Of a stretch of DNA of 64,000 nt, positions 1-64,000 are shown piece after piece. Positions within the stretch are counted from its first letter, which is position 1, and the number at the start of each line of letters is the position of its first letter. The notes below the pieces were generated by a model that worked only from the letters and a program-made list of their open reading frames with translations, searched no databases and was not told where the DNA came from. The translations under genes were made by a program, and so were the position numbers. Source of the stretch: Kingella negevensis (GTDB lineage: Bacteria > Pseudomonadota > Gammaproteobacteria > Burkholderiales > Neisseriaceae); the NCBI RefSeq assembly GCF_030177895.1, contig NZ_CP123448.1:1488001-1552000 (forward strand), in the 5' to 3' direction.

Positions 1-21
1 CAAATCTTACGGTGAAGCGTT

Positions 22-132
22 GGCGGCTCGCTGACATACGTAAAGAAATTGTCTGTTTTTAAGAAAAATAAACAAAAAAACCATACTAATTTCTCAAAAT
101 TTGACTGTGCATGTCGGTGAGCCGCCGACGTT
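22..132. repeat. Long inverted repeat upstream of the adhesin gene
   Basis: Positions 22-37 (GGCGGCTCGCTGACAT) are repeated in inverted form at 111-126 with three mismatches, and the similarity runs a few bases further out on both sides. The AT-rich spacer is about 73 bp. This could be a small MITE-like element or the end of a gene cluster left of the window. I see no gene in 1-516. The rest of that stretch is AT-rich leader DNA containing one FNR-like site. Confidence 0.5.
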
Positions 133-304
133 CCCAATTTGTGTAGATACCTATGGGCTGAAGTTTATCCTACGTTACTCAGTGTGTAATAAAATTTAAA
201 AGATACAGGTAAATAAACCAGATTTTAGAAACTAGCACGTAAATTGCTATATTTGGCAATACTCTGCCAATAGAGCAAAAAATTAAAAATCAGTGATATA
301 AAAT

Positions 305-318
305 TTGATATACATCAA
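305..318. promoter_or_regulatory. FNR-type binding site
   Basis: TTGAT-ATAC-ATCAA is a perfect match to the FNR/CRP-family consensus TTGATNNNNATCAA. It lies about 200 bp upstream of the adhesin start codon and some 30-40 bp upstream of AT-rich -10-like hexamers around 344-354, roughly the spacing of an FNR-activated promoter. Neisserial FNR controls microaerobic genes. Control of this adhesin by oxygen is my inference. Confidence 0.5.
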
Positions 319-516
319 AATTTTAATAAAATTTCAAAAAAGTTAGTTATAAAACAAATATTTTTGATTAAAATCCAAAGTTCTGAAAAATGTCTTATCA
401 AGAAATTCTATTACATTAAATATTCTGATGAGACAAATTTATAAAGCAGAGGAAAACGGGGTTTGAAATTTATTTTCAAACGATTTGAACATTCATAAAA
501 ACCGAGGAAATATTTT

Positions 517-3500
517 ATGAATCATACTTATAAGGTCGTGTATAACGAATCGACCAATACTTACGTTGCAGTGGCGGAGTTTGAGCCGAGCAAAGGTAAG
601 TCTAAATCTTTGAAGAAGGCTATTGCTGCGGCAGTTGCTTTGGCAGCGGCTCAGCTTGTGCCTTTAACGGCGCAGGCAGCTGTCTCCATTGGCTCAACAT
701 CTGGAAACAGTATTACGCCCGCAAAAGTAACAGATAATGGTAATGCTGTTGCTGTGGGTCATGAGGCTTCAGCAATAGGAACAGACGTTGCAGTTGGCCC
801 TTATGCTACTGCAACGGGTACAGATAACATCGCTATTGGTAACCATAGTAAAGCTTCTGCTACAAGAGAGGGTTACGGCATTATTGCGATTGGTAACCAA
901 AGCAACGGTTCTGCATCGGAAACAATTGCTATCGGTCAGTGGGCTTGCGCAACTGCTTCTCAAGCGGTTGCCTTAGGTGCAAAAACTCAAGCAACGGGTG
1001 AACAATCTGTAGCGCTTGGTGGTAATGCTATTTCTTCTGGTGCGGCTGCGTTGGCATTTGGTGGCGATGACTTGGATAAAGCTTCTAAAGTAGGCCGTTC
1101 AACCGATGGCAAACCGAACACAACGGGTGAAGTTATAAATGAAGGCGACGTAAATAAAGAATTTAAGAAAATTTCTGGTCAAAATTTGGTTAAGAAAGTC
1201 GATAACCTAACTTCTACTAATAATACTGAAGCGCAATATATGCCAACCAATGCTTATGGTGCGGCTTCTATTGCGATAGGTATTCAAGCACGCTCAGGTG
1301 ACTTGGCTACTGCATTTGGTACGCAATCATTCGCAACTGGTTTGGCTTCTACTGCTTTGGGTGTAGCGTCTAATGCAAGTGGTAATGGTTCGATTGCGAT
1401 AGGCCCAGGTACTGATGCGACTGGTGAACAGTCTATCGGTATGGGTGCGAACGCCTCATCAAGCAATAATCACTCTATTGCAATTGGTACAAATGCAATA
1501 ACATCTGGTAATCAATCTATTTCTGTTGGTTATGCCAATAAAGTAAGTGGTAACAACTCTGGTGCATTCGGTGACCTTAGCACAATTACTGGCTCTGGTG
1601 CTTATGCAGTTGGTAACAATGTTACTGTTTCAGGCTGCAATACAATGGTGTTGGGTAACAACATCACTACGGCAACCAGTGGTTCTGTTGTTTTGGGTAA
1701 TAGCAGCTCAGGCTCTATGTCTGTGGAAACATGCTCTTCTGCTACTGTAAACCGTATTACTTACAGCGGCTTTGCTGGTAAAGTAACAGATAAAGGTAAA
1801 TATGTAAGCGTTGGCGCAAATGCTACTGATGCTCGTAAGATTGTGAATGTTGCTGCTGGTAATATCGCTTCGGATTCAACTGAAGCAATTAACGGCTCTC
1901 AGTTGTATTTAACTCAAGCGGTTATTGCTAATGTGGCAAATAGCACAGCTAAAGCATTGAGCCCTAATAGCACTTATGATGCAAATGGTAGTATCAAGCC
2001 AAACATCACAGTAAATAATGGCAGTGGTCCTGTTTCAGGTATCAGCAATGTTGAAACAGCTATTGCAACTGCAGGCTGGCAATTGCAAGCCAATGGCAGC
2101 CGAGTTGATAACATCAATGCTGGCGATGTGGTTAATTTCGCTTCTAGTGATGGCACTGTAAAAGTAACAGGTAAAGATAAAGATGGTAAAAAAACAATTG
2201 ATTTGTCTGTAAACACAACAACATTATCAACAAATGCAAACGGCACAATTAATGGTTCTACAGCACCAAATAACTTGGTGAACGCGAGCACAGTTGCAAA
2301 TGCAATTAACAACGCAAGCTGGAATGTGACCTCAGGTAAAGAAGATAAAGGTAGCCAAGTCGGTTCGAGCAAAAGTGAGCAAGTGAAACCAGGCGAAGAA
2401 GTGAAATTCTTGGCAGGTGACAACTTGGTGATTAAGCAATCAGGTAAAAACTTCACATACTCATTGAACAACAATGTTTCATTGACTAATTCAGGCAGCT
2501 TCACGATTAGCAATGACAAAGCAGGTGGTAGCTCAGTTGTATTGAACAAAGACGGTTTGAATAATGGTAATAACACCATTACCAACGTAGCGAACGGTAC
2601 AAATGGCACAGATGCAGTGAACGTAAGACAATTGAAAGCTACGAAAACTGTTGTAAAAAGTGGTAAAAATACAGAGGTAACCAGCTCAACTAACTCAGAT
2701 GGCGCAACTGTTTACACTGTAAATGCAACAGTAGATCCAGTAACGGTTACTAACACCACATTGAATACCGAAGCAAATGGTACAACCACCTATGCAGTCG
2801 GTAAGGGTGGTAATTTAGTTAATGCCAGCACAGTTGCAAATGCAATTAACAACGCAAGCTGGAATGTGACCTCAGGTGTAGCAGATAAAGGTAGCCAAGA
2901 CGGTGCGAGCAGCAGTGAGCAAGTGAAACCAGGCGAAGAAGTGAAATTCTTGGCAGGTAACAACTTGGTGATTAAACAATCGAGTCAAAACTTCACATAC
3001 TCATTGAGCAACAATGTTTCATTGACTAATTCAGGCAGCTTCACAGTGGGTAACACTACAGTGAAAGATGGCAGCATCACGATTAGCAACGGCACAGCAG
3101 GTAGCCCAGTTGTATTGAACAAACACGGTTTGAATAATGGTAATAACACCATTACCAACGTAGCGAACGGTACAAATGGCACAGATGCAGTGAACGTAAA
3201 CCAATTGAATGCTACGAAGACATTTGTAAACCAAACAGATGGCATAACAGTAAGCAGCTCAACTAATACAAATGGTTCAACTGTTTACACAGTAGGTGCG
3301 AACACCACATCGTTGACACACAATGCCAACGGTACAGTGGCAGTTCCATCTAAAAACGGCACTAACTTGGTGAACGCAAGCACAGTTGCAAATGCAATTA
3401 ACAACGCAAGCTGGAATGTAACCTCAGGTGTAGAAGGTAAAGGTAGCCAAGTCGGTTCGAGCAAAAGTGAGCAAGTGAAACCAGGCGAAGAAGTGAAATT

Positions 3501-6500
3501 CTTGGCAGGCGACAACTTGGTGATTAAACAATCAGGTCAAAACTTCACATACTCATTGAACAACAACATATCGTTGAGTAATACAGGCAGCTTCACAGTG
3601 GGTAACACTACAGTGAAAGATGGCAACATCACGATTAGCAACGGCACAGCAGGTAGCCCAGTTGTATTGAACAAACACGGTTTGAATAATGGTAATAACA
3701 CCATTACCAACGTAGCGAACGGTACAAATGGCACAGATGCAGTGAACGTAAACCAATTGAATGCTACGAAGACATTTGTTAAAGGTGGTGATGGCGTAAA
3801 AGTTGTTAGCTCAACTAATGCAAATGGTTCAACTGTTTACACAGTAGGTGCGAACACCACATCGTTGACACACAATACCAACGGTACAGTAAATGTTCCA
3901 TCTAACAACGGCAATAACTTGGTGAACGCCAGCACAGTTGCAAATGCAATTAACAACGCAAGCTGGAATGTAACCTCAGGTGTAACAGGTACAGGTAGCC
4001 AAGACGGTGCGAGCAGCAGTGAGCAAGTGAAACCAGGCGAAGAAGTGAAATTCTTGGCAGGTAACAACTTGGTGATTAAACAATCAGGTCAAAACTTCAC
4101 ATACTCATTGAACAACAACATATCGTTGAGTGATACAGGCAGCTTCACGATTAGCAATGGCAACGCAGGTAAGTCAGTTGTATTGAACAAACACGGTTTG
4201 AATAACGGTGGCAACACCATTACCAACGTAGCGAACGGTACAAATGGCACAGATGCAGTGAACGTAAGCCAATTGAATGCTACGAAGACATTTGTAAACC
4301 AAACAGATGGCATAAGAGTAAACAGCTCAACTAATGCAAATGGTGCAACTGTTTACACAGTAGGTGCGAACACCACATCGTTGACACACAATACCAACGG
4401 TACAGTGGCAGTTCCATCTAACAACGGCACTAACTTGGTGAACGCAAGCACAGTTGCAAATGCAATTAACAACGCAAGCTGGAATGTGACCTCAGGTGTA
4501 ACAGGTACAGGTAGCCAAGATGGTTCGAGCAGCAGTGAGCAAGTGAAACCAGGCGAAGAAGTGAAATTCTTGGCAGGTAACAACTTGGTGATTAAGCAAT
4601 CAGGTCAAAACTTCACATACTCATTGAACAACAACATATCGTTGAGTAATACAGGCAGCTTCACAGTGGGTAACACTACAGTGAAAGATGGCAACATCAC
4701 TATTGCAAATAGTACTGCTGACGGCAGCAACGTAACATTGAACCAAAGAGGCTTGAATAACGGTAACAACACCATTACTAACGTTGCGAAAGGTAATATT
4801 TCTGAAAATAGTACTGACGCAATCAATGGTAGCCAGTTGTATAGCTTGGGTAACAGCACAGCGACTATCTTTGGCGGTAATACAAGGTACAACGCAACTT
4901 TAGGTCGTGTTGAAGGCTTCAGGTTGAATACAACTTACGCTAACGGTAATACTTATGGCGCACCAGCAACTAACATTGGTGGTGCGATTACTAACCTGAA
5001 TAAATATGTAAATGAAGGTTGGAAAGTAGGTAATACGACAGGCGTGGTCGGAACCATTACCCCAACAGAGCAAGTGAACTTTGTGAACAGCTCAACATTG
5101 GCTGCGAATGTGATACCTAATGCACAAGGTGGTGTGAATGTAAGCTTTGACGTATTGTCAGGTAACGTAACAGTTAATCCGAACGGTACAACAAGCGCTA
5201 CAAAACCTGGTATTGCAACGATTACGAATGTAACGGAAGCGATTAACAAATCAGGCTGGAATATCACTACCAACAATAATGCACAGACATCTGAGTTGAT
5301 TAACCCAGGTAAAACAGTAAGCATTAACCAAGGTAGCAATATTGAAGTAAAGCAAAACGGTAGTAATATTACTATTGCGACAGCCCAAAACGTTTCATTC
5401 AATAACGTTCATGCCAACAACAGCATTAGCATTGGTAACTCAACAACTGGTAACGTAACCTTGACTACGAAGACTAACAGCAACGGCACGACTTCGTTGC
5501 ACTTAGGCAATAACACTGGTGGTCCAGTAGGTATTTCTAACGTGAAAAATGGTGATGTATCAGAGAACAGTACTGACGCAGTGAATGGTAGTCAGTTGTA
5601 CCAAATCTACAAAGTAGTGGGTGGTAACAACCAAAACGTATCGACTACGAATACAACCATCGTTAATCCGAATGGCACAACGTCGAATGTAACCATTGCA
5701 ACGTCCGCGAACTACACGATGAAAACATACAACGTGAAAGACCAGACAGAGTTCGTAACGAATGACGTGATTCAAGCAATTGGTCGTATGAATGAAGAAG
5801 GTATTAAATTCTTCCACACCAACGACGAAAATGTGAACAAATCAATCATTCAAGCAAATAACTCAGTGGACTCAAGTGCAGCAGGTGCATACTCAACTGC
5901 ATTAGGTGCACGAGCTAAAGCCAACGGCAACCAAAGCTTGGCAATGGGTTCTGCATTGGGCATCAACGTAACAACGTTGGCTAATGGCACGAAAGTGTAC
6001 TCATCTGTACAAGACACTGTTGCAAGCGGCGAAAGCAGTATTGCAATGGGTACAGGTATCAACGTAACAGCAGCAGCAACACAAGCCATCGGTATTGGTT
6101 ATGCGAACAACGTATCGGGCGCACAATCAATCGCAGTAGGTCAAAATGCAACTGTTACGGGTACTCAATCGATTGCTATTGGTTATGGTAACCGTGTAAC
6201 AGGTAGTCATTCTGGTGCGTTTGGTGACCCAACTGTTGTAACAGGCAATAGTTCTTACAGCATTGGTAACCACAACAAACTGGCAACAGATAGTACTTAT
6301 GCGTTGGGTAGCAACATTACCAATACAACAACTAACTCTGTATTCTTGGGTGATAATTCACGCAGCTTTGCGCAAGCAAACTCAAACTTGAACACCTCTA
6401 CAGGTGCACACGTTGCCTTGAATACAAACGCTAGCGCGTACACTTACAACAATTTGAATAGCACTCAAGTTAAGGGTGTTGATAATGTAGTAGGTGTTGT

Positions 6501-7236
6501 GAGCGTAGGTAGCGATAATGCAACTCGCCAAATTCAAGGCGTGGCAGCAGGTGTCGTTTCTGAAAACTCTACAGACGCGATTAATGGTAGTCAGTTGTAC
6601 AACTCGTTGAAAGAGTTTAATGCTGCTGTAGTTAATAGCACGGTGAAGATTTCTACTAATGGCAATAATCCTTCACCTGCAATTAACGGCGTTATCAACT
6701 TCAACAACGGTAATGGTACAGTCGTTGAGAAAAACGGTAGCAACATCACCATTAATACACCAACCACTTACGTGAACAAAGACGGTACTAAGTCACAAAA
6801 CGCGACTAACCAAGTCAACTTCATCGGTGCGCCAGTGATTGATAAGAACGGCAATGTTGTTAAAGACCAAAACGGTAACGTTATTTACAACGACGTAAGA
6901 TTGCAAAAAGTTGCCCCAGGTATTCAGGACAATGACGCAGTGAACGTTGGTCAGTTGAAACAAGTTGCAAACAACTTGAATAACCGCATTAACCAAGTTG
7001 CAGATGATTCTGATGCAGGTGTAGCAAGCGCAATGGCTACTGCAGGTCTCCCACAAGCGTTCTTACCTGGTAAGAGCATGGCGGCTGTTGCAGGCAGCAC
7101 ATACCGCGGCAAACAAGGTTACGCAGTCGGCTTCTCAGCGATTAGCGACGGCGGTAACTGGATTGTTAAAGGTACTGCTTCTGGCAATAGCAAAGGCTAC
7201 TTCGGTGCTACCGTTGGTGCTGGTTATCAGTGGTAA
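517..7236 (+). CDS. Trimeric autotransporter adhesin (YadA/Hia/Knh-like)
   Basis: A 2239-residue surface adhesin of type Vc. The N-terminus has the extended signal peptide form (MNHTYKVVYN, then VAVAEF, a basic stretch and an Ala-rich core ending near residue 55). Residues about 80-420 are YadA-type head repeats with the AxAIGxxAxAxG pattern. Necks of the type AINGSQLY occur near residue 456 and later. A long stalk contains five near-identical blocks (residues about 585-1430). A second head segment lies around 1785-2010. The last 75 residues form the YadA membrane anchor, ending in the aromatic YQW. The protein is very rich in N-X-S/T sequons, as in Kingella Knh. ATG 517 follows GAGGAAA. A lipoprotein and an L,D-transpeptidase-like gene follow downstream. 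The family assignment is firm; ligand and symbol are unknown. Confidence 0.95.
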   Translation: MNHTYKVVYNESTNTYVAVAEFEPSKGKSKSLKKAIAAAVALAAAQLVPLTAQAAVSIGSTSGNSITPAKVTDNGNAVAVGHEASAIGTDVAVGPYATATGTDNIAIGNHSKASATREGYGIIAIGNQSNGSASETIAIGQWACATASQAVALGAKTQATGEQSVALGGNAISSGAAALAFGGDDLDKASKVGRSTDGKPNTTGEVINEGDVNKEFKKISGQNLVKKVDNLTSTNNTEAQYMPTNAYGAASIAIGIQARSGDLATAFGTQSFATGLASTALGVASNASGNGSIAIGPGTDATGEQSIGMGANASSSNNHSIAIGTNAITSGNQSISVGYANKVSGNNSGAFGDLSTITGSGAYAVGNNVTVSGCNTMVLGNNITTATSGSVVLGNSSSGSMSVETCSSATVNRITYSGFAGKVTDKGKYVSVGANATDARKIVNVAAGNIASDSTEAINGSQLYLTQAVIANVANSTAKALSPNSTYDANGSIKPNITVNNGSGPVSGISNVETAIATAGWQLQANGSRVDNINAGDVVNFASSDGTVKVTGKDKDGKKTIDLSVNTTTLSTNANGTINGSTAPNNLVNASTVANAINNASWNVTSGKEDKGSQVGSSKSEQVKPGEEVKFLAGDNLVIKQSGKNFTYSLNNNVSLTNSGSFTISNDKAGGSSVVLNKDGLNNGNNTITNVANGTNGTDAVNVRQLKATKTVVKSGKNTEVTSSTNSDGATVYTVNATVDPVTVTNTTLNTEANGTTTYAVGKGGNLVNASTVANAINNASWNVTSGVADKGSQDGASSSEQVKPGEEVKFLAGNNLVIKQSSQNFTYSLSNNVSLTNSGSFTVGNTTVKDGSITISNGTAGSPVVLNKHGLNNGNNTITNVANGTNGTDAVNVNQLNATKTFVNQTDGITVSSSTNTNGSTVYTVGANTTSLTHNANGTVAVPSKNGTNLVNASTVANAINNASWNVTSGVEGKGSQVGSSKSEQVKPGEEVKFLAGDNLVIKQSGQNFTYSLNNNISLSNTGSFTVGNTTVKDGNITISNGTAGSPVVLNKHGLNNGNNTITNVANGTNGTDAVNVNQLNATKTFVKGGDGVKVVSSTNANGSTVYTVGANTTSLTHNTNGTVNVPSNNGNNLVNASTVANAINNASWNVTSGVTGTGSQDGASSSEQVKPGEEVKFLAGNNLVIKQSGQNFTYSLNNNISLSDTGSFTISNGNAGKSVVLNKHGLNNGGNTITNVANGTNGTDAVNVSQLNATKTFVNQTDGIRVNSSTNANGATVYTVGANTTSLTHNTNGTVAVPSNNGTNLVNASTVANAINNASWNVTSGVTGTGSQDGSSSSEQVKPGEEVKFLAGNNLVIKQSGQNFTYSLNNNISLSNTGSFTVGNTTVKDGNITIANSTADGSNVTLNQRGLNNGNNTITNVAKGNISENSTDAINGSQLYSLGNSTATIFGGNTRYNATLGRVEGFRLNTTYANGNTYGAPATNIGGAITNLNKYVNEGWKVGNTTGVVGTITPTEQVNFVNSSTLAANVIPNAQGGVNVSFDVLSGNVTVNPNGTTSATKPGIATITNVTEAINKSGWNITTNNNAQTSELINPGKTVSINQGSNIEVKQNGSNITIATAQNVSFNNVHANNSISIGNSTTGNVTLTTKTNSNGTTSLHLGNNTGGPVGISNVKNGDVSENSTDAVNGSQLYQIYKVVGGNNQNVSTTNTTIVNPNGTTSNVTIATSANYTMKTYNVKDQTEFVTNDVIQAIGRMNEEGIKFFHTNDENVNKSIIQANNSVDSSAAGAYSTALGARAKANGNQSLAMGSALGINVTTLANGTKVYSSVQDTVASGESSIAMGTGINVTAAATQAIGIGYANNVSGAQSIAVGQNATVTGTQSIAIGYGNRVTGSHSGAFGDPTVVTGNSSYSIGNHNKLATDSTYALGSNITNTTTNSVFLGDNSRSFAQANSNLNTSTGAHVALNTNASAYTYNNLNSTQVKGVDNVVGVVSVGSDNATRQIQGVAAGVVSENSTDAINGSQLYNSLKEFNAAVVNSTVKISTNGNNPSPAINGVINFNNGNGTVVEKNGSNITINTPTTYVNKDGTKSQNATNQVNFIGAPVIDKNGNVVKDQNGNVIYNDVRLQKVAPGIQDNDAVNVGQLKQVANNLNNRINQVADDSDAGVASAMATAGLPQAFLPGKSMAAVAGSTYRGKQGYAVGFSAISDGGNWIVKGTASGNSKGYFGATVGAGYQW
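2272..4800 (+). repeat. Five tandem stalk repeats within the adhesin gene
   Basis: Blocks starting near 2272, 2812, 3364, 3916 and 4432 (spacing 540, 552, 552 and 516 bp, all multiples of three) encode almost the same 172-184 residue unit. Each contains NLVNASTVANAINNASWNVT, then EQVKPGEEVKFLAG and, in most, a TDAVNVxQL neck. The high nucleotide identity should allow in-frame copy-number change by recombination, and it is a likely place for assembly collapse. Confidence 0.9.
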
Positions 7237-7246
7237 TTAACTAACC

Positions 7247-7285
7247 CTTTTCAGGCTGCTCTCTTTGAGTAGGCAGCCTGAAAAG
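7247..7285 (+). terminator. DUS hairpin between adhesin and lipoprotein genes
   Basis: Two inverted DUS copies (CTTTTCAGGCTGC at 7247-7259 and its complement at 7273-7285) form a 13-bp stem. The run of T after it is weak, so it probably attenuates rather than fully separates the adhesin from the next gene. It is also an uptake signal. Confidence 0.55.
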
Positions 7286-7307
7286 ATTATTTAAGGAAAT
7301 AAAAACA

Positions 7308-7796
7308 ATGTTGAAAAAATTAGCATTGATGTTGGCTACAGCAACTGTGTTGAGCGCATGTGGTACATCAGGCACGGTAGTGAGCTCGGACGGCACGTCT
7401 GACAAACTGCATTGGCCTGACCCACAAAGCACGTCATTCAATAAAGACCGTGGTACGTTCCCAGATTTGGGCAGCCTGAAACAAATCCGTTCAGGTATGT
7501 CTAAAGACCAGTTGTACTACTTGATTGGTCGCCCACAATTTACAGAGGGCTTCCGTGTTCGCGAATGGGACTACCTGTTCCATTTCAACACACCAGGTCA
7601 AGGCACAAACAACGTAACAACTTGCCAATACAAAGTATTGTTTGACAATCAACGATTTGCACGTAGCTTCCACTGGCGTCCAGTAGACCCAGTTGGCGCG
7701 AAATGTCCACCTGAGTTGGAAAAAGAAGTTCCACCTCCACAACCTCAAGTGATTATTCGTGAAATCGTTAAAACGCCTGTGAGAATCCGTCAATAA
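7308..7796 (+). CDS. BamE/SmpA-like outer-membrane lipoprotein
   Basis: A 162-residue lipoprotein with signal MLKKLALMLATATVLSAC; the lipobox is LSAC, with Cys18 as the lipidated residue. The middle (residues about 60-125: LKQIRSGMSKDQLYYLIGRP, then the REWDYLF region) has the helix-strand pattern of the SmpA/BamE fold. The C-terminal tail is Pro-rich (KEVPPPQPQ). ATG 7308 follows AAGGAAA. It lies 71 bp after the adhesin and 1 bp before the next gene, so it is likely co-expressed with both. Small lipoproteins next to trimeric autotransporters (SadB, TpgA types) aid assembly or bind the cell wall. A helper role here is an inference from position. Confidence 0.75.
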   Translation: MLKKLALMLATATVLSACGTSGTVVSSDGTSDKLHWPDPQSTSFNKDRGTFPDLGSLKQIRSGMSKDQLYYLIGRPQFTEGFRVREWDYLFHFNTPGQGTNNVTTCQYKVLFDNQRFARSFHWRPVDPVGAKCPPELEKEVPPPQPQVIIREIVKTPVRIRQ

Positions 7797-7797
7797 T

Positions 7798-8253
7798 ATG
7801 AAGCGATTGAAATATGCTTTATTGTTGAGCTTGGGCTTGGCTACGATGAGTGGTCAAGCACTTGCAGATGACAGTCAATTGCCTGCTTCTGTGGTGCAAT
7901 ACATGCAAAGCAGACGCGTGGTGGTGGATACCAGCAAAGCTGAATTGTGCTTTCCTGATACCAAAGACTGCCATAAAGTTTTGATTGGTAAAACAACTCC
8001 GAAGGGAACTTATCGCATGACACTCCATACCACTGATAAAAAAGGGTATGGTGGTGATGTGATTGGTTTCAAAGAGGAAAACGGTTTCTTGTTTGCACTG
8101 CACCGCGTTTGGACACAAATTCCAGCAGAACGCCGTTTGCAACGTATTGCTTCGGATAATGTTGCAGACCGTGTGATGACGAATGGCTGTATCAATGTGG
8201 AAAATGCTGTGTATGACCGTTTGAAAAAATACTTTTATGTTGATATTGTTTAA
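7798..8253 (+). CDS. Secreted L,D-transpeptidase-like protein
   Basis: A 151-residue protein with a cleavable signal (MKRLKYALLLSLGLATMSGQALA). The rest resembles a small YkuD catalytic domain: a VVVDTSKAEL strand start, GKTTPKGTYRMT, ALHRVW with the candidate His, and TNGCINVENAVY with the candidate catalytic Cys. The usual motif is S/T-HGC; here it is T-NGC, as in a divergent subset. YkuD enzymes crosslink peptidoglycan or attach proteins to it in the periplasm. The start codon follows the previous stop by 1 bp (TAATATG), which implies translational coupling. Possible roles are wall remodelling for adhesin export or anchoring of the neighbouring lipoprotein; both are untested. Confidence 0.75.
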   Translation: MKRLKYALLLSLGLATMSGQALADDSQLPASVVQYMQSRRVVVDTSKAELCFPDTKDCHKVLIGKTTPKGTYRMTLHTTDKKGYGGDVIGFKEENGFLFALHRVWTQIPAERRLQRIASDNVADRVMTNGCINVENAVYDRLKKYFYVDIV

Positions 8254-8273
8254 CAGACTAGTGTGAAATAAAT

Positions 8274-8308
8274 AAAAGCCTTTTGCTGATTTGCAAAAGG
8301 CTTTTTTA
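8274..8308 (+). terminator. Rho-independent terminator after the adhesin cluster
   Basis: AAAAGCCTTTTGC pairs with GCAAAAGGCTTTT across a 6-nt loop and is followed by a T run. It closes the adhesin-lipoprotein-transpeptidase cluster. The following 200 bp hold several DUS copies and a short GTAGGGTGG...CCACC palindrome at 8409-8428, but no gene. Confidence 0.85.
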
Positions 8309-8491
8309 TTTTTGGGTGGGTTAGGAGTAAAATAATGATTGAATATTTAAAACGCAGCCTGAAAATGGATTGATATTTTTCAAGGCTGCAATTTTTACGA
8401 AATTTTGTAGGGTGGATTTTACCCACCAAAATGATGTGAAATCAGTTTTCAGGCTGCATTTAATTTATTTGCAGCCTGAAAAATAGATAAC

Positions 8492-8508
8492 TTTCAGGCA
8501 GCCTGAAA
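8492..8508. repeat. DNA uptake sequence, representative palindromic copy
   Basis: TTTCAGGCAGCCTGAAA reads as AGGCAGCCTGAA on one strand and AGGCTGCCTGAA on the other, so each palindromic copy carries both DUS dialects. Many more copies occur in the window, most between genes. This one ends 1 bp before the tsaC start codon. Non-palindromic copies mostly carry the GCAGCCTGAA core, which favours the Kingella-type dialect. Confidence 0.9.
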
Positions 8509-8509
8509 A

Positions 8510-9082
8510 ATGAAAAAACGTACCCGAATCCAATCCAAGCAATCCATTCAAAAACTGCGCGCACATTTAAAACGCGGCGGACTTATCGCTTACCCAACTG
8601 AATCTTGCTACGGCATTGGTGCAATACCAACCAATCGCCACGCCTTGCAGCAAGTTTTGCATTTGAAGAAACGTCCGCAACATAAAGGCTTGATTGTGAT
8701 TGGCGATAAATTATCACGCTTGCAAACTTTGCTTTTCAGGCTGCCTGAAAACGCGCAACAACAACTAAATGAAACATGGCCTGCACCGAAAACATTTGTT
8801 TTGCCAGCGCGCCAAAAAGTGCTTCCACAACTGCGTGGACAAAAGCGACGAAAATTAGCAGTGCGTGTGCCAGACCATGTGGTGGCGCGTGAATTGTGTG
8901 AAGTGGCAAAAATGCCGTTGGTTTCCACATCGTGCAATCGTTCAGGCAGCAAGCCTTGTCGTACAGAAAGGGAAGTGCGCCGACAATTTGGCAAGCGCGT
9001 GTGGATTATTGGTGGGCGTGTGGGTGGACGGCGGTCGCCGAGTGAAATTATCGATTGGGAAAGTGAGACTAAATTGCGCTGA
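8510..9082 (+). CDS. tsaC: Threonylcarbamoyl-AMP synthase (TsaC/YrdC)
   Basis: A 190-residue YrdC-domain protein that makes threonylcarbamoyl-AMP from Thr, bicarbonate and ATP for the t6A37 modification of ANN-decoding tRNAs in the cytoplasm. Recognisable features are GGLIAYPTESCYGIGA near residue 27, KKRPQHKGLIVIG, the LAVRVPDH strand and PLVSTSCNRSG near residue 145. Length matches TsaC (about 190) rather than the longer Sua5. A DUS at 8733-8752 lies in frame and encodes FRLPEN. The start codon comes directly after a DUS, with no clear Shine-Dalgarno. The gene stands alone. Confidence 0.92.
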   Translation: MKKRTRIQSKQSIQKLRAHLKRGGLIAYPTESCYGIGAIPTNRHALQQVLHLKKRPQHKGLIVIGDKLSRLQTLLFRLPENAQQQLNETWPAPKTFVLPARQKVLPQLRGQKRRKLAVRVPDHVVARELCEVAKMPLVSTSCNRSGSKPCRTEREVRRQFGKRVWIIGGRVGGRRSPSEIIDWESETKLR

Positions 9083-9231
9083 AAATGTAGTTTAATTTCA
9101 TGAAATAATTTGTAGTTTGAGTAGTCAAATATCAATATCTTTAATGCTTGTTTTTTAGTATGATTTTGCCCATCAATCCTAAAAATGGGTTGATTCAGAG
9201 ATTTTACACAAACAAAAATCAAGGAAATAAA

Positions 9232-10569
9232 ATGAACGTTTCTTCTACTCAAACCTCTTCACAGAGTTCAGGTCGTGGTAATCCTGTGGCGCTTAGCGTG
9301 CTGGCTTCTCTGTTTTTCATGCTGGGTTTTGTAACTTGTTTGAATGATGTGTTGATTCCTCATTTGAAAGACGTGTTCCATTTGAGCAATCGTGAAGCAA
9401 TGCTGACACAAACGGCGTTTTTCTCGGCTTATGCGATTATGTCGTTTATCGCAGGTAAGGTCATCGACAAGATTGGTTACAAAGGCACGGTGATTACGGG
9501 CTTTTTGATTACGGCTTTGGGGGCGTTCTTATTCTATCCTGCAACGGGTGCGATTCCTGAGGGCGCGGCAGATAAATCAATGTATTTCTCAATGTTCTTG
9601 CCGATTTTCTTTGTGATGGCGACGGGGATTACTTTCTTGCAAGTGGCTGGTAATCCGTATGTAACTTTGTTAGCACCAAAAGGCAAAGAATCTGCTACGC
9701 TGACTTTGGTTCAGGCGTTTAACTCTGTGGCGACGACGATTGCTCCGTATGTGGGTGCGCTGTTTATTTTGGCAGACGCTGGTCAGCAAATGAGCGCAGC
9801 ACAACGAGCACAAACCATGCAAGTGCCTTATTTGGGTTTGACGGGTTTCTTGATTATGCTGGCTTGTGCGGTGGCGATGATTAAATTGCCTGCTGCGGAA
9901 GCGATTGCGGAAACGGAAACGGCTGAAGCTCATGACGGTAAAACAAGCGTGTTCCAATATAAACACATGGTTTTGGGTGCGTTGGGTATTTTCTGTTATG
10001 TGGGCGCGGAAGTGGCGATTGGTAGCCAATACGTTTTGACGATGGAGCACATGACGCAAAACTTGCCTGCAGCTCAAGTGGGTGGCTCTGCGTGGGATTA
10101 TTTGTTTAGCAATGTGCAAATCAATCACCAAAATGGTGCGAAGTTGTTGAGCTTGTACTGGGGGGGCGCGATGATTGGTCGCTTTTTGGGCAGTGCGGTG
10201 TTGAGCCGTTTTGCTGCAAATAAAGTGCTGGCGTTTAACTCGTTGGCTGCAACTGCAATTTTGTTGGCAGTTGCGCTTTCAGGCAGCAGCGCTGAATATT
10301 TCGCAAAATATGGTTTGCTGATGATTGGTTTGTTTAACTCAATTATGTTCCCAACGATTTTCTCGTTGGCAACAAAAGGTCTAGGTAAATTCACTGCGGA
10401 CGCTTCGGGTGTAATTTGTACGGCGATTGTGGGTGGTGCGTTGATTCCGTTGTTGCAAGGCGATGTGATTACGCGTACTGGCGATAATTATGTGATTTCG
10501 TTCTTAATCCCTGCTGTTTGTTATGCTTATATCGCTTTCTTTGCATTGGTTGGTTATAAAAGTAAATAA
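9232..10569 (+). CDS. gluP: FHS-family sugar:H+ symporter (FucP/GluP-like)
   Basis: A 445-residue inner-membrane MFS carrier with about 12 membrane segments. The N-terminal region LASLFFMLGFVTCLNDVLIP and the first half (FFSAYAIMSFIAGKVIDKIG, then FLQVAGNPYVTLL) are typical of the fucose/glucose-galactose:H+ symporter family. I chose ATG 9232 because AAGGAAATAAA precedes it; an upstream in-frame ATG at 9148 would add 28 polar residues and lacks a ribosome site. Glucose/galactose uptake is the likely role, by analogy with neisserial GluP; the exact sugar cannot be read from the sequence. A DUS terminator follows. Confidence 0.88.
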   Translation: MNVSSTQTSSQSSGRGNPVALSVLASLFFMLGFVTCLNDVLIPHLKDVFHLSNREAMLTQTAFFSAYAIMSFIAGKVIDKIGYKGTVITGFLITALGAFLFYPATGAIPEGAADKSMYFSMFLPIFFVMATGITFLQVAGNPYVTLLAPKGKESATLTLVQAFNSVATTIAPYVGALFILADAGQQMSAAQRAQTMQVPYLGLTGFLIMLACAVAMIKLPAAEAIAETETAEAHDGKTSVFQYKHMVLGALGIFCYVGAEVAIGSQYVLTMEHMTQNLPAAQVGGSAWDYLFSNVQINHQNGAKLLSLYWGGAMIGRFLGSAVLSRFAANKVLAFNSLAATAILLAVALSGSSAEYFAKYGLLMIGLFNSIMFPTIFSLATKGLGKFTADASGVICTAIVGGALIPLLQGDVITRTGDNYVISFLIPAVCYAYIAFFALVGYKSK

Positions 10570-10574
10570 ATAGT

Positions 10575-10610
10575 AAAAAGCAGCCTGAAAATGTTTTCAG
10601 GCTGCTTTTT
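10575..10610 (+). terminator. DUS-hairpin terminator after the symporter
   Basis: AAAAAGCAGCCTGAAAA and its inverted copy TTTTCAGGCTGCTTTTT form a long stem with a 3-nt loop and a terminal T run. Confidence 0.85.
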
Positions 10611-10682
10611 CTTTGACAAGGAAAAGGGGATTGTTTATATTCAACAAAGTTTTAATCAATTCATTTCATTTATAGGGAAATT

Positions 10683-11114
10683 ATGAAAAAATTATTGTTG
10701 GCTTCTGTGTTGATTAGTTGCTTCTCTGGTGCAATGGCTGCTGATGCGCCGAAAGTGTATTTTGGTAAATTGGATAAGCAATCTAACCAAGTTATTGCGG
10801 ATAATGATGTGTCGCAAAACAAAGGTGAACCAGTCTGCTGGCAGGCAATTAATTTTCCTGCTAATACTCAGATTGCAGTAAAAGAGCGATTTAGTTCGCC
10901 AGTAGGTGGCAATTTTGAAATGCTTGATGCTATTCGAGAAATTAATGAGCAAGCAACTGAGCATATGCTTTCATATACTCGCACAACTGATGCTAAAGGT
11001 ATGGTATCAAACTGTTGGGTATTTGGTCGCCAAGACCCAGTAGGTTTATACACGCATACGCTTAAATTGAATAATAGTGACGCAGGAAGTAATCAATTCC
11101 GGGTAGTACGTTAA
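10683..11114 (+). CDS. Small secreted protein of unknown function
   Basis: A 143-residue protein with a clear signal peptide (MKKLLLASVLISCFSGAMAA, cleavage near residue 20), hence periplasmic or exported. ATG 10683 follows AGGGAAATT. The mature part has two cysteines (in EPVCWQA and SNCWVFG) that could form a disulfide, and ends in FRVVR. I recognise no catalytic motif or family. It has its own DUS terminator and is likely monocistronic. Confidence 0.75.
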   Translation: MKKLLLASVLISCFSGAMAADAPKVYFGKLDKQSNQVIADNDVSQNKGEPVCWQAINFPANTQIAVKERFSSPVGGNFEMLDAIREINEQATEHMLSYTRTTDAKGMVSNCWVFGRQDPVGLYTHTLKLNNSDAGSNQFRVVR

Positions 11115-11121
11115 GATAATT

Positions 11122-11156
11122 AAGCAGCCTGAAAATATTTTCAGGCTGCTTTTTTG
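11122..11156 (+). terminator. DUS-hairpin terminator
   Basis: AAGCAGCCTGAAAA, ATA, then TTTTCAGGCTGC followed by T6. It ends the transcript of the small secreted-protein gene, just before the IS region. Confidence 0.85.
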
Positions 11157-11219
11157 TTTGCTGTTGGTGATTTTCCTGAGTGTTTTTTTGAGCTGATTTA
11201 AAAAATAGAGCTGATTTAA

Positions 11220-11502
11220 GAACCCGTATTCACAAACAACTATTTGATAAATTTTAATATTTGTGAAATATACCCTAGTTTAACAAAATTTTCAGCAGAT
11301 AAATTCGTCTGCTCAAAATCTTTTGCTAAACGTCGAGACCAACCTAACCATGCAAACGTTCGTTCTACAATCCAACGTTTGGGCAGAATATGCCAAGAAA
11401 TATCTTGAATTCTCTTTGAAATCTCAACAGTTAAACCCAATTGCTCTGATACTTCACGCTCAAATGTATTCCGATAACCTGCGTCCGCACAGAAACCTTT
11501 TA
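11220..11502 (-). mobile_element. Left part of an IS5-family element split by a later insertion
   Basis: This segment begins at the IS end GAACCCGTATTCACAAA and is nearly identical to the intact copy at 58512-59329 until the sequence CAGAAACCTTTTA. There it stops at the start of another IS copy. It carries the C-terminal half of the transposase reading leftward (11240 to about 11500). Its other half lies at 14338-14875. The outer ends of the two halves are flanked by TAA at 11217-11219 and 14876-14878, so they were once one element. Confidence 0.9.
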
Positions 11503-12320
11503 GAACCTGTATTCACAAAAATGATAAAATATCTTTATGACTAGAAAATCCTACCCAACAGACTTAACAGATGCCCAATGGCAAGCGATTGAGCCACATT
11601 TTAACCAGCTACGCCACTACAAATGGGATAAACGTCAATTAGTGAATGCCGTTTTGTACATCACCAAAACAGGTTGCCAATGGCGTATGCTGCCCAATGA
11701 TTTTCCACCTTATTCAACCGTATGGAGTTTCTATCGCAGAGCCAATCAATCAGGCTTATGGGATAGAATTCTTTTGGCATTGGTTCAAAAAAACGTTTAA
11801 TCCATCAAAAACAAGCAATGCCAACTTATGCCATTCTTGATTCACAAAGTGTCAAAACAGCTTCTAGCGCACATGATAAAGGTTTTGATGGAGGTAAAAA
11901 AATCAAAGGTCGTAAGCGACATATAGCTGTTGATACGTTGGGTAATCTATTGTCTGTTGTGGTTCATGCAGCCAATATTCATGACACAAAAGCAGGTATT
12001 TTTGTAGCAAAAAAAGCGTTTGAGACCTATCCGAGTTTAAAAGGTTTCTGTGCGGACGCAGGTTATCGGAATACATTTGAGCGTGAAGTATCAGAGCAAT
12101 TGGGTTTAACTGTTGAGATTTCAAAGAGAATTCAAGATATTTCTTGGCATATTCTGCCCAAACGTTGGATTGTAGAACGAACGTTTGCATGGTTAGGTTG
12201 GTCTCGACGTTTAGCAAAAGATTTTGAGCAGACGAATTTATCTGCTGAAAATTTTGTTAAACTAGGGTATATTTCACAAATATTAAAATTTATCAAATAG
12301 TTGTTTGTGAATACGGGTTC
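11503..12320 (+). mobile_element. Complete IS5-family element (818 bp)
   Basis: The ends are GAACCTGTATTCACAAA and, inverted, TTTGTGAATACGGGTTC. TTA stands on both sides (11500-11502 and 12321-12323). The TNA duplication and the two-frame transposase fit the IS427-like group of the IS5 family. The copy is nearly identical to those at 58512-59329 and in the split element, so expansion is recent. Confidence 0.9.
11537..12300 (+). CDS. IS5-family transposase, orfA/orfB joined by -1 frameshift
   Basis: orfA (11537-11800, 87 residues: MTRKSYPTDLTDAQWQAIEP, then QWRMLPNDFPPYSTVWSFY) is the N-terminal DNA-binding part. orfB is in the -1 frame; its first ATG is 11818 and it ends at 12300. orfB holds the DDE core: Asp in YAILDSQSVKT, Asp in GFCADAGYR and Glu in WIVERTFAWL. 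The frames overlap at the slippery heptamer A AAA AAC (11788-11794), so a -1 shift would give ...LVQKKRLIHQKQAMPTY... and a full-length DDE transposase. The intact copy at 58512-59329 has the same arrangement, which supports programmed frameshifting over decay. Confidence 0.88.
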
Positions 12321-12443
12321 TTAATTTCAGCGTTTTCAGGCTGCCAACAAATGCAACAAACGCAGCCTGAAAACATTTCTCAACCTCCGAAAAACAAGGA
12401 AACCAAAATGAAAAAAGTTTTTCTCAGCGTGCTAACCGCCCTA

Positions 12444-13294
12444 GGGGCTAATGACATTTTAGCTATAATTTCAACCAAATCAAAGCACAAGCTAATGACA
12501 CGGTACTTTCATAATTACGTTTTAATTTATCGTACCGTGTTGCCAGCGCACGAAAATGCTTTAATCGTACAAAAGCGTTTTCTACCAAGTGCCTGATTTT
12601 ATATAAATACCAATCTGTGTCCACATTAAGATGCTCTCTACTTTTCTTATATGGAATATTGGCTTTACTTTGTTTAGAATGAATTAACCGACGAAAAGTA
12701 TCACTGTCAAAACCCCTATCAGCACACACGGTTTCATTATCACTTAAGTCCAATTGTGCCAATAAATCAGGCGCAACAACAATCTCATTTACATTACCAG
12801 CTGTAATCATAAATTCAATTGGATTACCACAAGCATCAACCGCTAAATGAATTTTAGACGTATGACCTCCGATACTCTTACCGACAGCTTGATGCACAAT
12901 GGATTTTTTACCCATGCCGTGTTGATGAACACGGATATGACTACCGTCCATAAAGACCCATTCCATATCGGGTGTATCTGCCAAATGTTTAAATAATTTG
13001 GTAAAAATACCGCGTTTAGACCAGCGATTGAAACTTTGGTAAAGGCTGTTTGCTTTACCAAAATAACTAGGTATATCAGCCCATTGGCAGCCTGTACGTA
13101 AGCGAAACAGGATACCTTCTACTGTTTTGCGTAAATTTTTCTTGCGATAAATGCCAAGCTGTTTCAAAATAGGTAACAGTCTTGACCATGTTTCATTTGT
13201 AAGCGTGTTTCGGGACATGGCAAAGGTTTAGGATGGTTGTGTGGAAACAATATCTTATATCCTTTGCCTCTTTTTTTGAATTGTCAATAGCCCC
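12444..13294 (-). mobile_element. Second IS5-family element (851 bp) inside sco
   Basis: The ends are GGGGCTAATGACA and, inverted, TGTCAATAGCCCC (one mismatch). The dinucleotide TA is duplicated on both sides (12442-12443 and 13295-13296). It carries one transposase gene on the minus strand. Ends, target and transposase differ from the 818-bp IS around it. Confidence 0.9.
12463..13218 (-). CDS. IS5-family transposase, single frame
   Basis: A 251-residue DDE transposase occupying almost the whole IS. The N-terminal domain reads MSRNTLTNETWSRLLPIL and then RTGCQWADIPSYFGK. Catalytic Asp residues are in WVFMDGSHIRVHQHG and ETVCADRGFDSD; the Glu is in ENAFVRLKHFRALATRYDKL. There are no internal stops or frameshift, so it is probably active. 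Confidence 0.92.
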   Translation of the reverse strand: MSRNTLTNETWSRLLPILKQLGIYRKKNLRKTVEGILFRLRTGCQWADIPSYFGKANSLYQSFNRWSKRGIFTKLFKHLADTPDMEWVFMDGSHIRVHQHGMGKKSIVHQAVGKSIGGHTSKIHLAVDACGNPIEFMITAGNVNEIVVAPDLLAQLDLSDNETVCADRGFDSDTFRRLIHSKQSKANIPYKKSREHLNVDTDWYLYKIRHLVENAFVRLKHFRALATRYDKLKRNYESTVSLACALIWLKL

Positions 13295-14050
13295 TAGCCC
13301 TCACCGCTTGCGGTCAGCAAAACAACAATGAAGTCAGCTCAATCGCATCGCAAGTACAACAAGAAATCAAAGCTGAGTCTGCTGATAATGCCCCAACCGC
13401 CAGCGCACCCGTTGCCGCTTCTGCTCCAGCGATTATTAGCCTAGATATTCGCAAAGACAACTTGGGTGGCGATTTCACGCTCACAGGCAGCGATGGCAAA
13501 CCGTTCACGCTTAGCAGCCTGAAAGGTAAAGTTGTGATTTTATCGTTTGGCTACACCAACTGCCCTGATGTTTGCCCAACCGAATTGCTCACATACAAAG
13601 ACGTTTTGGCGCAACTGGGCGACAAAGCTAAAGATGTTGCCGTTGTGTTTGTCAGCGTAGACCCAGAACGCGACACGCCAGAAGTGGTTGGCAAATATGT
13701 GCAACAGTTCCACCCATCATTCATCGGTTTAACCGATACCACCAAAGGGCGCGATTTGGCTGTGATTAAACAGCTTTATGAAGTGGTTTCTGCGAAAAGT
13801 GCGATTCAGTCCGACACCGTTTATGTGGTAGATCATTCATCAGGCACGTTCTTGTTGGACAAAACAGGCAAGCCAGCTTATATGGAACGCTACGGCATGG
13901 AAGCCCCACAAATTGCGGCAGATGTAGAAAAATTGCTTGCCGAGTAGGTCGTGTGGACATTTCATTTAAAAAATGAGTATCCATAATTGATTAGATAAAA
14001 AATGGCGAATGAGTAAAATTTAATTTCTACAAAAAACCCTACCATTCGCC

Positions 14051-14266
14051 ATGCCTCGCCTAATGCTCAATAATAAACAATGGACAAGACTGAAAGCTAT
14101 TTTACTCAAACAAGGTATTTACGACAAAGAAAATTTGCGTAAAACCGTCGAAGGTATTTTATACCACATGAGAACAGGCATTCCTTGGCGAGATTTGCCA
14201 AAATATTTTGGTAAATCTAACACGATTTATAAAACATTTAACCGTTGGTTTGTTGCTAATAAATAG
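14051..14266 (+). pseudogene. N-terminal fragment of a third IS5-family transposase
   Basis: 71 residues (MPRLMLNNKQWTRLKAILLK, then RTGIPWRDLPKYFGKSNTIY) align with the N-terminus of the 251-residue transposase at 12463-13218 but are clearly divergent. The frame stops where the DDE domain should begin. The AT-rich flanks (about 13960-14310) look like the remnant of that element. No function is expected. Confidence 0.8.
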
Positions 14267-14337
14267 TTGTTTAAATGGCGATATGATAGGCTTGTATCGT
14301 CATTCTAAATTTTTATCATTTTTGTGAATACAGGTTC

Positions 14338-14875
14338 TTAAACTCGGATAGGTCTCAAACGCTTTTTTTGCTACAAAAATACCTGCTTTTGTGTCATGAA
14401 TATTGGCTGCATGAACCACAACAGACAATAGATTACCCAACGTATCAACAGCTATATGTCGCTTACGACCTTTGATTTTTTTACCTCCATCAAAACCTTT
14501 ATCATGTGCGCTAGAAGCTGTTTTGACACTTTGTGAATCAAGAATGGCATAAGTTGGCATTGCTTGTTTTTGATGGATTAAACGTTTTTTTGAACCAATG
14601 CCAAAAGAATTCTATCCCATAAGCCTGATTGATTGGCTCTGCGATAGAAACTCCATACGGTTGAATAAGGTGGAAAATCATTGGGCAGCATACGCCATTG
14701 GCAACCTGTTTTGGTGATGTACAAAACGGCATTCACTAATTGACGTTTATCCCATTTGTAGTGGCGTAGCTGGTTAAAATATGGCTCAATCGCTTGCCAT
14801 TGGGCATCTGTTAAGTCTGTTGGGTAGGATTTTCTAGTCATAAAGATATTTGATCATTTTTGTGAATACAGGTTC
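14338..14875 (-). mobile_element. Right part of the split IS5-family element
   Basis: Continues the element begun at 11220, from AAACTCGGATAGG to the terminal GGTTC at 14875, and is followed by TAA (14876-14878). It carries orfA (14578-14841) and the N-terminal part of orfB (from 14560 down), both leftward. The orfB frame runs into the inserted IS end and picks up a short false tail, so this transposase is broken. Confidence 0.9.
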
Positions 14876-15058
14876 TAAGAAATATTGATGAATATTCGGT
14901 AAATTTTTTGGAGCATAGTTGAAGTTTGAGAGAGTTACGTACAGATTTTGTAAGAATTTTGTATAGGAAGCGTAAATTTGTATAAAATAAAAAATGTTAA
15001 TAAACAGATACTTGATATTTTTTAGTGAGAAATTTTGAATTTTTTTGCGAATTAGGAG

Positions 15059-15087
15059 TTGACGATTTAGAGGTAGATGCGTATTAT
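15059..15087 (+). promoter_or_regulatory. rRNA operon promoter
   Basis: TTGACG (15059-15064), a 17-bp spacer and TATTAT (15082-15087) form a near-consensus sigma-70 promoter preceded by AT-rich DNA that could act as an UP element. It lies about 220 bp before mature 16S. Between the IS end at 14875 and this point I see no gene. Confidence 0.75.
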
Positions 15088-15167
15088 TCGGTTCTTCGCT
15101 GCTACGGCAACGAAGAAAAAGAAAAGAAGAACTACTGAATTATAGTGGATTTAGATTTCTGAGACAA

Positions 15168-15178
15168 GCTCTTTAACA
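15168..15178 (+). promoter_or_regulatory. boxA antitermination site, 16S leader
   Basis: GCTCTTTAACA matches the rRNA boxA bound by NusB/NusE. A related GATCTTTAACA lies in the 16S-23S spacer at 17258-17268. Confidence 0.75.
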
Positions 15179-15185
15179 GAACAGA

Positions 15186-16899
<1,714 letters not shown>

Positions 16900-16923
16900 G
16901 CTGAAATAAAGATGCGACACATA

Positions 16924-17000
<77 letters not shown>

Positions 17001-17057
17001 AGAGAATAAACTGAGTTAAATTAGAAGAAAAAGAAATCAATTTAATAGGTAAATACT

Positions 17058-17133
17058 GGGGGCATAGCTCAGTTGGTAGAGCACCTGCTTTGCAAGCAGG
17101 GGGTCATCGGTTCGATCCCGTTTGCCTCCACCA
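17058..17133 (+). tRNA. tRNA-Ala (UGC)
   Basis: A 76-nt cloverleaf with acceptor GGGGGCA/TGCCTCC, anticodon loop TTTGCAA (anticodon TGC), GGTTCGATCCC T arm and encoded CCA. Second spacer tRNA. The 394 bp from here to 23S hold the boxA at 17258, a degenerate DUS near 17340 and the 5' arm of the 23S stem. Confidence 0.97.
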
Positions 17134-17510
17134 AGATTAAATAAAATGAAAAATTAGATTGCAAATTAAAGCAAGTTTAGATAAACTGGCGAGCTTACTT
17201 TAATTTGCGATATATTTTTATAAGCGAAAGCTGAGAAGAAGTATAATTAAACGCATCGATCTTTAACAAATTGGAAAGCCGAAATCAACAAACAAAGACA
17301 ATGTTGTCGATTTGGTTTGGGATGCTGATGCAACAGTATTTCAGGCAGCCTGTAAAGGCAACAAATCGAATGACAAAATTTGGGTGATGATTGTATCAAC
17401 TAACCTTGAATTCAAAAGGCAAGGTTAGTACACAACAAGCAGTAAGCTTTATCAAAGTAGAGAATCTAAGTTAGTCATGTAGTCAACGCACTGATTAACA
17501 AAGTCAGAAG

Positions 17511-20424
<2,914 letters not shown>

Positions 20425-20527
20425 TTTAAAATAAAACCTTTTAAAGTATCAAATATAAAGCTTACTGATAAATACAGTTCATCACCTAATAGTTGATTAA
20501 ATAACGGCTTACCAATTTACAGTTTTT

Positions 20528-20640
20528 GTTTGGCGACCATAGCGGTTTGGTCCCACTCCTTCCCATTTCGAACAGGACAGTGAAACAAACCAGCGCCGAT
20601 GATAGTATAGTCCCTATGCGAAAGTAGGTCATCGCCAAAC
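20528..20640 (+). rRNA. rrf: 5S ribosomal RNA
   Basis: About 113 nt. The ends pair (TTTGGCGA with TCGCCAAA), and the internal segment CCCATTTCGAACAGG matches the conserved CCGAACTC loop region. It lies about 115 bp after 23S and ends the operon. Confidence 0.93.
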
Positions 20641-20650
20641 TATTTATTCT

Positions 20651-20684
20651 AAACCCTCTGCTAGTTATTAGTAGAGGGTTTTAT
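20651..20684 (+). terminator. rRNA operon terminator
   Basis: AAACCCTCTGCTA and TAGTAGAGGGTTTT form a GC-rich stem with a T run, 10 bp after 5S. Confidence 0.85.
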
Positions 20685-20894
20685 CTATCTATAAAAAGTA
20701 TCAATAGAAAAATAAATGAAATAGATTGTTGTATAGAAAAGAAAAAAATAATATAATTTTAAAGTTTTCTTTTCGAAAATATTCATTGCAACGCAGAGCA
20801 TATTTCGCGTTAAGGGTGTTTTTAGGAAATCTAAAAATTCTTGCAGAAATATGTATGCTTTTAACCCTTAATTTTTACTTTTTAGGATATTTCA

Positions 20895-21623
20895 ATGTCT
20901 TCACAAGTTACTATGCGCCAAATGATTGAAGCTGGCGTGCACTTCGGTCACCAAACCCGTTACTGGAACCCAAAAATGGAACAATACATTTTTGGTGCGC
21001 GTAACAAAATTCACATCATCAATTTGGAAAAAACTGTTCCATTGTTCCAAGAAGCACAAGAAGTGGTTCGCCGTTTAGTTGCTAATAAAGGCACAGTATT
21101 GTTCGTAGGTACAAAACGCCAAGCTCGCGACATCATCAAAGAAGAAGCGACTCGTGCAGGTATGCCTTACGTTGACCACCGTTGGTTGGGCGGTATGCTG
21201 ACTAACTACAAAACAGTAAAACAATCTATCAAACGTTTGGAAGAAAAATCTGCTGTTTTGGCAAATGGCGAAGCGAGCGGTTACAATAAAAAAGAATTGT
21301 TGGACATGACTCGCGAAGTGGAAAAATTGGAACGCTCTTTGGGCGGTATCAAAGACATGAAAGGCTTGCCAGATGCAATTTTCGTGATTGACACAGGCTA
21401 CCAACACGGTACTTTGGTTGAAGCAGCTAAATTGGGTATTCCAGTTATCGCTGTGGTAGATACCAACAATAGTCCAGACGGCGTGAAACACGTTATCCCA
21501 GGTAACGATGACTCTGCTAAAGCAATCCGTTTGTACTGCCGTGGTATCGCAGACGCAGTTTTAGAAGGCAAAAACCAAGCTGTAGCGGAAACCGTAGCTG
21601 CTGCTCAAGCTGCTGCTGAATAA
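20895..21623 (+). CDS. rpsB: 30S ribosomal protein S2
   Basis: A 242-residue ribosomal protein, the usual length for S2. The start [20 protein letters not shown], the conserved [20 protein letters not shown] and the GKRQARDI-type loop are typical, as is the Ala-rich tail. It binds the 30S head late in assembly. TTAGGATATTTC precedes the ATG. The 210-bp leader after the rRNA terminator is AT-rich and probably holds the promoter and an autoregulatory site, though I cannot define one. It lies upstream of tsf, the common rpsB-tsf order, with one DUS pair between. Confidence 0.97.
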
Positions 21624-21709
21624 TACGTCTTTGTATTTCAGGCTGCCTGAATAAACATTTTCAGGCAGCTTGTTTTGAATATATCTTATTGAATTGTTTG
21701 GAGAACAAT

Positions 21710-22564
21710 ATGGCAGAAATTACTGCAAAAATGGTTGCTGACTTGCGTGCGGCTACTGGCTTGGGCATGATGGAATGCAAAAAAGCATTGGTAGAAGCTG
21801 AAGGTAACTTTGACAAAGCTGAAGAAATCTTGCGTATCAAATCTGGTGCAAAAGCGGGTAAATTGGCTGGTCGTACCGCTGCTGAAGGCGTGTTGGCATT
21901 TGCGATTGAAGGCAATGTAGGCGCGTTAGTAGAAGTAAACTGTGAAACTGACTTCGTTGCTAAAGACGCTGGTTTCGTAGCATTTGCAAACTCTGTGGCT
22001 AAAACTGCTGCAGCTAAAAAACCTGCAACTGTTGAAGAATTGAGTGCATTGGTTGAAGAAGAACGCAAAGCTGTTATCGCTAAATTGGGCGAAAACATGT
22101 CTGTTCGCCGCTTCCAAGTAATCGATACAGCTAACAGCTTGGTTGCTTACATCCACGGTGCTTTGGCTACTGAAGGCGTGTTGGTAGAGTACAAAGGTTC
22201 TGAAGAAGTTGCTCGCAAAGTAGGTATGCACATCGTTGCTGCGAAACCACAATGCGTACGCGAAGAAGAAGTAGATGCTGAATTGGTTGAAAAAGAACGC
22301 CACATCTACACTGAACAAGCAATTGCTTCTGGCAAACCTGCTGAAATTGCTGCAAAAATGGTTGAAGGTCGTATCCGCAAATTCTTGGCTGAAGTTACAT
22401 TGAACGGTCAAGCATTTGTGATGAACCCAGACCAAACAGTTGCTCAATTTGCTAAAGAAAACGGTACTGAAATCGTGAACTTTGTACGCTACAAAGTAGG
22501 CGATGGTATCGAGAAAAAAGAAGTGGATTACGCTGCTGAAGTAGCTGCTGCTGCTAAAGTTTAA
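21710..22564 (+). CDS. tsf: Elongation factor Ts
   Basis: A 284-residue nucleotide exchange factor for EF-Tu. The start [20 protein letters not shown] and the downstream MMECKKAL and DFVAKD segments are diagnostic. I chose ATG 21710, preceded by TTGGAGAACAAT, over an upstream in-frame ATG at 21689. It is co-transcribed with rpsB, 86 bp upstream, across a DUS pair (21638-21672) that could attenuate. A DUS terminator follows. Confidence 0.97.
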
Positions 22565-22576
22565 TTCACAATATGA

Positions 22577-22613
22577 AAAGCAGCCTGAAAATATTTTCAG
22601 GCTGCTTTTTTTG
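22577..22613 (+). terminator. DUS-hairpin terminator after tsf
   Basis: AAAAGCAGCCTGAAAA, a 3-nt loop and TTTTCAGGCTGC followed by T7 form a strong intrinsic terminator. Confidence 0.88.
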
Positions 22614-22621
22614 CGGTTATG

Positions 22622-22728
22622 TATAGTTGATTAAAATGAAAATGAGACAAGGCGACAACGCCCGCCGTGTGCGCGTGGCACATAAGTGCGTTGGCAACGC
22701 GGTATCATTGAGATTTTAATCAACTAAA
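22622..22728. repeat. Correia-like element overlapping the dprA stop
   Basis: A 107-bp element with terminal repeats TAGTTGATTAAAAT (22624-22637) and ATTTTAATCAACTA (22713-22726). Its core (GAGACAAGGCGACAACG, then GTTGGCAACGC) is the reverse complement of the core of the element at 62899-63005. Ends and the GACAAGGCGAC / GGCAACGC words match the neisserial Correia family from memory. The right terminal repeat supplies the dprA stop codon. Confidence 0.85.
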
Positions 22729-23875
22729 TTCGTTGGTATCGCCCACCAGCCACACTTGCCACCCAACCTTCCAATTCCCATTCCGTCAGCAAAGCGTAAA
22801 TATCACTAGCAGATAATTCACTCTGCTGTGCCAACGTATCGGGATGAATTGGGCCATAGCCCATTTGCTGCAAGAGTGGATGCGTCTTTTCAGGCTGCGA
22901 TAATGCAGCCTGAATCATCAAATCATCTTTCACCGTCAAAGGTGTAACTGAAGTTTTCAGGCTGCCTGAAAATTGTGGATAAGCAGGATTGTGAATCACA
23001 TGTCCCAACTCACTCAAAATATCATCTAAACATTCCACCAATTTCGCACCTTCTTTAATCAGTTTATGACAACCTTTGGCGTGCGGATTATCAATCGACC
23101 CTGGAACAGCCATCACATCGCGCCCCATATCCGCCGCTTGTCGGGCCGTAATGAGTGAACCGCTTTCCAATGCAGCTTCTACCACCAACACCGCTTGGCT
23201 TTGCGCTGCAATAATGCGATTACGGCGCGGAAAATTGCCAGCAAGCGGACGTGTTCCCAACGGAAATTCTGAAATTACCAAACCTTGTTCCGCAATTTGT
23301 CGCGCTAACTTTTGGTTGGACGCAGGATAAATGCGGTCAATCCCCGTTCCCCAAACAGCAATCGTGCTGCCTGAACCATTCAATGCGCCTGTGTGCGCCG
23401 CCGTATCAATCCCAGCAGCCATGCCAGAAATTACCGTAATCCCGTGTTCACTCAACGCCTTGCCAAAATCATGCGCGATTCGCATGGCTTGCGGTGTTGC
23501 GTGGCGGCTGCCGACAATGCCCACCGATGTGTTTTGCAACAAAGCCGCATTACCGCGCAAAAACAGCACGGGCGACGCAGTTATCCCTTCCGCCAACATT
23601 TCAGGATAATCATCATCACACGCAAACATCAAACGACAGCCATCTTGTTCTTCCCAAGTCAAAGCCGCTTCCGTGGCTTGTTTTGCCAATGAAGTATCGT
23701 GCCACGAAGCCGCCGCTTGTTTTGCGTGTTTACCCAGTTGCGCGATTTGGTCGGCAGGTGTGGATAACGCGGCCTGTGGATTGCCGTAAGTTTGCAGCAA
23801 AGTATTAAAAGTTTCTGCACCAATATACGGAGTGAAAGCCAGTTGCAACCATGCGTAGCGTTCTAAATCGGTCAT
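22724..23875 (-). CDS. dprA: DNA processing protein DprA (Smf)
   Basis: A 383-residue protein that loads RecA on incoming single-stranded DNA during natural transformation. Central Rossmann-like domain: VGIVGSRHATPQA, ISGMAAGIDTAAHTGAL, PASNQKLA, and FPRRNRIIAAQSQAVLVVEA followed by GSLITARQAADMGR. The C-terminus (residues about 320-383) is the winged-helix DML1-like domain. The start overlaps the upstream gene's stop (ATGA), implying translational coupling. The last codon and TAG lie at the edge of a Correia-like element, so the tail may differ from relatives. Confidence 0.95.
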   Translation of the reverse strand: MTDLERYAWLQLAFTPYIGAETFNTLLQTYGNPQAALSTPADQIAQLGKHAKQAAASWHDTSLAKQATEAALTWEEQDGCRLMFACDDDYPEMLAEGITASPVLFLRGNAALLQNTSVGIVGSRHATPQAMRIAHDFGKALSEHGITVISGMAAGIDTAAHTGALNGSGSTIAVWGTGIDRIYPASNQKLARQIAEQGLVISEFPLGTRPLAGNFPRRNRIIAAQSQAVLVVEAALESGSLITARQAADMGRDVMAVPGSIDNPHAKGCHKLIKEGAKLVECLDDILSELGHVIHNPAYPQFSGSLKTSVTPLTVKDDLMIQAALSQPEKTHPLLQQMGYGPIHPDTLAQQSELSASDIYALLTEWELEGWVASVAGGRYQRI

Positions 23876-26800
23876 GCTGCACCTTTATGGTTGGCGACAA
23901 ACTGCTCCCAGTTTGCAGAAGTTTTCAGCAGCCCCAATGCCACCAGTTGCTCGCTGTTTTGATACAAAACACTTTTGTCTAATTGCGATAAATCCATGTG
24001 TTCCGCTTCAATGGTTTGATACATATCTACATAACGTTGATACATCGCGCCACCACGGCCATGTTCTTTGCGTTTGGTTTCATCAACCGCTTTGGCTTGA
24101 AAATCGCCCAGCATTTTAAAATGAAGATACACGCTAGACACATTAGCGATTTTAATCGGCGTAGATTGGTGAGTAGAGCGCAAAAATTTAAAGCCTTTTT
24201 TGTATTTAAACACGCCTGTTTTGATGAACGAAATGGGCGAAATATTGAAATGGGTAAAAATGCCACCGCTTGGGAACGTGTAAGGGCAAGTCATTTGCTG
24301 ATAAAAATGGTAGTTATTGTAAAAATACGGCGCAGTTGCCAACATACTATTGCCTGATTGGTAAGCCAGTTGCTGTTCCAAATTTTTCGGATACATATCC
24401 AGCATATACGAACCCATGCCTTCCATTTTTTCCTGTTCCAAATATTGGATAATATAAGGTAGCGCGTGGGTTTCTGAATGCGGATAAACCAGCAATTCAT
24501 CAATATCAGGCTGGATACACCATTGACCGTCCGCCAAATATTTCTCCATTAAGCAGTTAATCCAAGCCATGCCAAAGCCAGCCGCCCTGAAGCTATCTTT
24601 CGTCCAGAAAACATAGCAATCTTTCTGCTTCAGCAAATATTCCAAACTGCCGTCCGTAGAACCATTGTCCACAAAAATAAAATGCGTGATGCCCAGTTTG
24701 CGATAATGGTTCAAGAAATCAGGCAAGCGCAACATTTCATTACGCGCTAACGCAAACAACGGCAAATCATATTTATTCAACTGCAATTTTTTCAGGCTGC
24801 GATACAACAATTCATTGCCCTTAGGCAACAATTCAGGGAAATGCTCTTTCGTGATAATTTCCTGCCACAGTTTCCATTCCAATTCCAGATTTTGTTGCTT
24901 GTGCGCTTCCCAAGCATACAAACGCAAATATTGCGAAGACGCATGCTGATGTGGCAACTGTCCAATTAATTTCAACGCTTCCACATTTTTGCCAAACTTA
25001 ACATACAAACGAATCAAGTTCAAACGAATACGTTGATTAAACGGCTGCTGCTGCGCCAAAGACTCCATTAAACGCAACATTTTTTCAGGCTGGTGCGGAC
25101 TATCCACATCATCAAACGCAATATGCACCGTCGCATGATTGATGTAATTCAGCGCAATGTCCCAATCAAAAGGGAACTGCTGATGCAAGTCAGCCAGCTT
25201 CTCAATCCACGCCAAATTTCCCTGTTTTGCCCGAACAATATCCGCCCAAATCAACTGATTTTTAGCCGATAGTGGCGAAGCGATATAGTTTTCAAAAACC
25301 GTAACCGCCTCATCAATTTCATTCTGCGCCAAATGCTCGCGCACCAAATTTTGGGCAATTGGCTCACTGCGTGGGAATTTCAGTAAACCATGTTGCAAAA
25401 CCGAAATCGCCTTAGCGTGTTGCAACGATTTAGAATGCACATCAGCCAAGCCCATAATCGGCATAAACTCATTTGGGAACTGTTTTACCAAATCCACGAA
25501 ATAATCTTCCGCTTCCCTCATTTGCCCTTGCGCCAATAACGCATAACCTACGCTGCGATAAAACGGCAAATGATTAGGGAACAATTCAGTCGCCCGTTTG
25601 CTCACGCGCAACGCCGTTTGCCAATCATTTTTCACCGTCATTATGTTAATCAGCCCACTCATATAATGGAAATCCTGTGGGAAGTTCACTTTCAACGACA
25701 AAAATACAGACTGCGCTTGCGTATATTGTGCTAACTGCGTATGCGCCTGCCCTTGCCACCAATAGCCTTGATACATTTTAGGAAAGCGATGTTGGAACGA
25801 CTGACTCAACCCAACCACAGTCTGCCAATCCTGCACATGCTGCGCGATGTTCACTACGCCTTCATAGCCCTGATGCGCGTCAGGAAAATTTTGCTGCAAC
25901 TGCGTGAAAAATGACAAAGCCTGTTCATAGCGATACAAACGAATACACGCCTGCCCTTGCCACCAATAACCCTGCCACATATTCGGGAATTTCGCTGTAA
26001 AATCACTTGCAGCTTGAAAAGCCAATTCATCATTATTTTGATGTTTCGCTAAGTCCACCATGCCCTGCCAGCCTTGCGACTGTTTGGGGAACTGCTTTTG
26101 CAACGTTTCAAATTCCGCACGCGCAATGTCATACTGATAACACTCTTTTTGCGACAAACCCAGCCACCAATAGCCTTGCCACATTTTTGGGAAACGCTGC
26201 TTAAACGCTTCCGCTCGTTTCGCCATCAATACCCAATCGCATTGCTCTTTCGCCAGCAACACCAATTCTTCCCACACCTTAGACAAGTTAGGGCGTTTTT
26301 CAACCAATTCCGAAAAGTAACGCTCCGCGTCCGCCAAACGTCCCAAATTTTTCGCTGCTACGCCAAACCAAAACAGCGATTGCCACATATCAGGAAAATG
26401 TTGTTGGAATACGCGCGTGCGGTTTTCCATTTCTTGCCAATTTTGCTGAACTTCTGCCACGTTTACCAAGCCCTCAATCCCCTGATATTTTTCAGGGAAA
26501 CGTTCAATCAATTGCAGAAACCAATAATCCGCCTGCTCAAACTGTTGCAAATTTTTATAAGCATGCCCCAGCCACCAACAACCCTCCCAATGCTCAGGGA
26601 ATTTTTGTTGATACTGCAGCGCATATTCCACGCTTTTTTGCCAATCTTTCAAGTCGCGCGCAATATTGCTCAAGCCGTCCAAACCCTCAGGCGCGTTTGG
26701 AAAGTGTTGGCACAACCATTCAAATTTTTCAGCAGCTTGTTCGTGCTGTTTCGTGTGGCGTAATGCTTGTCCCCATGCCGCATAAAATTGAATTTTGTCT

Positions 26801-26907
26801 GCGTCTGGCAAATCATCAAAAGTTTCTAAAACCGCAGGCACAGCAGCAAGGCAATCTTGCCATTTTTGGTTTGCGTAAGATTGAGAGAATTGTTCAAAAG
26901 TATTCAT
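23872..26907 (-). CDS. TPR-repeat protein with C-terminal glycosyltransferase domain
   Basis: A 1011-residue soluble protein. Residues about 1-640 are tetratricopeptide-like repeats of about 34 residues with recurring GYWWLGQA/GYWWQGQA-type helices. Residues about 690-900 resemble a GT-A glycosyltransferase of the Glyco_tranf_2_4/GT92 kind: LFALARNEMLRLPDFLNHYR, FVDNGSTDGSLEYL and the metal-site-like DIDELLVYP. No signal peptide or membrane segment is visible, so it should act in the cytoplasm. The acceptor is unknown; TPR domains in O-GlcNAc-type enzymes bind protein acceptors, so a protein or surface-glycan target is possible. It overlaps dprA by 4 bp. Confidence 0.8.
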   Translation of the reverse strand: MNTFEQFSQSYANQKWQDCLAAVPAVLETFDDLPDADKIQFYAAWGQALRHTKQHEQAAEKFEWLCQHFPNAPEGLDGLSNIARDLKDWQKSVEYALQYQQKFPEHWEGCWWLGHAYKNLQQFEQADYWFLQLIERFPEKYQGIEGLVNVAEVQQNWQEMENRTRVFQQHFPDMWQSLFWFGVAAKNLGRLADAERYFSELVEKRPNLSKVWEELVLLAKEQCDWVLMAKRAEAFKQRFPKMWQGYWWLGLSQKECYQYDIARAEFETLQKQFPKQSQGWQGMVDLAKHQNNDELAFQAASDFTAKFPNMWQGYWWQGQACIRLYRYEQALSFFTQLQQNFPDAHQGYEGVVNIAQHVQDWQTVVGLSQSFQHRFPKMYQGYWWQGQAHTQLAQYTQAQSVFLSLKVNFPQDFHYMSGLINIMTVKNDWQTALRVSKRATELFPNHLPFYRSVGYALLAQGQMREAEDYFVDLVKQFPNEFMPIMGLADVHSKSLQHAKAISVLQHGLLKFPRSEPIAQNLVREHLAQNEIDEAVTVFENYIASPLSAKNQLIWADIVRAKQGNLAWIEKLADLHQQFPFDWDIALNYINHATVHIAFDDVDSPHQPEKMLRLMESLAQQQPFNQRIRLNLIRLYVKFGKNVEALKLIGQLPHQHASSQYLRLYAWEAHKQQNLELEWKLWQEIITKEHFPELLPKGNELLYRSLKKLQLNKYDLPLFALARNEMLRLPDFLNHYRKLGITHFIFVDNGSTDGSLEYLLKQKDCYVFWTKDSFRAAGFGMAWINCLMEKYLADGQWCIQPDIDELLVYPHSETHALPYIIQYLEQEKMEGMGSYMLDMYPKNLEQQLAYQSGNSMLATAPYFYNNYHFYQQMTCPYTFPSGGIFTHFNISPISFIKTGVFKYKKGFKFLRSTHQSTPIKIANVSSVYLHFKMLGDFQAKAVDETKRKEHGRGGAMYQRYVDMYQTIEAEHMDLSQLDKSVLYQNSEQLVALGLLKTSANWEQFVANHKGAA

Positions 26908-27012
26908 AGCTAATTCTTTGGTTTGGTCTGTAAATAGTTGAATTATAGCAGATTGATAAAACGGTTTTTAGGCCGCAACGGTTGGCTTATTCAAGCAGGA
27001 TTTAAACCAAAC

Positions 27013-27048
27013 AAAAAGCAGCCTGAAAAATCTTTCAGGCTGCCTAAA
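27013..27048 (-). terminator. DUS-hairpin terminator
   Basis: AAAAAGCAGCCTGAAA and TTTCAGGCTGCC form a hairpin between the TonB-family pseudogene and the TPR-glycosyltransferase gene. It fits as the end of the pseudogene transcript on the minus strand. Confidence 0.6.
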
Positions 27049-27151
27049 ATTTATGCAATTTAATAAAATAGATTATTTTCAAATAGATAAATCACTTATC
27101 CACAAAAGATACACACGTTCTACAAAGAAACAAAGGATATTTTCAGGCTAC

Positions 27152-27739
27152 CTAATTTTCCAAACCAAAATTAAACCGCTGCTGCCCAATATAATAAACC
27201 GCTTTCCCACGATAAGAAGCCACCGCATACCGCGAAGCCATCGCCGCCTGTTTCGCCGCAGAATCCAAAAGCTGATGTCGGCTAGAATTCGCCACTTACG
27301 CCGCCAACGGTTTCCCCTCTTTATCCACGACCACATTCAACAGCACAACACCTTCCGCGCTATCTTCAAGAGCAGACTTTGGATAAGACGGTGCAATAGG
27401 GCGTTCCGTTGCGTGATTGAAATCCAGCTTCACCGTTTTCGGCAGCGTGAACACAAGCAACACCTCTTGCGAACTTTCAACCGCCTGACAACGCTGCTGA
27501 GAATCGCATTGTTGTGCCGCTTTCACACGCTTCGGCAAAGGATAGCTTTGCGCTAATTTGCCCAATTCAGGCGAACTTTCCTCGCCCCAAACTACTTTGG
27601 ACACATTGCCCTGTTTATCCACAAGCAAACGCACCTGAACAATCCCGTCCTGAAAATTCGGTGCATCTTGCACAATTCAGATCGTTTCAGGCTGCAAAAT
27701 CCGTTCCGCATGCGCCATATTCAATACCGCACACATCAT
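27152..27739 (-). pseudogene. TonB-family C-terminal-domain protein with two in-frame stops
   Basis: Reading leftward from ATG 27739 (preceded by AAGGAATTGTG) gives a short hydrophobic start (MMCAVLNMAHA), then an in-frame TGA at 27679-27677. The frame continues with QDAPNFQDGIVQVRLLVDKQ and the TonB-like segment APSYPKSALEDSAEGVVLLN, then a TAA at 27298-27296. After it the frame continues with VANSSRHQLLDSAAKQAAMA and YRGKAVYYIGQQRF to a final stop at 27152. Two nonsense codons without frameshift in an otherwise well-kept 196-codon frame suggest recent decay. Intact homologues would transduce energy or sense the periplasm. A partial product from GTG 27673 would lack the signal peptide. Confidence 0.8.
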
Positions 27740-27754
27740 CACAATTCCTTGAAA

Positions 27755-27788
27755 AAAAGCAGCCTGAAAAACCTTTCAGGCTGCGTTT
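27755..27788 (-). terminator. DUS-hairpin terminator between ffh and the TonB-like pseudogene
   Basis: AAAGCAGCCTGAAAAA and TTTCAGGCTGCGTTT form a stem. On the minus strand it ends the ffh transcript. Confidence 0.7.
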
Positions 27789-27798
27789 ACACAACAAG

Positions 27799-29163
27799 CT
27801 ACATACCAGGGAACATTCCTTTCATTCCCTTCGCCATACGCATCAATTTAGCCATACCCTTACCGCTAAACATCTTCATCATTTGCTGCGACTGCTCAAA
27901 CTGTTTCAACATCTTATTCACTTCCTGCACCGTAACCCCAGCCCCAGCCGCAATACGTTTTTTACGGCTTGCCTTGATAATCGCAGGGTTTGCACGCTCT
28001 TTCGGCGTCATTGAATTGATAATCGCCTCAACATGCCCCATCGCCTTTTCCGCCGTACCCTCAGGAATCTGTTTAGACAACTGTCCCAATTCACCAGGCA
28101 TTTTAGACAACAAATTCTCAAAGCCGCCCATATTACGCATTTGCTGGATTTGCGCCTTAAAGTCGTTCAAATCAAAGCCCTTGCCCTTGTGTAACTTGCT
28201 TGCCATTTCCTTGGCTAAGTCTTCATCAATCCCTTTCTGTACATCTTCCAGCAATGTAATCACATCGCCCATACCCAAAATGCGGCTCGCAATACGGTCA
28301 GGATAGAACGGCTCTAAACCATTGATTTTTTCGCCAATACCAATAAATTTAATCGGTTTACCCGTTACTTGGCGCACAGACAACGCCGCACCGCCGCGCG
28401 AATCACCGTCCATTTTCGTCAGCACAACGCCCGTCAAAGCCAACGCTTCATCAAACGCTTTTGCCGTGTTCACCGCATCTTGACCCAACATCGCGTCCAC
28501 CACAAACAGCGTTTCCACAGGCTTAATCGCCACATGAATTGCACGGATTTCCGCCATCATTTCCGCGTCAATCGCCAAACGACCAGCCGTGTCCACCATC
28601 AACACATCATAAAAATGCTTACGTGCATAATCTTGCGCCGCGCGCGCAATTTCCACAGGATTTTGAGACACGTCAGACGGGAAGAAATCCACTTTCACTT
28701 GTTCCGCCAACAATTTCAACTGCTCAATCGCAGCAGGGCGATACACGTCCGTAGACACCACCAAGATTTTTTTCTTCGGCTCTTGTTCCTTGATTAAACG
28801 TGCCAATTTACCTACCGTTGTGGTTTTACCCGCACCTTGCAAACCTGCCATCAATACCGTAGCAGGTGGCGTTGCAGCCAAGTTCAAGCCCGTGTTTTCT
28901 TTGCCCATCAGCTCAACCAACGCTTCGTTCACAATGCCAAAGAATGCTTGGTCTGGCGTTAAATCATTGGCGAACTCGTGTCCCAACGCGCGTTCTTTCA
29001 CTTGGTTTACAAAGTCTTTCACAATCGGCAAAGCCACGTCTGCTTCCAACAACGCCAAACGCACTTCGCGTAAGGCTTCTTTGATGTTTTCTTCTGTTAA
29101 AGTGGATTGCCCACGGATATTTTTGAATACTTTGCCAAATCGTTGGGTTAAATTGTCTAACAT
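27799..29163 (-). CDS. ffh: Signal recognition particle protein Ffh (SRP54)
   Basis: A 454-residue SRP GTPase that binds 4.5S RNA and signal peptides and docks with FtsY. N domain from MLDNLTQRFGKVFKNIRGQ; G domain with GLQGAGKTTTVGKLA (P loop), DVYRPAAIEQL, DTAGRL and TKMDGDSRGG; C-terminal Met-rich M domain ending in GKGMAKLMRMAKGMKGMFPGM. I chose ATG 29163, where the family starts, because an upstream extension to 29262 encodes a DUS-derived peptide. It is monocistronic with a DUS upstream. Confidence 0.97.
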   Translation of the reverse strand: MLDNLTQRFGKVFKNIRGQSTLTEENIKEALREVRLALLEADVALPIVKDFVNQVKERALGHEFANDLTPDQAFFGIVNEALVELMGKENTGLNLAATPPATVLMAGLQGAGKTTTVGKLARLIKEQEPKKKILVVSTDVYRPAAIEQLKLLAEQVKVDFFPSDVSQNPVEIARAAQDYARKHFYDVLMVDTAGRLAIDAEMMAEIRAIHVAIKPVETLFVVDAMLGQDAVNTAKAFDEALALTGVVLTKMDGDSRGGAALSVRQVTGKPIKFIGIGEKINGLEPFYPDRIASRILGMGDVITLLEDVQKGIDEDLAKEMASKLHKGKGFDLNDFKAQIQQMRNMGGFENLLSKMPGELGQLSKQIPEGTAEKAMGHVEAIINSMTPKERANPAIIKASRKKRIAAGAGVTVQEVNKMLKQFEQSQQMMKMFSGKGMAKLMRMAKGMKGMFPGM

Positions 29164-29287
29164 AATGTTCTCTTTAAATAAAAGGGTTTTCAGGCAGCCT
29201 GAAAAGCGAAAATCAGAAAAATGGCGCATTTTATCATAGATATAGTGGTTTTCAGGCTGCAAATATATTGTGTTGAGTTTTACGTTT

Positions 29288-29338
29288 GAACGTGGCGTTG
29301 TGCCGCCACACTCACGCTTTAAATTACTGCAACGTAAC
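29288..29338. repeat. Short interspersed repeat, copy 1
   Basis: GAACGTGGCGTTGTGCCGCC followed by ACACTCACGCTTT is shared with 34877-34928 and, in part, 59666-59708. All three copies lie next to a DUS. The stretch 29164-29794 contains no gene: it holds DUS copies, this repeat, a DnaA-box cluster and a fold-back element. Confidence 0.6.
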
Positions 29339-29431
29339 AGTTTCAGGCTGCATGAACGTGAATTATCGGCTTGGAAAGCCGACCTACAGCAGAGTTTTTA
29401 GATTTTGCAATCAGCTTATTTCTGTCTTCAT

Positions 29432-29567
29432 TGTGCATAATACCCAGCTTGTCCACAAAACTATCCACAGAAAACGAAAATTTATACCCAACCAAACAGG
29501 GAATACACACAACTTATCCGTGCACTTTTCACAAAAATGACACAGTTTATACACAAACTTATCCACA
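29432..29567. promoter_or_regulatory. Cluster of DnaA boxes
   Basis: Three exact TTATNCACA boxes occur: TTATGCACA on the minus strand at 29432-29440, TTATACACA at 29547-29555 and TTATCCACA at 29559-29567. One-mismatch boxes lie at 29449-29457 (TTGTCCACA), 29461-29469 (CTATCCACA) and 29482-29490 (TTATACCCA). The 136-bp stretch is AT-rich. It could be a replication origin element or a DnaA titration or control site. The rightward rRNA operon to its left argues against a plain origin reading. Confidence 0.6.
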
Positions 29568-29581
29568 AATGCTTTCAGACT

Positions 29582-29723
29582 GAGACCTTTGCAAAACTTT
29601 AGATTTGAGCAATTTTCAAAGCCATAGCAGCGCAAAAAGCGACTACGTACATGAAGTACGTTGAGCTTTTGAGCAGCGCATGGCGAAGAAAATTGCCAAA
29701 GATGAAGATTTTGCAAAGGTTTC
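29582..29723. mobile_element. Fold-back MITE with GAGACCTTTGCAAAA ends
   Basis: A 142-bp element with 15-bp terminal repeats (GAGACCTTTGCAAAA at 29582-29596; TTTTGCAAAGGTTTC at 29709-29723, one mismatch). The inside is also largely self-complementary, e.g. GCCATAGCAGCGCAAAAAGC against GCTTTTGAGCAGCGCATGGC around the palindrome GTACATGAAGTAC. There is no coding capacity. The ends recall neisserial IS5-family ends such as IS1106 (from memory), so a parent IS may mobilise it. Confidence 0.8.
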
Positions 29724-29794
29724 AGGCTGCCTGAAAGTAAACAAATCACGTATAATTAGCGGAATTTTTTACCGAATAAAACATAAACTTAAAA

Positions 29795-30448
29795 ATGATA
29801 CGTTTTGAATCAGTTTCCAAAACTTACCCTGGTGGTTTTCAAGCCTTGAAAAACGTCAGCTTCAATATTGGTAAAGGCGAAATGATTTTCGTGGCAGGAC
29901 ATTCAGGCGCAGGCAAATCCACGATTTTGCGCTTGATTGCAGGCATTACAAAACCAACCACAGGCAAAGTGCTTATCAATAAACACGACTTGGGTTCTCT
30001 GTCTGATAATCAGTTGTGCTATTTGCGCCAACACATCGGCATCGTGTTCCAAGACCACAAAATTTTGTACGACCGCAATGTGCTGCAAAACGTGATGTTG
30101 CCTTTGCGGATTATTGGTTATGACAATAAATCCGCAGAAAAACGCGCGCGCGTGGCGATTGAAAAAGTGGGTTTGGCTGGGCGCGAAAAGGACGACCCAA
30201 ACGGTTTATCAGGTGGCGAACAGCAGCGTTTGTGCATTGCCCGTGCTGTGGTTCATCAACCCAGCTTGCTGATTGCGGACGAACCGTCTGCCAACCTTGA
30301 CCGCGCGTATGCGTTGGACATTATGGAATTGTTCAAAACCTTCCACGAAGCGGGGACGACCGTGATTGTGTCGGCGCACGATGAAAGTTTGATGCAAGAT
30401 TACGGACATCGCATTTTGCGTTTGCAGGAAGGCAGGTTCGCGGCATGA
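29795..30448 (+). CDS. ftsE: Cell division ATP-binding protein FtsE
   Basis: A 217-residue ABC ATPase that, with FtsX, activates septal peptidoglycan hydrolases at the divisome. Motifs: Walker A GHSGAGKST (near residue 36), Q loop in VFQDHKILYDRNVLQNV, signature LSGGEQQRLCIARAV, Walker B LLIADEPSANLD, and the switch His in VSAHDESL. The stop overlaps the ftsX start (ATGA), typical of the pair. A TATAAT at 29751-29756 lies 44 bp upstream, 14 nt after a DUS. The Shine-Dalgarno is weak. Confidence 0.97.
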   Translation: MIRFESVSKTYPGGFQALKNVSFNIGKGEMIFVAGHSGAGKSTILRLIAGITKPTTGKVLINKHDLGSLSDNQLCYLRQHIGIVFQDHKILYDRNVLQNVMLPLRIIGYDNKSAEKRARVAIEKVGLAGREKDDPNGLSGGEQQRLCIARAVVHQPSLLIADEPSANLDRAYALDIMELFKTFHEAGTTVIVSAHDESLMQDYGHRILRLQEGRFAA

Positions 30449-31362
30449 ATAACAACTATCTTTCGTTGCACGCGGAAAGTGCCAAACGGGCGATTGCGTA
30501 TTTCTTCAAGCAGCCTGTAGCAACTTTGCTGATTTTGGCGATGTTGTCGATTGCGATGACTTTGCCGCTGACTTTGTATTTGGGTGTTCAGAGCAGTCAA
30601 ACGGTGTTGAGCAAATTGAGCGAAGTGCCGCAAATCACGGTTTACATGGAACCTGAAGCGAATGAAGCGGAAACGGAAAACGTCCACATGCTGCTGACTT
30701 CGGACAAGCGCGTGAAAGAAGTGAAGTTTGTAAACAAGGAAGACGGCTTGGCAGAAATGCAAAAAGCAATGGGTTCGCAGGACATTGTGTCTATGTTGGA
30801 CGAAAATCCATTGCCCGATGCGTTTGTGGTTACGCCGTTGGAAAACAAACCTGAAGTGATTTCGGCGTTGCAAAGTGAAGCGGCGCATTTCCCAATGGTG
30901 GAAAGCGCGCAAATGGATAAGGAATGGATGCAGACCTTGTATCAATTTAACCGTTTGATGAACCAGATTTTTTGGTTCTTGGCGATTACCTTGGGTGTGG
31001 CGTTTGTGTTGGTGGCACACAATACCATTCGCTTGCAGATTTTGAGCAGCAAGGAAGAAATTGAGATTACAAAATTGTTGGGTGCGCCGTCTGCGTTTGT
31101 GCGCCGTCCGTTTTTGTATCAGGCTGCGTTTCAGAGCTTTTGGGCTGTTGTGATTAGCTTATGCTTGTGTACTTGGGTGATGTTGGCGACTCAACCTGTG
31201 GTTTCGCAAATCGTGCAACCGTATGGGATTAACCTGCAATGGCGTGCGTTTACGCCGTGGGAAATGGTGATGATTACGGTGGTGGTTGTGGTGCTGGGCA
31301 TGACAGGTGCTTGGTTGGCGGTAACGCAGCATTTGTATTTGTTCCGCGCTAAACGGAATTAA
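30445..31362 (+). CDS. ftsX: Cell division protein FtsX
   Basis: A 305-residue inner-membrane permease partner of FtsE. There is a cytoplasmic start, a first membrane segment (ATLLILAMLSIAMTLPLTLY), a periplasmic domain of about 110 residues (SKLSEVPQITVYMEPEANEA onward) that contacts the hydrolase activator, then three more membrane segments, including FWFLAITLGVAFVLVAHNTI. It is translationally coupled to ftsE and followed by a strong terminator. Confidence 0.96.
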   Translation: MNNNYLSLHAESAKRAIAYFFKQPVATLLILAMLSIAMTLPLTLYLGVQSSQTVLSKLSEVPQITVYMEPEANEAETENVHMLLTSDKRVKEVKFVNKEDGLAEMQKAMGSQDIVSMLDENPLPDAFVVTPLENKPEVISALQSEAAHFPMVESAQMDKEWMQTLYQFNRLMNQIFWFLAITLGVAFVLVAHNTIRLQILSSKEEIEITKLLGAPSAFVRRPFLYQAAFQSFWAVVISLCLCTWVMLATQPVVSQIVQPYGINLQWRAFTPWEMVMITVVVVVLGMTGAWLAVTQHLYLFRAKRN

Positions 31363-31386
31363 TAATTTCAGGCAGCCTGAAAATGG

Positions 31387-31420
31387 AAAACAGCGTGTTT
31401 TAACATACACGCTGTTTTTT
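31387..31420 (+). terminator. Terminator after ftsEX
   Basis: AAAACAGCGTGT and ACACGCTGTTTTTTT form a strong stem, flanked on both sides by DUS copies. Confidence 0.88.
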
Positions 31421-31427
31421 TGTATTT

Positions 31428-32588
31428 TCAGGCAGCCTGAAATTTTCTACTCAACACAAAATCAGTTATCACGCATAAAACGATTGTCATCGCCATCACA
31501 GGCAAAGTATTACCCACGCTTAATGGGTGTGCCAGCCAATAGCGATACAAACCAAAACCCAACAACCAAATCAGCACATTTCGCCCATTCACATTTTGCT
31601 CACAAACAGGTTTTTTCAAAATAAAAAAGTCTGCAATCAAAATCGCAATCATCGGCGCAAACACCGAACCAATCCAATACAAAAAATCCGTAATGTCGTT
31701 CATCGAGAACAACATCGCTGCGATGGTGCAAAGTACTGTTATCGCGATTGCAAACGATTTTTCAGGCAGCCTTTGCCAAATGGCTTGCGTGGAAATACTT
31801 GCCGAATGTACGTCCAAAAAAGTGGTGGTAACGGTGGAAAACACAATCATCAACACGCCGATTGCGCCCAAACCCAAATTCAGCAAAATCTTCGCCAAAT
31901 CTGTTTCGCCAACAAACAACGCCATACCCAAACCCATCGCATACATCCACGAACTCATCACGCCATACGCCACGCTGCTGATTAAGGCAGCCTGAAAAGG
32001 TTTGCTTGCGGAACGTGTATAGTCGCTCACCAATGGCAACCACGACAACGGCATAACCGCCGCCAACTCTATCGCCGCGCCAAAACTCATCGCTTCACCA
32101 GTTGGCATTTTCAGACTGCCTGAAAAGATTTTGGTGGAAATCACCAGCGTAACCAATAGCAAAGCCAATACCGCCAGCAAATTAATTTTGCTCAAATAGC
32201 GATTGCCTAGCCACAGCCACAACACAATCAAACCACCAATCAGCGCACACCAAAGCACATGATTCATCACACCAAACACTTGCGCTGCGGCTGCACCATC
32301 GTAAATCATAATTGCCGTCCAGCCGACCAGTTGCATCACGTTCAGCAAGGCAAACAGCCGTCCGCCTATTTGTCCAAAGCTGCTTTTCACGGTTTCCATA
32401 GCCGTTTGTTGGCGTACCGCGCCAATATAGCCAGCCAAGAAAAACAACACGCCGCCAATCAAATGTCCCAGCACAATCGCCAACAAACCCTGCTGCCAAC
32501 CGAGTGGCGCAAAAAATGTTCCCGTTAAAATTTCCGCTAGTGATACCGCCGCACCTGCCCACAACACAGCATAAGAAAACAGTTTCAT
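31428..32588 (-). CDS. cytX: CytX-type transporter (NCS1), thiamine-precursor uptake
   Basis: A 386-residue inner-membrane carrier with about 12 membrane segments (from MKLFSYAVLWAGAAVSLAEI). The family is the NCS1 CytX group, linked to hydroxymethylpyrimidine uptake where it lies beside thi genes. It is the last gene of the thiM-thiD-tenA-thiE-cytX operon and overlaps thiE by 4 bp. The final residues FQAA and the TGA stop are encoded by a DUS. The substrate is inferred from family and context. Confidence 0.88.
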   Translation of the reverse strand: MKLFSYAVLWAGAAVSLAEILTGTFFAPLGWQQGLLAIVLGHLIGGVLFFLAGYIGAVRQQTAMETVKSSFGQIGGRLFALLNVMQLVGWTAIMIYDGAAAAQVFGVMNHVLWCALIGGLIVLWLWLGNRYLSKINLLAVLALLLVTLVISTKIFSGSLKMPTGEAMSFGAAIELAAVMPLSWLPLVSDYTRSASKPFQAALISSVAYGVMSSWMYAMGLGMALFVGETDLAKILLNLGLGAIGVLMIVFSTVTTTFLDVHSASISTQAIWQRLPEKSFAIAITVLCTIAAMLFSMNDITDFLYWIGSVFAPMIAILIADFFILKKPVCEQNVNGRNVLIWLLGFGLYRYWLAHPLSVGNTLPVMAMTIVLCVITDFVLSRKFQAA

Positions 32589-33250
32589 GCGAATATCTCC
32601 CGTAGTTGGCGCACGGCAGCCGCCTTATCCGCTGCTTGCGTAATCGCAGAGATCACAGCCACGCCGTCAGCGCCTGCTTGACGCAATAATTTTGCATTTT
32701 CCAGCGTAATCCCACCAATCGCCACCAACGGTTTATCGCCAATCAGTTGCCGAGCGGTTCGCACAAATTCCACGCCGAGATTTTGCACCGCGTCAGGTTT
32801 GGATTGAGTCGGAAAAATCGCACCCACCGCAAAATAATCTATTTCAGGCAGCCTGAAACTGCTTTGCAAATGCTCAACCGAACTATTGGAAATCCCCAAA
32901 AATAATTTCCCATTCGTCAATTTCACGGCTTCCACCGCCGCCATATCCGATTGCCCGATGTGAACGCCGTCTGCGCCCAAGTTAACCGCCAACGCCACAT
33001 CATTATTCAACACAAACGGCACACCAAATTGACGGCATAAATCCCGACAATCTTTGGCTAATTCAATCATTTGATTTTCATCTTGCAAAGAAAACTCGCC
33101 TTTTTCGCGCAACTGAAAACAGGTAATCCCATTTTGCAAAGCCGTTTCCAAAACGCCCAATAATTTTTGCTGTGGCGAACCGCTTGTTTCGTGGCGACAA
33201 TCTTGTGTGCCAGCAACAAAATAGACTTTTAACATTTCGCGTTCAAACAT
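32585..33250 (-). CDS. thiE: Thiamine-phosphate synthase
   Basis: A 221-residue TIM barrel that joins HMP-PP and thiazole phosphate. Motifs: CFQLREKGEFS, VPFVLNNDVALAVNLGADGV followed by HIGQSDM, VGAIFPTQSKPDA and AIGGITLENA. I chose ATG 33250, preceded by AAAGGAAAAAAT; a longer frame to 33283 would add a DUS-derived peptide. It starts 11 bp after the tenA stop and overlaps cytX by 4 bp. Key phosphate- and pyrimidine-binding segments are intact. Confidence 0.95.
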   Translation of the reverse strand: MFEREMLKVYFVAGTQDCRHETSGSPQQKLLGVLETALQNGITCFQLREKGEFSLQDENQMIELAKDCRDLCRQFGVPFVLNNDVALAVNLGADGVHIGQSDMAAVEAVKLTNGKLFLGISNSSVEHLQSSFRLPEIDYFAVGAIFPTQSKPDAVQNLGVEFVRTARQLIGDKPLVAIGGITLENAKLLRQAGADGVAVISAITQAADKAAAVRQLREIFA

Positions 33251-33261
33251 ATTTTTTCCTT

Positions 33262-33933
33262 TCAGGCAGCCTGCATACGCCATTCATGCTGCTGATACGC
33301 GCTATCCCAAAACAGCCATTCCAATTTTGCCGATGTGGTGTAGGCAATGTGCATTTTCGCCAAAGTTTCGGCATCAACACGACTGGCGACATCATCAATC
33401 AAATCAATCGCTTTGCGAACAGATTGATGAAATTCATCGCCAGCGTAAGTATCAATCCACGCTTGATAAGGATTATTCGGGACAGATTGATGATAAATCG
33501 CGCTGCCAACTTCCGCATAAATCCAAAAACACGGCAATAAACTTGCCAAAACAACAGGATAACTTTCCGACCACGCAGTCGCCAATAAATACGATGTGTA
33601 ATGGTGCGATGCTTCGGTTAAAGGCGTGTTGGCGAATTGTTCCGCGCTGATGCCAAATTGCTGCATAAAACCACCGTGTAATTGACGTTCCACCGCCACC
33701 GCGCCTTGTGCAAATTGCGAAAATTGCAAAATCCCATTCGCATCAAAGGCTTTGGCAGCACACACCGACAAAGCGCGTCCGTAGGCTTCCAAATAATGCG
33801 CGTCCTGAATCACATAATGGCAAAACGCATCTTGCGCCAAAGTGCCTTGCGCCAATTCTTGATTAAACGGCAAATTCAATGTTTCTTGATACAACGCTTC
33901 ATTGCGTTGCCAAACGTCTTTTGAAAATAACAT
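33262..33933 (-). CDS. tenA: TenA-family aminopyrimidine aminohydrolase (thiaminase II)
   Basis: A 223-residue all-helical cytoplasmic enzyme that hydrolyses aminomethyl-pyrimidine to HMP for salvage of degraded thiamine. Family features include the start LFSKDVWQRNEALYQETLNL, FCHYVIQDAHYLEAYGRAL, the EASHHYTSYL region and LLPCFWIYAEVG, with the active-site Cys expected near CYS-type positions in that segment. It is the third gene of the thiamine salvage operon. The stop codon TGA is part of a DUS (C-terminus MQAA). Confidence 0.94.
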   Translation of the reverse strand: MLFSKDVWQRNEALYQETLNLPFNQELAQGTLAQDAFCHYVIQDAHYLEAYGRALSVCAAKAFDANGILQFSQFAQGAVAVERQLHGGFMQQFGISAEQFANTPLTEASHHYTSYLLATAWSESYPVVLASLLPCFWIYAEVGSAIYHQSVPNNPYQAWIDTYAGDEFHQSVRKAIDLIDDVASRVDAETLAKMHIAYTTSAKLEWLFWDSAYQQHEWRMQAA

Positions 33934-33960
33934 TTTGATTTTCCTTGTGTAAATTTATTT

Positions 33961-34776
33961 TCAGGCAGCCTGAAAATCATCACGCAACGCCCAATGATTA
34001 ACCGCACCATGCCCATGCCCGATGTTAATCGGATTGCTGATTGCACGGCTAATCCCTTGTTTCGCCAACTGAATAGCGGATAACGCGTCCGTGCCTTTCG
34101 CCAATTCCGCCGCAATACAAGCCGAAAACGTGCAACCTGTGCCGTGCGTGTGGCGCGTGTCAAAACGCGGCGATTCCAACACCAAATTTTCATCACGCGC
34201 AAACACCCAGTCACGACACATCGCGCTTGCAGAATTGCCCAAATGTCCGCCCTTAATCACCACCGTTTCCGCGCCCAAATCTTGTAAAATCCGCGCCGCC
34301 CGTTCCGCGTCCGTGTCCGATTGCACTGCCACGCCTGTCAGCATTTCCGTTTCGGGCAAATTGGGCGTAACCACTTTGGCGCGTGGCAACAATTCACGTT
34401 TCAACGCATTTAAAGCACTTTCCTGCAACAACGGCGCACCGCCTTTCGCCACCATCACAGGGTCAAGCACCAAAGCACCAAAATCGTATTTTTGAATCGA
34501 ATTTGCCACACATTCAATCACTTCCGCCGTGCCAAGCATACCGATTTTATACGCCCGAATATCAAAATCCGCGCCAATCGCGTCAATCTGCGCCGAAATC
34601 ATTTCCAACGGCAAAACGTGAATACCATGAACGCCCAAGGTATTTTGCGCCGTAACCGCCGTCAAAACGCTTGTACCAAACGCGCCACGCATTTGAAAGG
34701 TTTTCAAATCGGCTTGAATACCTGCACCGCCACCGCTATCCGAGCCAGCAATCGTTAAAACTTGAGAAATCATCAT
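33961..34776 (-). CDS. thiD: Hydroxymethylpyrimidine kinase / phosphomethylpyrimidine kinase
   Basis: A 271-residue ribokinase-fold enzyme that phosphorylates HMP twice. Motifs: VLTIAGSDSGGGAGIQADLK at the start, TAVTAQNTLGV, DPVMVAKGGAPLL, TPNLPETEMLTG, and the anion hole and catalytic Asp in HTHGTGCTFSACIA. I chose ATG 34776 (GAAAGGGAAA upstream). It ends in FQAA with a DUS-encoded stop. It is the second gene of the operon; a repeat-rich 154-bp gap separates it from thiM. Confidence 0.95.
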   Translation of the reverse strand: MMISQVLTIAGSDSGGGAGIQADLKTFQMRGAFGTSVLTAVTAQNTLGVHGIHVLPLEMISAQIDAIGADFDIRAYKIGMLGTAEVIECVANSIQKYDFGALVLDPVMVAKGGAPLLQESALNALKRELLPRAKVVTPNLPETEMLTGVAVQSDTDAERAARILQDLGAETVVIKGGHLGNSASAMCRDWVFARDENLVLESPRFDTRHTHGTGCTFSACIAAELAKGTDALSAIQLAKQGISRAISNPINIGHGHGAVNHWALRDDFQAA

Positions 34777-34798
34777 TTTCCCTTTCAACATAAAAGCC

Positions 34799-34826
34799 GT
34801 AGGGTAGGGGCTTGCACCCACCCTAC
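34799..34826. repeat. Extragenic palindrome GTAGGGT...ACCCTAC
   Basis: A perfect 7-bp inverted repeat around GGGGCTTGCACCC. It belongs to a loose family of GTAGG-(G/C)TGGG palindromes also seen at 8409, 50112-50173 and 59726-59785. It lies in the thiM-thiD gap next to the interspersed repeat at 34877-34928. Confidence 0.55.
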
Positions 34827-34876
34827 GCAAAAATTGTTGTGTACAGAATTTAAAAATAAAGTTTTTCAGGCTGCCT

Positions 34877-34928
34877 GAACGTGGCGTATCGCCGCCACCC
34901 CCACTCTTTCGCGCCGTGAAACTCAACC
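34877..34928. repeat. Short interspersed repeat, copy 2
   Basis: GAACGTGGCGTATCGCCGCC followed by ACCCCCACTCTTTCGCGCCGTG. It shares its sequence with 29288-29338 and 59666-59708 and sits directly after a DUS. Confidence 0.6.
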
Positions 34929-34930
34929 AT

Positions 34931-35749
34931 TTATGTCAAAAAATCCAAATCTACATTTGCGAACTGCGCCACCTGTTCCTCGTTGATTGCTGCCAACGAA
35001 TCCAACAACCGCACCGCAAAAGTCCCCGTTTGTGAATCCGCCAAACCTTGTGCTGCCAATTCCCCAGCCACCGCGTAAACCATACACGCTTCGCAGGCTG
35101 CCTGAAACGCCAACTCACGCGGCGCAACCGCCACAAACGCCCCCACCACCGCACTCAACAAACACCCCGAAGCCGTCACTTTCGGAAACAACGCCACGCC
35201 ATTACTTAACCGCGCCACCTGTTTGCCGTCCGACACAAAATCCTGTTCGCCACTCAATACCGCCACGCAGGAAAATTTCTGCGCCACCGTTTTCGCGATG
35301 TCCGCCAAATTGCCTGAACCTTTGCCAGCGTCCACGCCTTTCGCTTGCCAGTCCACGCCAGCCAAATACGCCAATTCGCCAGCGTTGCCCCGAATCGCGG
35401 TAAACGAAATGTCATTTACCAATTTCGCCACCGTGTTGCGCCGCAACTGGCTTGCGCCCACCGCCACAGGGTCAAGCACCACAGGCACATTCGCCCGATT
35501 GGCTGCCACGCCAGCCACCAACATTGCCGCCACTTTTTCATCGGACGGCGTACCCAAATTCAACACCACCGCGCTGCTGATTGCTGCCAATTCCGCCATT
35601 TCGTCAGGGCTTTCCGCCATCATCGGCGATGCGCCAATCGCCAACAAACCATTCGCGGTAAAATTTGCCGACACCAAATTGGTAATATTGTGAATCAACG
35701 GATTGCGTTCACGAACCACATTTAAAAATTGAGCTTGAAAAGTTTGCAT
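34931..35749 (-). CDS. thiM: Hydroxyethylthiazole kinase
   Basis: A 272-residue ribokinase-fold enzyme that phosphorylates the thiazole alcohol for thiamine salvage. Motifs: PLIHNITNLVSANFTANGLL, GASPMMAESPDEM, DPVAVGAS, RGNAGELAYLAGV and KVTASGCLLSAVVGAF. The last segment usually reads GTGC; here it is ASGC, with the catalytic Cys kept. It is the first gene of the operon, with the TPP riboswitch about 155 bp upstream. Confidence 0.95.
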   Translation of the reverse strand: MQTFQAQFLNVVRERNPLIHNITNLVSANFTANGLLAIGASPMMAESPDEMAELAAISSAVVLNLGTPSDEKVAAMLVAGVAANRANVPVVLDPVAVGASQLRRNTVAKLVNDISFTAIRGNAGELAYLAGVDWQAKGVDAGKGSGNLADIAKTVAQKFSCVAVLSGEQDFVSDGKQVARLSNGVALFPKVTASGCLLSAVVGAFVAVAPRELAFQAACEACMVYAVAGELAAQGLADSQTGTFAVRLLDSLAAINEEQVAQFANVDLDFLT

Positions 35750-35834
35750 GATTGAATTTCCCTAAAAAAATATGTTCAGGCTGCCTGAAAACGGAAAACA
35801 GAAAAAATCCAATTAGTAAAGAGATAGAAAACAG

Positions 35835-35873
35835 AAAAGCACACTTGCGCCATAAATGGGCAAATGTGCTTTT
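35835..35873 (-). terminator. Riboswitch expression-platform terminator
   Basis: On the minus strand AAAAGCACATTTGC pairs with GCAAGTGTGCTTTT (one mismatch), followed by CTGTTTTC. It lies about 30 bp downstream of the TPP aptamer and before thiM, as expected for premature termination when TPP is bound. The U tract is imperfect. Confidence 0.65.
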
Positions 35874-35904
35874 AAGATTGAATAGGGGAATAGATATTCA
35901 TTTA

Positions 35905-35983
35905 GTTTCCTACGTCAGTGCTAACTGTATCAGGTTCACGGGTATTTCTCAGCCGCCGACTGGCAGCACCCCGACTAAAAAAG
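35905..35983 (-). promoter_or_regulatory. TPP riboswitch (THI element)
   Basis: On the minus strand the sequence has the diagnostic blocks GGGGTGCTGCCAG, GGCTGAGAAATACCC, GTGAACCTGATACAG and GACGTAGGAA in the correct order. It precedes thiM and should lower expression of the salvage operon when thiamine pyrophosphate is plentiful. The 417-bp stretch 35750-36166 otherwise holds DUS copies and the promoter of the divergent gene. Confidence 0.95.
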
Positions 35984-36040
35984 TAGTGAGCGGTAATTCT
36001 ATATTATGAACGGTGTGAGAACAAGTTTTCTCACGAAAAC

Positions 36041-36069
36041 GCAGCCTGAAAAAACCTTAATGCTATAAT
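36041..36069 (+). promoter_or_regulatory. DUS plus TATAAT promoter for the gcr homologue
   Basis: GCAGCCTGAAA (36041-36051), 12 nt, then TGC-TATAAT (36064-36069), an extended -10. The start codon follows about 100 bp later. The same 12-nt spacing occurs at 56541-56569 and 63825-63853. Confidence 0.6.
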
Positions 36070-36166
36070 TAACCGATTCAAGATTTTAAAATTTGTTTTC
36101 AGGCTGCCATATTTATTGCGTTGTGTAATGTGGTAAATATTTTCAGGCTGCAAGAAAGGAGCAACC

Positions 36167-38164
36167 ATGCCTTGTCCCAAAAACACCAATCTAGCCGAAT
36201 TTATCGCCAACCAAGTCGCGCAGAACGATGCGTTTACCTTGCTGCAAAGTTTGGCGATTTGGTTGCGCCAGCGAAAAGGCAAATTTGCGCCCGAACGTAT
36301 GGCGTTGCTGATTGATACTTTGGAAAAGCACCCCGAACTGTGTACGCAAATCGCTGAACTGCTGGGCAAATGGCTAGGCAGTATGCGCCTGTATCCTTTG
36401 CTGATTAGCGCAGGGATTTTTTCGCGCAAAGGCTTTCGTGGCGAATTGGGGGCGCGGTTATACGAATATCTCAACCCTGCCTACAAAGACCCAAATGATT
36501 TGCGTGATGTGTTTGCGCTGCTGTTTGTGCAAGCACGAGATTCGCGTTGGATTCATGCGATTGAGCCGAAAATGTGGGCGCGTTTGTTTCATCTAATTTG
36601 GCAAAAAACCACGCCACAAACACGCGAAACGCTGCGCCGTTATGTGCGTTGGGAAGGCTTCCACGCGATTGAAATGCTGTCGATTTGGGTGGCGGCAGAA
36701 GCTCTTGAGCCTGATTTGGTACGGCTTGACCCGAAATTGTTGGGGCAAGAATCGGCATTTGTGGCGTTTAAGCGCGAAGTGGCTTTGTGGTTACACGCGC
36801 ACGTCAATCGCAAGGATTTTGACGATAGCCATTTGCAAGTGATGTTGCAGCAATGCCGCGATAAGGTGGACAGGCTGCGCAAACTGGGAACAGGCACGGG
36901 CGCAGGTTCGTCTATGGCGGTGGCGCATTTGTTGGAACGATTGGAACAGACATTCAACCGTATTGTGTTGCTGCTGGAAGTGTTTAGCAGAGAGAAACCG
37001 CGTTTGCGTTGCTTGCTGAAACTGGCAGATAAGCTGGCGTGTGCTTCTGCGGAGCAACACAGCGCAACGCGTTTGTGGAAACGCAGCGTAGGCATGCTTT
37101 CGCGCAGCATCACGCAAAACACGAGCGACCACGGCGAGCATTACATCACACGTACGAAAAAAGAATACATGGGCATGGTGTGGTCTGCGGCTGGTGGCGG
37201 TGTGTTGATTGCGCTGATGGCGTTGTTCAAAATTATTTATATTGGGCGCAATATTGAAAACCCGTTTGCGTATGGCGTGGCTTCGGGGCTGAATTACGGC
37301 TTGGGGTTTATGTTGATTTTTATGCTGCATTTTACGGTGGCGACCAAGCAGCCTGCGATGACGGCGGCGCGTTTTGCGGCGGCGGTGGAGCGCAATGAAA
37401 AAGGTCGCGCAGTGGATAAAAAACTGGCGCAATTATTGATTGATGTGGTGCGCTCGCAAGTGGCGGCGGTTGCTGGCAATGTGATTGTGGCGATGTCTGT
37501 GGCGATGTTGGTGGCGGTGGGCTATCGTTTGGCTTACGGCACGCCGATTTTGACGGAGGCGGAAGCGGCGTATCAAACGTATTCTGTGAATCCTTGGGGC
37601 GCAACGCTGTGGTATGCGGCGATTGCTGGGCTGTGGTTGTTCTGCTCAGGGATTATTTCGGGCTATTTTGATAACCGTTGCGATTATTTGAATTTGCGTA
37701 TGCGTTTGCGCCAACACCCTGTTTTGAAGCGTTTGCTGCCTGAAAAATTGCGCGGTAAGGTTGCGGATTATATGCACAAGAATTACGGTAGCTTAATGGG
37801 TAATCTGTGCTTTGGTATGCTGCTGGGTATGACGGCTTTTGTGGGACACGCGCTGGGCTTGCCGTTGGATATTCGCCATGTGGCGTTTTCTTCGGCGAAT
37901 ATTGGCTATGCGACGGTGGCTGGCAATGGCGGATTGCTAGTTTTTTTGCAGAGCTTTGTGTTTGTACTGCTGATTGGTGGGGTGAACTTAATGGTGAGTT
38001 TTGCGCTGACGCTGCGCGTGGCGTTGCGTGCGCGTGAGGCGAAAATTGAAAGCTGGTGGAGCGTGTTTAAGTGTGGCTATCAGTTGATTAAAGAGAAACC
38101 GTTGAGTTTGATTTTGCCTGTGGGTTTGGAAGACGGCACGGAAATGCAGCCTGAAAAAGTATAG
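36167..38164 (+). CDS. gcr: Gcr/SpecificRecomb-family membrane protein
   Basis: A 665-residue protein of the family annotated as 'site-specific recombinase' (Gcr in gonococci). The N-terminal half is soluble and helical. The C-terminal half (from about residue 345) has several membrane segments, e.g. AAGGGVLIALMALFKIIYIG and GFMLIFMLHFTVATKQPAM. I see no tyrosine- or serine-recombinase catalytic motif, so the historical name should be treated with caution. AAGGAGC precedes ATG 36167. The final residues MQPEK derive from a DUS, and the TAG stop lies in a Correia-like end. True function unknown. Confidence 0.85.
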   Translation: MPCPKNTNLAEFIANQVAQNDAFTLLQSLAIWLRQRKGKFAPERMALLIDTLEKHPELCTQIAELLGKWLGSMRLYPLLISAGIFSRKGFRGELGARLYEYLNPAYKDPNDLRDVFALLFVQARDSRWIHAIEPKMWARLFHLIWQKTTPQTRETLRRYVRWEGFHAIEMLSIWVAAEALEPDLVRLDPKLLGQESAFVAFKREVALWLHAHVNRKDFDDSHLQVMLQQCRDKVDRLRKLGTGTGAGSSMAVAHLLERLEQTFNRIVLLLEVFSREKPRLRCLLKLADKLACASAEQHSATRLWKRSVGMLSRSITQNTSDHGEHYITRTKKEYMGMVWSAAGGGVLIALMALFKIIYIGRNIENPFAYGVASGLNYGLGFMLIFMLHFTVATKQPAMTAARFAAAVERNEKGRAVDKKLAQLLIDVVRSQVAAVAGNVIVAMSVAMLVAVGYRLAYGTPILTEAEAAYQTYSVNPWGATLWYAAIAGLWLFCSGIISGYFDNRCDYLNLRMRLRQHPVLKRLLPEKLRGKVADYMHKNYGSLMGNLCFGMLLGMTAFVGHALGLPLDIRHVAFSSANIGYATVAGNGGLLVFLQSFVFVLLIGGVNLMVSFALTLRVALRAREAKIESWWSVFKCGYQLIKEKPLSLILPVGLEDGTEMQPEKV

Positions 38165-38231
38165 TTAATGCCCTTATCTTTTTAATACTGCGTTGGCAAC
38201 GCTGTACTGGTTTGAATTTAATTTACCTATA
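38160..38231. repeat. Short Correia-like element after gcr
   Basis: Starts TATAGTTAAT and ends GAATTTAATTTACCTATA. The right part GTTGGCAACGCTGTACTGG then TTTGAATTTAAT closely matches the right end of neisserial Correia elements (from memory). It is 72 bp, so internally deleted. The left TATAG contributes the gcr stop codon. A solo end, TATAGTGAATTAAATT, lies at 38285-38300 beside the guaB stop. Confidence 0.75.
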
Positions 38232-38241
38232 ACATAATAAG

Positions 38242-38278
38242 AAAAGCAGCCTGAAATAATCTTTCAGGCTGCTTTTTA
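38242..38278. terminator. Bidirectional DUS-hairpin terminator between gcr and guaB
   Basis: AAAAGCAGCCTGAAA and TTTCAGGCTGCTTTT form a symmetric stem with A and T runs on either side, suiting the two convergent genes. Confidence 0.8.
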
Positions 38279-38298
38279 ATCAAATATAGTGAATTAAA

Positions 38299-39765
38299 TT
38301 AGCGAACTTGATAATTAGGCGCTTCTTTCGTGATTTGCACATCATGCACATGAGATTCACTCATACCTGCCGACGTGATTTCCACAAATTCCGCTTTTTC
38401 GTGCATTTCCGCAATCGTTTTGCAACCCAAATAACCCATGCTTGAGCGCAAACCGCCCACCAACTGATGAATAATGTTCACAATCGGGCCTTTATGCGGC
38501 ACACGTCCCTCAATCCCTTCAGGCACATATTTGTTCGCATTATCCTGTTTTTCTTGGAAATAACGGTCATTCGAGCCTTGGCTCATCGCGCCCAGCGAAC
38601 CCATACCGCGATAAGATTTGTAGGCACGACCTTGGTACAGCTCAATTTCCCCTGGTGCTTCGTCCGTGCCCGCAAACATGCCACCGAGCATCACACAATC
38701 CGCACCAGCCGCCAATGCTTTAGCAATGTCGCCAGAAAAACGAATACCGCCGTCCGCAATCACAGAAACGCCTGTGCCTTTCAACGCTTCAGAAACATTG
38801 TGAACCGCTGTTAATTGCGGCACACCCACACCCGCTACAATACGTGTTGTGCAAATCGAACCAGGGCCAATGCCCACTTTTACCGCGTCCGCGCCAGCCG
38901 CAGCCAAATCTTTTGCCGCCGCAGCCGTTGCAATATTGCCGCCAATCACTTGCACATCAGGGAACGTTTGTTTCACCCAACGCACACGGTCAATCACACC
39001 TTGGCTATGCCCGTGTGCCGTGTCCACCACAATAATATCCACGCCAGCCGCCACCAAAGCGCGCACACGTTCTTCCGTATCCGCGCCCGTGCCAACTGCT
39101 GCGCCCACACGCAAACGACCTTCATCATCTTTATTCGCGTTTGGAAATTCCGTATTTTTGATGATGTCTTTAACCGTGATTAAACCTTTCAGTTCATCTT
39201 TATCGTTCAACACCAACACGCGCTCAATTTTATGTTCGTGCATGATTTGGCGCGCTTCTTCAATAGATGTTCCCACTGGTACAGAAACCAATTTCTCACG
39301 CGGCGTCATAATGGCAGACACAGGCAAATCCAAGCGTGTTTCAAAACGCAAATCACGGTTGGTTACAATACCAATCACTTTGCCATTTTCCACCACAGGC
39401 AAACCTGACATTTTACGTTTACGTTGCGCACGCTCTTCCAGCAAATCACGAATCAATAAATCAGGAGAGACCGTAATCGGGTCTTTTACAATCCCGCTTT
39501 CATGACGCTTCACTTTTCGCACAGCAATTGCTTGTTGTTCAGGAGTCATGTTCTTGTGGATGATACCAATACCACCTTCTTGCGCCATAGAAATCGCCAA
39601 ACGCGCTTCCGTTACCGTGTCCATTGCGGCAGAGAGTAAAGGCAAATTTAAAGAGATTGATTTGGTGAGGGAAGTTTTTAGCGAGACATCGCGAGGGAGA
39701 ATTTGAGAGTGTGCGGGAACGAGCAATACATCATCAAATGTATAGGCTTTTTCTACGATACGCAT
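38299..39765 (-). CDS. guaB: Inosine-5'-monophosphate dehydrogenase
   Basis: A 488-residue enzyme that oxidises IMP to XMP, the first step to GMP. TIM barrel with the active-site Cys loop [33 protein letters not shown] and [18 protein letters not shown] (flap). Two CBS domains lie at residues about 95-200 ([28 protein letters not shown]). Length is normal for the family. It is convergent with gcr and monocistronic, with a DUS upstream. Confidence 0.97.
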
Positions 39766-39950
39766 AATGCATTTTACCTTTACGTTTTGGGTTGAAAATT
39801 TCGATTAAATGCACAGAATTGTAGCATATTTGCCCTTTTCAGGCAGCCTGAAAACCAAACTTTCATGACAGCAAACACATTTAGGCAGTACAATAATCAG
39901 TCATTGTAAAAAAACCTTTAAATACTTTATTTTTATTAAGGAATATCATT

Positions 39951-40358
39951 ATGAAACTTTCTACTATTTTGACTATTGCAGCCTTCGCCATTCCCACTTC
40001 TGTCGCATTAGCAGGCACAGGCGCGTATTACGATTGCGGCAACGGCTATTTTTCAGATAAGCCAGTGGGTTTGAATACAGGTAAGTGTACTTTGAGAAGC
40101 GTACGCACAGGCGCATCTATTCCGTTGAATAATGGCAATGACCAGCCGATGAGCTTGGCAGACCGTCAAGCGGCATTAAATGCTGAAATTGCTGCAGCAA
40201 ACAAAAAAGCAGAAGAAGAAAGCGCGAAACAAGAAGCAGCCTTAAAAGCCGAAAACTGCCAACGTGCGCAAATTAATGCCAAAACAGCAGAAACCGCACG
40301 TAATAAAGAGGAAATTCTGCCACGTTATCTGGAAGACGTAGCAAGATATTGCAACTAA
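39951..40358 (+). CDS. Small secreted protein with a charged helical region
   Basis: A 135-residue protein with signal MKLSTILTIAAFAIPTSVALA. The mature N-terminus (GTGAYYDCGNGYFSDKP, then KCTLRS) holds two Cys. Residues about 65-120 are an Ala/Glu/Lys-rich likely coiled coil (AALNAEIAAANKKAEEES), and two further Cys lie near the end. AAGGAATATC precedes the ATG. I recognise no family. It lies just upstream of pilC in the same direction, but pilC has its own promoter. Confidence 0.75.
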   Translation: MKLSTILTIAAFAIPTSVALAGTGAYYDCGNGYFSDKPVGLNTGKCTLRSVRTGASIPLNNGNDQPMSLADRQAALNAEIAAANKKAEEESAKQEAALKAENCQRAQINAKTAETARNKEEILPRYLEDVARYCN

Positions 40359-40398
40359 TCTGAAACATTTTCAGGCTGCAAAGATAAGTAATAATTCA

Positions 40399-40428
40399 TT
40401 GACAAACTGGAAATTTTTGTTTTATAGA
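40399..40428 (+). promoter_or_regulatory. pilC promoter
   Basis: TTGACA (40399-40404), an 18-bp spacer and TATAGA (40423-40428) make a strong sigma-70 promoter, leaving a leader of about 70 nt before ATG 40505. Confidence 0.7.
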
Positions 40429-40504
40429 GTAAAATAGTGAGACGTATAAATTGATTTTAGAATCAAGCAAATTTAAGTGAGTCAAGTAAATAAGTGAGAA
40501 TTTT

Positions 40505-43500
40505 ATGAAAAAGAAAATCCCCCCCAAACCTACTCCAAAACTGCGCCAAGTAAGCCAAGCCGTGATGCTGGCTTTGCCATTGCTGGCGCTGAGTTCGGGT
40601 CAGGCGGAAACCACAACCAACTTTGCCACAGGTGCGTTAGCAGGTTCCGCCATTCAATACGACCCTAACGTTGTGTTGGCGCTGTCTGTGGAATATCCAA
40701 CAGCAGGCCCAGCGTATAATGCTAAGAAGGGTGCTGAATTTACAAAGGATTCCCTGAAAAAACGCTATTTGGGTTATTTTGATAATACCAAATGTTACGT
40801 TTATCGTACTACAGGTTCAGACCAAACAGGCGTGGAAGCGTTTCGCCGTGCAAAATACAACGGTAGAGCTTTGAATAACACCGAACGAGAGAACTTCAGC
40901 AATTTCTTCGCCAATCCTGATGCGGTGAATAATATTCAATACGACGCAAGCGACAAGGCACGACACGAATATTTCGAAGTATCTAGCAACGCAAAGGATA
41001 CAGCAGAAGGGATTGGTTTGTGTTCAGGTTCTAACGAATACAGTGGTAACTTCATGAACTGGGCAACCATGTCGGCAATTGATATTTTCCGCCAAGCATT
41101 AACAGGCGGTAACCGTGCAGCGACATTATTGCAAACCAGCGAAGCCTATACCGCAGGCGACAAAGTAGGTGAAACTTTCTTGCGTCGTGCGAATTTGGTG
41201 GCGAACCAGAATAGATATGCTTTTGAAGGACGTAGAGTAACGTTGCCAAAAGACTTGATGAAGCGCATTTTGCCTTCTGATTTTGCAGGCACAGATGTCA
41301 GCAAATTCTATGAGTTTGATCTTGTTGACGGTAATAGTGCAAGAAAACGTTATGAATCAAAAGTTGTTGATGCTGATATGCCAACTATTTTCATCGCAAA
41401 TAATGGTTTCACTGTCGATTTTCGTCGTCCATTGACTTATAGCGCACCAATGACTACTCGTAAATGGATTTATGACTATGATCATAGAAAATCTTTTTGG
41501 CGTCCGAACAGTGTTCCTTTCACTTGCTATAAAAATGGTACGGTAGGCGACAAAACAATTATGCAGCAGGCAGATTATCGCAAATATTTTACCTATGATC
41601 CCCCAGTTAATTCTCAAGGTTGGGTCAATTACGGTAGTGTATACAAATGCTTCGGTTATAAAGAAAGTAATGAACCTAACCAAACCTATTACACCACATT
41701 AAAAAACCATGTCATGCCATTGCATGCCGTGGTAAAAGTGTGCGCAACAGGCAACTTAGAAAATAACTGTACAGGTTATCCAAAATTAGCAACAGGCTTG
41801 CCCAATAAAAATGCTACTTCTTATAAACCAACAGGTTTGATGCAGGAAAAAGAAGACCAAATGCGTTTCTCAGCCTTTGGTTATGGTAACGTACCGAATA
41901 ACACCTTGAACGGCGGTCTTTTGCGTGCGCGTATGAAATACATAGCGGGTAGCAATGCTGGTAAAACAACTTATTCGGGCGAGTTTGGCTCAACTACCAG
42001 CTTGGTGGCAACAGGAGCAGAGATTGATAGCGCTACAGGGCAGTTTATCATTAACCCTGATAAACAAGATGCAGAAGCTTCTAAGGTATCAAATTCCGGT
42101 GTGATTAACTACCTGAATAAATTTGGTGATGCTTCGCGTTATAAACAATATGACCCTGCTGCAGAGTTGTATTATGTGGCTCAACGTTATTTACGTCACA
42201 AGGGTTTCCCTAGTGAATACCAATCGTTTATAAATTCTAGCTTTGAGCGTCAAACCAGTATTGCGAATTTAACGAAAGAAGAAAAAGATAATTTCCCTGC
42301 AATTACAAATTGGGATAACCCTTTAATAACTAACCCTAATATATTGCGTGAAAATGCATGCCGTCCAAATCAAATCTTGTTTATTGGTGATACGAATACA
42401 CACCGAGATAATGATTTGCCTGGTTTCAGTGAAAATTATGGGGCTACGCAGGCTTATAATAATATAACCGACCCAAGTCATAGAGATGTAAGTGATAGCG
42501 ATATTAAGCTGGATACTGTATTAGAAACCATTATTCAACACCAAAATCAACATCATCTATTTGCATCGTCTTTTGACAATACTGGTTCTCAGCGTTCGCG
42601 TTCAGGTATGGCGGGTTTGGCTTATTGGGGTCATGTGAATGACTTGCAAGCCAAGTTGAATGGTAGACAAACTGTAAGTAGCTTCTTTGTAGACGTTTTG
42701 GAAGAGAATGATTACAAGGGTGGTCCTATTTATAAAAATGCTTATTATTTAGCAGCAAAATATGGTGGTTTTACTGGTAATACTACTAAAACCAGTATGC
42801 CTGATGAGCGTAGTCAATGGACTGATGATGCACCAAACCAAAGCAGTATTTCCGCATTTGACGGCGTACCACGCAACTATGCAGTGGCAAACTCACCTGA
42901 AAACATGATTACAGCGTTGAAAAATGCGTTGAATAGTACGGTAGGCGGCCAAGTTCCATCGCAAACCAATGTTAGTACCGACGTTGATACCACTTCTGCG
43001 ATTGACTTGAACAAAGGTTTATTTGTTATTCAATCTACCTTTACCGAATCTAGCCCAACTTTCAGCGGTAGTATTTTGGCACGTAAATTAACCAGAGACA
43101 GCCTGAAAGCGGGTGGTTATGATAAAAACTGTTCACCTACAGAATGTTGGGATGCAGGTGCTTTGTTGAATAGCGATTTCCACAAAGCTAACGCTTGGCG
43201 AAACCGTAACGTTTATGCAAGCAACGGTAGTACAGTAGCTAAATTTGATACTGACCATGTGAGCACATTTGAAAGCAAATTGAAAGAAAATGTAGCAACC
43301 GATGAGCAAATTAATACAGCAGACCTGATTGGTTACGTTTTGGGTGATCCAAGCAAAGAATCAAGTAATGGTTTGCGTGTACGCAACAACTACTTGATGG
43401 GTACAGTGATTAACTCTGGCTCGGCTACTATTCGTCCGAAAACTGCTAATGTTATTTCTCCTTTGGGGGGCATGTGCGAATATCAAGATAAGGATAAAGT

Positions 43501-44944
43501 GCGTAATCGTCCTAATTTCTACGCAGTTGCTGCTAATGATGGTATGTTGCACATCTTCAATAAAAACGGTCACGAACATATGGCTTACTTGCCATCTGTT
43601 GTATTGCCTAAATTGAATGCTTATGCAACCAAACAATACATTGGTAGCACTTACCAACGTTGGATGAACGACGGCACTCCTGTTACGGCTGAATTGTGTG
43701 ATACCAGCAAAGTAGCTCATTCTATTTTGGTGGGTTCAACAGGTCGCGGCGGTAATGGCGTGTATGCGTTAGATGTTACCAACTTGAACGACAACCCCAA
43801 CGAAAAGAACGTGTTGTGGGAGTTTACGCATCAAGATATGGGCTTAACTGTTCAATCACCAATCTTGTCGCACAATTCAAAAAGTGGTGAGGCTATTGCG
43901 ATTGTGGGTAGCGGTTATCGCACAGACAATGGTGAGGACAAAGGTTACATTTTTGTATTAAACAACATTACTAAACCACGCAATTCATCATCAGATTGGG
44001 TTGAGGGTAATGACTACTACAAAATTCCTTTGGGCAAAGCTGGTGTAGGTGAATTGACTGCCGTAGACACCGACAACGACAATTCTGTCGATACGATTTA
44101 TGTAGGCGACTTTGAAGGCAAATTGTGGAAGTTGGTGAAAGACAAGGAGACAGGTAAGTTTAAATCTGCTTATCAAAGTAACGGCACTAATGTACCATTG
44201 TTTAAAGCAGAAGCACCGATTACAGGTGCCCCAGCAGTAGAAACCAGTAGCGGCAAAACTTACGTTACTTTTGCAACAGGTCGTTTCTTCGGCAACAATG
44301 ACTTGCCAACAAAAACAAACCAATTGCAGAACTATGCTTATGGTTTAATTGAACCAGAAAATACTTCTGTGGTGACTGGTGATGCAGCGCTGAGCACAAG
44401 TGGCTTATTCAACCGAAAATTTGAATTAACTACGAAGAAAACAGGCGCTGCTGCTAATACGACTTATTATGAAGTGGTAGCAGAGGATGCAAATCAAACG
44501 TTTGACCCCAGAAGCAATACTGGCTGGCGTTTGAAATTATTGTCTAATATGCTGAGTGTGGATAAAGCATCGATTGTTCAACACAAAGTCGCGCAATTCC
44601 AAGCAGTTACACCAGATACAGGTGAAAATGCTACTGATGAAAACGTATGTAAACAAACGGGTTCATCAAGCGTGATTGCTGTGAACTTGCGTACTGGCGA
44701 TACTTGGAAAGCAGACCCTGTATTCGATACCAATAATGACGGCACTTTTGATAGTAAGGATGGCAACTTTGCAATGGAAACCGTATCAGGTAACGTTGCT
44801 TTGCGTAACAACACTATTAAAACGTTGCAAAAACTAAACCTGAACTTACTTGCAGGTTCTGAAGGTTCAATCTTCTCTAAAATGAACCCTCTAACTCCTA
44901 CAAATAGTGTATTGAAACGCTTGTCTTGGCGCGAAATCTTCTAA
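40505..44944 (+). CDS. pilC: Type IV pilus tip/biogenesis protein PilC (PilY1 family)
   Basis: A 1479-residue exported protein. The N-terminus (MKKKIPPKPTPKLRQ, then AVMLALPLLALSSGQA) is a signal peptide. The N-terminal part is variable and adhesive in this family. The C-terminal part from about residue 985 is the PilY1 beta-propeller, starting near NRPNFYAVAANDGMLHIFN, with the calcium loop DTDNDNSVD near residue 1195 and IYVGDFEGKLWKL. PilC/PilY1 promotes pilus extension, adhesion and twitching. A run of seven C (40519-40525) at codons 5-8 could allow phase variation. The DTNNDGTFDSKDG segment near 1415 may be a second Ca site. No other pilus gene is in the window. ATG 40505 follows a GTGAGAATTTT leader with a weak ribosome site. 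Confidence 0.93.
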   Translation: MKKKIPPKPTPKLRQVSQAVMLALPLLALSSGQAETTTNFATGALAGSAIQYDPNVVLALSVEYPTAGPAYNAKKGAEFTKDSLKKRYLGYFDNTKCYVYRTTGSDQTGVEAFRRAKYNGRALNNTERENFSNFFANPDAVNNIQYDASDKARHEYFEVSSNAKDTAEGIGLCSGSNEYSGNFMNWATMSAIDIFRQALTGGNRAATLLQTSEAYTAGDKVGETFLRRANLVANQNRYAFEGRRVTLPKDLMKRILPSDFAGTDVSKFYEFDLVDGNSARKRYESKVVDADMPTIFIANNGFTVDFRRPLTYSAPMTTRKWIYDYDHRKSFWRPNSVPFTCYKNGTVGDKTIMQQADYRKYFTYDPPVNSQGWVNYGSVYKCFGYKESNEPNQTYYTTLKNHVMPLHAVVKVCATGNLENNCTGYPKLATGLPNKNATSYKPTGLMQEKEDQMRFSAFGYGNVPNNTLNGGLLRARMKYIAGSNAGKTTYSGEFGSTTSLVATGAEIDSATGQFIINPDKQDAEASKVSNSGVINYLNKFGDASRYKQYDPAAELYYVAQRYLRHKGFPSEYQSFINSSFERQTSIANLTKEEKDNFPAITNWDNPLITNPNILRENACRPNQILFIGDTNTHRDNDLPGFSENYGATQAYNNITDPSHRDVSDSDIKLDTVLETIIQHQNQHHLFASSFDNTGSQRSRSGMAGLAYWGHVNDLQAKLNGRQTVSSFFVDVLEENDYKGGPIYKNAYYLAAKYGGFTGNTTKTSMPDERSQWTDDAPNQSSISAFDGVPRNYAVANSPENMITALKNALNSTVGGQVPSQTNVSTDVDTTSAIDLNKGLFVIQSTFTESSPTFSGSILARKLTRDSLKAGGYDKNCSPTECWDAGALLNSDFHKANAWRNRNVYASNGSTVAKFDTDHVSTFESKLKENVATDEQINTADLIGYVLGDPSKESSNGLRVRNNYLMGTVINSGSATIRPKTANVISPLGGMCEYQDKDKVRNRPNFYAVAANDGMLHIFNKNGHEHMAYLPSVVLPKLNAYATKQYIGSTYQRWMNDGTPVTAELCDTSKVAHSILVGSTGRGGNGVYALDVTNLNDNPNEKNVLWEFTHQDMGLTVQSPILSHNSKSGEAIAIVGSGYRTDNGEDKGYIFVLNNITKPRNSSSDWVEGNDYYKIPLGKAGVGELTAVDTDNDNSVDTIYVGDFEGKLWKLVKDKETGKFKSAYQSNGTNVPLFKAEAPITGAPAVETSSGKTYVTFATGRFFGNNDLPTKTNQLQNYAYGLIEPENTSVVTGDAALSTSGLFNRKFELTTKKTGAAANTTYYEVVAEDANQTFDPRSNTGWRLKLLSNMLSVDKASIVQHKVAQFQAVTPDTGENATDENVCKQTGSSSVIAVNLRTGDTWKADPVFDTNNDGTFDSKDGNFAMETVSGNVALRNNTIKTLQKLNLNLLAGSEGSIFSKMNPLTPTNSVLKRLSWREIF

Positions 44945-44957
44945 TCAGTCATAAAAC

Positions 44958-44991
44958 AAACGGCATCTACAAACAGTAGATGCCGTTTTTG
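44958..44991 (+). terminator. Terminator after pilC
   Basis: AAACGGCATCTAC and GTAGATGCCGTTTTT pair across a 5-nt loop. A DUS follows. Confidence 0.9.
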
Positions 44992-45092
44992 TTTTCAGGC
45001 TGCCTGAAGATAGATTGATTCAATGATTGCAGCATTGTGGTTAATCAGATAGTATATTGATATACAAATAAATACACAGGAAAGGTTCTAAC

Positions 45093-45296
45093 ATGGAACA
45101 TCTACTAACCATATTAAAAAAAGGTATGGTTGTGGTCGGCGACGTGCTAGGGAATCCACGTCCATATCTCGATTTAGATAACGGTTTTATGCAAGATAGA
45201 CAGGCTTTGCAACAAGATGTTGATAACACTGTCCGCACTTTGAATGAGCAAATTTATCATGGCCAGCAAAAATACTCAGCTCCGTGCGAAAGATAA
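45093..45296 (+). CDS. Small protein of unknown function, upstream partner of a DUF2335-like gene
   Basis: A 67-residue protein (MEHLLTILKKGMVVVGDVLG, then YLDLDNGFMQDRQAL). It has a good ribosome site, CACAGGAAAGG, and no signal peptide or clear membrane segment. I do not recognise it. Its end overlaps the next gene by about 40-50 bp in another frame, so the two are probably translated together. Confidence 0.6.
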   Translation: MEHLLTILKKGMVVVGDVLGNPRPYLDLDNGFMQDRQALQQDVDNTVRTLNEQIYHGQQKYSAPCER

Positions 45297-45639
45297 GGCT
45301 GGCAGCGAAGTTCATCTTTCTCATAGCCAGACAGACTCCCCGATTCTTGATGTAAATTCTTTACAAAAGTTACATGAATTTCGCCCAGATATTGTTGATT
45401 TTGTGCTTAACCAAACGCAAGCAGAATCTGAATTTCGTAGAGCCGAAACTGCTCGAATAAATAATCGTATTTTTATTGAAAGAATACTGGGTATTTTATT
45501 AGCAGGATTTGTTTGTGTAAGTGGGATTGTGGGCGGTGTATGGGCAGCCAGTAAAGGGCATGAAAAATTAGGAATAGCGATTGCAGTGAGCTGTATCGGA
45601 ACATTAGCTGTCGCATTTATTACTCGCAAGAAGCAATAA
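45244..45639 (+). CDS. DUF2335-like small membrane protein
   Basis: A protein of up to 131 residues. A hydrophilic helical N-terminal half (LQKLHEFRPDIVDFVLNQTQ, then FRRAETARINNRIFIER) is followed by two membrane segments (ILGILLAGFVCVSGIVGGVW and LGIAIAVSCIGTLAVAFI) and a basic tail TRKKQ. The layout and the QxxAExxFRR-type segment resemble DUF2335 proteins. The start could be ATG 45244 or ATG 45259; neither has a good Shine-Dalgarno, consistent with coupling to the upstream gene. Function unknown; such genes are often found in accessory DNA. Confidence 0.7.
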   Translation: MSKFIMASKNTQLRAKDKAGSEVHLSHSQTDSPILDVNSLQKLHEFRPDIVDFVLNQTQAESEFRRAETARINNRIFIERILGILLAGFVCVSGIVGGVWAASKGHEKLGIAIAVSCIGTLAVAFITRKKQ

Positions 45640-45649
45640 TATCGGCAAC

Positions 45650-45688
45650 AAAAAGCAGCCTGAAAACCAAATTTCAGGCTGCTTTTTT
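45650..45688. terminator. Bidirectional DUS-hairpin terminator
   Basis: AAAAAGCAGCCTGAAA and TTTCAGGCTGCTTTTTT lie between the DUF2335-like gene and convergent uvrC. Confidence 0.85.
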
Positions 45689-45693
45689 ATATG

Positions 45694-47526
45694 TTACCCA
45701 TGAAAATACCCATAAATCTTCTCCGCCAACGCCCGACTAATCCCCTCCGTCTGCGCCAAATCGTCCACACTCGCCGCCTGCACGCCACGCAATCCGCCAA
45801 ACCGCATGAGTAAAGCCGCTTTCCGTTTCGCGCCCACGCCGTCAATATCGTTCAGCGATGAAGTTACTCGCGCCTTATCGCGTTTCGCACGCATGCCCGT
45901 AATCGCAAAACGATGGCTTTCATCGCGCACCGTCTGCAACAAATGCAAGGCTGGCGAATTGGGCGGCAGCCTGAAACGTTCGCCTGAAAATGGCAAAATC
46001 AATTCTTCCAAACCTGCTTTGCGTTCCACCCCTTTCGCAATGCCAACCAACGGAATCGTCAAACCCAACTCTTCCCATACCGCCACCGCCACACCAATTT
46101 GCCCCATGCCGCCGTCAATCAACACCGCGTCAGGAAAACGCACCGTTTCGCCATTCGCCTGCGCTTCCTTCATCTTGCCGTAACGCCGCGTCAGCACTTC
46201 ACGCATCGCCGCGTAATCATCATTCGTTACGCTCGTGATGTTGTAACGGCGATACTGGCTCGGCTGCATGGCAAAATCATCGTAAACCACACAACTCGCC
46301 ATCGTCGCTTCGCCCTGCGTGTGGCTGATGTCAAAACATTCCAAACGCTGCAAATCGCTTTCAGGCAGTCCCACGATTTCCGCCAACGCTGCTACTCGTG
46401 CTTGTTGATTCACATTTTGTAATTGATGTTGCGACAGCGCGTGTTCTGCGTTTTGAATCGCCCTATTTAGCCATACTTTACGCTCGCCTTTTTCCGCTTT
46501 TGGGAATTGAATGGCGCGACTGTGTTCACTATTCAAAGCAGCCTGCAAACTTTCAGGCAGCCTGAAATTACAAATCAACACATCAGGCTTCATTTTGCCC
46601 AAATAATGTTGCGCGACAAAGGCTTCCGCATAATCCTGACCGTTTGGATTCGGGTCGTGGCGCGTGTCGGGGAAAAAAGATTTATCGCCAACGTGCCGCC
46701 CACCGCGAATGCTGACCCAATGCAAACACACGCCACCATTTGCCTGCGCCAACGCCACAATATCAATATCCGCCTGATTGCCCACGCTTTGACTGTCAAT
46801 AAATTGCTTGCTCTGAATCACGCTCAACGCCTGAATTTGGTCGCGCAATTTCGCCGCCGTTTCAAAATCCAAATCATCGGCAGCCTGAAACATTTGCTTT
46901 TCCAAATCTTTCAACAAATCCGCCGTTTTGCCATTTAAAAACGCCGCCGCATTTCGCACCTGTTCCGCGTAATCATCACGCGATACCGAACCCACGCACG
47001 GCGCGGAACACCGCTTAATCTGCGCGAGCAAACACGGACGGTCGCGATGTGAAAATACGCTGTCTTCGCATGTCCGAAGCTGAAACACTTTCTGCAAAAT
47101 CTCAATGCTGTCGCGCACCGCGTAGCCGTTGGGATAGGGGCCGAAATATTGATTAGGCTTTTTCGGCGTGCCGCGAAAATAGGCGAGTTTGGGAAATTCG
47201 TGTCCACTAATCATCAAATACGGATACGATTTATCATCGCGGAACAAAATATTGTATTTTGGCGACAAAGATTTAATCAGATTGTTTTCCAAAATCAAGG
47301 CTTCGGCTTCGCTGCGTGTGAGCGTGATTTCCACCCGTGCAATTTGTTTAATCATCAACTGAATGCGCGGCGAATGGTCAGATTTTTGAAAATAGCTGGA
47401 CACACGGCGTTTCAAATTAACTGCTTTGCCAACGTATAACACGCTGTCGTCTGCGGCAATCATGCGGTACACGCCTGATGAATTGGGGAGCGATTTTAGG
47501 AAAATTTCTAGGTTGAATTCGGACAT
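45694..47526 (-). CDS. uvrC: Excinuclease ABC subunit C
   Basis: A 610-residue nuclease that makes both incisions in nucleotide excision repair. GIY-YIG domain at the start (NSSGVYRMIAADDSVLYVGK), Cys-rich segment CLLAQIKRCSAPCVG, UVR motif (DLDFETAAKLRDQIQAL) near residue 215, the RNase H-like domain with CFDISHTQGEATMASCVVYD, and tandem helix-hairpin-helix at the C-terminus (SLNDIDGVGAKRKAALLMRF). Length is normal. A DUS sits directly upstream. Confidence 0.97.
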   Translation of the reverse strand: MSEFNLEIFLKSLPNSSGVYRMIAADDSVLYVGKAVNLKRRVSSYFQKSDHSPRIQLMIKQIARVEITLTRSEAEALILENNLIKSLSPKYNILFRDDKSYPYLMISGHEFPKLAYFRGTPKKPNQYFGPYPNGYAVRDSIEILQKVFQLRTCEDSVFSHRDRPCLLAQIKRCSAPCVGSVSRDDYAEQVRNAAAFLNGKTADLLKDLEKQMFQAADDLDFETAAKLRDQIQALSVIQSKQFIDSQSVGNQADIDIVALAQANGGVCLHWVSIRGGRHVGDKSFFPDTRHDPNPNGQDYAEAFVAQHYLGKMKPDVLICNFRLPESLQAALNSEHSRAIQFPKAEKGERKVWLNRAIQNAEHALSQHQLQNVNQQARVAALAEIVGLPESDLQRLECFDISHTQGEATMASCVVYDDFAMQPSQYRRYNITSVTNDDYAAMREVLTRRYGKMKEAQANGETVRFPDAVLIDGGMGQIGVAVAVWEELGLTIPLVGIAKGVERKAGLEELILPFSGERFRLPPNSPALHLLQTVRDESHRFAITGMRAKRDKARVTSSLNDIDGVGAKRKAALLMRFGGLRGVQAASVDDLAQTEGISRALAEKIYGYFHG

Positions 47527-47756
47527 TTCAGGCTGCCTGAAAAGAGTTTGTTAAAAAGTGTTATAAAATTACAACATAAATCTATAATTTATTTACAATA
47601 AATTTCAAATATTTAATCAAAAGGAAAAAAATTTGTACTTCGTTTTTGGAGGTAAAAACTAGAGCATTTTATTAAAAATTTCAGCAAATTATTATTTTTC
47701 AGGCTGCATTATTCTTGTATGACGCTAGACAAAACTTTACAATATGTTTCTTTTTT

Positions 47757-47779
47757 ATGAAAATGATTTGCATTTATTA
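47757..47779 (+). promoter_or_regulatory. Fur-box-like site before the heme receptor
   Basis: GAAAATGATTTGCATTTAT matches the 19-bp Fur consensus at about 13 of 19 positions, including AATGAT and CATT. It lies about 20 bp before the receptor start codon, so bound Fur would block initiation. The 271 bp upstream are AT-rich with one DUS; no gene is seen there. Confidence 0.45.
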
Positions 47780-47797
47780 AACAACGGAATTAAGTCT

Positions 47798-50092
47798 ATG
47801 AAGAGAGCCATCAAATTATTGCCTTTAACGCTACTGATTCAGGCTGCGTTCGCACCATTCGCTTTTGCAGAAGCAGAGCAGAATTTAGGCGAACTCCACG
47901 TTCAAGCAAGCGCGTCGCACAAACTCAACACCCAGCGCAAATCGCAAACCCTTATCCAAAACGAGCTAATTCACGACACGCGCGACCTTGTTCGTTACAC
48001 CCCTGATGTTGGCATCAGCGATAACGGTCGCCACTTAAAAGGTTTCGCGATTCGTGGTGTGGAAGACAACCGCGTCGGTGTGAGCGTGGACGGCGTGTCT
48101 TTGCCCGATAGCGAAGAAAACACACTGTATTCACGCTACGGCAACTTCAACACCGCCCGTTTATCGGTAGACCCAGAACTGGTGAAAAACATCGACCTCA
48201 CCAAAGGTTCGGCTTCGTTTGACGCAGGCAGTGGCGCATTAGGCGGCGTGGTGAACTACCAAACCCTGTCCGCGCGTGATTTGGTTTTGCCAAACAACCG
48301 CGTGGGCGGCTTGCTGCGTTCAGGTTACGCCAGCAAGAATCGCGAATGGGCGAACACCGTTGGTGCGGCATACGTGGGCGATAAGTTAGACGCGATTGCG
48401 CTGTATTCCCAACGCTATGGACACCAAATGGACAGCAACGGACACGGCGAATTTTACGCGCAAAACAAAAGCCAACACCCCGACCCATCGCAACATCGTT
48501 TTCACAGTTATTTAGCCAAAATCGGCTATCGTTTCACGCCAGAACACAAAGTTGGCGTGTCTGTAACAGGGCAGAATGGCACAAACACTGTTGATGAACG
48601 TTCATACACTTCTTACGGCAGCGCGTGGCGTGAAGCGGAAGACAAATACAAACGTTTGAACGTGAACACGTTTTACGAATACGCGCCCGAACAATCTGCA
48701 TGGCTCGCTTCGTGGCGAACTGATTTGGATTATATGCGCGCCGATTTGAACGCGTTTAACTGGGCAGGGACGCGCAACTGGCGCACCAAAGCCAAAGAGT
48801 TAAACGAAACCAAAGACAGACGCTTGCAAACGCGTTACAAACGTTTCACTATGCGTTTAGATTTCACACCGTTCCAAGCGTGGGGCGAACATTCAGGCAG
48901 CCTGAAAGTCTTTGCCGCGCAACGTGATTTTGAAAACATCAACAAAGATGTGATCGGCATTGGCGCATCGTATGAAACTGCATTGCCGCCGTACACCATT
49001 CAGTATCCCATGAAAACCACGCAATTTGGCGTTGCCTTGAAAGACAGCATTCGTTGGAACGACCAATGGTCTGGCGAAATCGGCATTCGATACGACCACG
49101 AAAAAGTTTCGCCACAAGAATTGAACGCGGAATGCAGCAAATCTTGTAAAGCAGAAGGCAAACCGCGCAACGCGTCATTCAGCCTGTGGAACGGTTTTGC
49201 TAACGCGAATTGGCAATTTACCCCAAATTGGCGTTTGGGTTACGGCATCAGCACAGGACACCGCGTCCCAACCGCATCAGAATTGTTCTTCACCTTTGAA
49301 AACCCATACGGGACGTGGAAATCCAATCCTGATTTAAAAGCCGAACGAAGCGTCAGCCACAGCCTGAATTTGCACGGAGAAGGGCAAAAAGGGCGATTGG
49401 ATTTGAGTTTGTATCACACCCGTTATCGCAACTTCCTGTTTGAACAAGAAAACTTGATTGAAACCGAGTCTTATGGTCGCAAATATCAAACGCCGATGAT
49501 GCAAATGGGCAATATTGATAAAGCCAGAATCAGCGGTTTAGAGTTTTCAGGCAGCCTGAAAATGGGCGAAGGCTGGAAACTGTTTAGCTCGCTGGGATAC
49601 AGCCGCGGCAAGATGTCTAGCGAAAGCAGTTTGTTATCCATTCAGCCACTCAAATCCGTGATTGGCTTGGATTACGAACAACCAGACGGACGCTGGGGCG
49701 TGTTCTCACGTTTAACATATCTGGGCGCAAAAAAAGCGCGTGATGCGAAAACCACCGAAATCGCCCAACGTTGCACCCGATACGAATTTGACCCGTGGTA
49801 TGGCGAAGACGTGTGTATGAATATTGAGAAATACAAAGAAACGACCACGTATAAACACCTCAATAAATCCGCATTCGTGTTTGACGTGTTTGGTTACTAC
49901 AAGCCAAGCAAACACCTAACCCTGCGCGCTGGTGTGTATAACCTATTCAACCGTCAATACCACACTTGGGACGCATTGCGCGGTATCAACGCCAACAGCA
50001 CCACCAACAGCGTGGACAAAGATGGCTACGGTTTGCAACGCTACTATGCACCGTCTCGCAATTTTGCCGTTTCCGCAGAATATCGCTTTTAA
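47798..50092 (+). CDS. hmbR: TonB-dependent hemoglobin/heme receptor (HmbR-like)
   Basis: A 764-residue outer-membrane receptor. Signal peptide from MKRAIKLLPLTLLIQAAFAP; TonB box region near LGELHVQAS; plug domain with DTRDLVRYTPDVGISD and GFAIRGVEDNRVGVSVDGVS; then a 22-strand barrel ending in FAVSAEYRF. A heme-receptor signature of the FRAP...NPNL kind appears as GHRVPTASELFF and NPDLKAE. I chose ATG 47798, where a signal peptide begins; the in-frame 47744 start would add a polar leader. Two in-frame DUS encode SGSLK. Heme oxygenase follows, as in the hmbR-hemO pair of meningococci. Exact ligand not proven. Confidence 0.88.
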   Translation: MKRAIKLLPLTLLIQAAFAPFAFAEAEQNLGELHVQASASHKLNTQRKSQTLIQNELIHDTRDLVRYTPDVGISDNGRHLKGFAIRGVEDNRVGVSVDGVSLPDSEENTLYSRYGNFNTARLSVDPELVKNIDLTKGSASFDAGSGALGGVVNYQTLSARDLVLPNNRVGGLLRSGYASKNREWANTVGAAYVGDKLDAIALYSQRYGHQMDSNGHGEFYAQNKSQHPDPSQHRFHSYLAKIGYRFTPEHKVGVSVTGQNGTNTVDERSYTSYGSAWREAEDKYKRLNVNTFYEYAPEQSAWLASWRTDLDYMRADLNAFNWAGTRNWRTKAKELNETKDRRLQTRYKRFTMRLDFTPFQAWGEHSGSLKVFAAQRDFENINKDVIGIGASYETALPPYTIQYPMKTTQFGVALKDSIRWNDQWSGEIGIRYDHEKVSPQELNAECSKSCKAEGKPRNASFSLWNGFANANWQFTPNWRLGYGISTGHRVPTASELFFTFENPYGTWKSNPDLKAERSVSHSLNLHGEGQKGRLDLSLYHTRYRNFLFEQENLIETESYGRKYQTPMMQMGNIDKARISGLEFSGSLKMGEGWKLFSSLGYSRGKMSSESSLLSIQPLKSVIGLDYEQPDGRWGVFSRLTYLGAKKARDAKTTEIAQRCTRYEFDPWYGEDVCMNIEKYKETTTYKHLNKSAFVFDVFGYYKPSKHLTLRAGVYNLFNRQYHTWDALRGINANSTTNSVDKDGYGLQRYYAPSRNFAVSAEYRF

Positions 50093-50111
50093 ACTTTCAG
50101 GCTGCGATGAA

Positions 50112-50173
50112 GTAGGCTGGGTCGCGACCCAGCAAGATAGTTCATCATTTTGCTGGGTTATAACCCAGCCTAC
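50112..50173. repeat. Extragenic palindrome between receptor and heme oxygenase genes
   Basis: GTAGGCTGGGT (50112-50122) and ACCCAGCCTAC (50163-50173) form an 11-bp perfect inverted repeat. Each arm also folds locally (CTGGGTCGCGACCCAG). It is related in style to the GTAGGGT palindromes elsewhere. It may stabilise or attenuate the message between the two genes. Confidence 0.65.
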
Positions 50174-50226
50174 GTAAATGGCAGCCTGAAAATTTTATTT
50201 ACTTAGGAACATAACAGGAGAATCCA

Positions 50227-50799
50227 ATGAACGAAATATTCAACGTCTTTCTAAAAGAAAACAGCCGCGCCACGCACGACAGCGTGGACGAACTCGTGAT
50301 GTCCGTCAAACCCTTTGACTCCAAAGAAAACTACATCAAATTTTTGCAACTACAAGCCATTTTTCATCGCATTGTAGACAAAATTTACAAAGACCCAACC
50401 CTCAACCAAAAAATCCCCAACCTCGCCGAATTAGCCCGTTACGATGCCGTTTGCCAAGATTTGCAAGACTTAAACGCGCAAGAAAAAACCGTATCGCTCG
50501 CCATTCCACAGCCTGAAGGCTTGGCAACATTGGGCTGGTTATACTGCGCAGAAGGCTCAAACGTTGGCGCAGCGTTTTTGTATAAAGACGCGCAAAACAA
50601 TCTCGGTTTTACTAGCGAACACGGCGCGCGCCACTTAGCCGCTCATTCCGAAGGTCGCGGCAAACACTGGCGCGGTTTTGCCGAACAAATGAACCAGCTC
50701 AACGTGCCGCGTGAAGATTGGGATACCGTTTTGCAAGGGTCGTTGGACGCATTCGCGTTTTACAAAAAATTGGTTCGTGAGATTTTTGAATTAAGCTGA
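50227..50799 (+). CDS. hemO: Biliverdin-producing heme oxygenase
   Basis: A 190-residue cytoplasmic enzyme that opens heme to release iron. The family pattern is visible: a proximal-ligand His in SRATHDSVDELVM (near residue 17), a distal Gly-rich helix in GWLYCAEGSNVGAAFLYKDA, and normal length. AACAGGAGAATCC precedes the ATG. It lies 134 bp after the hmbR-like gene and very likely works with it in iron acquisition. A DUS terminator follows. Confidence 0.92.
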   Translation: MNEIFNVFLKENSRATHDSVDELVMSVKPFDSKENYIKFLQLQAIFHRIVDKIYKDPTLNQKIPNLAELARYDAVCQDLQDLNAQEKTVSLAIPQPEGLATLGWLYCAEGSNVGAAFLYKDAQNNLGFTSEHGARHLAAHSEGRGKHWRGFAEQMNQLNVPREDWDTVLQGSLDAFAFYKKLVREIFELS

Positions 50800-50806
50800 A
50801 CCACAT

Positions 50807-50842
50807 AAAAAAGCAGCCTGAAAAGTTTTCAGGCTGCTTTTT
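50807..50842. terminator. Bidirectional DUS-hairpin terminator
   Basis: AAAAAGCAGCCTGAAAA and TTTTCAGGCTGCTTTTT lie between hemO and convergent waaC. Confidence 0.85.
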
Positions 50843-50843
50843 A

Positions 50844-51821
50844 TTATCGCACATCAAAATTTTTCAGGCTGCGTTGCACTGCCGCAAACACATCATCAAC
50901 GCTCGGACTCAATCCAACGCCGCCTAAATTCACTGCCCAATTGCTCGTCTGCACCCCCGTTTTCACAGGGTTGCTGTCCGTATAAATCCCCACCAACGGA
51001 CGATTAACCGCATTCGCTAAATGCAACAAACCCGTATCCACGCCCACCACCGCGCGCGCATTCGCCAACATCGCCGCCGCCTGAAGCAAATTCAATTTCG
51101 GGCAAACCTGCGCGAACGGCAAGCGCACCGAAATCGCAATCGCCCGTTGCTGTTCCGTTTCGTTGCCCCACGGCAGCAACACAGGCAAACCGTCCGTTTC
51201 ATGCAAACGCGTGAGCAGCGAAACCCAATTTTCCACCGCCCACAATTTGCTATCGCGACTGGTTGCGTGCAAAGCCACATGATAACGCGCTGGCAAATCT
51301 TTCAGGCTGCCTGAAACGGTTTCAGGCACAACCACGCCAAAATCAGGCACCCCGTCCACCGCGTAACCAAACGCTTGCGCGAATAATTGACGATTGCGCC
51401 ACACCGCGTCTTCGCCTTTTCTCACGGGGAATTTTTGTGCGTAAAACATCGCTGCCATCGGTTCACGCGCAGACTGTTTGTTCAAACCCCACACGGGCGC
51501 GGAGGCGAATTTGGCAAACGCGGCGGATTTAATCAAGCCTTGGCTGTCCAAAACATTGTCGTATTGCTGCACCAATAAATTGGCTTTCAGGCTGCCGATT
51601 GTTTGCCAAGTCGCAGCCTGAAAAATCTGTTTGCGCCATTGTCGCCAACGCATTTCGTGGACATGTTTCACAAAGGGGTGCAATCGGGCGATGTCGGCGA
51701 AACTGGCTTCGCACAGCCAATGTAGTTCTACATCGGGACGATGTTGGGCTAGGTCGGTAATGGCGGGTAGGGTGTGGATTAAGTCGCCCATGCTGGATAG
51801 GCGGACAAGTAGTGTTTTCAT
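50844..51821 (-). CDS. waaC: ADP-heptose:LPS heptosyltransferase I
   Basis: A 325-residue GT9 enzyme that adds the first heptose to Kdo in the LPS/LOS inner core on the cytoplasmic face. Landmarks: MKTLLVRLSSMGDLIHTLPA at the start, VLDSQGLIKSA, LHATSRDSKLW, LPWGNETEQQRA and AVVGVDTGLLHLANAVNRPL. Length fits WaaC. It is transcribed from the right, 29 bp after a second glycosyltransferase gene, so the two may form a surface-glycan unit. Confidence 0.93.
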   Translation of the reverse strand: MKTLLVRLSSMGDLIHTLPAITDLAQHRPDVELHWLCEASFADIARLHPFVKHVHEMRWRQWRKQIFQAATWQTIGSLKANLLVQQYDNVLDSQGLIKSAAFAKFASAPVWGLNKQSAREPMAAMFYAQKFPVRKGEDAVWRNRQLFAQAFGYAVDGVPDFGVVVPETVSGSLKDLPARYHVALHATSRDSKLWAVENWVSLLTRLHETDGLPVLLPWGNETEQQRAIAISVRLPFAQVCPKLNLLQAAAMLANARAVVGVDTGLLHLANAVNRPLVGIYTDSNPVKTGVQTSNWAVNLGGVGLSPSVDDVFAAVQRSLKNFDVR

Positions 51822-51850
51822 GTTTTAGATTGGCAATAAATGGGTAGTTT

Positions 51851-52612
51851 TCAGGCTGCGTTTTTACAAGACAATTCTGGCGATACGTGAATATTCGGGT
51901 CGTATTCTTTGCGCTCTTGATACAGTTGTAGGTAATTATTTGTTCCTTTGGCACCAAACGCGCTTAAATCACCACCCATGTTTTCGCCTTTGTGCAGGGC
52001 AAACAAAAAGCCATCATGGAACACATAACCGCGATTCTTACGTGGGTGTGTGGGCGTTAAATCCATGAATGAGCCTGTGAGTATGCGGTGATTTGCGCCT
52101 TCTTGCGCTAAGATATGACCGAGCGCGACGGGGCCTGTTGCGGCTAATGTGGTGCGACCTCGGATTTCGTGCGAGATGTTGTAGCACACGTAATCAATCA
52201 GTTTTTCTAAAATGGGGCTGCCTGCTTTGGCATACAAAATGCCGTTGCAATAGGCAACGGGAATGCCTTGCTGATGAAACAAATCCATAAAGGCAATCAT
52301 GTCGATGTTGTCATCAATGCGATTAACGGGATTGATGACGCGTGTGGAAATATCAAAATACCAGCCACCCAGTTTGTATAGCAATAAATACCGCGCCAAA
52401 TCTGCTTTAAACGCGTATGGCACCAGTTTATCAAATGCTTTGAGCATTTCTGCACCATAGTTTTGCATAATCCATTCGCGTAACGTTTCTTTAAAATAAA
52501 TTACATGCTGCGTGTGTTGCACATTTTGGTTCACGCTTTGAACGGCTTGATTGAGGGCGGCAGGTAGTTGCCCTGCGGGTTCGTCGCTGATATAAATTTG
52601 ATGGATATACAT
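51851..52612 (-). CDS. GT32/capsule-type glycosyltransferase
   Basis: A 253-residue protein resembling sugar transferases with the OCH1-like Gly_transf_sug region: AFKADLARYLLLYKLGGWYF at residues about 88-107. In most relatives this is followed by a DxD metal motif; here it reads FDISTRV, so the second Asp is replaced by Ser. Later conserved parts include TGPVALGHIL. No signal peptide is seen. The donor and acceptor are unknown; the neighbour waaC suggests LOS or another surface glycan. The C-terminus CKNAA and the TGA stop come from a DUS. Confidence 0.78.
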   Translation of the reverse strand: MYIHQIYISDEPAGQLPAALNQAVQSVNQNVQHTQHVIYFKETLREWIMQNYGAEMLKAFDKLVPYAFKADLARYLLLYKLGGWYFDISTRVINPVNRIDDNIDMIAFMDLFHQQGIPVAYCNGILYAKAGSPILEKLIDYVCYNISHEIRGRTTLAATGPVALGHILAQEGANHRILTGSFMDLTPTHPRKNRGYVFHDGFLFALHKGENMGGDLSAFGAKGTNNYLQLYQERKEYDPNIHVSPELSCKNAA

Positions 52613-52674
52613 TGCTTTTCTCTGGTAAACATTTTTTCAGGCTGCGTTAAATCTTTAACGCAGCCTGAAAATTA

Positions 52675-53235
52675 TTAAAACCCGCGAGGATTGTCTTTTA
52701 AAAACGCTGTTTCTTCTGATGTGTTTTTGCGACCCAGCGCCTGATTGCGGTGCGGATAACGTCCAAAGCGTTCCAAAACAGCTTTATGACGCAGTGCAAA
52801 TTCCAAAGTCCCTGCTGAAGTATATTTGGCAAACAAGCGCGTGGCTTGTTCGTGTACTTTCAAACTTTCGCTGTGCATAAACGGCAAAATGGCAAATTGT
52901 TTGTATTCCGCCACCATGAATTTGAACTCTTCGTCTTTCACAATTTCTTGTGCCAAAATCAATGCCATGCCGTCTTGAGTATACGCGCGCGCAGAGTTGC
53001 GAAATAAGTTGCGTGAGAATTGGTCTAGCACAATAATTTCTGCCAAGCGTCCGTACATGGTTTCACGCCATTCAAATAGTTCGCCTGCGATTGCTGCTTT
53101 CCACACGTCTTCAAAATTGGTGCGCACTAAATCATCAAAATCAGCGTCGTGTTTAAACCAATTTGGTTTCACAGATTCATCAAACCAGAAATCTAAAATT
53201 TGTTGTGCTTCCACTAGATATTCCTTTTTATTCAA
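52675..53235 (-). CDS. DUF924-family protein
   Basis: A 186-residue cytoplasmic protein with the family's typical segments: ILDFWFDESVKPNWFKHDAD, IVLDQFSRNLFRNSARAYTQ, a central FMVAEYKQFAILPFMHSE and the ending ERFGRYPHRNQALGRKNTSE. The fold is helical and TPR-like; the function is unknown. It lies upstream of the two glycosyltransferase genes on the minus strand, with a DUS between, and is divergent from hemL. Confidence 0.9.
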   Translation of the reverse strand: MNKKEYLVEAQQILDFWFDESVKPNWFKHDADFDDLVRTNFEDVWKAAIAGELFEWRETMYGRLAEIIVLDQFSRNLFRNSARAYTQDGMALILAQEIVKDEEFKFMVAEYKQFAILPFMHSESLKVHEQATRLFAKYTSAGTLEFALRHKAVLERFGRYPHRNQALGRKNTSEETAFLKDNPRGF

Positions 53236-53360
53236 GTTTTCACAATAAATACTATTTTACTGTTTCAGGCAGCCTGAAAACAGAGTTTGCACAAAATATA
53301 TTTTCAGGCAGCCTGAAATAAGCATTAAAATATTCTTTTTTCTACACAAAGGATATTCCC

Positions 53361-54644
53361 ATGACCAACCGCAACGAACAACTTTTCACTCGCGCCAAAA
53401 ACATTATCCCAGGCGGCGTAAACTCACCCGTTCGCGCATTTGGCAGCGTAGGCGGCGTACCCCGTTTCATCAAAAAAGCCCAAGGCGCATACGTTTGGGA
53501 CGAAAACGACCAACGCTATATTGACTACGTGGGTTCATGGGGTCCAGCCATTGTCGGACACGCACACCCTGAAGTATTAGAAGCCGTGCGCGAGGTAGCC
53601 TTGGACGGCTTATCATTCGGCGCACCGACTGAAGCCGAAATCATCATCGCCGAAGAAATCGCCAAAATCATGCCCAGCGTAGAGCGATTGCGCCTTGTCT
53701 CATCAGGCACAGAAGCCACCATGTCCGCCATTCGCCTCGCACGTGGCTACACCAATCGCGACAAAATCATCAAATTTGAAGGCTGCTACCACGGGCATTC
53801 CGACAGTTTGCTCGTGAAAGCAGGCAGCGGCATGCTCACATTCGGTAACCCAAGTTCCGCAGGCGTGCCAGCCGATTTCACCAAACACACCATCGTCTTG
53901 CCATACAACGACACAAGCAGCCTGAAAGAATGTTTTGCCCAATTTGGCGACCAAATCGCCTGCGTAATTTTAGAACCCGTTGCAGGCAACATGAATTTAG
54001 TCAAACCGACCACTGACTTTATCCAAACCCTGCGCCAAATCACCGAACAAAATGGCACAGTCTTGATTTACGATGAAGTGATGACAGGTTTCCGTGTGGC
54101 GTTGGGCGGCGCACAATCCATTCACGGCATCAAACCCGATTTAACCACCATGGGCAAAGTGATTGGCGGCGGTATGCCATTGGCAGCGTTTGGCGGCAAA
54201 AAAGAAATCATGGAATGTATTTCTCCACTGGGTGGCGTGTACCAAGCAGGCACATTGTCGGGCAACCCCGTTGCTGTAGCCGCAGGTTTGAAAACATTGG
54301 AAATTATCCAGCGCGAAGGTTTTTATGAAAACTTAACCGCGCGCACCGAACAGTTAATCAATGGCTTCAACCAAGCCGCGAAAAACGCGGGCGTTACGTT
54401 CTGCGCCGACAGCATTGGCGGCATGTTCGGCTTGTATTTTGCCGATACATTCCCAAGCACTTACGTAGACATGGCAGCCAGCAATGTAGGCGCGTTCAAG
54501 CAATTCTTCCACGGTATGTTAGACAACGGTGTAGCATTTGGTCCATCAGCTTATGAAGCTGCGTTTATGTCTGCCGCGCACACCCCAGAATTGATTGACG
54601 AAACAATTAACATTGCAGAAAAAGTGTTTTTCTCAATGAAATAA
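53361..54644 (+). CDS. hemL: Glutamate-1-semialdehyde 2,1-aminomutase
   Basis: A 427-residue PLP enzyme that makes 5-aminolevulinate in the C5 heme pathway. Landmarks: [70 protein letters not shown] and the PLP-lysine in [18 protein letters not shown]. Length is normal. A DUS at about 53305-53318 stands 12 nt before TATTCT (53331), the likely -10, and AAAGGATATTCCC precedes the ATG. It supplies endogenous heme alongside the heme-uptake genes nearby. Confidence 0.96.
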
Positions 54645-54734
54645 GGTTTTCAGGCTGCAAAGGGGTATAATTCGCCCCTTATTTTTCAGGCAGCCTGAAA
54701 AAATTTTTAACCACATCAACAAGGAAACTTCAAA

Positions 54735-55286
54735 ATGGCAAAAAACATCGCCGTATTTATTGGTAGCGCAAGCAGCACATCATTCAGTCGCGTAGCAGTG
54801 GAATACTTGAAAAAAATCGCCCCAGCAAGCATCGAATTGAACATCGTACAAATCGACGACTTGCCATTGTATAACCGCGATTTGGACGAAAACAGTCCAG
54901 CTTCTTATGAACGCGTACGCGCAGCAGTAGCCGCAGCAGATGGTGTATTGTGGGTTTCTCCAGAACACAACGGCGCATTGTCAGCTTCATTGAAAAACGT
55001 GATTGACGTGGTTTCACGCCCAATGGGCCAAAGCAAATGGGTGGGCAAACCTTTGGGTATCGTAACCGTTGCCGCAGGTATGGCAGCAGGTGTTCGCGTG
55101 GCAGACCAGTTGCGTGTGATTGCTTCAGGTCCGTTCATCAATATGCCTGTTTACTCACAAAACGCATCAGTTGGCGGCTTGTTCGGCGGCGTATTCAACG
55201 AACAAGGTGATGTAACGATTGAGCCAGTTAAAGTGATGTTGCAAAGCTTTATTGATGGTTATGCTGAATTTGTTGCTAAATTCTAA
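54735..55286 (+). CDS. NAD(P)H-dependent FMN reductase family
   Basis: A 183-residue flavodoxin-fold reductase. FMN-phosphate loop GSASSTSFSRVAVEYL at the start; the family motif VSPEHNGALSASLKNVIDVV near residue 77, which matches the P-E-Y/H-N-G..LKN-A/V-IDW pattern of azoreductase/chromate-reductase-like enzymes. AAGGAAACTTC precedes the ATG. A TATAAT at 54666 lies about 70 bp upstream, followed by a DUS. The physiological substrate cannot be read from the sequence. A DUS terminator follows. Confidence 0.9.
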   Translation: MAKNIAVFIGSASSTSFSRVAVEYLKKIAPASIELNIVQIDDLPLYNRDLDENSPASYERVRAAVAAADGVLWVSPEHNGALSASLKNVIDVVSRPMGQSKWVGKPLGIVTVAAGMAAGVRVADQLRVIASGPFINMPVYSQNASVGGLFGGVFNEQGDVTIEPVKVMLQSFIDGYAEFVAKF

Positions 55287-55293
55287 TGATTAG

Positions 55294-55328
55294 AACGCAG
55301 CCTGAAAGTGTTTTTCAGGCTGCGTTTT
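55294..55328 (+). terminator. DUS-hairpin terminator
   Basis: AACGCAGCCTGAAA and TTTCAGGCTGCGTT, followed by a T run, end the reductase transcript. Confidence 0.85.
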
Positions 55329-55429
55329 TTTAATTAAATTTATTTGCAATACAAAAAGATACAAATAAACACAAAATTAACCATTTACACGCAGCCTGAA
55401 ACTCCCTATAATTCTCCAATTCAACATCT

Positions 55430-55514
55430 GCCCAGGTGGCGAAATTGGTAGACGCAGGGGACTCAAAATCCCCCGCCGCAAGGTGTGTCGGTTCGAGTCC
55501 GACCCTGGGCACCA
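55430..55514 (+). tRNA. tRNA-Leu (CAA)
   Basis: An 85-nt class II tRNA with acceptor GCCCAGG/CCTGGGC, a long variable arm (CGCCGCAAGGTGT region), anticodon loop CTCAAAA giving anticodon CAA, T arm GGTTCGAGTCC and an encoded CCA. A TATAAT at 55407-55412 is 5 nt after a DUS and 18 nt before the tRNA. Confidence 0.95.
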
Positions 55515-55520
55515 AACATT

Positions 55521-55551
55521 AAAACCCTGTTCAAACCGAACAGGGTTTTTT
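55521..55551 (+). terminator. Terminator after tRNA-Leu
   Basis: AAAACCCTGTTC and GAACAGGGTTTTTT pair across a 5-nt loop. Confidence 0.88.
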
Positions 55552-55577
55552 CATATCCATTTTTGGAACGCAAACCT

Positions 55578-56510
55578 ATGGAAACCACCTACCTACTCGC
55601 CAGTAAAATCGCCGAACTCACCCTCATCGTGCTTATGGGCGCAACGCTAGTCAAATGCAAACTGCTGCAATCCGAAAACAGCTACCCACTCTCCATCATT
55701 GCCCTGTATCTCATTAGTCCGTCCGTGATGATTCACGCTTTCCAAATCGACTACACGCCTGAAATCGCCCAAGGCTTATGGCTATCGCTCAAACTCGCCG
55801 TGATGTTCCACATCTTGCTCATCATACTCGGCAAACTCTTCAAAAAACTGTTCAAACTAGACGCGCTCGAACAAGCCGCCACCGTTTACAGCAATTCAGG
55901 CAATCTCATCATACCGCTTGTAACCGCCATTTTCGGGCAACAATGGGTCATTTACACCAGCGGTTTCATCATCGTGCAAACCTTTTTATTTTGGACGCAC
56001 TTGCGACTGCTCATCAGCGGCAGCGGCAAATTATCGTGGAAAACCATACTCACCAACATCAATATACTTTCCATGCTCTTCGGCATTCTGTTGTTCGCGC
56101 TACAAATCAAACTACCACGTATTGTGGACGGCACACTCAGCACAGTCGGCAGCATGATTGGACCTGTTGCCATGCTGATTGCAGGCATGCTGATTGGCTC
56201 GCTGCCGCTTAAATCCATTTTGCTGTCTGCGCGGATTTACCTTGTCGCATTTTTGCGGTTGGTTCTGGTGCCGCTGATTTTGCTCGGTGTCGTGAAATTA
56301 AGCGGATTCGCGCAACAGGACACCATTAGCCACACCGTTGTTCTGATTAGCTTTTTAGCGACCATTAGCCCAGCCGCCGCCACCGTTACCCAAATGGCGT
56401 TGGTGTATGGGCAAAACGCACAAAAAGCCAGCGCGATTTATGGCGTAACCACCTTGCTTTGCATTTTAACCATGCCGTTGGTTATCGCGTTGTATCAATG
56501 GATTATTTGA
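55578..56510 (+). CDS. AEC-family (auxin efflux carrier-type) transporter
   Basis: A 310-residue inner-membrane carrier with about 10 membrane segments. Family traits are the start (ASKIAELTLIVLMGATLVKC), the conserved SNSGNLIIPLVTAIFG near residue 100 and a related inverted second half ending with MPLVIALYQWII. I chose ATG 55578 after TTTTGGAACG; a longer frame would run through the tRNA and its terminator. Family members export or exchange organic acids; the substrate is unknown. Confidence 0.88.
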   Translation: METTYLLASKIAELTLIVLMGATLVKCKLLQSENSYPLSIIALYLISPSVMIHAFQIDYTPEIAQGLWLSLKLAVMFHILLIILGKLFKKLFKLDALEQAATVYSNSGNLIIPLVTAIFGQQWVIYTSGFIIVQTFLFWTHLRLLISGSGKLSWKTILTNINILSMLFGILLFALQIKLPRIVDGTLSTVGSMIGPVAMLIAGMLIGSLPLKSILLSARIYLVAFLRLVLVPLILLGVVKLSGFAQQDTISHTVVLISFLATISPAAATVTQMALVYGQNAQKASAIYGVTTLLCILTMPLVIALYQWII

Positions 56511-56540
56511 GTTTCAGGCTGCCTTTTGATGTATTTTCAG

Positions 56541-56569
56541 GCAGCCTGAAAACCATTTTCAGCTATAAT
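56541..56569 (+). promoter_or_regulatory. DUS plus TATAAT promoter for the RNase II-family gene
   Basis: GCAGCCTGAAA (56541-56551), 12 nt, then TATAAT (56564-56569), 34 bp before the start codon. The leader contains a run of ten A (56588-56597). Confidence 0.6.
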
Positions 56570-56602
56570 TCCCCACCTTTTTCATTCAAAAAAAAAACAA
56601 CC

Positions 56603-58456
56603 ATGAACCTATTTTACGAAGATTCAGGCAGCCTGAAAGTCGCCGCCATCGTCCAAAAAACCGACACCACCTACCAAGCCGACACCCAACATGGCAAGCG
56701 CGTCAAAATCAAAGCCGCCAGCGCGTTCATCGAATTTGACAGCAACATGGACGAATTCCTAACCAACGCCCAAACCGAAGCCGCCGACATCGACACCGAG
56801 CTGCTTTGGGAAAGCGTCGGCACAGAAGAATTTAGCGCAGAACACGCCGCCACAGAATACTTCGGCGACAAACCCAGCAAAATTCAACTCGCCGCCACCT
56901 ATATCGCCCTATATGCCGCGCCCATGTATTTCCACAAAAAAAACAAAGGCATCTTCAAAGCCGCGCCCGAAGACGTGCTAAAACAAGCCTTAGCCGCCAT
57001 CGAACGCAAAGCCCGACAAGAAGCCCAAATTCAAGCATGGGCAGACAACATGGTTTCAGGCAGCCTACCGAGCGAAATTGCCACCGATTTAGCCCAAATC
57101 CTGCACGCGCCCGACAAACAATCCCTAACCTACAAAGCTTACACCAAAGCTGCAGATGCGCTCAAACTCACGCCATACGAACTCGCCAAACACATCGGCG
57201 CAATCAAAGCCCTGCCCGATTACCTAATCCAACGCTTTGAATACAAAAACTTTCCCAAAGGCACAGGTTTCCCCAACATCGCTGCCCCAAAGCAGCCTGA
57301 AAACCTACCCCTAGCGGAAAACGTCCGCGCCTTTTCCATTGACGATTTAGAAACCACCGAAGTCGATGACGCACTATCCGTACAGGATTTAGGCAATGGC
57401 GCAAAACGAATCGGCATCCACATCGCCGCCCCATCGCTTGCCATAGAAGCCGACAGCGACATGGAAAAAAACATCTTCCAACGCCAAAGCACTGTTTACT
57501 ATCCCGCCAACAAAATCACCATGCTGCCTGAAAACTGGATAAGCACATTCAGTTTAGACCAAGGCGCAGCCCGACCCGCGTTCAGCGTGTATTTCAACGT
57601 ATCCGCAGAAGGCGAACTGTCCGCGCCCGAAAGCCGCATCGAACTCGTGCAGATAGAAACCAACCTGCGAATCCAAAACATCGAGCCATTTTTCAACAGC
57701 GAAACAGGCATCGGCAGCGCAGACGCACCGCAGTTCCCACATCACGCAGATTTAATTTACCTGCTGAACCTGTCCCACGAACTGCAAAAACGCCGCGACC
57801 GCTACGAAGCCGATGCACCGAAAAAATACGATTACGGCATCGATTTTGACGCAGACGGCAAAGTCAAAATCACACGCCGCGAGCGCGGTTCGCCGATAGA
57901 CACACTCGTCAGCGAAATGATGATTTTGGCGAACACCACATGGGCGCAAATGCTCGATGAACACGACATAAGTGGCTTATTCCGCGTACAACCGAGCGGA
58001 CGCGTGCGCATGAGTACCAAATCCGAACCGCACATCGGCATGAACGTGGCGCACTACGGCTGGTTCACATCGCCCCTGCGCCGCGCCTGCGATTACGTCA
58101 ATCAGAAGCAACTGCAAACGCTGCTGGAAAACCGTGAACCACGTTTCGCGACTAACGATTCTGCACTGTTTGCCGAGCTTGCCAGCTTTGAAAGTGCTTA
58201 TGCGGCGTATCGTGAGTTTCAAGATACGATGGAAAGCTATTGGTCTCTCGTTTGGCTGCAACAAGAAAATGTGCATGAAATCAAAGCCATGCTGCTGAAA
58301 GACGATTTGGTTCGCATTGACGGCTTGCCGTTGGTGGCGCGTTGCACGGGGATTCCCATGGAAATTGCGCCGAAATCTATGTTGAAGTTGGCGGTGAGTG
58401 AAGTGGATAGTGAGAAGCAGTTTGTTGCGTTGAAATATGTGAATGTGATTGCTTGA
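56603..58456 (+). CDS. RNase II-family 3'-5' exoribonuclease
   Basis: A 617-residue protein with an RNB catalytic domain. Landmarks: FSIDDLETTEVDDALSVQDL near residue 250 with the metal-binding Asp cluster, IGIHIAAPSL, RQSTVYYPANKITMLPE, SEMMILANTTWAQ and HYGWFTSPLRRACDYVNQ. It degrades single-stranded RNA in the cytoplasm. It is shorter than RNase R and lacks its long S1/basic tail, so it is nearer RNase II or the small RNB group. I chose ATG 56603, immediately before MNLFYEDSGSLK; the SGSLK is DUS-encoded. An upstream extension to 56459 overlaps the transporter gene and is unlikely. Confidence 0.88.
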   Translation: MNLFYEDSGSLKVAAIVQKTDTTYQADTQHGKRVKIKAASAFIEFDSNMDEFLTNAQTEAADIDTELLWESVGTEEFSAEHAATEYFGDKPSKIQLAATYIALYAAPMYFHKKNKGIFKAAPEDVLKQALAAIERKARQEAQIQAWADNMVSGSLPSEIATDLAQILHAPDKQSLTYKAYTKAADALKLTPYELAKHIGAIKALPDYLIQRFEYKNFPKGTGFPNIAAPKQPENLPLAENVRAFSIDDLETTEVDDALSVQDLGNGAKRIGIHIAAPSLAIEADSDMEKNIFQRQSTVYYPANKITMLPENWISTFSLDQGAARPAFSVYFNVSAEGELSAPESRIELVQIETNLRIQNIEPFFNSETGIGSADAPQFPHHADLIYLLNLSHELQKRRDRYEADAPKKYDYGIDFDADGKVKITRRERGSPIDTLVSEMMILANTTWAQMLDEHDISGLFRVQPSGRVRMSTKSEPHIGMNVAHYGWFTSPLRRACDYVNQKQLQTLLENREPRFATNDSALFAELASFESAYAAYREFQDTMESYWSLVWLQQENVHEIKAMLLKDDLVRIDGLPLVARCTGIPMEIAPKSMLKLAVSEVDSEKQFVALKYVNVIA

Positions 58457-58460
58457 TGAT

Positions 58461-58496
58461 AAAAAGCAGCCTGAAAACTTTTCAGGCTGCTTTTTG
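58461..58496 (+). terminator. DUS-hairpin terminator
   Basis: AAAAAGCAGCCTGAAAA and TTTTCAGGCTGCTTTTT end the ribonuclease transcript just before the IS. Confidence 0.85.
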
Positions 58497-58511
58497 TTAA
58501 GTAAAGATTAA

Positions 58512-59329
58512 GAACCCGTATTCACAAACAACTATTTGATAAATTTTAATATTTGTGAAATATACCCTAGTTTAACAAAATTTTCAGCAGATAAATTCGT
58601 CTGCTCAAAATCTTTTGCTAAACGTCGAGACCAACCTAACCATGCAAACGTTCGTTCTACAATCCAACGTTTGGGCAGAATATGCCAAGAAATATCTTGA
58701 ATTCTCTTTGAAATCTCAACAGTTAAACCCAATTGCTCTGATACTTCACGCTCAAATGTATTCCGATAACCTGCGTCCGCACAGAAACCTTTTAAACTCG
58801 GATAGGTCTCAAACGCTTTTTTTGCTACAAAAATACCTGCTTTTGTGTCATGAATATTGGCTGCATGAACCACAACAGACAATAGATTACCCAACGTATC
58901 AACAGCTATATGTCGCTTACGACCTTTGATTTTTTTACCTCCATCAAAACCTTTATCATGTGCGCTAGAAGCTGTTTTGACACTTTGTGAATCAAGAATG
59001 GCATAAGTTGGCATTGCTTGTTTTTGATGGATTAAACGTTTTTTTGAACCAATGCCAAAAGAATTCTATCCCATAAGCCTGATTGATTGGCTCTGCGATA
59101 GAAACTCCATACGGTTGAATAAGGTGGAAAATCATTGGGCAGCATACGCCATTGGCAACCTGTTTTGGTGATGTACAAAACGGCATTCACTAATTGACGT
59201 TTATCCCATTTGTAGTGGCGTAGCTGGTTAAAATATGGCTCAATCGCTTGCCATTGGGCATCTGTTAAGTCTGTTGGGTAGGATTTTCTAGTCATAAAGA
59301 TATTTTATCATTTTTGTGAATACAGGTTC
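58512..59329 (-). mobile_element. Complete IS5-family element (818 bp), second intact copy
   Basis: Ends GAACCCGTATTCACAAA and, inverted, TTTGTGAATACAGGTTC. It is flanked by TAA at 58509-58511 and 59330-59332, a clean 3-bp target duplication. Nearly identical to the copy at 11503-12320 but in the other orientation. It lies against the end of the truncated oxidoreductase gene. Confidence 0.95.
58532..59295 (-). CDS. IS5-family transposase, orfA/orfB joined by -1 frameshift
   Basis: orfA (59295 down to 59032, MTRKSYPTDLTDAQWQAIEP) and orfB (first ATG 59014, ending at 58532) are the same two frames as in the 11503-12320 copy, with the same A AAA AAC slip site. The DDE residues lie in ILDSQSVKT, FCADAGYR and VERTFAWLG. 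Both frames are intact. Confidence 0.9.
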
Positions 59330-59742
59330 TAAATTTCTGCTACTGTGAAGCGTTGGAACAAATGCGCTTTTTGCTCAACATCGTCTGCAATCGCGCAAGC
59401 CAAATCCGCTATGGAAATATCCGCAGGTTCGCCAGCCGCCGTCATCAACACATCGTCTTGACCGATGCGATATTTGCCTGTGCGTTCAAATTTTACAGGA
59501 TTAACGGCAAACATCGCAGCAGGCGACAAGAACGCCCAGTTAATATCGCGGCGTGGGCGCAAATCGTTCAGCAGCGCGCGCAACGCATCAGCAGCAGGGT
59601 ACACGTCTTCAGGGAAATCAGGTGTATCTACCAGTTGCAAATTAGGCGCAACATTCAGGCTGCCTGAACCGCCACACCCACGCTTTTGTGCCGTGAAATG
59701 CAACGGTTGGCAGCCTGAAAATGTGGGGTGGATTTTATTCAC
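59329..59742 (-). pseudogene. 5'-truncated NAD(P)-binding oxidoreductase
   Basis: From about 59660 leftward the frame encodes a typical C-terminal half of an atypical short-chain NAD(P)H-binding protein (SLNVAPNLQLVDTPDFPE, INWAFLSPAAMFAVNPVKFE, TGKYRIGQDDVLMTAAGEPA, ISIADLACAIADD). In relatives this follows a GGAGSL segment and an N-terminal Rossmann fold of about 90 residues, which is missing. Upstream of 59660 the frame runs into a DUS and an interspersed repeat (FSGCQPLHFTAQKRG). The 5' half has therefore been replaced. The 3' end abuts the IS target duplication, which preserves the TAG stop. Confidence 0.7.
59666..59708. repeat. Short interspersed repeat, copy 3
   Basis: GAACCGCCACACCCACGCTT then TTGTGCCGTGAAATGCAAC matches the copies at 29288-29338 and 34877-34928, lacking the first GTGGCGT part. 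It marks the breakpoint of the truncated oxidoreductase gene. Confidence 0.6.
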
Positions 59743-59785
59743 CGTTTGCGTGAATGGCGTTTTTTTGGTGGATAGAATCCACCCT
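59726..59785. repeat. Extragenic palindrome GGGTGGATT...AATCCACCC
   Basis: A 9-bp perfect inverted repeat enclosing further partial repeats (GGTGGATAGAATCCACC). Same style as the element at 8409. It lies between the truncated oxidoreductase and mutS. Confidence 0.55.
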
Positions 59786-59938
59786 GCAGCTACTGAAAAG
59801 GGAGATAACGATGAGGCATTATTTTTTATCTAAAATTGAAAAAATCAAAGTTCAGGCTGCCCAAAACGCACAAAATCGTTTTTCAGGCAGCCTGAAATCC
59901 CTTAAAATTCACGCATTTTATTCACACGAAAGCACAAC

Positions 59939-62488
59939 ATGACCGCCGTCAAACCGCCGTCTCCCATGATGCAGCAATACCTTGCCATCAAAGCGCAACA
60001 TACTGATAAATTAGTCTTTTATCGCATGGGCGATTTCTACGAACTGTTTTTTGACGATGCCGTAACCGCCGCCAAATTGCTGGACATCACGCTGACCACA
60101 CGCGGACAGCACAACGGCGAACCCATCAAAATGGCTGGCGTGCCGTACCATTCCATTGAGCAGCATTTGGCGAAATTGGTTAAACTCGGGTGCAGCGTGG
60201 CGATTTGCGAGCAAGTCGGCGAAGTCGGCACGAGCAAAATCGTGGAGCGCAAAGTCGTGCGAATCGTAACGGCTGGCACGCTGACCGACAGCGCGTTGCT
60301 GGAAGACAAAGAAACCAACCGCATCGCCGCGCTGTTTGTCGGCAAAAAGCAGAGCGCGTTGGCGTGGGCGGCGTTGGAAAGCGGCGAATTTAAAGCAAAA
60401 ATCATTTCAATCAATCAATTAGCTGATGAATTGGCGCGTTTGCAAGTGGCGGAATTATTGCTTGACGATACTTTCAGGCTGCCTGAAAACGCGCCGAAAA
60501 TCCTAGTTAGTCGCCTGAATGCGTGGCAATTTGCGCCCGACACCGCTTATAAATTGCTGACTGATTATTTTGGTAGTCAAGATTTACGGGGTTTTGGTTT
60601 GGATTTGCAAGAACATTCTGCCGCGATTTCGGCGGCTGGCGCGTTGCTTAACTATTTGAAAATTACGCAAAATCAGTTACCGCCGCACATGGACGCGCTG
60701 ACGTTGGAAACGGAAAACCAATTCATCGCGCTAGACGCAGCCACGCGCCGCAATTTGGAAATTACAGCGACATTGAGCGGTAAGAAATCGCCTACGCTGT
60801 TTTCTATTTTAGATGAATGTGTTACGCATATGGGCAGCCGTTTGTTGGCGAATTGGTTGCACCACCCTTTGCGAAATCGGGCGCATATTCAGGCGCGGTT
60901 GAATGCGGTTAATTCATTGTTAAAAAATGATTTTTCAAGTATTTCAGGCAGCCTGAAAAACATCGCCGACATTGAACGCATTGCCGCCCGAATTGCGCTT
61001 GGCACGGCACGACCGCGAGATTTGTCCGCCTTGCGCGACAGTTTATTTTATCTCAATCAAATTTCCTTACCAAACAGCAGTTTACTAGACACACTCGCCA
61101 CGTGTTTTCCGCAAACTTTGGCGGTTGCCGAATTATTACAGGCAGCCTTGTTGCCCGAGCCGTCCGTTTGGCTGAAAGACGGCGATGTGATTAACCACAA
61201 TTACAACAAAGAGTTAGATGAATTACGCCATTTGCAAACGCACGGCGATGATTTTCTGCGCGATTTAGAAACACGCGAGCGCGAACGCACCCAATTATCC
61301 ACGTTGAAAGTGGAATTTAACCGCGTTCACGGCTTTTACATTGAATTGTCAAAAAATCAAGCAGAACAAGCACCTAGCGAATACCAACGCCGCCAAACGC
61401 TGAAAAATGCCGAGCGTTTTATCACGCCCGAATTGAAAGCGTTTGAAGACAAATTTTTGGCGGCACAAGACAAAGCGTTGGCGTTAGAAAAAGTATTGTA
61501 CGAACAATTACTTGGCAGCCTGAAAGCCGAATTACCGAAAATCCAGCAAACCGCGAAAGCCGCCGCCACTTTGGACGTGTTGTGCAGTTTCGCGCACACC
61601 GCGCAGACGCAGCGTTACACCATGCCGCAGTTTTCGGACGGCGCGGAATTGGCGATTGTTGGCGGCAGACACCCCGTTGTAGAACAACAAGTTACGCATT
61701 TCACGCCCAACGATACGCAACTCAACTCGGCGCAGCGTTTGTGCTTGCTGACGGGTCCGAATATGGGCGGTAAATCCACTTATATGCGTCAGGTGGCGTT
61801 GATTGCGTTGCTGGCACACACGGGCTGTTTTGTGCCAGCAGAACAAGCGGTTATCGGCAAAATTGACCAAATTTTCACGCGCATCGGGGCAAGTGATGAT
61901 TTGGCGAGCAATCGTTCTACGTTTATGGTGGAAATGTCGGAAACGGCGTATATTTTGCACGCTGCCACAGCGCAATCCCTTGTTTTAATGGACGAAGTGG
62001 GGCGCGGTACTTCCACATTTGACGGTTTGGCGTTGGCGCGTGCGATTGCCGAGCATTTGCTGAAAAAAAATGGCGCGTTGAGTTTGTTTGCTACGCATTA
62101 TTTTGAATTGACGCGGCTGCCTGAATTTTATCCACAGGCGTTTAATCGCCATTTGTCGGCGTTGGAGCAGGGGCAAGATATTGTTTTCTTGCATAATGTT
62201 TTGGACGGTGCGGCGGAAAAAAGCTATGGGATTGCGGTGGCGAAATTGGCAGGTTTGCCGCCCAAGGCGTTGAAATCGGCGCAGAAACATTTGCGTGAGT
62301 TGGAAAATCAATCGGCGGATAGGCAGTTGGATTTGTTTGCTGAACCTGTTGTTTTGGCAGATGAAATGGCTGATGATGTTTCAGGCAGCCTGATTGCGGA
62401 AAAATTGGCGCAGGTCAATCCTGATGATTTGACGGCGCGGCAGGCGTTGGATTTGGTTTATGAGTTGAAGAATTTGTTAGCAGAATAA
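59939..62488 (+). CDS. mutS: DNA mismatch repair protein MutS
   Basis: An 849-residue mismatch-recognition ATPase. N-terminal mismatch-binding domain with the Phe-X-Glu motif in [15 protein letters not shown] (residues about 28-42); lever/clamp region with [20 protein letters not shown]; ATPase with Walker [17 protein letters not shown], Walker [17 protein letters not shown] and the switch His in FATHYFELT. The C-terminus ends at NLLAE, normal length. In-frame DUS encode FRLPENAP and SGSLKN. It ends in a DUS terminator. Confidence 0.97.
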
Positions 62489-62532
62489 AAAAGCTGCCTG
62501 AAAATAAATCATTATTTTCAGGCAGCTTTTTT
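62486..62532. terminator. DUS-hairpin terminator after mutS
   Basis: AAAAAAGCTGCCTGAAAAT and ATTTTCAGGCAGCTTTTTT form a long stem with T runs on both strands, serving mutS and the convergent small gene. Confidence 0.85.
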
Positions 62533-62542
62533 ATTAGGCGAT

Positions 62543-63010
62543 TTAGTTTTCGATATCTAAATCTTCATCAATTTCAATAATGCCGTGGTCTTTTTGCTCA
62601 ATGCTGATGTTCAACTCGCGTTTACCTTTACGGAATTTCAAATCTGCGTCATCGTTGTCAATTTCACGCGCTACCAAACGATAACCTTTTGATTGTGCGT
62701 GTTTAATCGCTTGCTGCGCCAATGCGTGAACATTGCCGCCACGTACACGAAATTCCGCTTCATATTCGCCATTGCCTTGTGCTTTGGATTTGATGACTTG
62801 TGCGCCGCGTGGTTGGAACATATCGCTTGGCATACCGCCTGCTGCTTGTGCAGCAAATGCTGTTGTTAAGCCTGCTACTAAAATGGTTTTTTGAATGATA
62901 TAGTGGATTAAAATCGCAGTAATACGGCGTTGCCAACGTCCTTATGTGCTATTCGCACACGGCGGACGTTGTTGCCTTGTCTCATTTTTATTTTAATTCA
63001 CTATATTCAT
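62543..63010 (-). pseudogene. Small secreted protein gene broken by a Correia-like element
   Basis: Reading leftward from ATG 63010 (AAAAGGCAAACCCC upstream) gives ATG-AAT-ATA and then the element, which puts a TAA after five codons. After the element the frame continues as IIQKTILVAGLTTAFAAQAA, a signal peptide, then GGMPSDMFQPRGAQVIKSKA to LDIEN. Removing the element and one TA gives ATG-AAT-ATC-ATT-CAA, an unbroken 120-odd residue secreted protein. An internal ATG at 62833 could still give a 96-residue cytosolic product. The acidic C-terminus (EIDEDLDIEN) and the family are unrecognised. Confidence 0.85.
62899..63005. repeat. Correia-like element inserted in codon 2-3 of a gene
   Basis: A 107-bp element including the flanking TA duplication. 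Ends TAGTGGATTAAAAT and ATTTTAATTCACTA. The core includes ACGGCGTTGCCAACGTCC, TTATGTGC...GCACACGGCGGACG and TTGCCTTGTCTCATT. The reverse complement is closely similar to the element at 22622-22728. It resembles the neisserial Correia repeat-enclosed element in ends, length class and TA target. Confidence 0.9.
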
Positions 63011-63197
63011 GGGGTTTGCCTTTTCAGTTGATTGTGAGGAAAGGCGGCATTGTAGTGGGTTTGCGTGTTAATGCTGTTTAAGTTCGTTTGGCGTGGGTTA
63101 AAAGATTATGAAGATTTTGGTTTTCAGACTGCGCTTGATTTGATAGGGTATTTTGTCTATATTGCGCGGATTTAATTTCTTCAGGCAGCCTGAAAAT

Positions 63198-63779
63198 ATG
63201 AAAACCCAGTCTAAAATCAATGCAAAACATCAAAATCAAGTGCGAATTATTGGGGGAACGCATCGCGGTAGAAAATTAATTTTTGCGAGCGCAGATGGGT
63301 TGCGCCCTACGCCTGATAGTGTGCGTGAACGACTGTTTAACTGGCTGGGGCAGGATTTGACGGGGCAGAATGTGTTGGATTTGTTTGCTGGGAGTGGGGC
63401 GTTGGGATTTGAGGCGGCGAGTCGCCATGCAAAGCAAGTAACGATGTGTGAAACGAATCGGGAAACGGTGCGTCAGTTGCAAGGATTGTCGCGTGAATTT
63501 GGGTTTTCAGGCTGCGTGAATGTGATGGCTCAAGATGGTTTACAGTTTCTAAAAACAGCAGATAAACAATTTGATACGGTGTTTTTAGATCCGCCGTTTG
63601 CTTGGCAAAATTGGCAGGATTTGTTTGCTGTTTTGCAACCACGTTTGCAGGAAAATGCGGCTATCTATATAGAGGCGGGTTCGCTGCCTGAAATGCCTGA
63701 GTGGTTGGAAGTGTATCGTGAGGGTAGGGCGGGGCAGAGCCATTTTGTACTGCTTCATCATGTGCAACAGATTGATTAA
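63198..63779 (+). CDS. rsmD: 16S rRNA (guanine966-N2)-methyltransferase
   Basis: A 193-residue SAM-dependent methyltransferase acting on the 30S subunit. Landmarks: VRIIGGTHRGRKL, GLRPTPDSVRERLFNWLGQD, the SAM loop VLDLFAGSGALGFEAASR and the catalytic motif DTVFLDPPFAW. I chose ATG 63198, giving MKTQSKINAK; it directly follows a DUS and lacks a clear Shine-Dalgarno. An upstream in-frame codon at 63153 would add DUS-derived residues. A DUS promoter for the ferredoxin gene follows. Confidence 0.95.
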   Translation: MKTQSKINAKHQNQVRIIGGTHRGRKLIFASADGLRPTPDSVRERLFNWLGQDLTGQNVLDLFAGSGALGFEAASRHAKQVTMCETNRETVRQLQGLSREFGFSGCVNVMAQDGLQFLKTADKQFDTVFLDPPFAWQNWQDLFAVLQPRLQENAAIYIEAGSLPEMPEWLEVYREGRAGQSHFVLLHHVQQID

Positions 63780-63824
63780 ACAGAATTTAGCAATCATTAT
63801 CAAGATGTTAAAAAATATTTTCAG

Positions 63825-64000
<176 letters not shown>

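Follow-up and report, generated by a model that had tools for sequence, protein, structure and literature searches.

A TpgA-like lipoprotein with a short conserved tail (gene 2) and a divergent YkuD-fold protein (gene 3) are linked in Neisseriaceae: the tail form of gene 2 was found in 37 of the 83 genomes examined, and gene 3 was found in exactly those 37. This match suggests that genes 2 and 3 are a unit and an apparent substitute for the peptidoglycan-binding domain of TpgA. On balance, we favor reading the pair as a TpgA-type adhesin anchor divided between two proteins, with the tail and gene 3 replacing the OmpA_C domain. The association is real and conserved, is wider than had been supposed in an earlier note on this DNA, and is a variant of the TpgA kind.

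The window, i.e., the whole 64,000-nucleotide stretch of Kingella negevensis contig NZ_CP123448.1 that was analyzed, contains three genes on the plus strand, separated by 71 and 1 bp, respectively, and followed by a hairpin with a T run that resembles an intrinsic terminator (8274..8305, plus strand), just as the earlier note had described. Gene 1 (517..7236, 2239 aa) carries an ESPR signal, head and stalk repeats and a C-terminal YadA anchor. Its ESPR and anchor, both recognized previously, were confirmed by Pfam models over cut-off, with four of four models exceeding the threshold (YadA anchor, head/stalk repeats and ESPR signal), and the anchor matched the Hia structure 2gr7 at 1.6e-23. Judged by its sequence, gene 1 is a type Vc trimeric autotransporter adhesin, with a predicted surface trimer. 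Gene 2 (7308..7796, 162 aa) encodes a TpgA-N-like lipoprotein that lacks OmpA_C. It lies directly 3' of the adhesin gene, as is the case for TpgA, and ends in the conserved tail PQVIIREIVKTPVRIRQ (7743..7793), which was seen only in genomes that also hold gene 3. Gene 3 (7798..8253, 151 aa) encodes a secreted, divergent YkuD-fold protein with a conserved His102 (codon 8101..8103) and Cys131 (codon 8188..8190, within TNGCINV), proposed as catalytic base and nucleophile, respectively. A database entry with 99% identity to gene 3 bears the name Kingella negevensis.

Both profile and structure comparisons place gene 2 close to TpgA. The best PDB profile match was chain 9vnj_B (TpgA-N; 8.8e-14), which was also the best Foldseek match of the predicted model (7.1e-7, target-normalised TM 0.80). 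Against the NCBIfam TpgA model gene 2 scored 52.4 bits, which is below the equivalog threshold (cut-off 350), and the Pfam search returned no match to PF00691 (OmpA_C) at E up to 1; within the alignment of gene 2 relatives, OmpA_C was confined to the long forms. The tail alone was predicted with low confidence (pLDDT 53-66). Gene 2 had previously been proposed as a BamE-like aid to insertion or anchoring; its role as a candidate anchor lipoprotein is sustained in the form of a TpgA-like protein, whereas the nearest structure proved to be TpgA-N and not BamE. Identity with BamE itself, which shares the domain fold, is disfavored because TpgA-N is the closer structure and a separate BamE-family locus was present in seven of the seven related genomes checked. 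SadB is likewise an accessory lipoprotein of a trimeric autotransporter but is an inner-membrane, trimeric protein. No SadB-named model or chain appeared among the gene 2 matches (Pfam, NCBIfam, PDB profile and Foldseek, judged by the names used in these databases), and TpgA has been reported to be dissimilar to SadB (PMC8151025).

The residues with which TpgA contacts its adhesin apparently match as well. In a reported simulation of AtaA-TpgA, the main salt bridges were K3576-D65 and D3601-K64 (PMC13082670). The TKDQ of TpgA (9vnj_B) aligns with TKDQ in the gene 2 family (SKDQ in gene 2 of the window), and K66 and D67 of gene 2 are near-invariant in the family alignment; with numbering derived from a constant offset, TpgA K64 and D65 appear to correspond to these two residues. 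For the adhesin, chain 9vnj_A comprises 108 residues, and if it begins at 3523, as the stalk numbering in the AtaA report would indicate (PMC13082670), K3576 would fall on the K of PGK and D3601 on the D of ADNG. Under this numbering, the two AtaA positions face identical residues in gene 1 (PGK and SDGG). PGK and SD.G are also present in Hia, so their conservation is a matter of consistency rather than proof. The meningococcal gene 2 is, we assume, NMB1898. Two publications treat NMB1898 (PMC6168680 and PMC3088726).

By their predicted domain make-up, the TpgA-like proteins of Neisseriaceae come in two architectures, distinguished here: a BamE domain followed either by OmpA_C (classic TpgA) or by a conserved tail with the consensus I-[IV]-R-E-[VI]-...-[IV]-R-[QRKE], typically IIRE[VI]...RIRQ. 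Gene 2 produced 87 matches in the 83 Neisseriaceae genomes, divided into 48 tail forms and 39 long forms according to the end point of the match; an OmpA-type ending was seen in long forms where endings were read, some of them incomplete, and one match ending in RIRE (L135) was counted as a tail form. Long forms only, without gene 3, were present in 26 of the 83 genomes, and neither form nor gene 3 in 20, while none of the 39 long forms in these genomes adjoined gene 3. Among 140 Pasteurellaceae genomes, gene 3 was found once, beside the sole tail form among the matches listed. This locus belongs to Nicoletella and represents a complete trio in the same gene order. Pasteurellaceae also have short forms without the tail (e.g., in G137 and G182), and those listed have no gene 3 in their genomes. 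The search of both families with genes 2 and 3, which the earlier note had called for, thereby revealed that gene 3 tracks the tail form of gene 2.

A search pattern built on the beginning of the tail matched once in each of 24 of the 83 genomes, every time inside gene 2 and with many synonymous differences, compared with one match for the reversed-pattern control. By this exact pattern, which recovers only 24 of the 37 tail genomes, no other protein with the tail motif was detected in the 83 genomes. The same genomes yielded no gene 2-gene 3 fusion and no gene 3 match with an open frame longer than 180 aa. When the search was extended to 399 genomes of the order, with up to 10 candidates scored in each, it gave 10 strong gene 3 matches, all known from the family search, and weak partial matches in 12 genomes. 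Scanning 84,980 species with exact gene 3 patterns, an approach that missed genomes found by the family search, produced 20 loci: 15 in Neisseria/Neisseriaceae (14 genomes), one in Nicoletella, one in Herminiimonas (42%) and three weak loci in Stenotrophomonas (2) and Bacteriovoracaceae (1). In a non-exhaustive literature search, no title or abstract opening joined a trimeric autotransporter, a BamE-like lipoprotein and a YkuD protein, and a prior description is possible. In N. gonorrhoeae DSM 9188 (L001, L039), where one gene 2 copy adjoins a leuS-like gene, the signal peptide and lipobox of that copy are in a different frame from the remainder of the gene, and the tail and gene 3 are intact.

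The history of the two architectures was examined using a quick tree of the BamE domain (103 rows and no more than 116 columns; the gene 2 remnant L009 was left out), which leaves 47 of its 96 forks open. This tree requires seven changes between having and lacking the tail, at least four of them on well-supported branches. A single origin of the tail form was rejected, as the AU test excluded the one-clade tree (p 3e-6). Supported branches provided four independent contrasts, and all four agreed once the nine long forms from mixed genomes were set aside; with these retained, gene 3 followed the tail in 3.3 of 4 contrasts on average and never went in the opposite direction. With only four contrasts, a sign test cannot be significant (p 0.125 at best). 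On this tree, either the ends of gene 2 or its BamE parts have been swapped several times, and either way the tail and gene 3 remained together. One long-form gene 2 (L149, genome G014) has a BamE domain that grouped with the tail forms with moderate support, a placement that suggests domain exchange by recombination.

The predicted model of gene 3 adopts a small, divergent YkuD fold, in agreement with its previous assignment as a YkuD-type protein with a TNGC motif, and both the His and the Cys are conserved; the structure prediction thus returned the fold whose absence would have counted against the three-part module of the earlier note. The sequence scores below the Pfam YkuD cut-off. The catalytic His and Cys are invariant in a 27-row alignment and present in 40 of 40 distinct cores, with the full motif in 38 of these; the two exceptions, L136 (THGC) and L017 (HRVY), keep both residues. 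His and Cys are 29 residues apart in 38 of the 40 cores and 30 apart in L017 (L136 was left out of the count). In the ordinary YkuD enzyme whose gene adjoins the second gene 3 copy of L016, the spacing is 16, which is 13 residues shorter, and the motif is SHGCIRM, while the distance in LdtMt2 is 18. Compared to YkuD, LdtMt1 and LdtMt2, gene 3 is further set apart by an extra Cys pair (residues 51 and 58 in the window protein), which is invariant in the 27 rows and was found in 40 of 40 cores by a loose pattern; this conservation suggests a disulphide. An ordinary YkuD match over the cut-off was obtained in 82 of the 83 Neisseriaceae genomes, and in no genome did the best match fall at the place of gene 3, so gene 3 is probably not the general L,D-transpeptidase of the cell. 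The second gene 3 copy mentioned above (L016/L140, Neisseriaceae MAG RGIG3394) lies 3' of the ordinary L,D-transpeptidase-like gene (SHGCIRM) and not of gene 2.

Genes 2 and 3 resemble Braun's lipoprotein with its L,D-transpeptidases and DpaA, where an outer-membrane lipoprotein is likewise paired with YkuD-fold enzymes. LdtA-C attach Braun's lipoprotein covalently to meso-diaminopimelate of peptidoglycan, and gene 3 could in the same manner be a true L,D-transpeptidase that joins the gene 2 tail to meso-diaminopimelate and thereby bolts the adhesin to the wall, a scenario to which we give little credence. The YkuD fold, the conservation of His and Cys, the strict partnership of gene 3 with the tail form, and tails that end in RIRQ (RIRK in one variant), somewhat like the C-terminal end of Lpp, are all compatible with it. 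Unlike Braun's lipoprotein, however, the gene 2 tail has no constant terminal lysine, and gene 3 appears tied to one lipoprotein family. Lysine is absent from 11 of 50 tails and the last residue varies (Q in 44, R in 4, K in 1 and E in 1), so there is no constant amine, and the His-Cys distance of 29 differs from the 16 of the ordinary neighbor enzyme. In addition, a review reports no proteins covalently attached to peptidoglycan in gonococci and meningococci, although rare ones may have been missed (PMC6365954). In view of the lysine-free tails and this report, the bond implied by the earlier suggestion that gene 3 links the lipoprotein to peptidoglycan is unsupported, and covalent attachment of the gene 2 tail is less likely. 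It is similarly improbable that gene 3, as a YkuD enzyme reserved for a single family of adhesin-anchor lipoproteins, attaches their tail to peptidoglycan through a reaction that needs no terminal lysine, which would make it a Gram-negative equivalent of the sortase-like anchoring of an adhesin to the wall.

Gene 3 might instead be a hydrolase (i.e., an L,D-carboxypeptidase or DpaA-like amidase) whose action is to trim stem peptides or to make a local opening in the wall, allowing the large adhesin or its lipoprotein to pass or settle, with the tail serving for recruitment only. The highest identities among the structural matches listed were to Csd6 (23%) and Bd1075 (22%), both of which are carboxypeptidases, and the TNGCIN of gene 3 lacks the Arg that follows in SHGCIRM of the ordinary enzyme. 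Differences in identity at the 22-23% level are weak evidence, however, LdtMt2 also has Asn at the position of this Arg, and if hydrolysis were the only activity the tail need not take the place of a wall-binding domain; we consider a hydrolase unlikely, if still a serious candidate. Under the two-protein anchor that we favor, gene 3 would bind peptidoglycan, as its predicted fold suggests.

The relation of the pair to adhesins was assessed by locating YadA anchors on the same strand within 700 bp; anchors were listed down to E 2.4e-13, so that some neighbors may have been missed. Among the anchors listed, 16 of the 48 tail forms lie between an adhesin and gene 3, 20 lie beside gene 3 only and 12 beside an adhesin only. 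Hence an adhesin anchor adjoins 28 of 48 tail forms and, likewise among the matches listed, 28 of 39 long forms. For adjacent gene 2-gene 3 pairs, 16 of 36 have a neighboring anchor among the matches listed and 20 do not, which rules out an obligate trio. The module is therefore the gene 2-gene 3 pair: from the three-part module proposed in the earlier note, the link of gene 3 to gene 2 stands, with the adhesin as a frequent but not obligate neighbor. Pairs without a nearby adhesin had been named as the observation that would speak against the module and were indeed found (20 of 36), yet all 37 genomes with gene 3 encode an anchor somewhere. This last figure is weak on its own because 75 of the 83 genomes have one anyway (62 of 63 with any form of gene 2; all among the matches listed).

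Seven anchor-less pair loci with long flanks (L001, L002, L003, L005, L006, L010 and L011) contained no anchor, and in the first four the upstream neighbor, named by eye, is a leuS-like gene on the opposite strand. The four loci with the leuS-like neighbor, together with the 20 of 36 pairs without an adjacent anchor among the matches listed, would fit a general link between outer membrane and wall, with proximity to adhesins being incidental. We find this quite doubtful given the anchors within 700 bp of 28 of 48 tail forms (gene 3 adjoins 16 of these and not the other 12) and 28 of 39 long forms, the YadA anchors in 62 of the 63 genomes that carry gene 2 in any form, and TpgA-N as the nearest solved relative of gene 2. 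The 12 tail forms that adjoin an adhesin while gene 3 lies elsewhere in the genome suggest action in trans, and the pair probably serves non-adjacent adhesins too. In N. iguanae (L009/L028), for example, an intact gene 3 lies beside a degraded gene 2, and a different contig carries an intact tail form next to an adhesin anchor.

How adhesin fibers hundreds of nanometers long are retained in a fluid outer membrane under load has been posed as an open question (PMC13082670). TpgA is a helper described as contacting both the adhesin barrel and the wall; it is reported to interact with AtaA as well as peptidoglycan, and less AtaA reaches the surface when TpgA is missing (PMC8151025). Like gene 2, the TpgA of the AtaA-TpgA operon (Acinetobacter sp. 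Tol 5) has a BamE-like domain of the same fold encoded 3' of a trimeric autotransporter gene, but TpgA holds peptidoglycan by a fused OmpA_C, whereas gene 2 ends in a short conserved tail and is paired with a separate YkuD protein. In the two-protein anchor, the gene 2 lipoprotein would sit probably in the outer membrane, where its BamE-like domain would grip the periplasmic face of the adhesin barrel as TpgA-N grips AtaA, an analogy that we infer from the fold and from the conservation of contact residues. The tail would then dock on gene 3, a small periplasmic YkuD protein, and recruit it to the adhesin site, where gene 3 would bind and probably edit peptidoglycan stem peptides. Together, both proteins would couple the adhesin barrel to the wall, resist pull-out and help surface display, and within a cell one gene 3 may work with several lipoproteins of the tail form and several adhesins. 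Points that count against this reading are the 20 of 36 pairs without an adjacent anchor among the matches listed, the ordinary YkuD match in 82 of 83 genomes, the low-confidence prediction of the tail alone, the presence of PGK and SD.G in Hia, and the small number of independent contrasts. This arrangement suggests that the wall-gripping half of a TpgA-like helper is exchangeable between two unrelated solutions (i.e., a fused OmpA_C or a tail with a YkuD protein). It also offers a possible role for the unassigned YkuD-like protein of gene 3, which 37 of the 83 Neisseriaceae genomes encode, and makes the precise prediction that the tail peptide binds the gene 3 protein.

The gap between genes 1 and 2 contains a hairpin (7247..7285, plus strand) formed by inverted, uptake-sequence-like repeats of the GCAGCCTGAA type; AGGCAGCCTGAA occurs 20 times on one strand of the window and 14 times on the other. 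The hairpin has a z of -5.5 against shuffled sequences, a control that applies to the gap of the window itself, and 47 of 56 adhesin-gene 2 gaps at related loci fold at or below -15 kcal/mol, with the remaining 9 being weaker. It is possibly a conserved attenuator, or a partial terminator, and may lower expression of gene 2 relative to gene 1. The strength of this hairpin makes it harder to argue that all three genes share one transcript; the tight unit is genes 2 and 3, separated by 1 bp. Elsewhere in the window, two transposase-like regions, named by eye from their translations, span 11537-13218 (11537-12300 in two frames and 12463-13218 on the minus strand), followed by a complete rRNA operon with tRNA-Ile and tRNA-Ala (15315-20640) and a TPP riboswitch on the minus strand (35890-35983, 65.1 bits).
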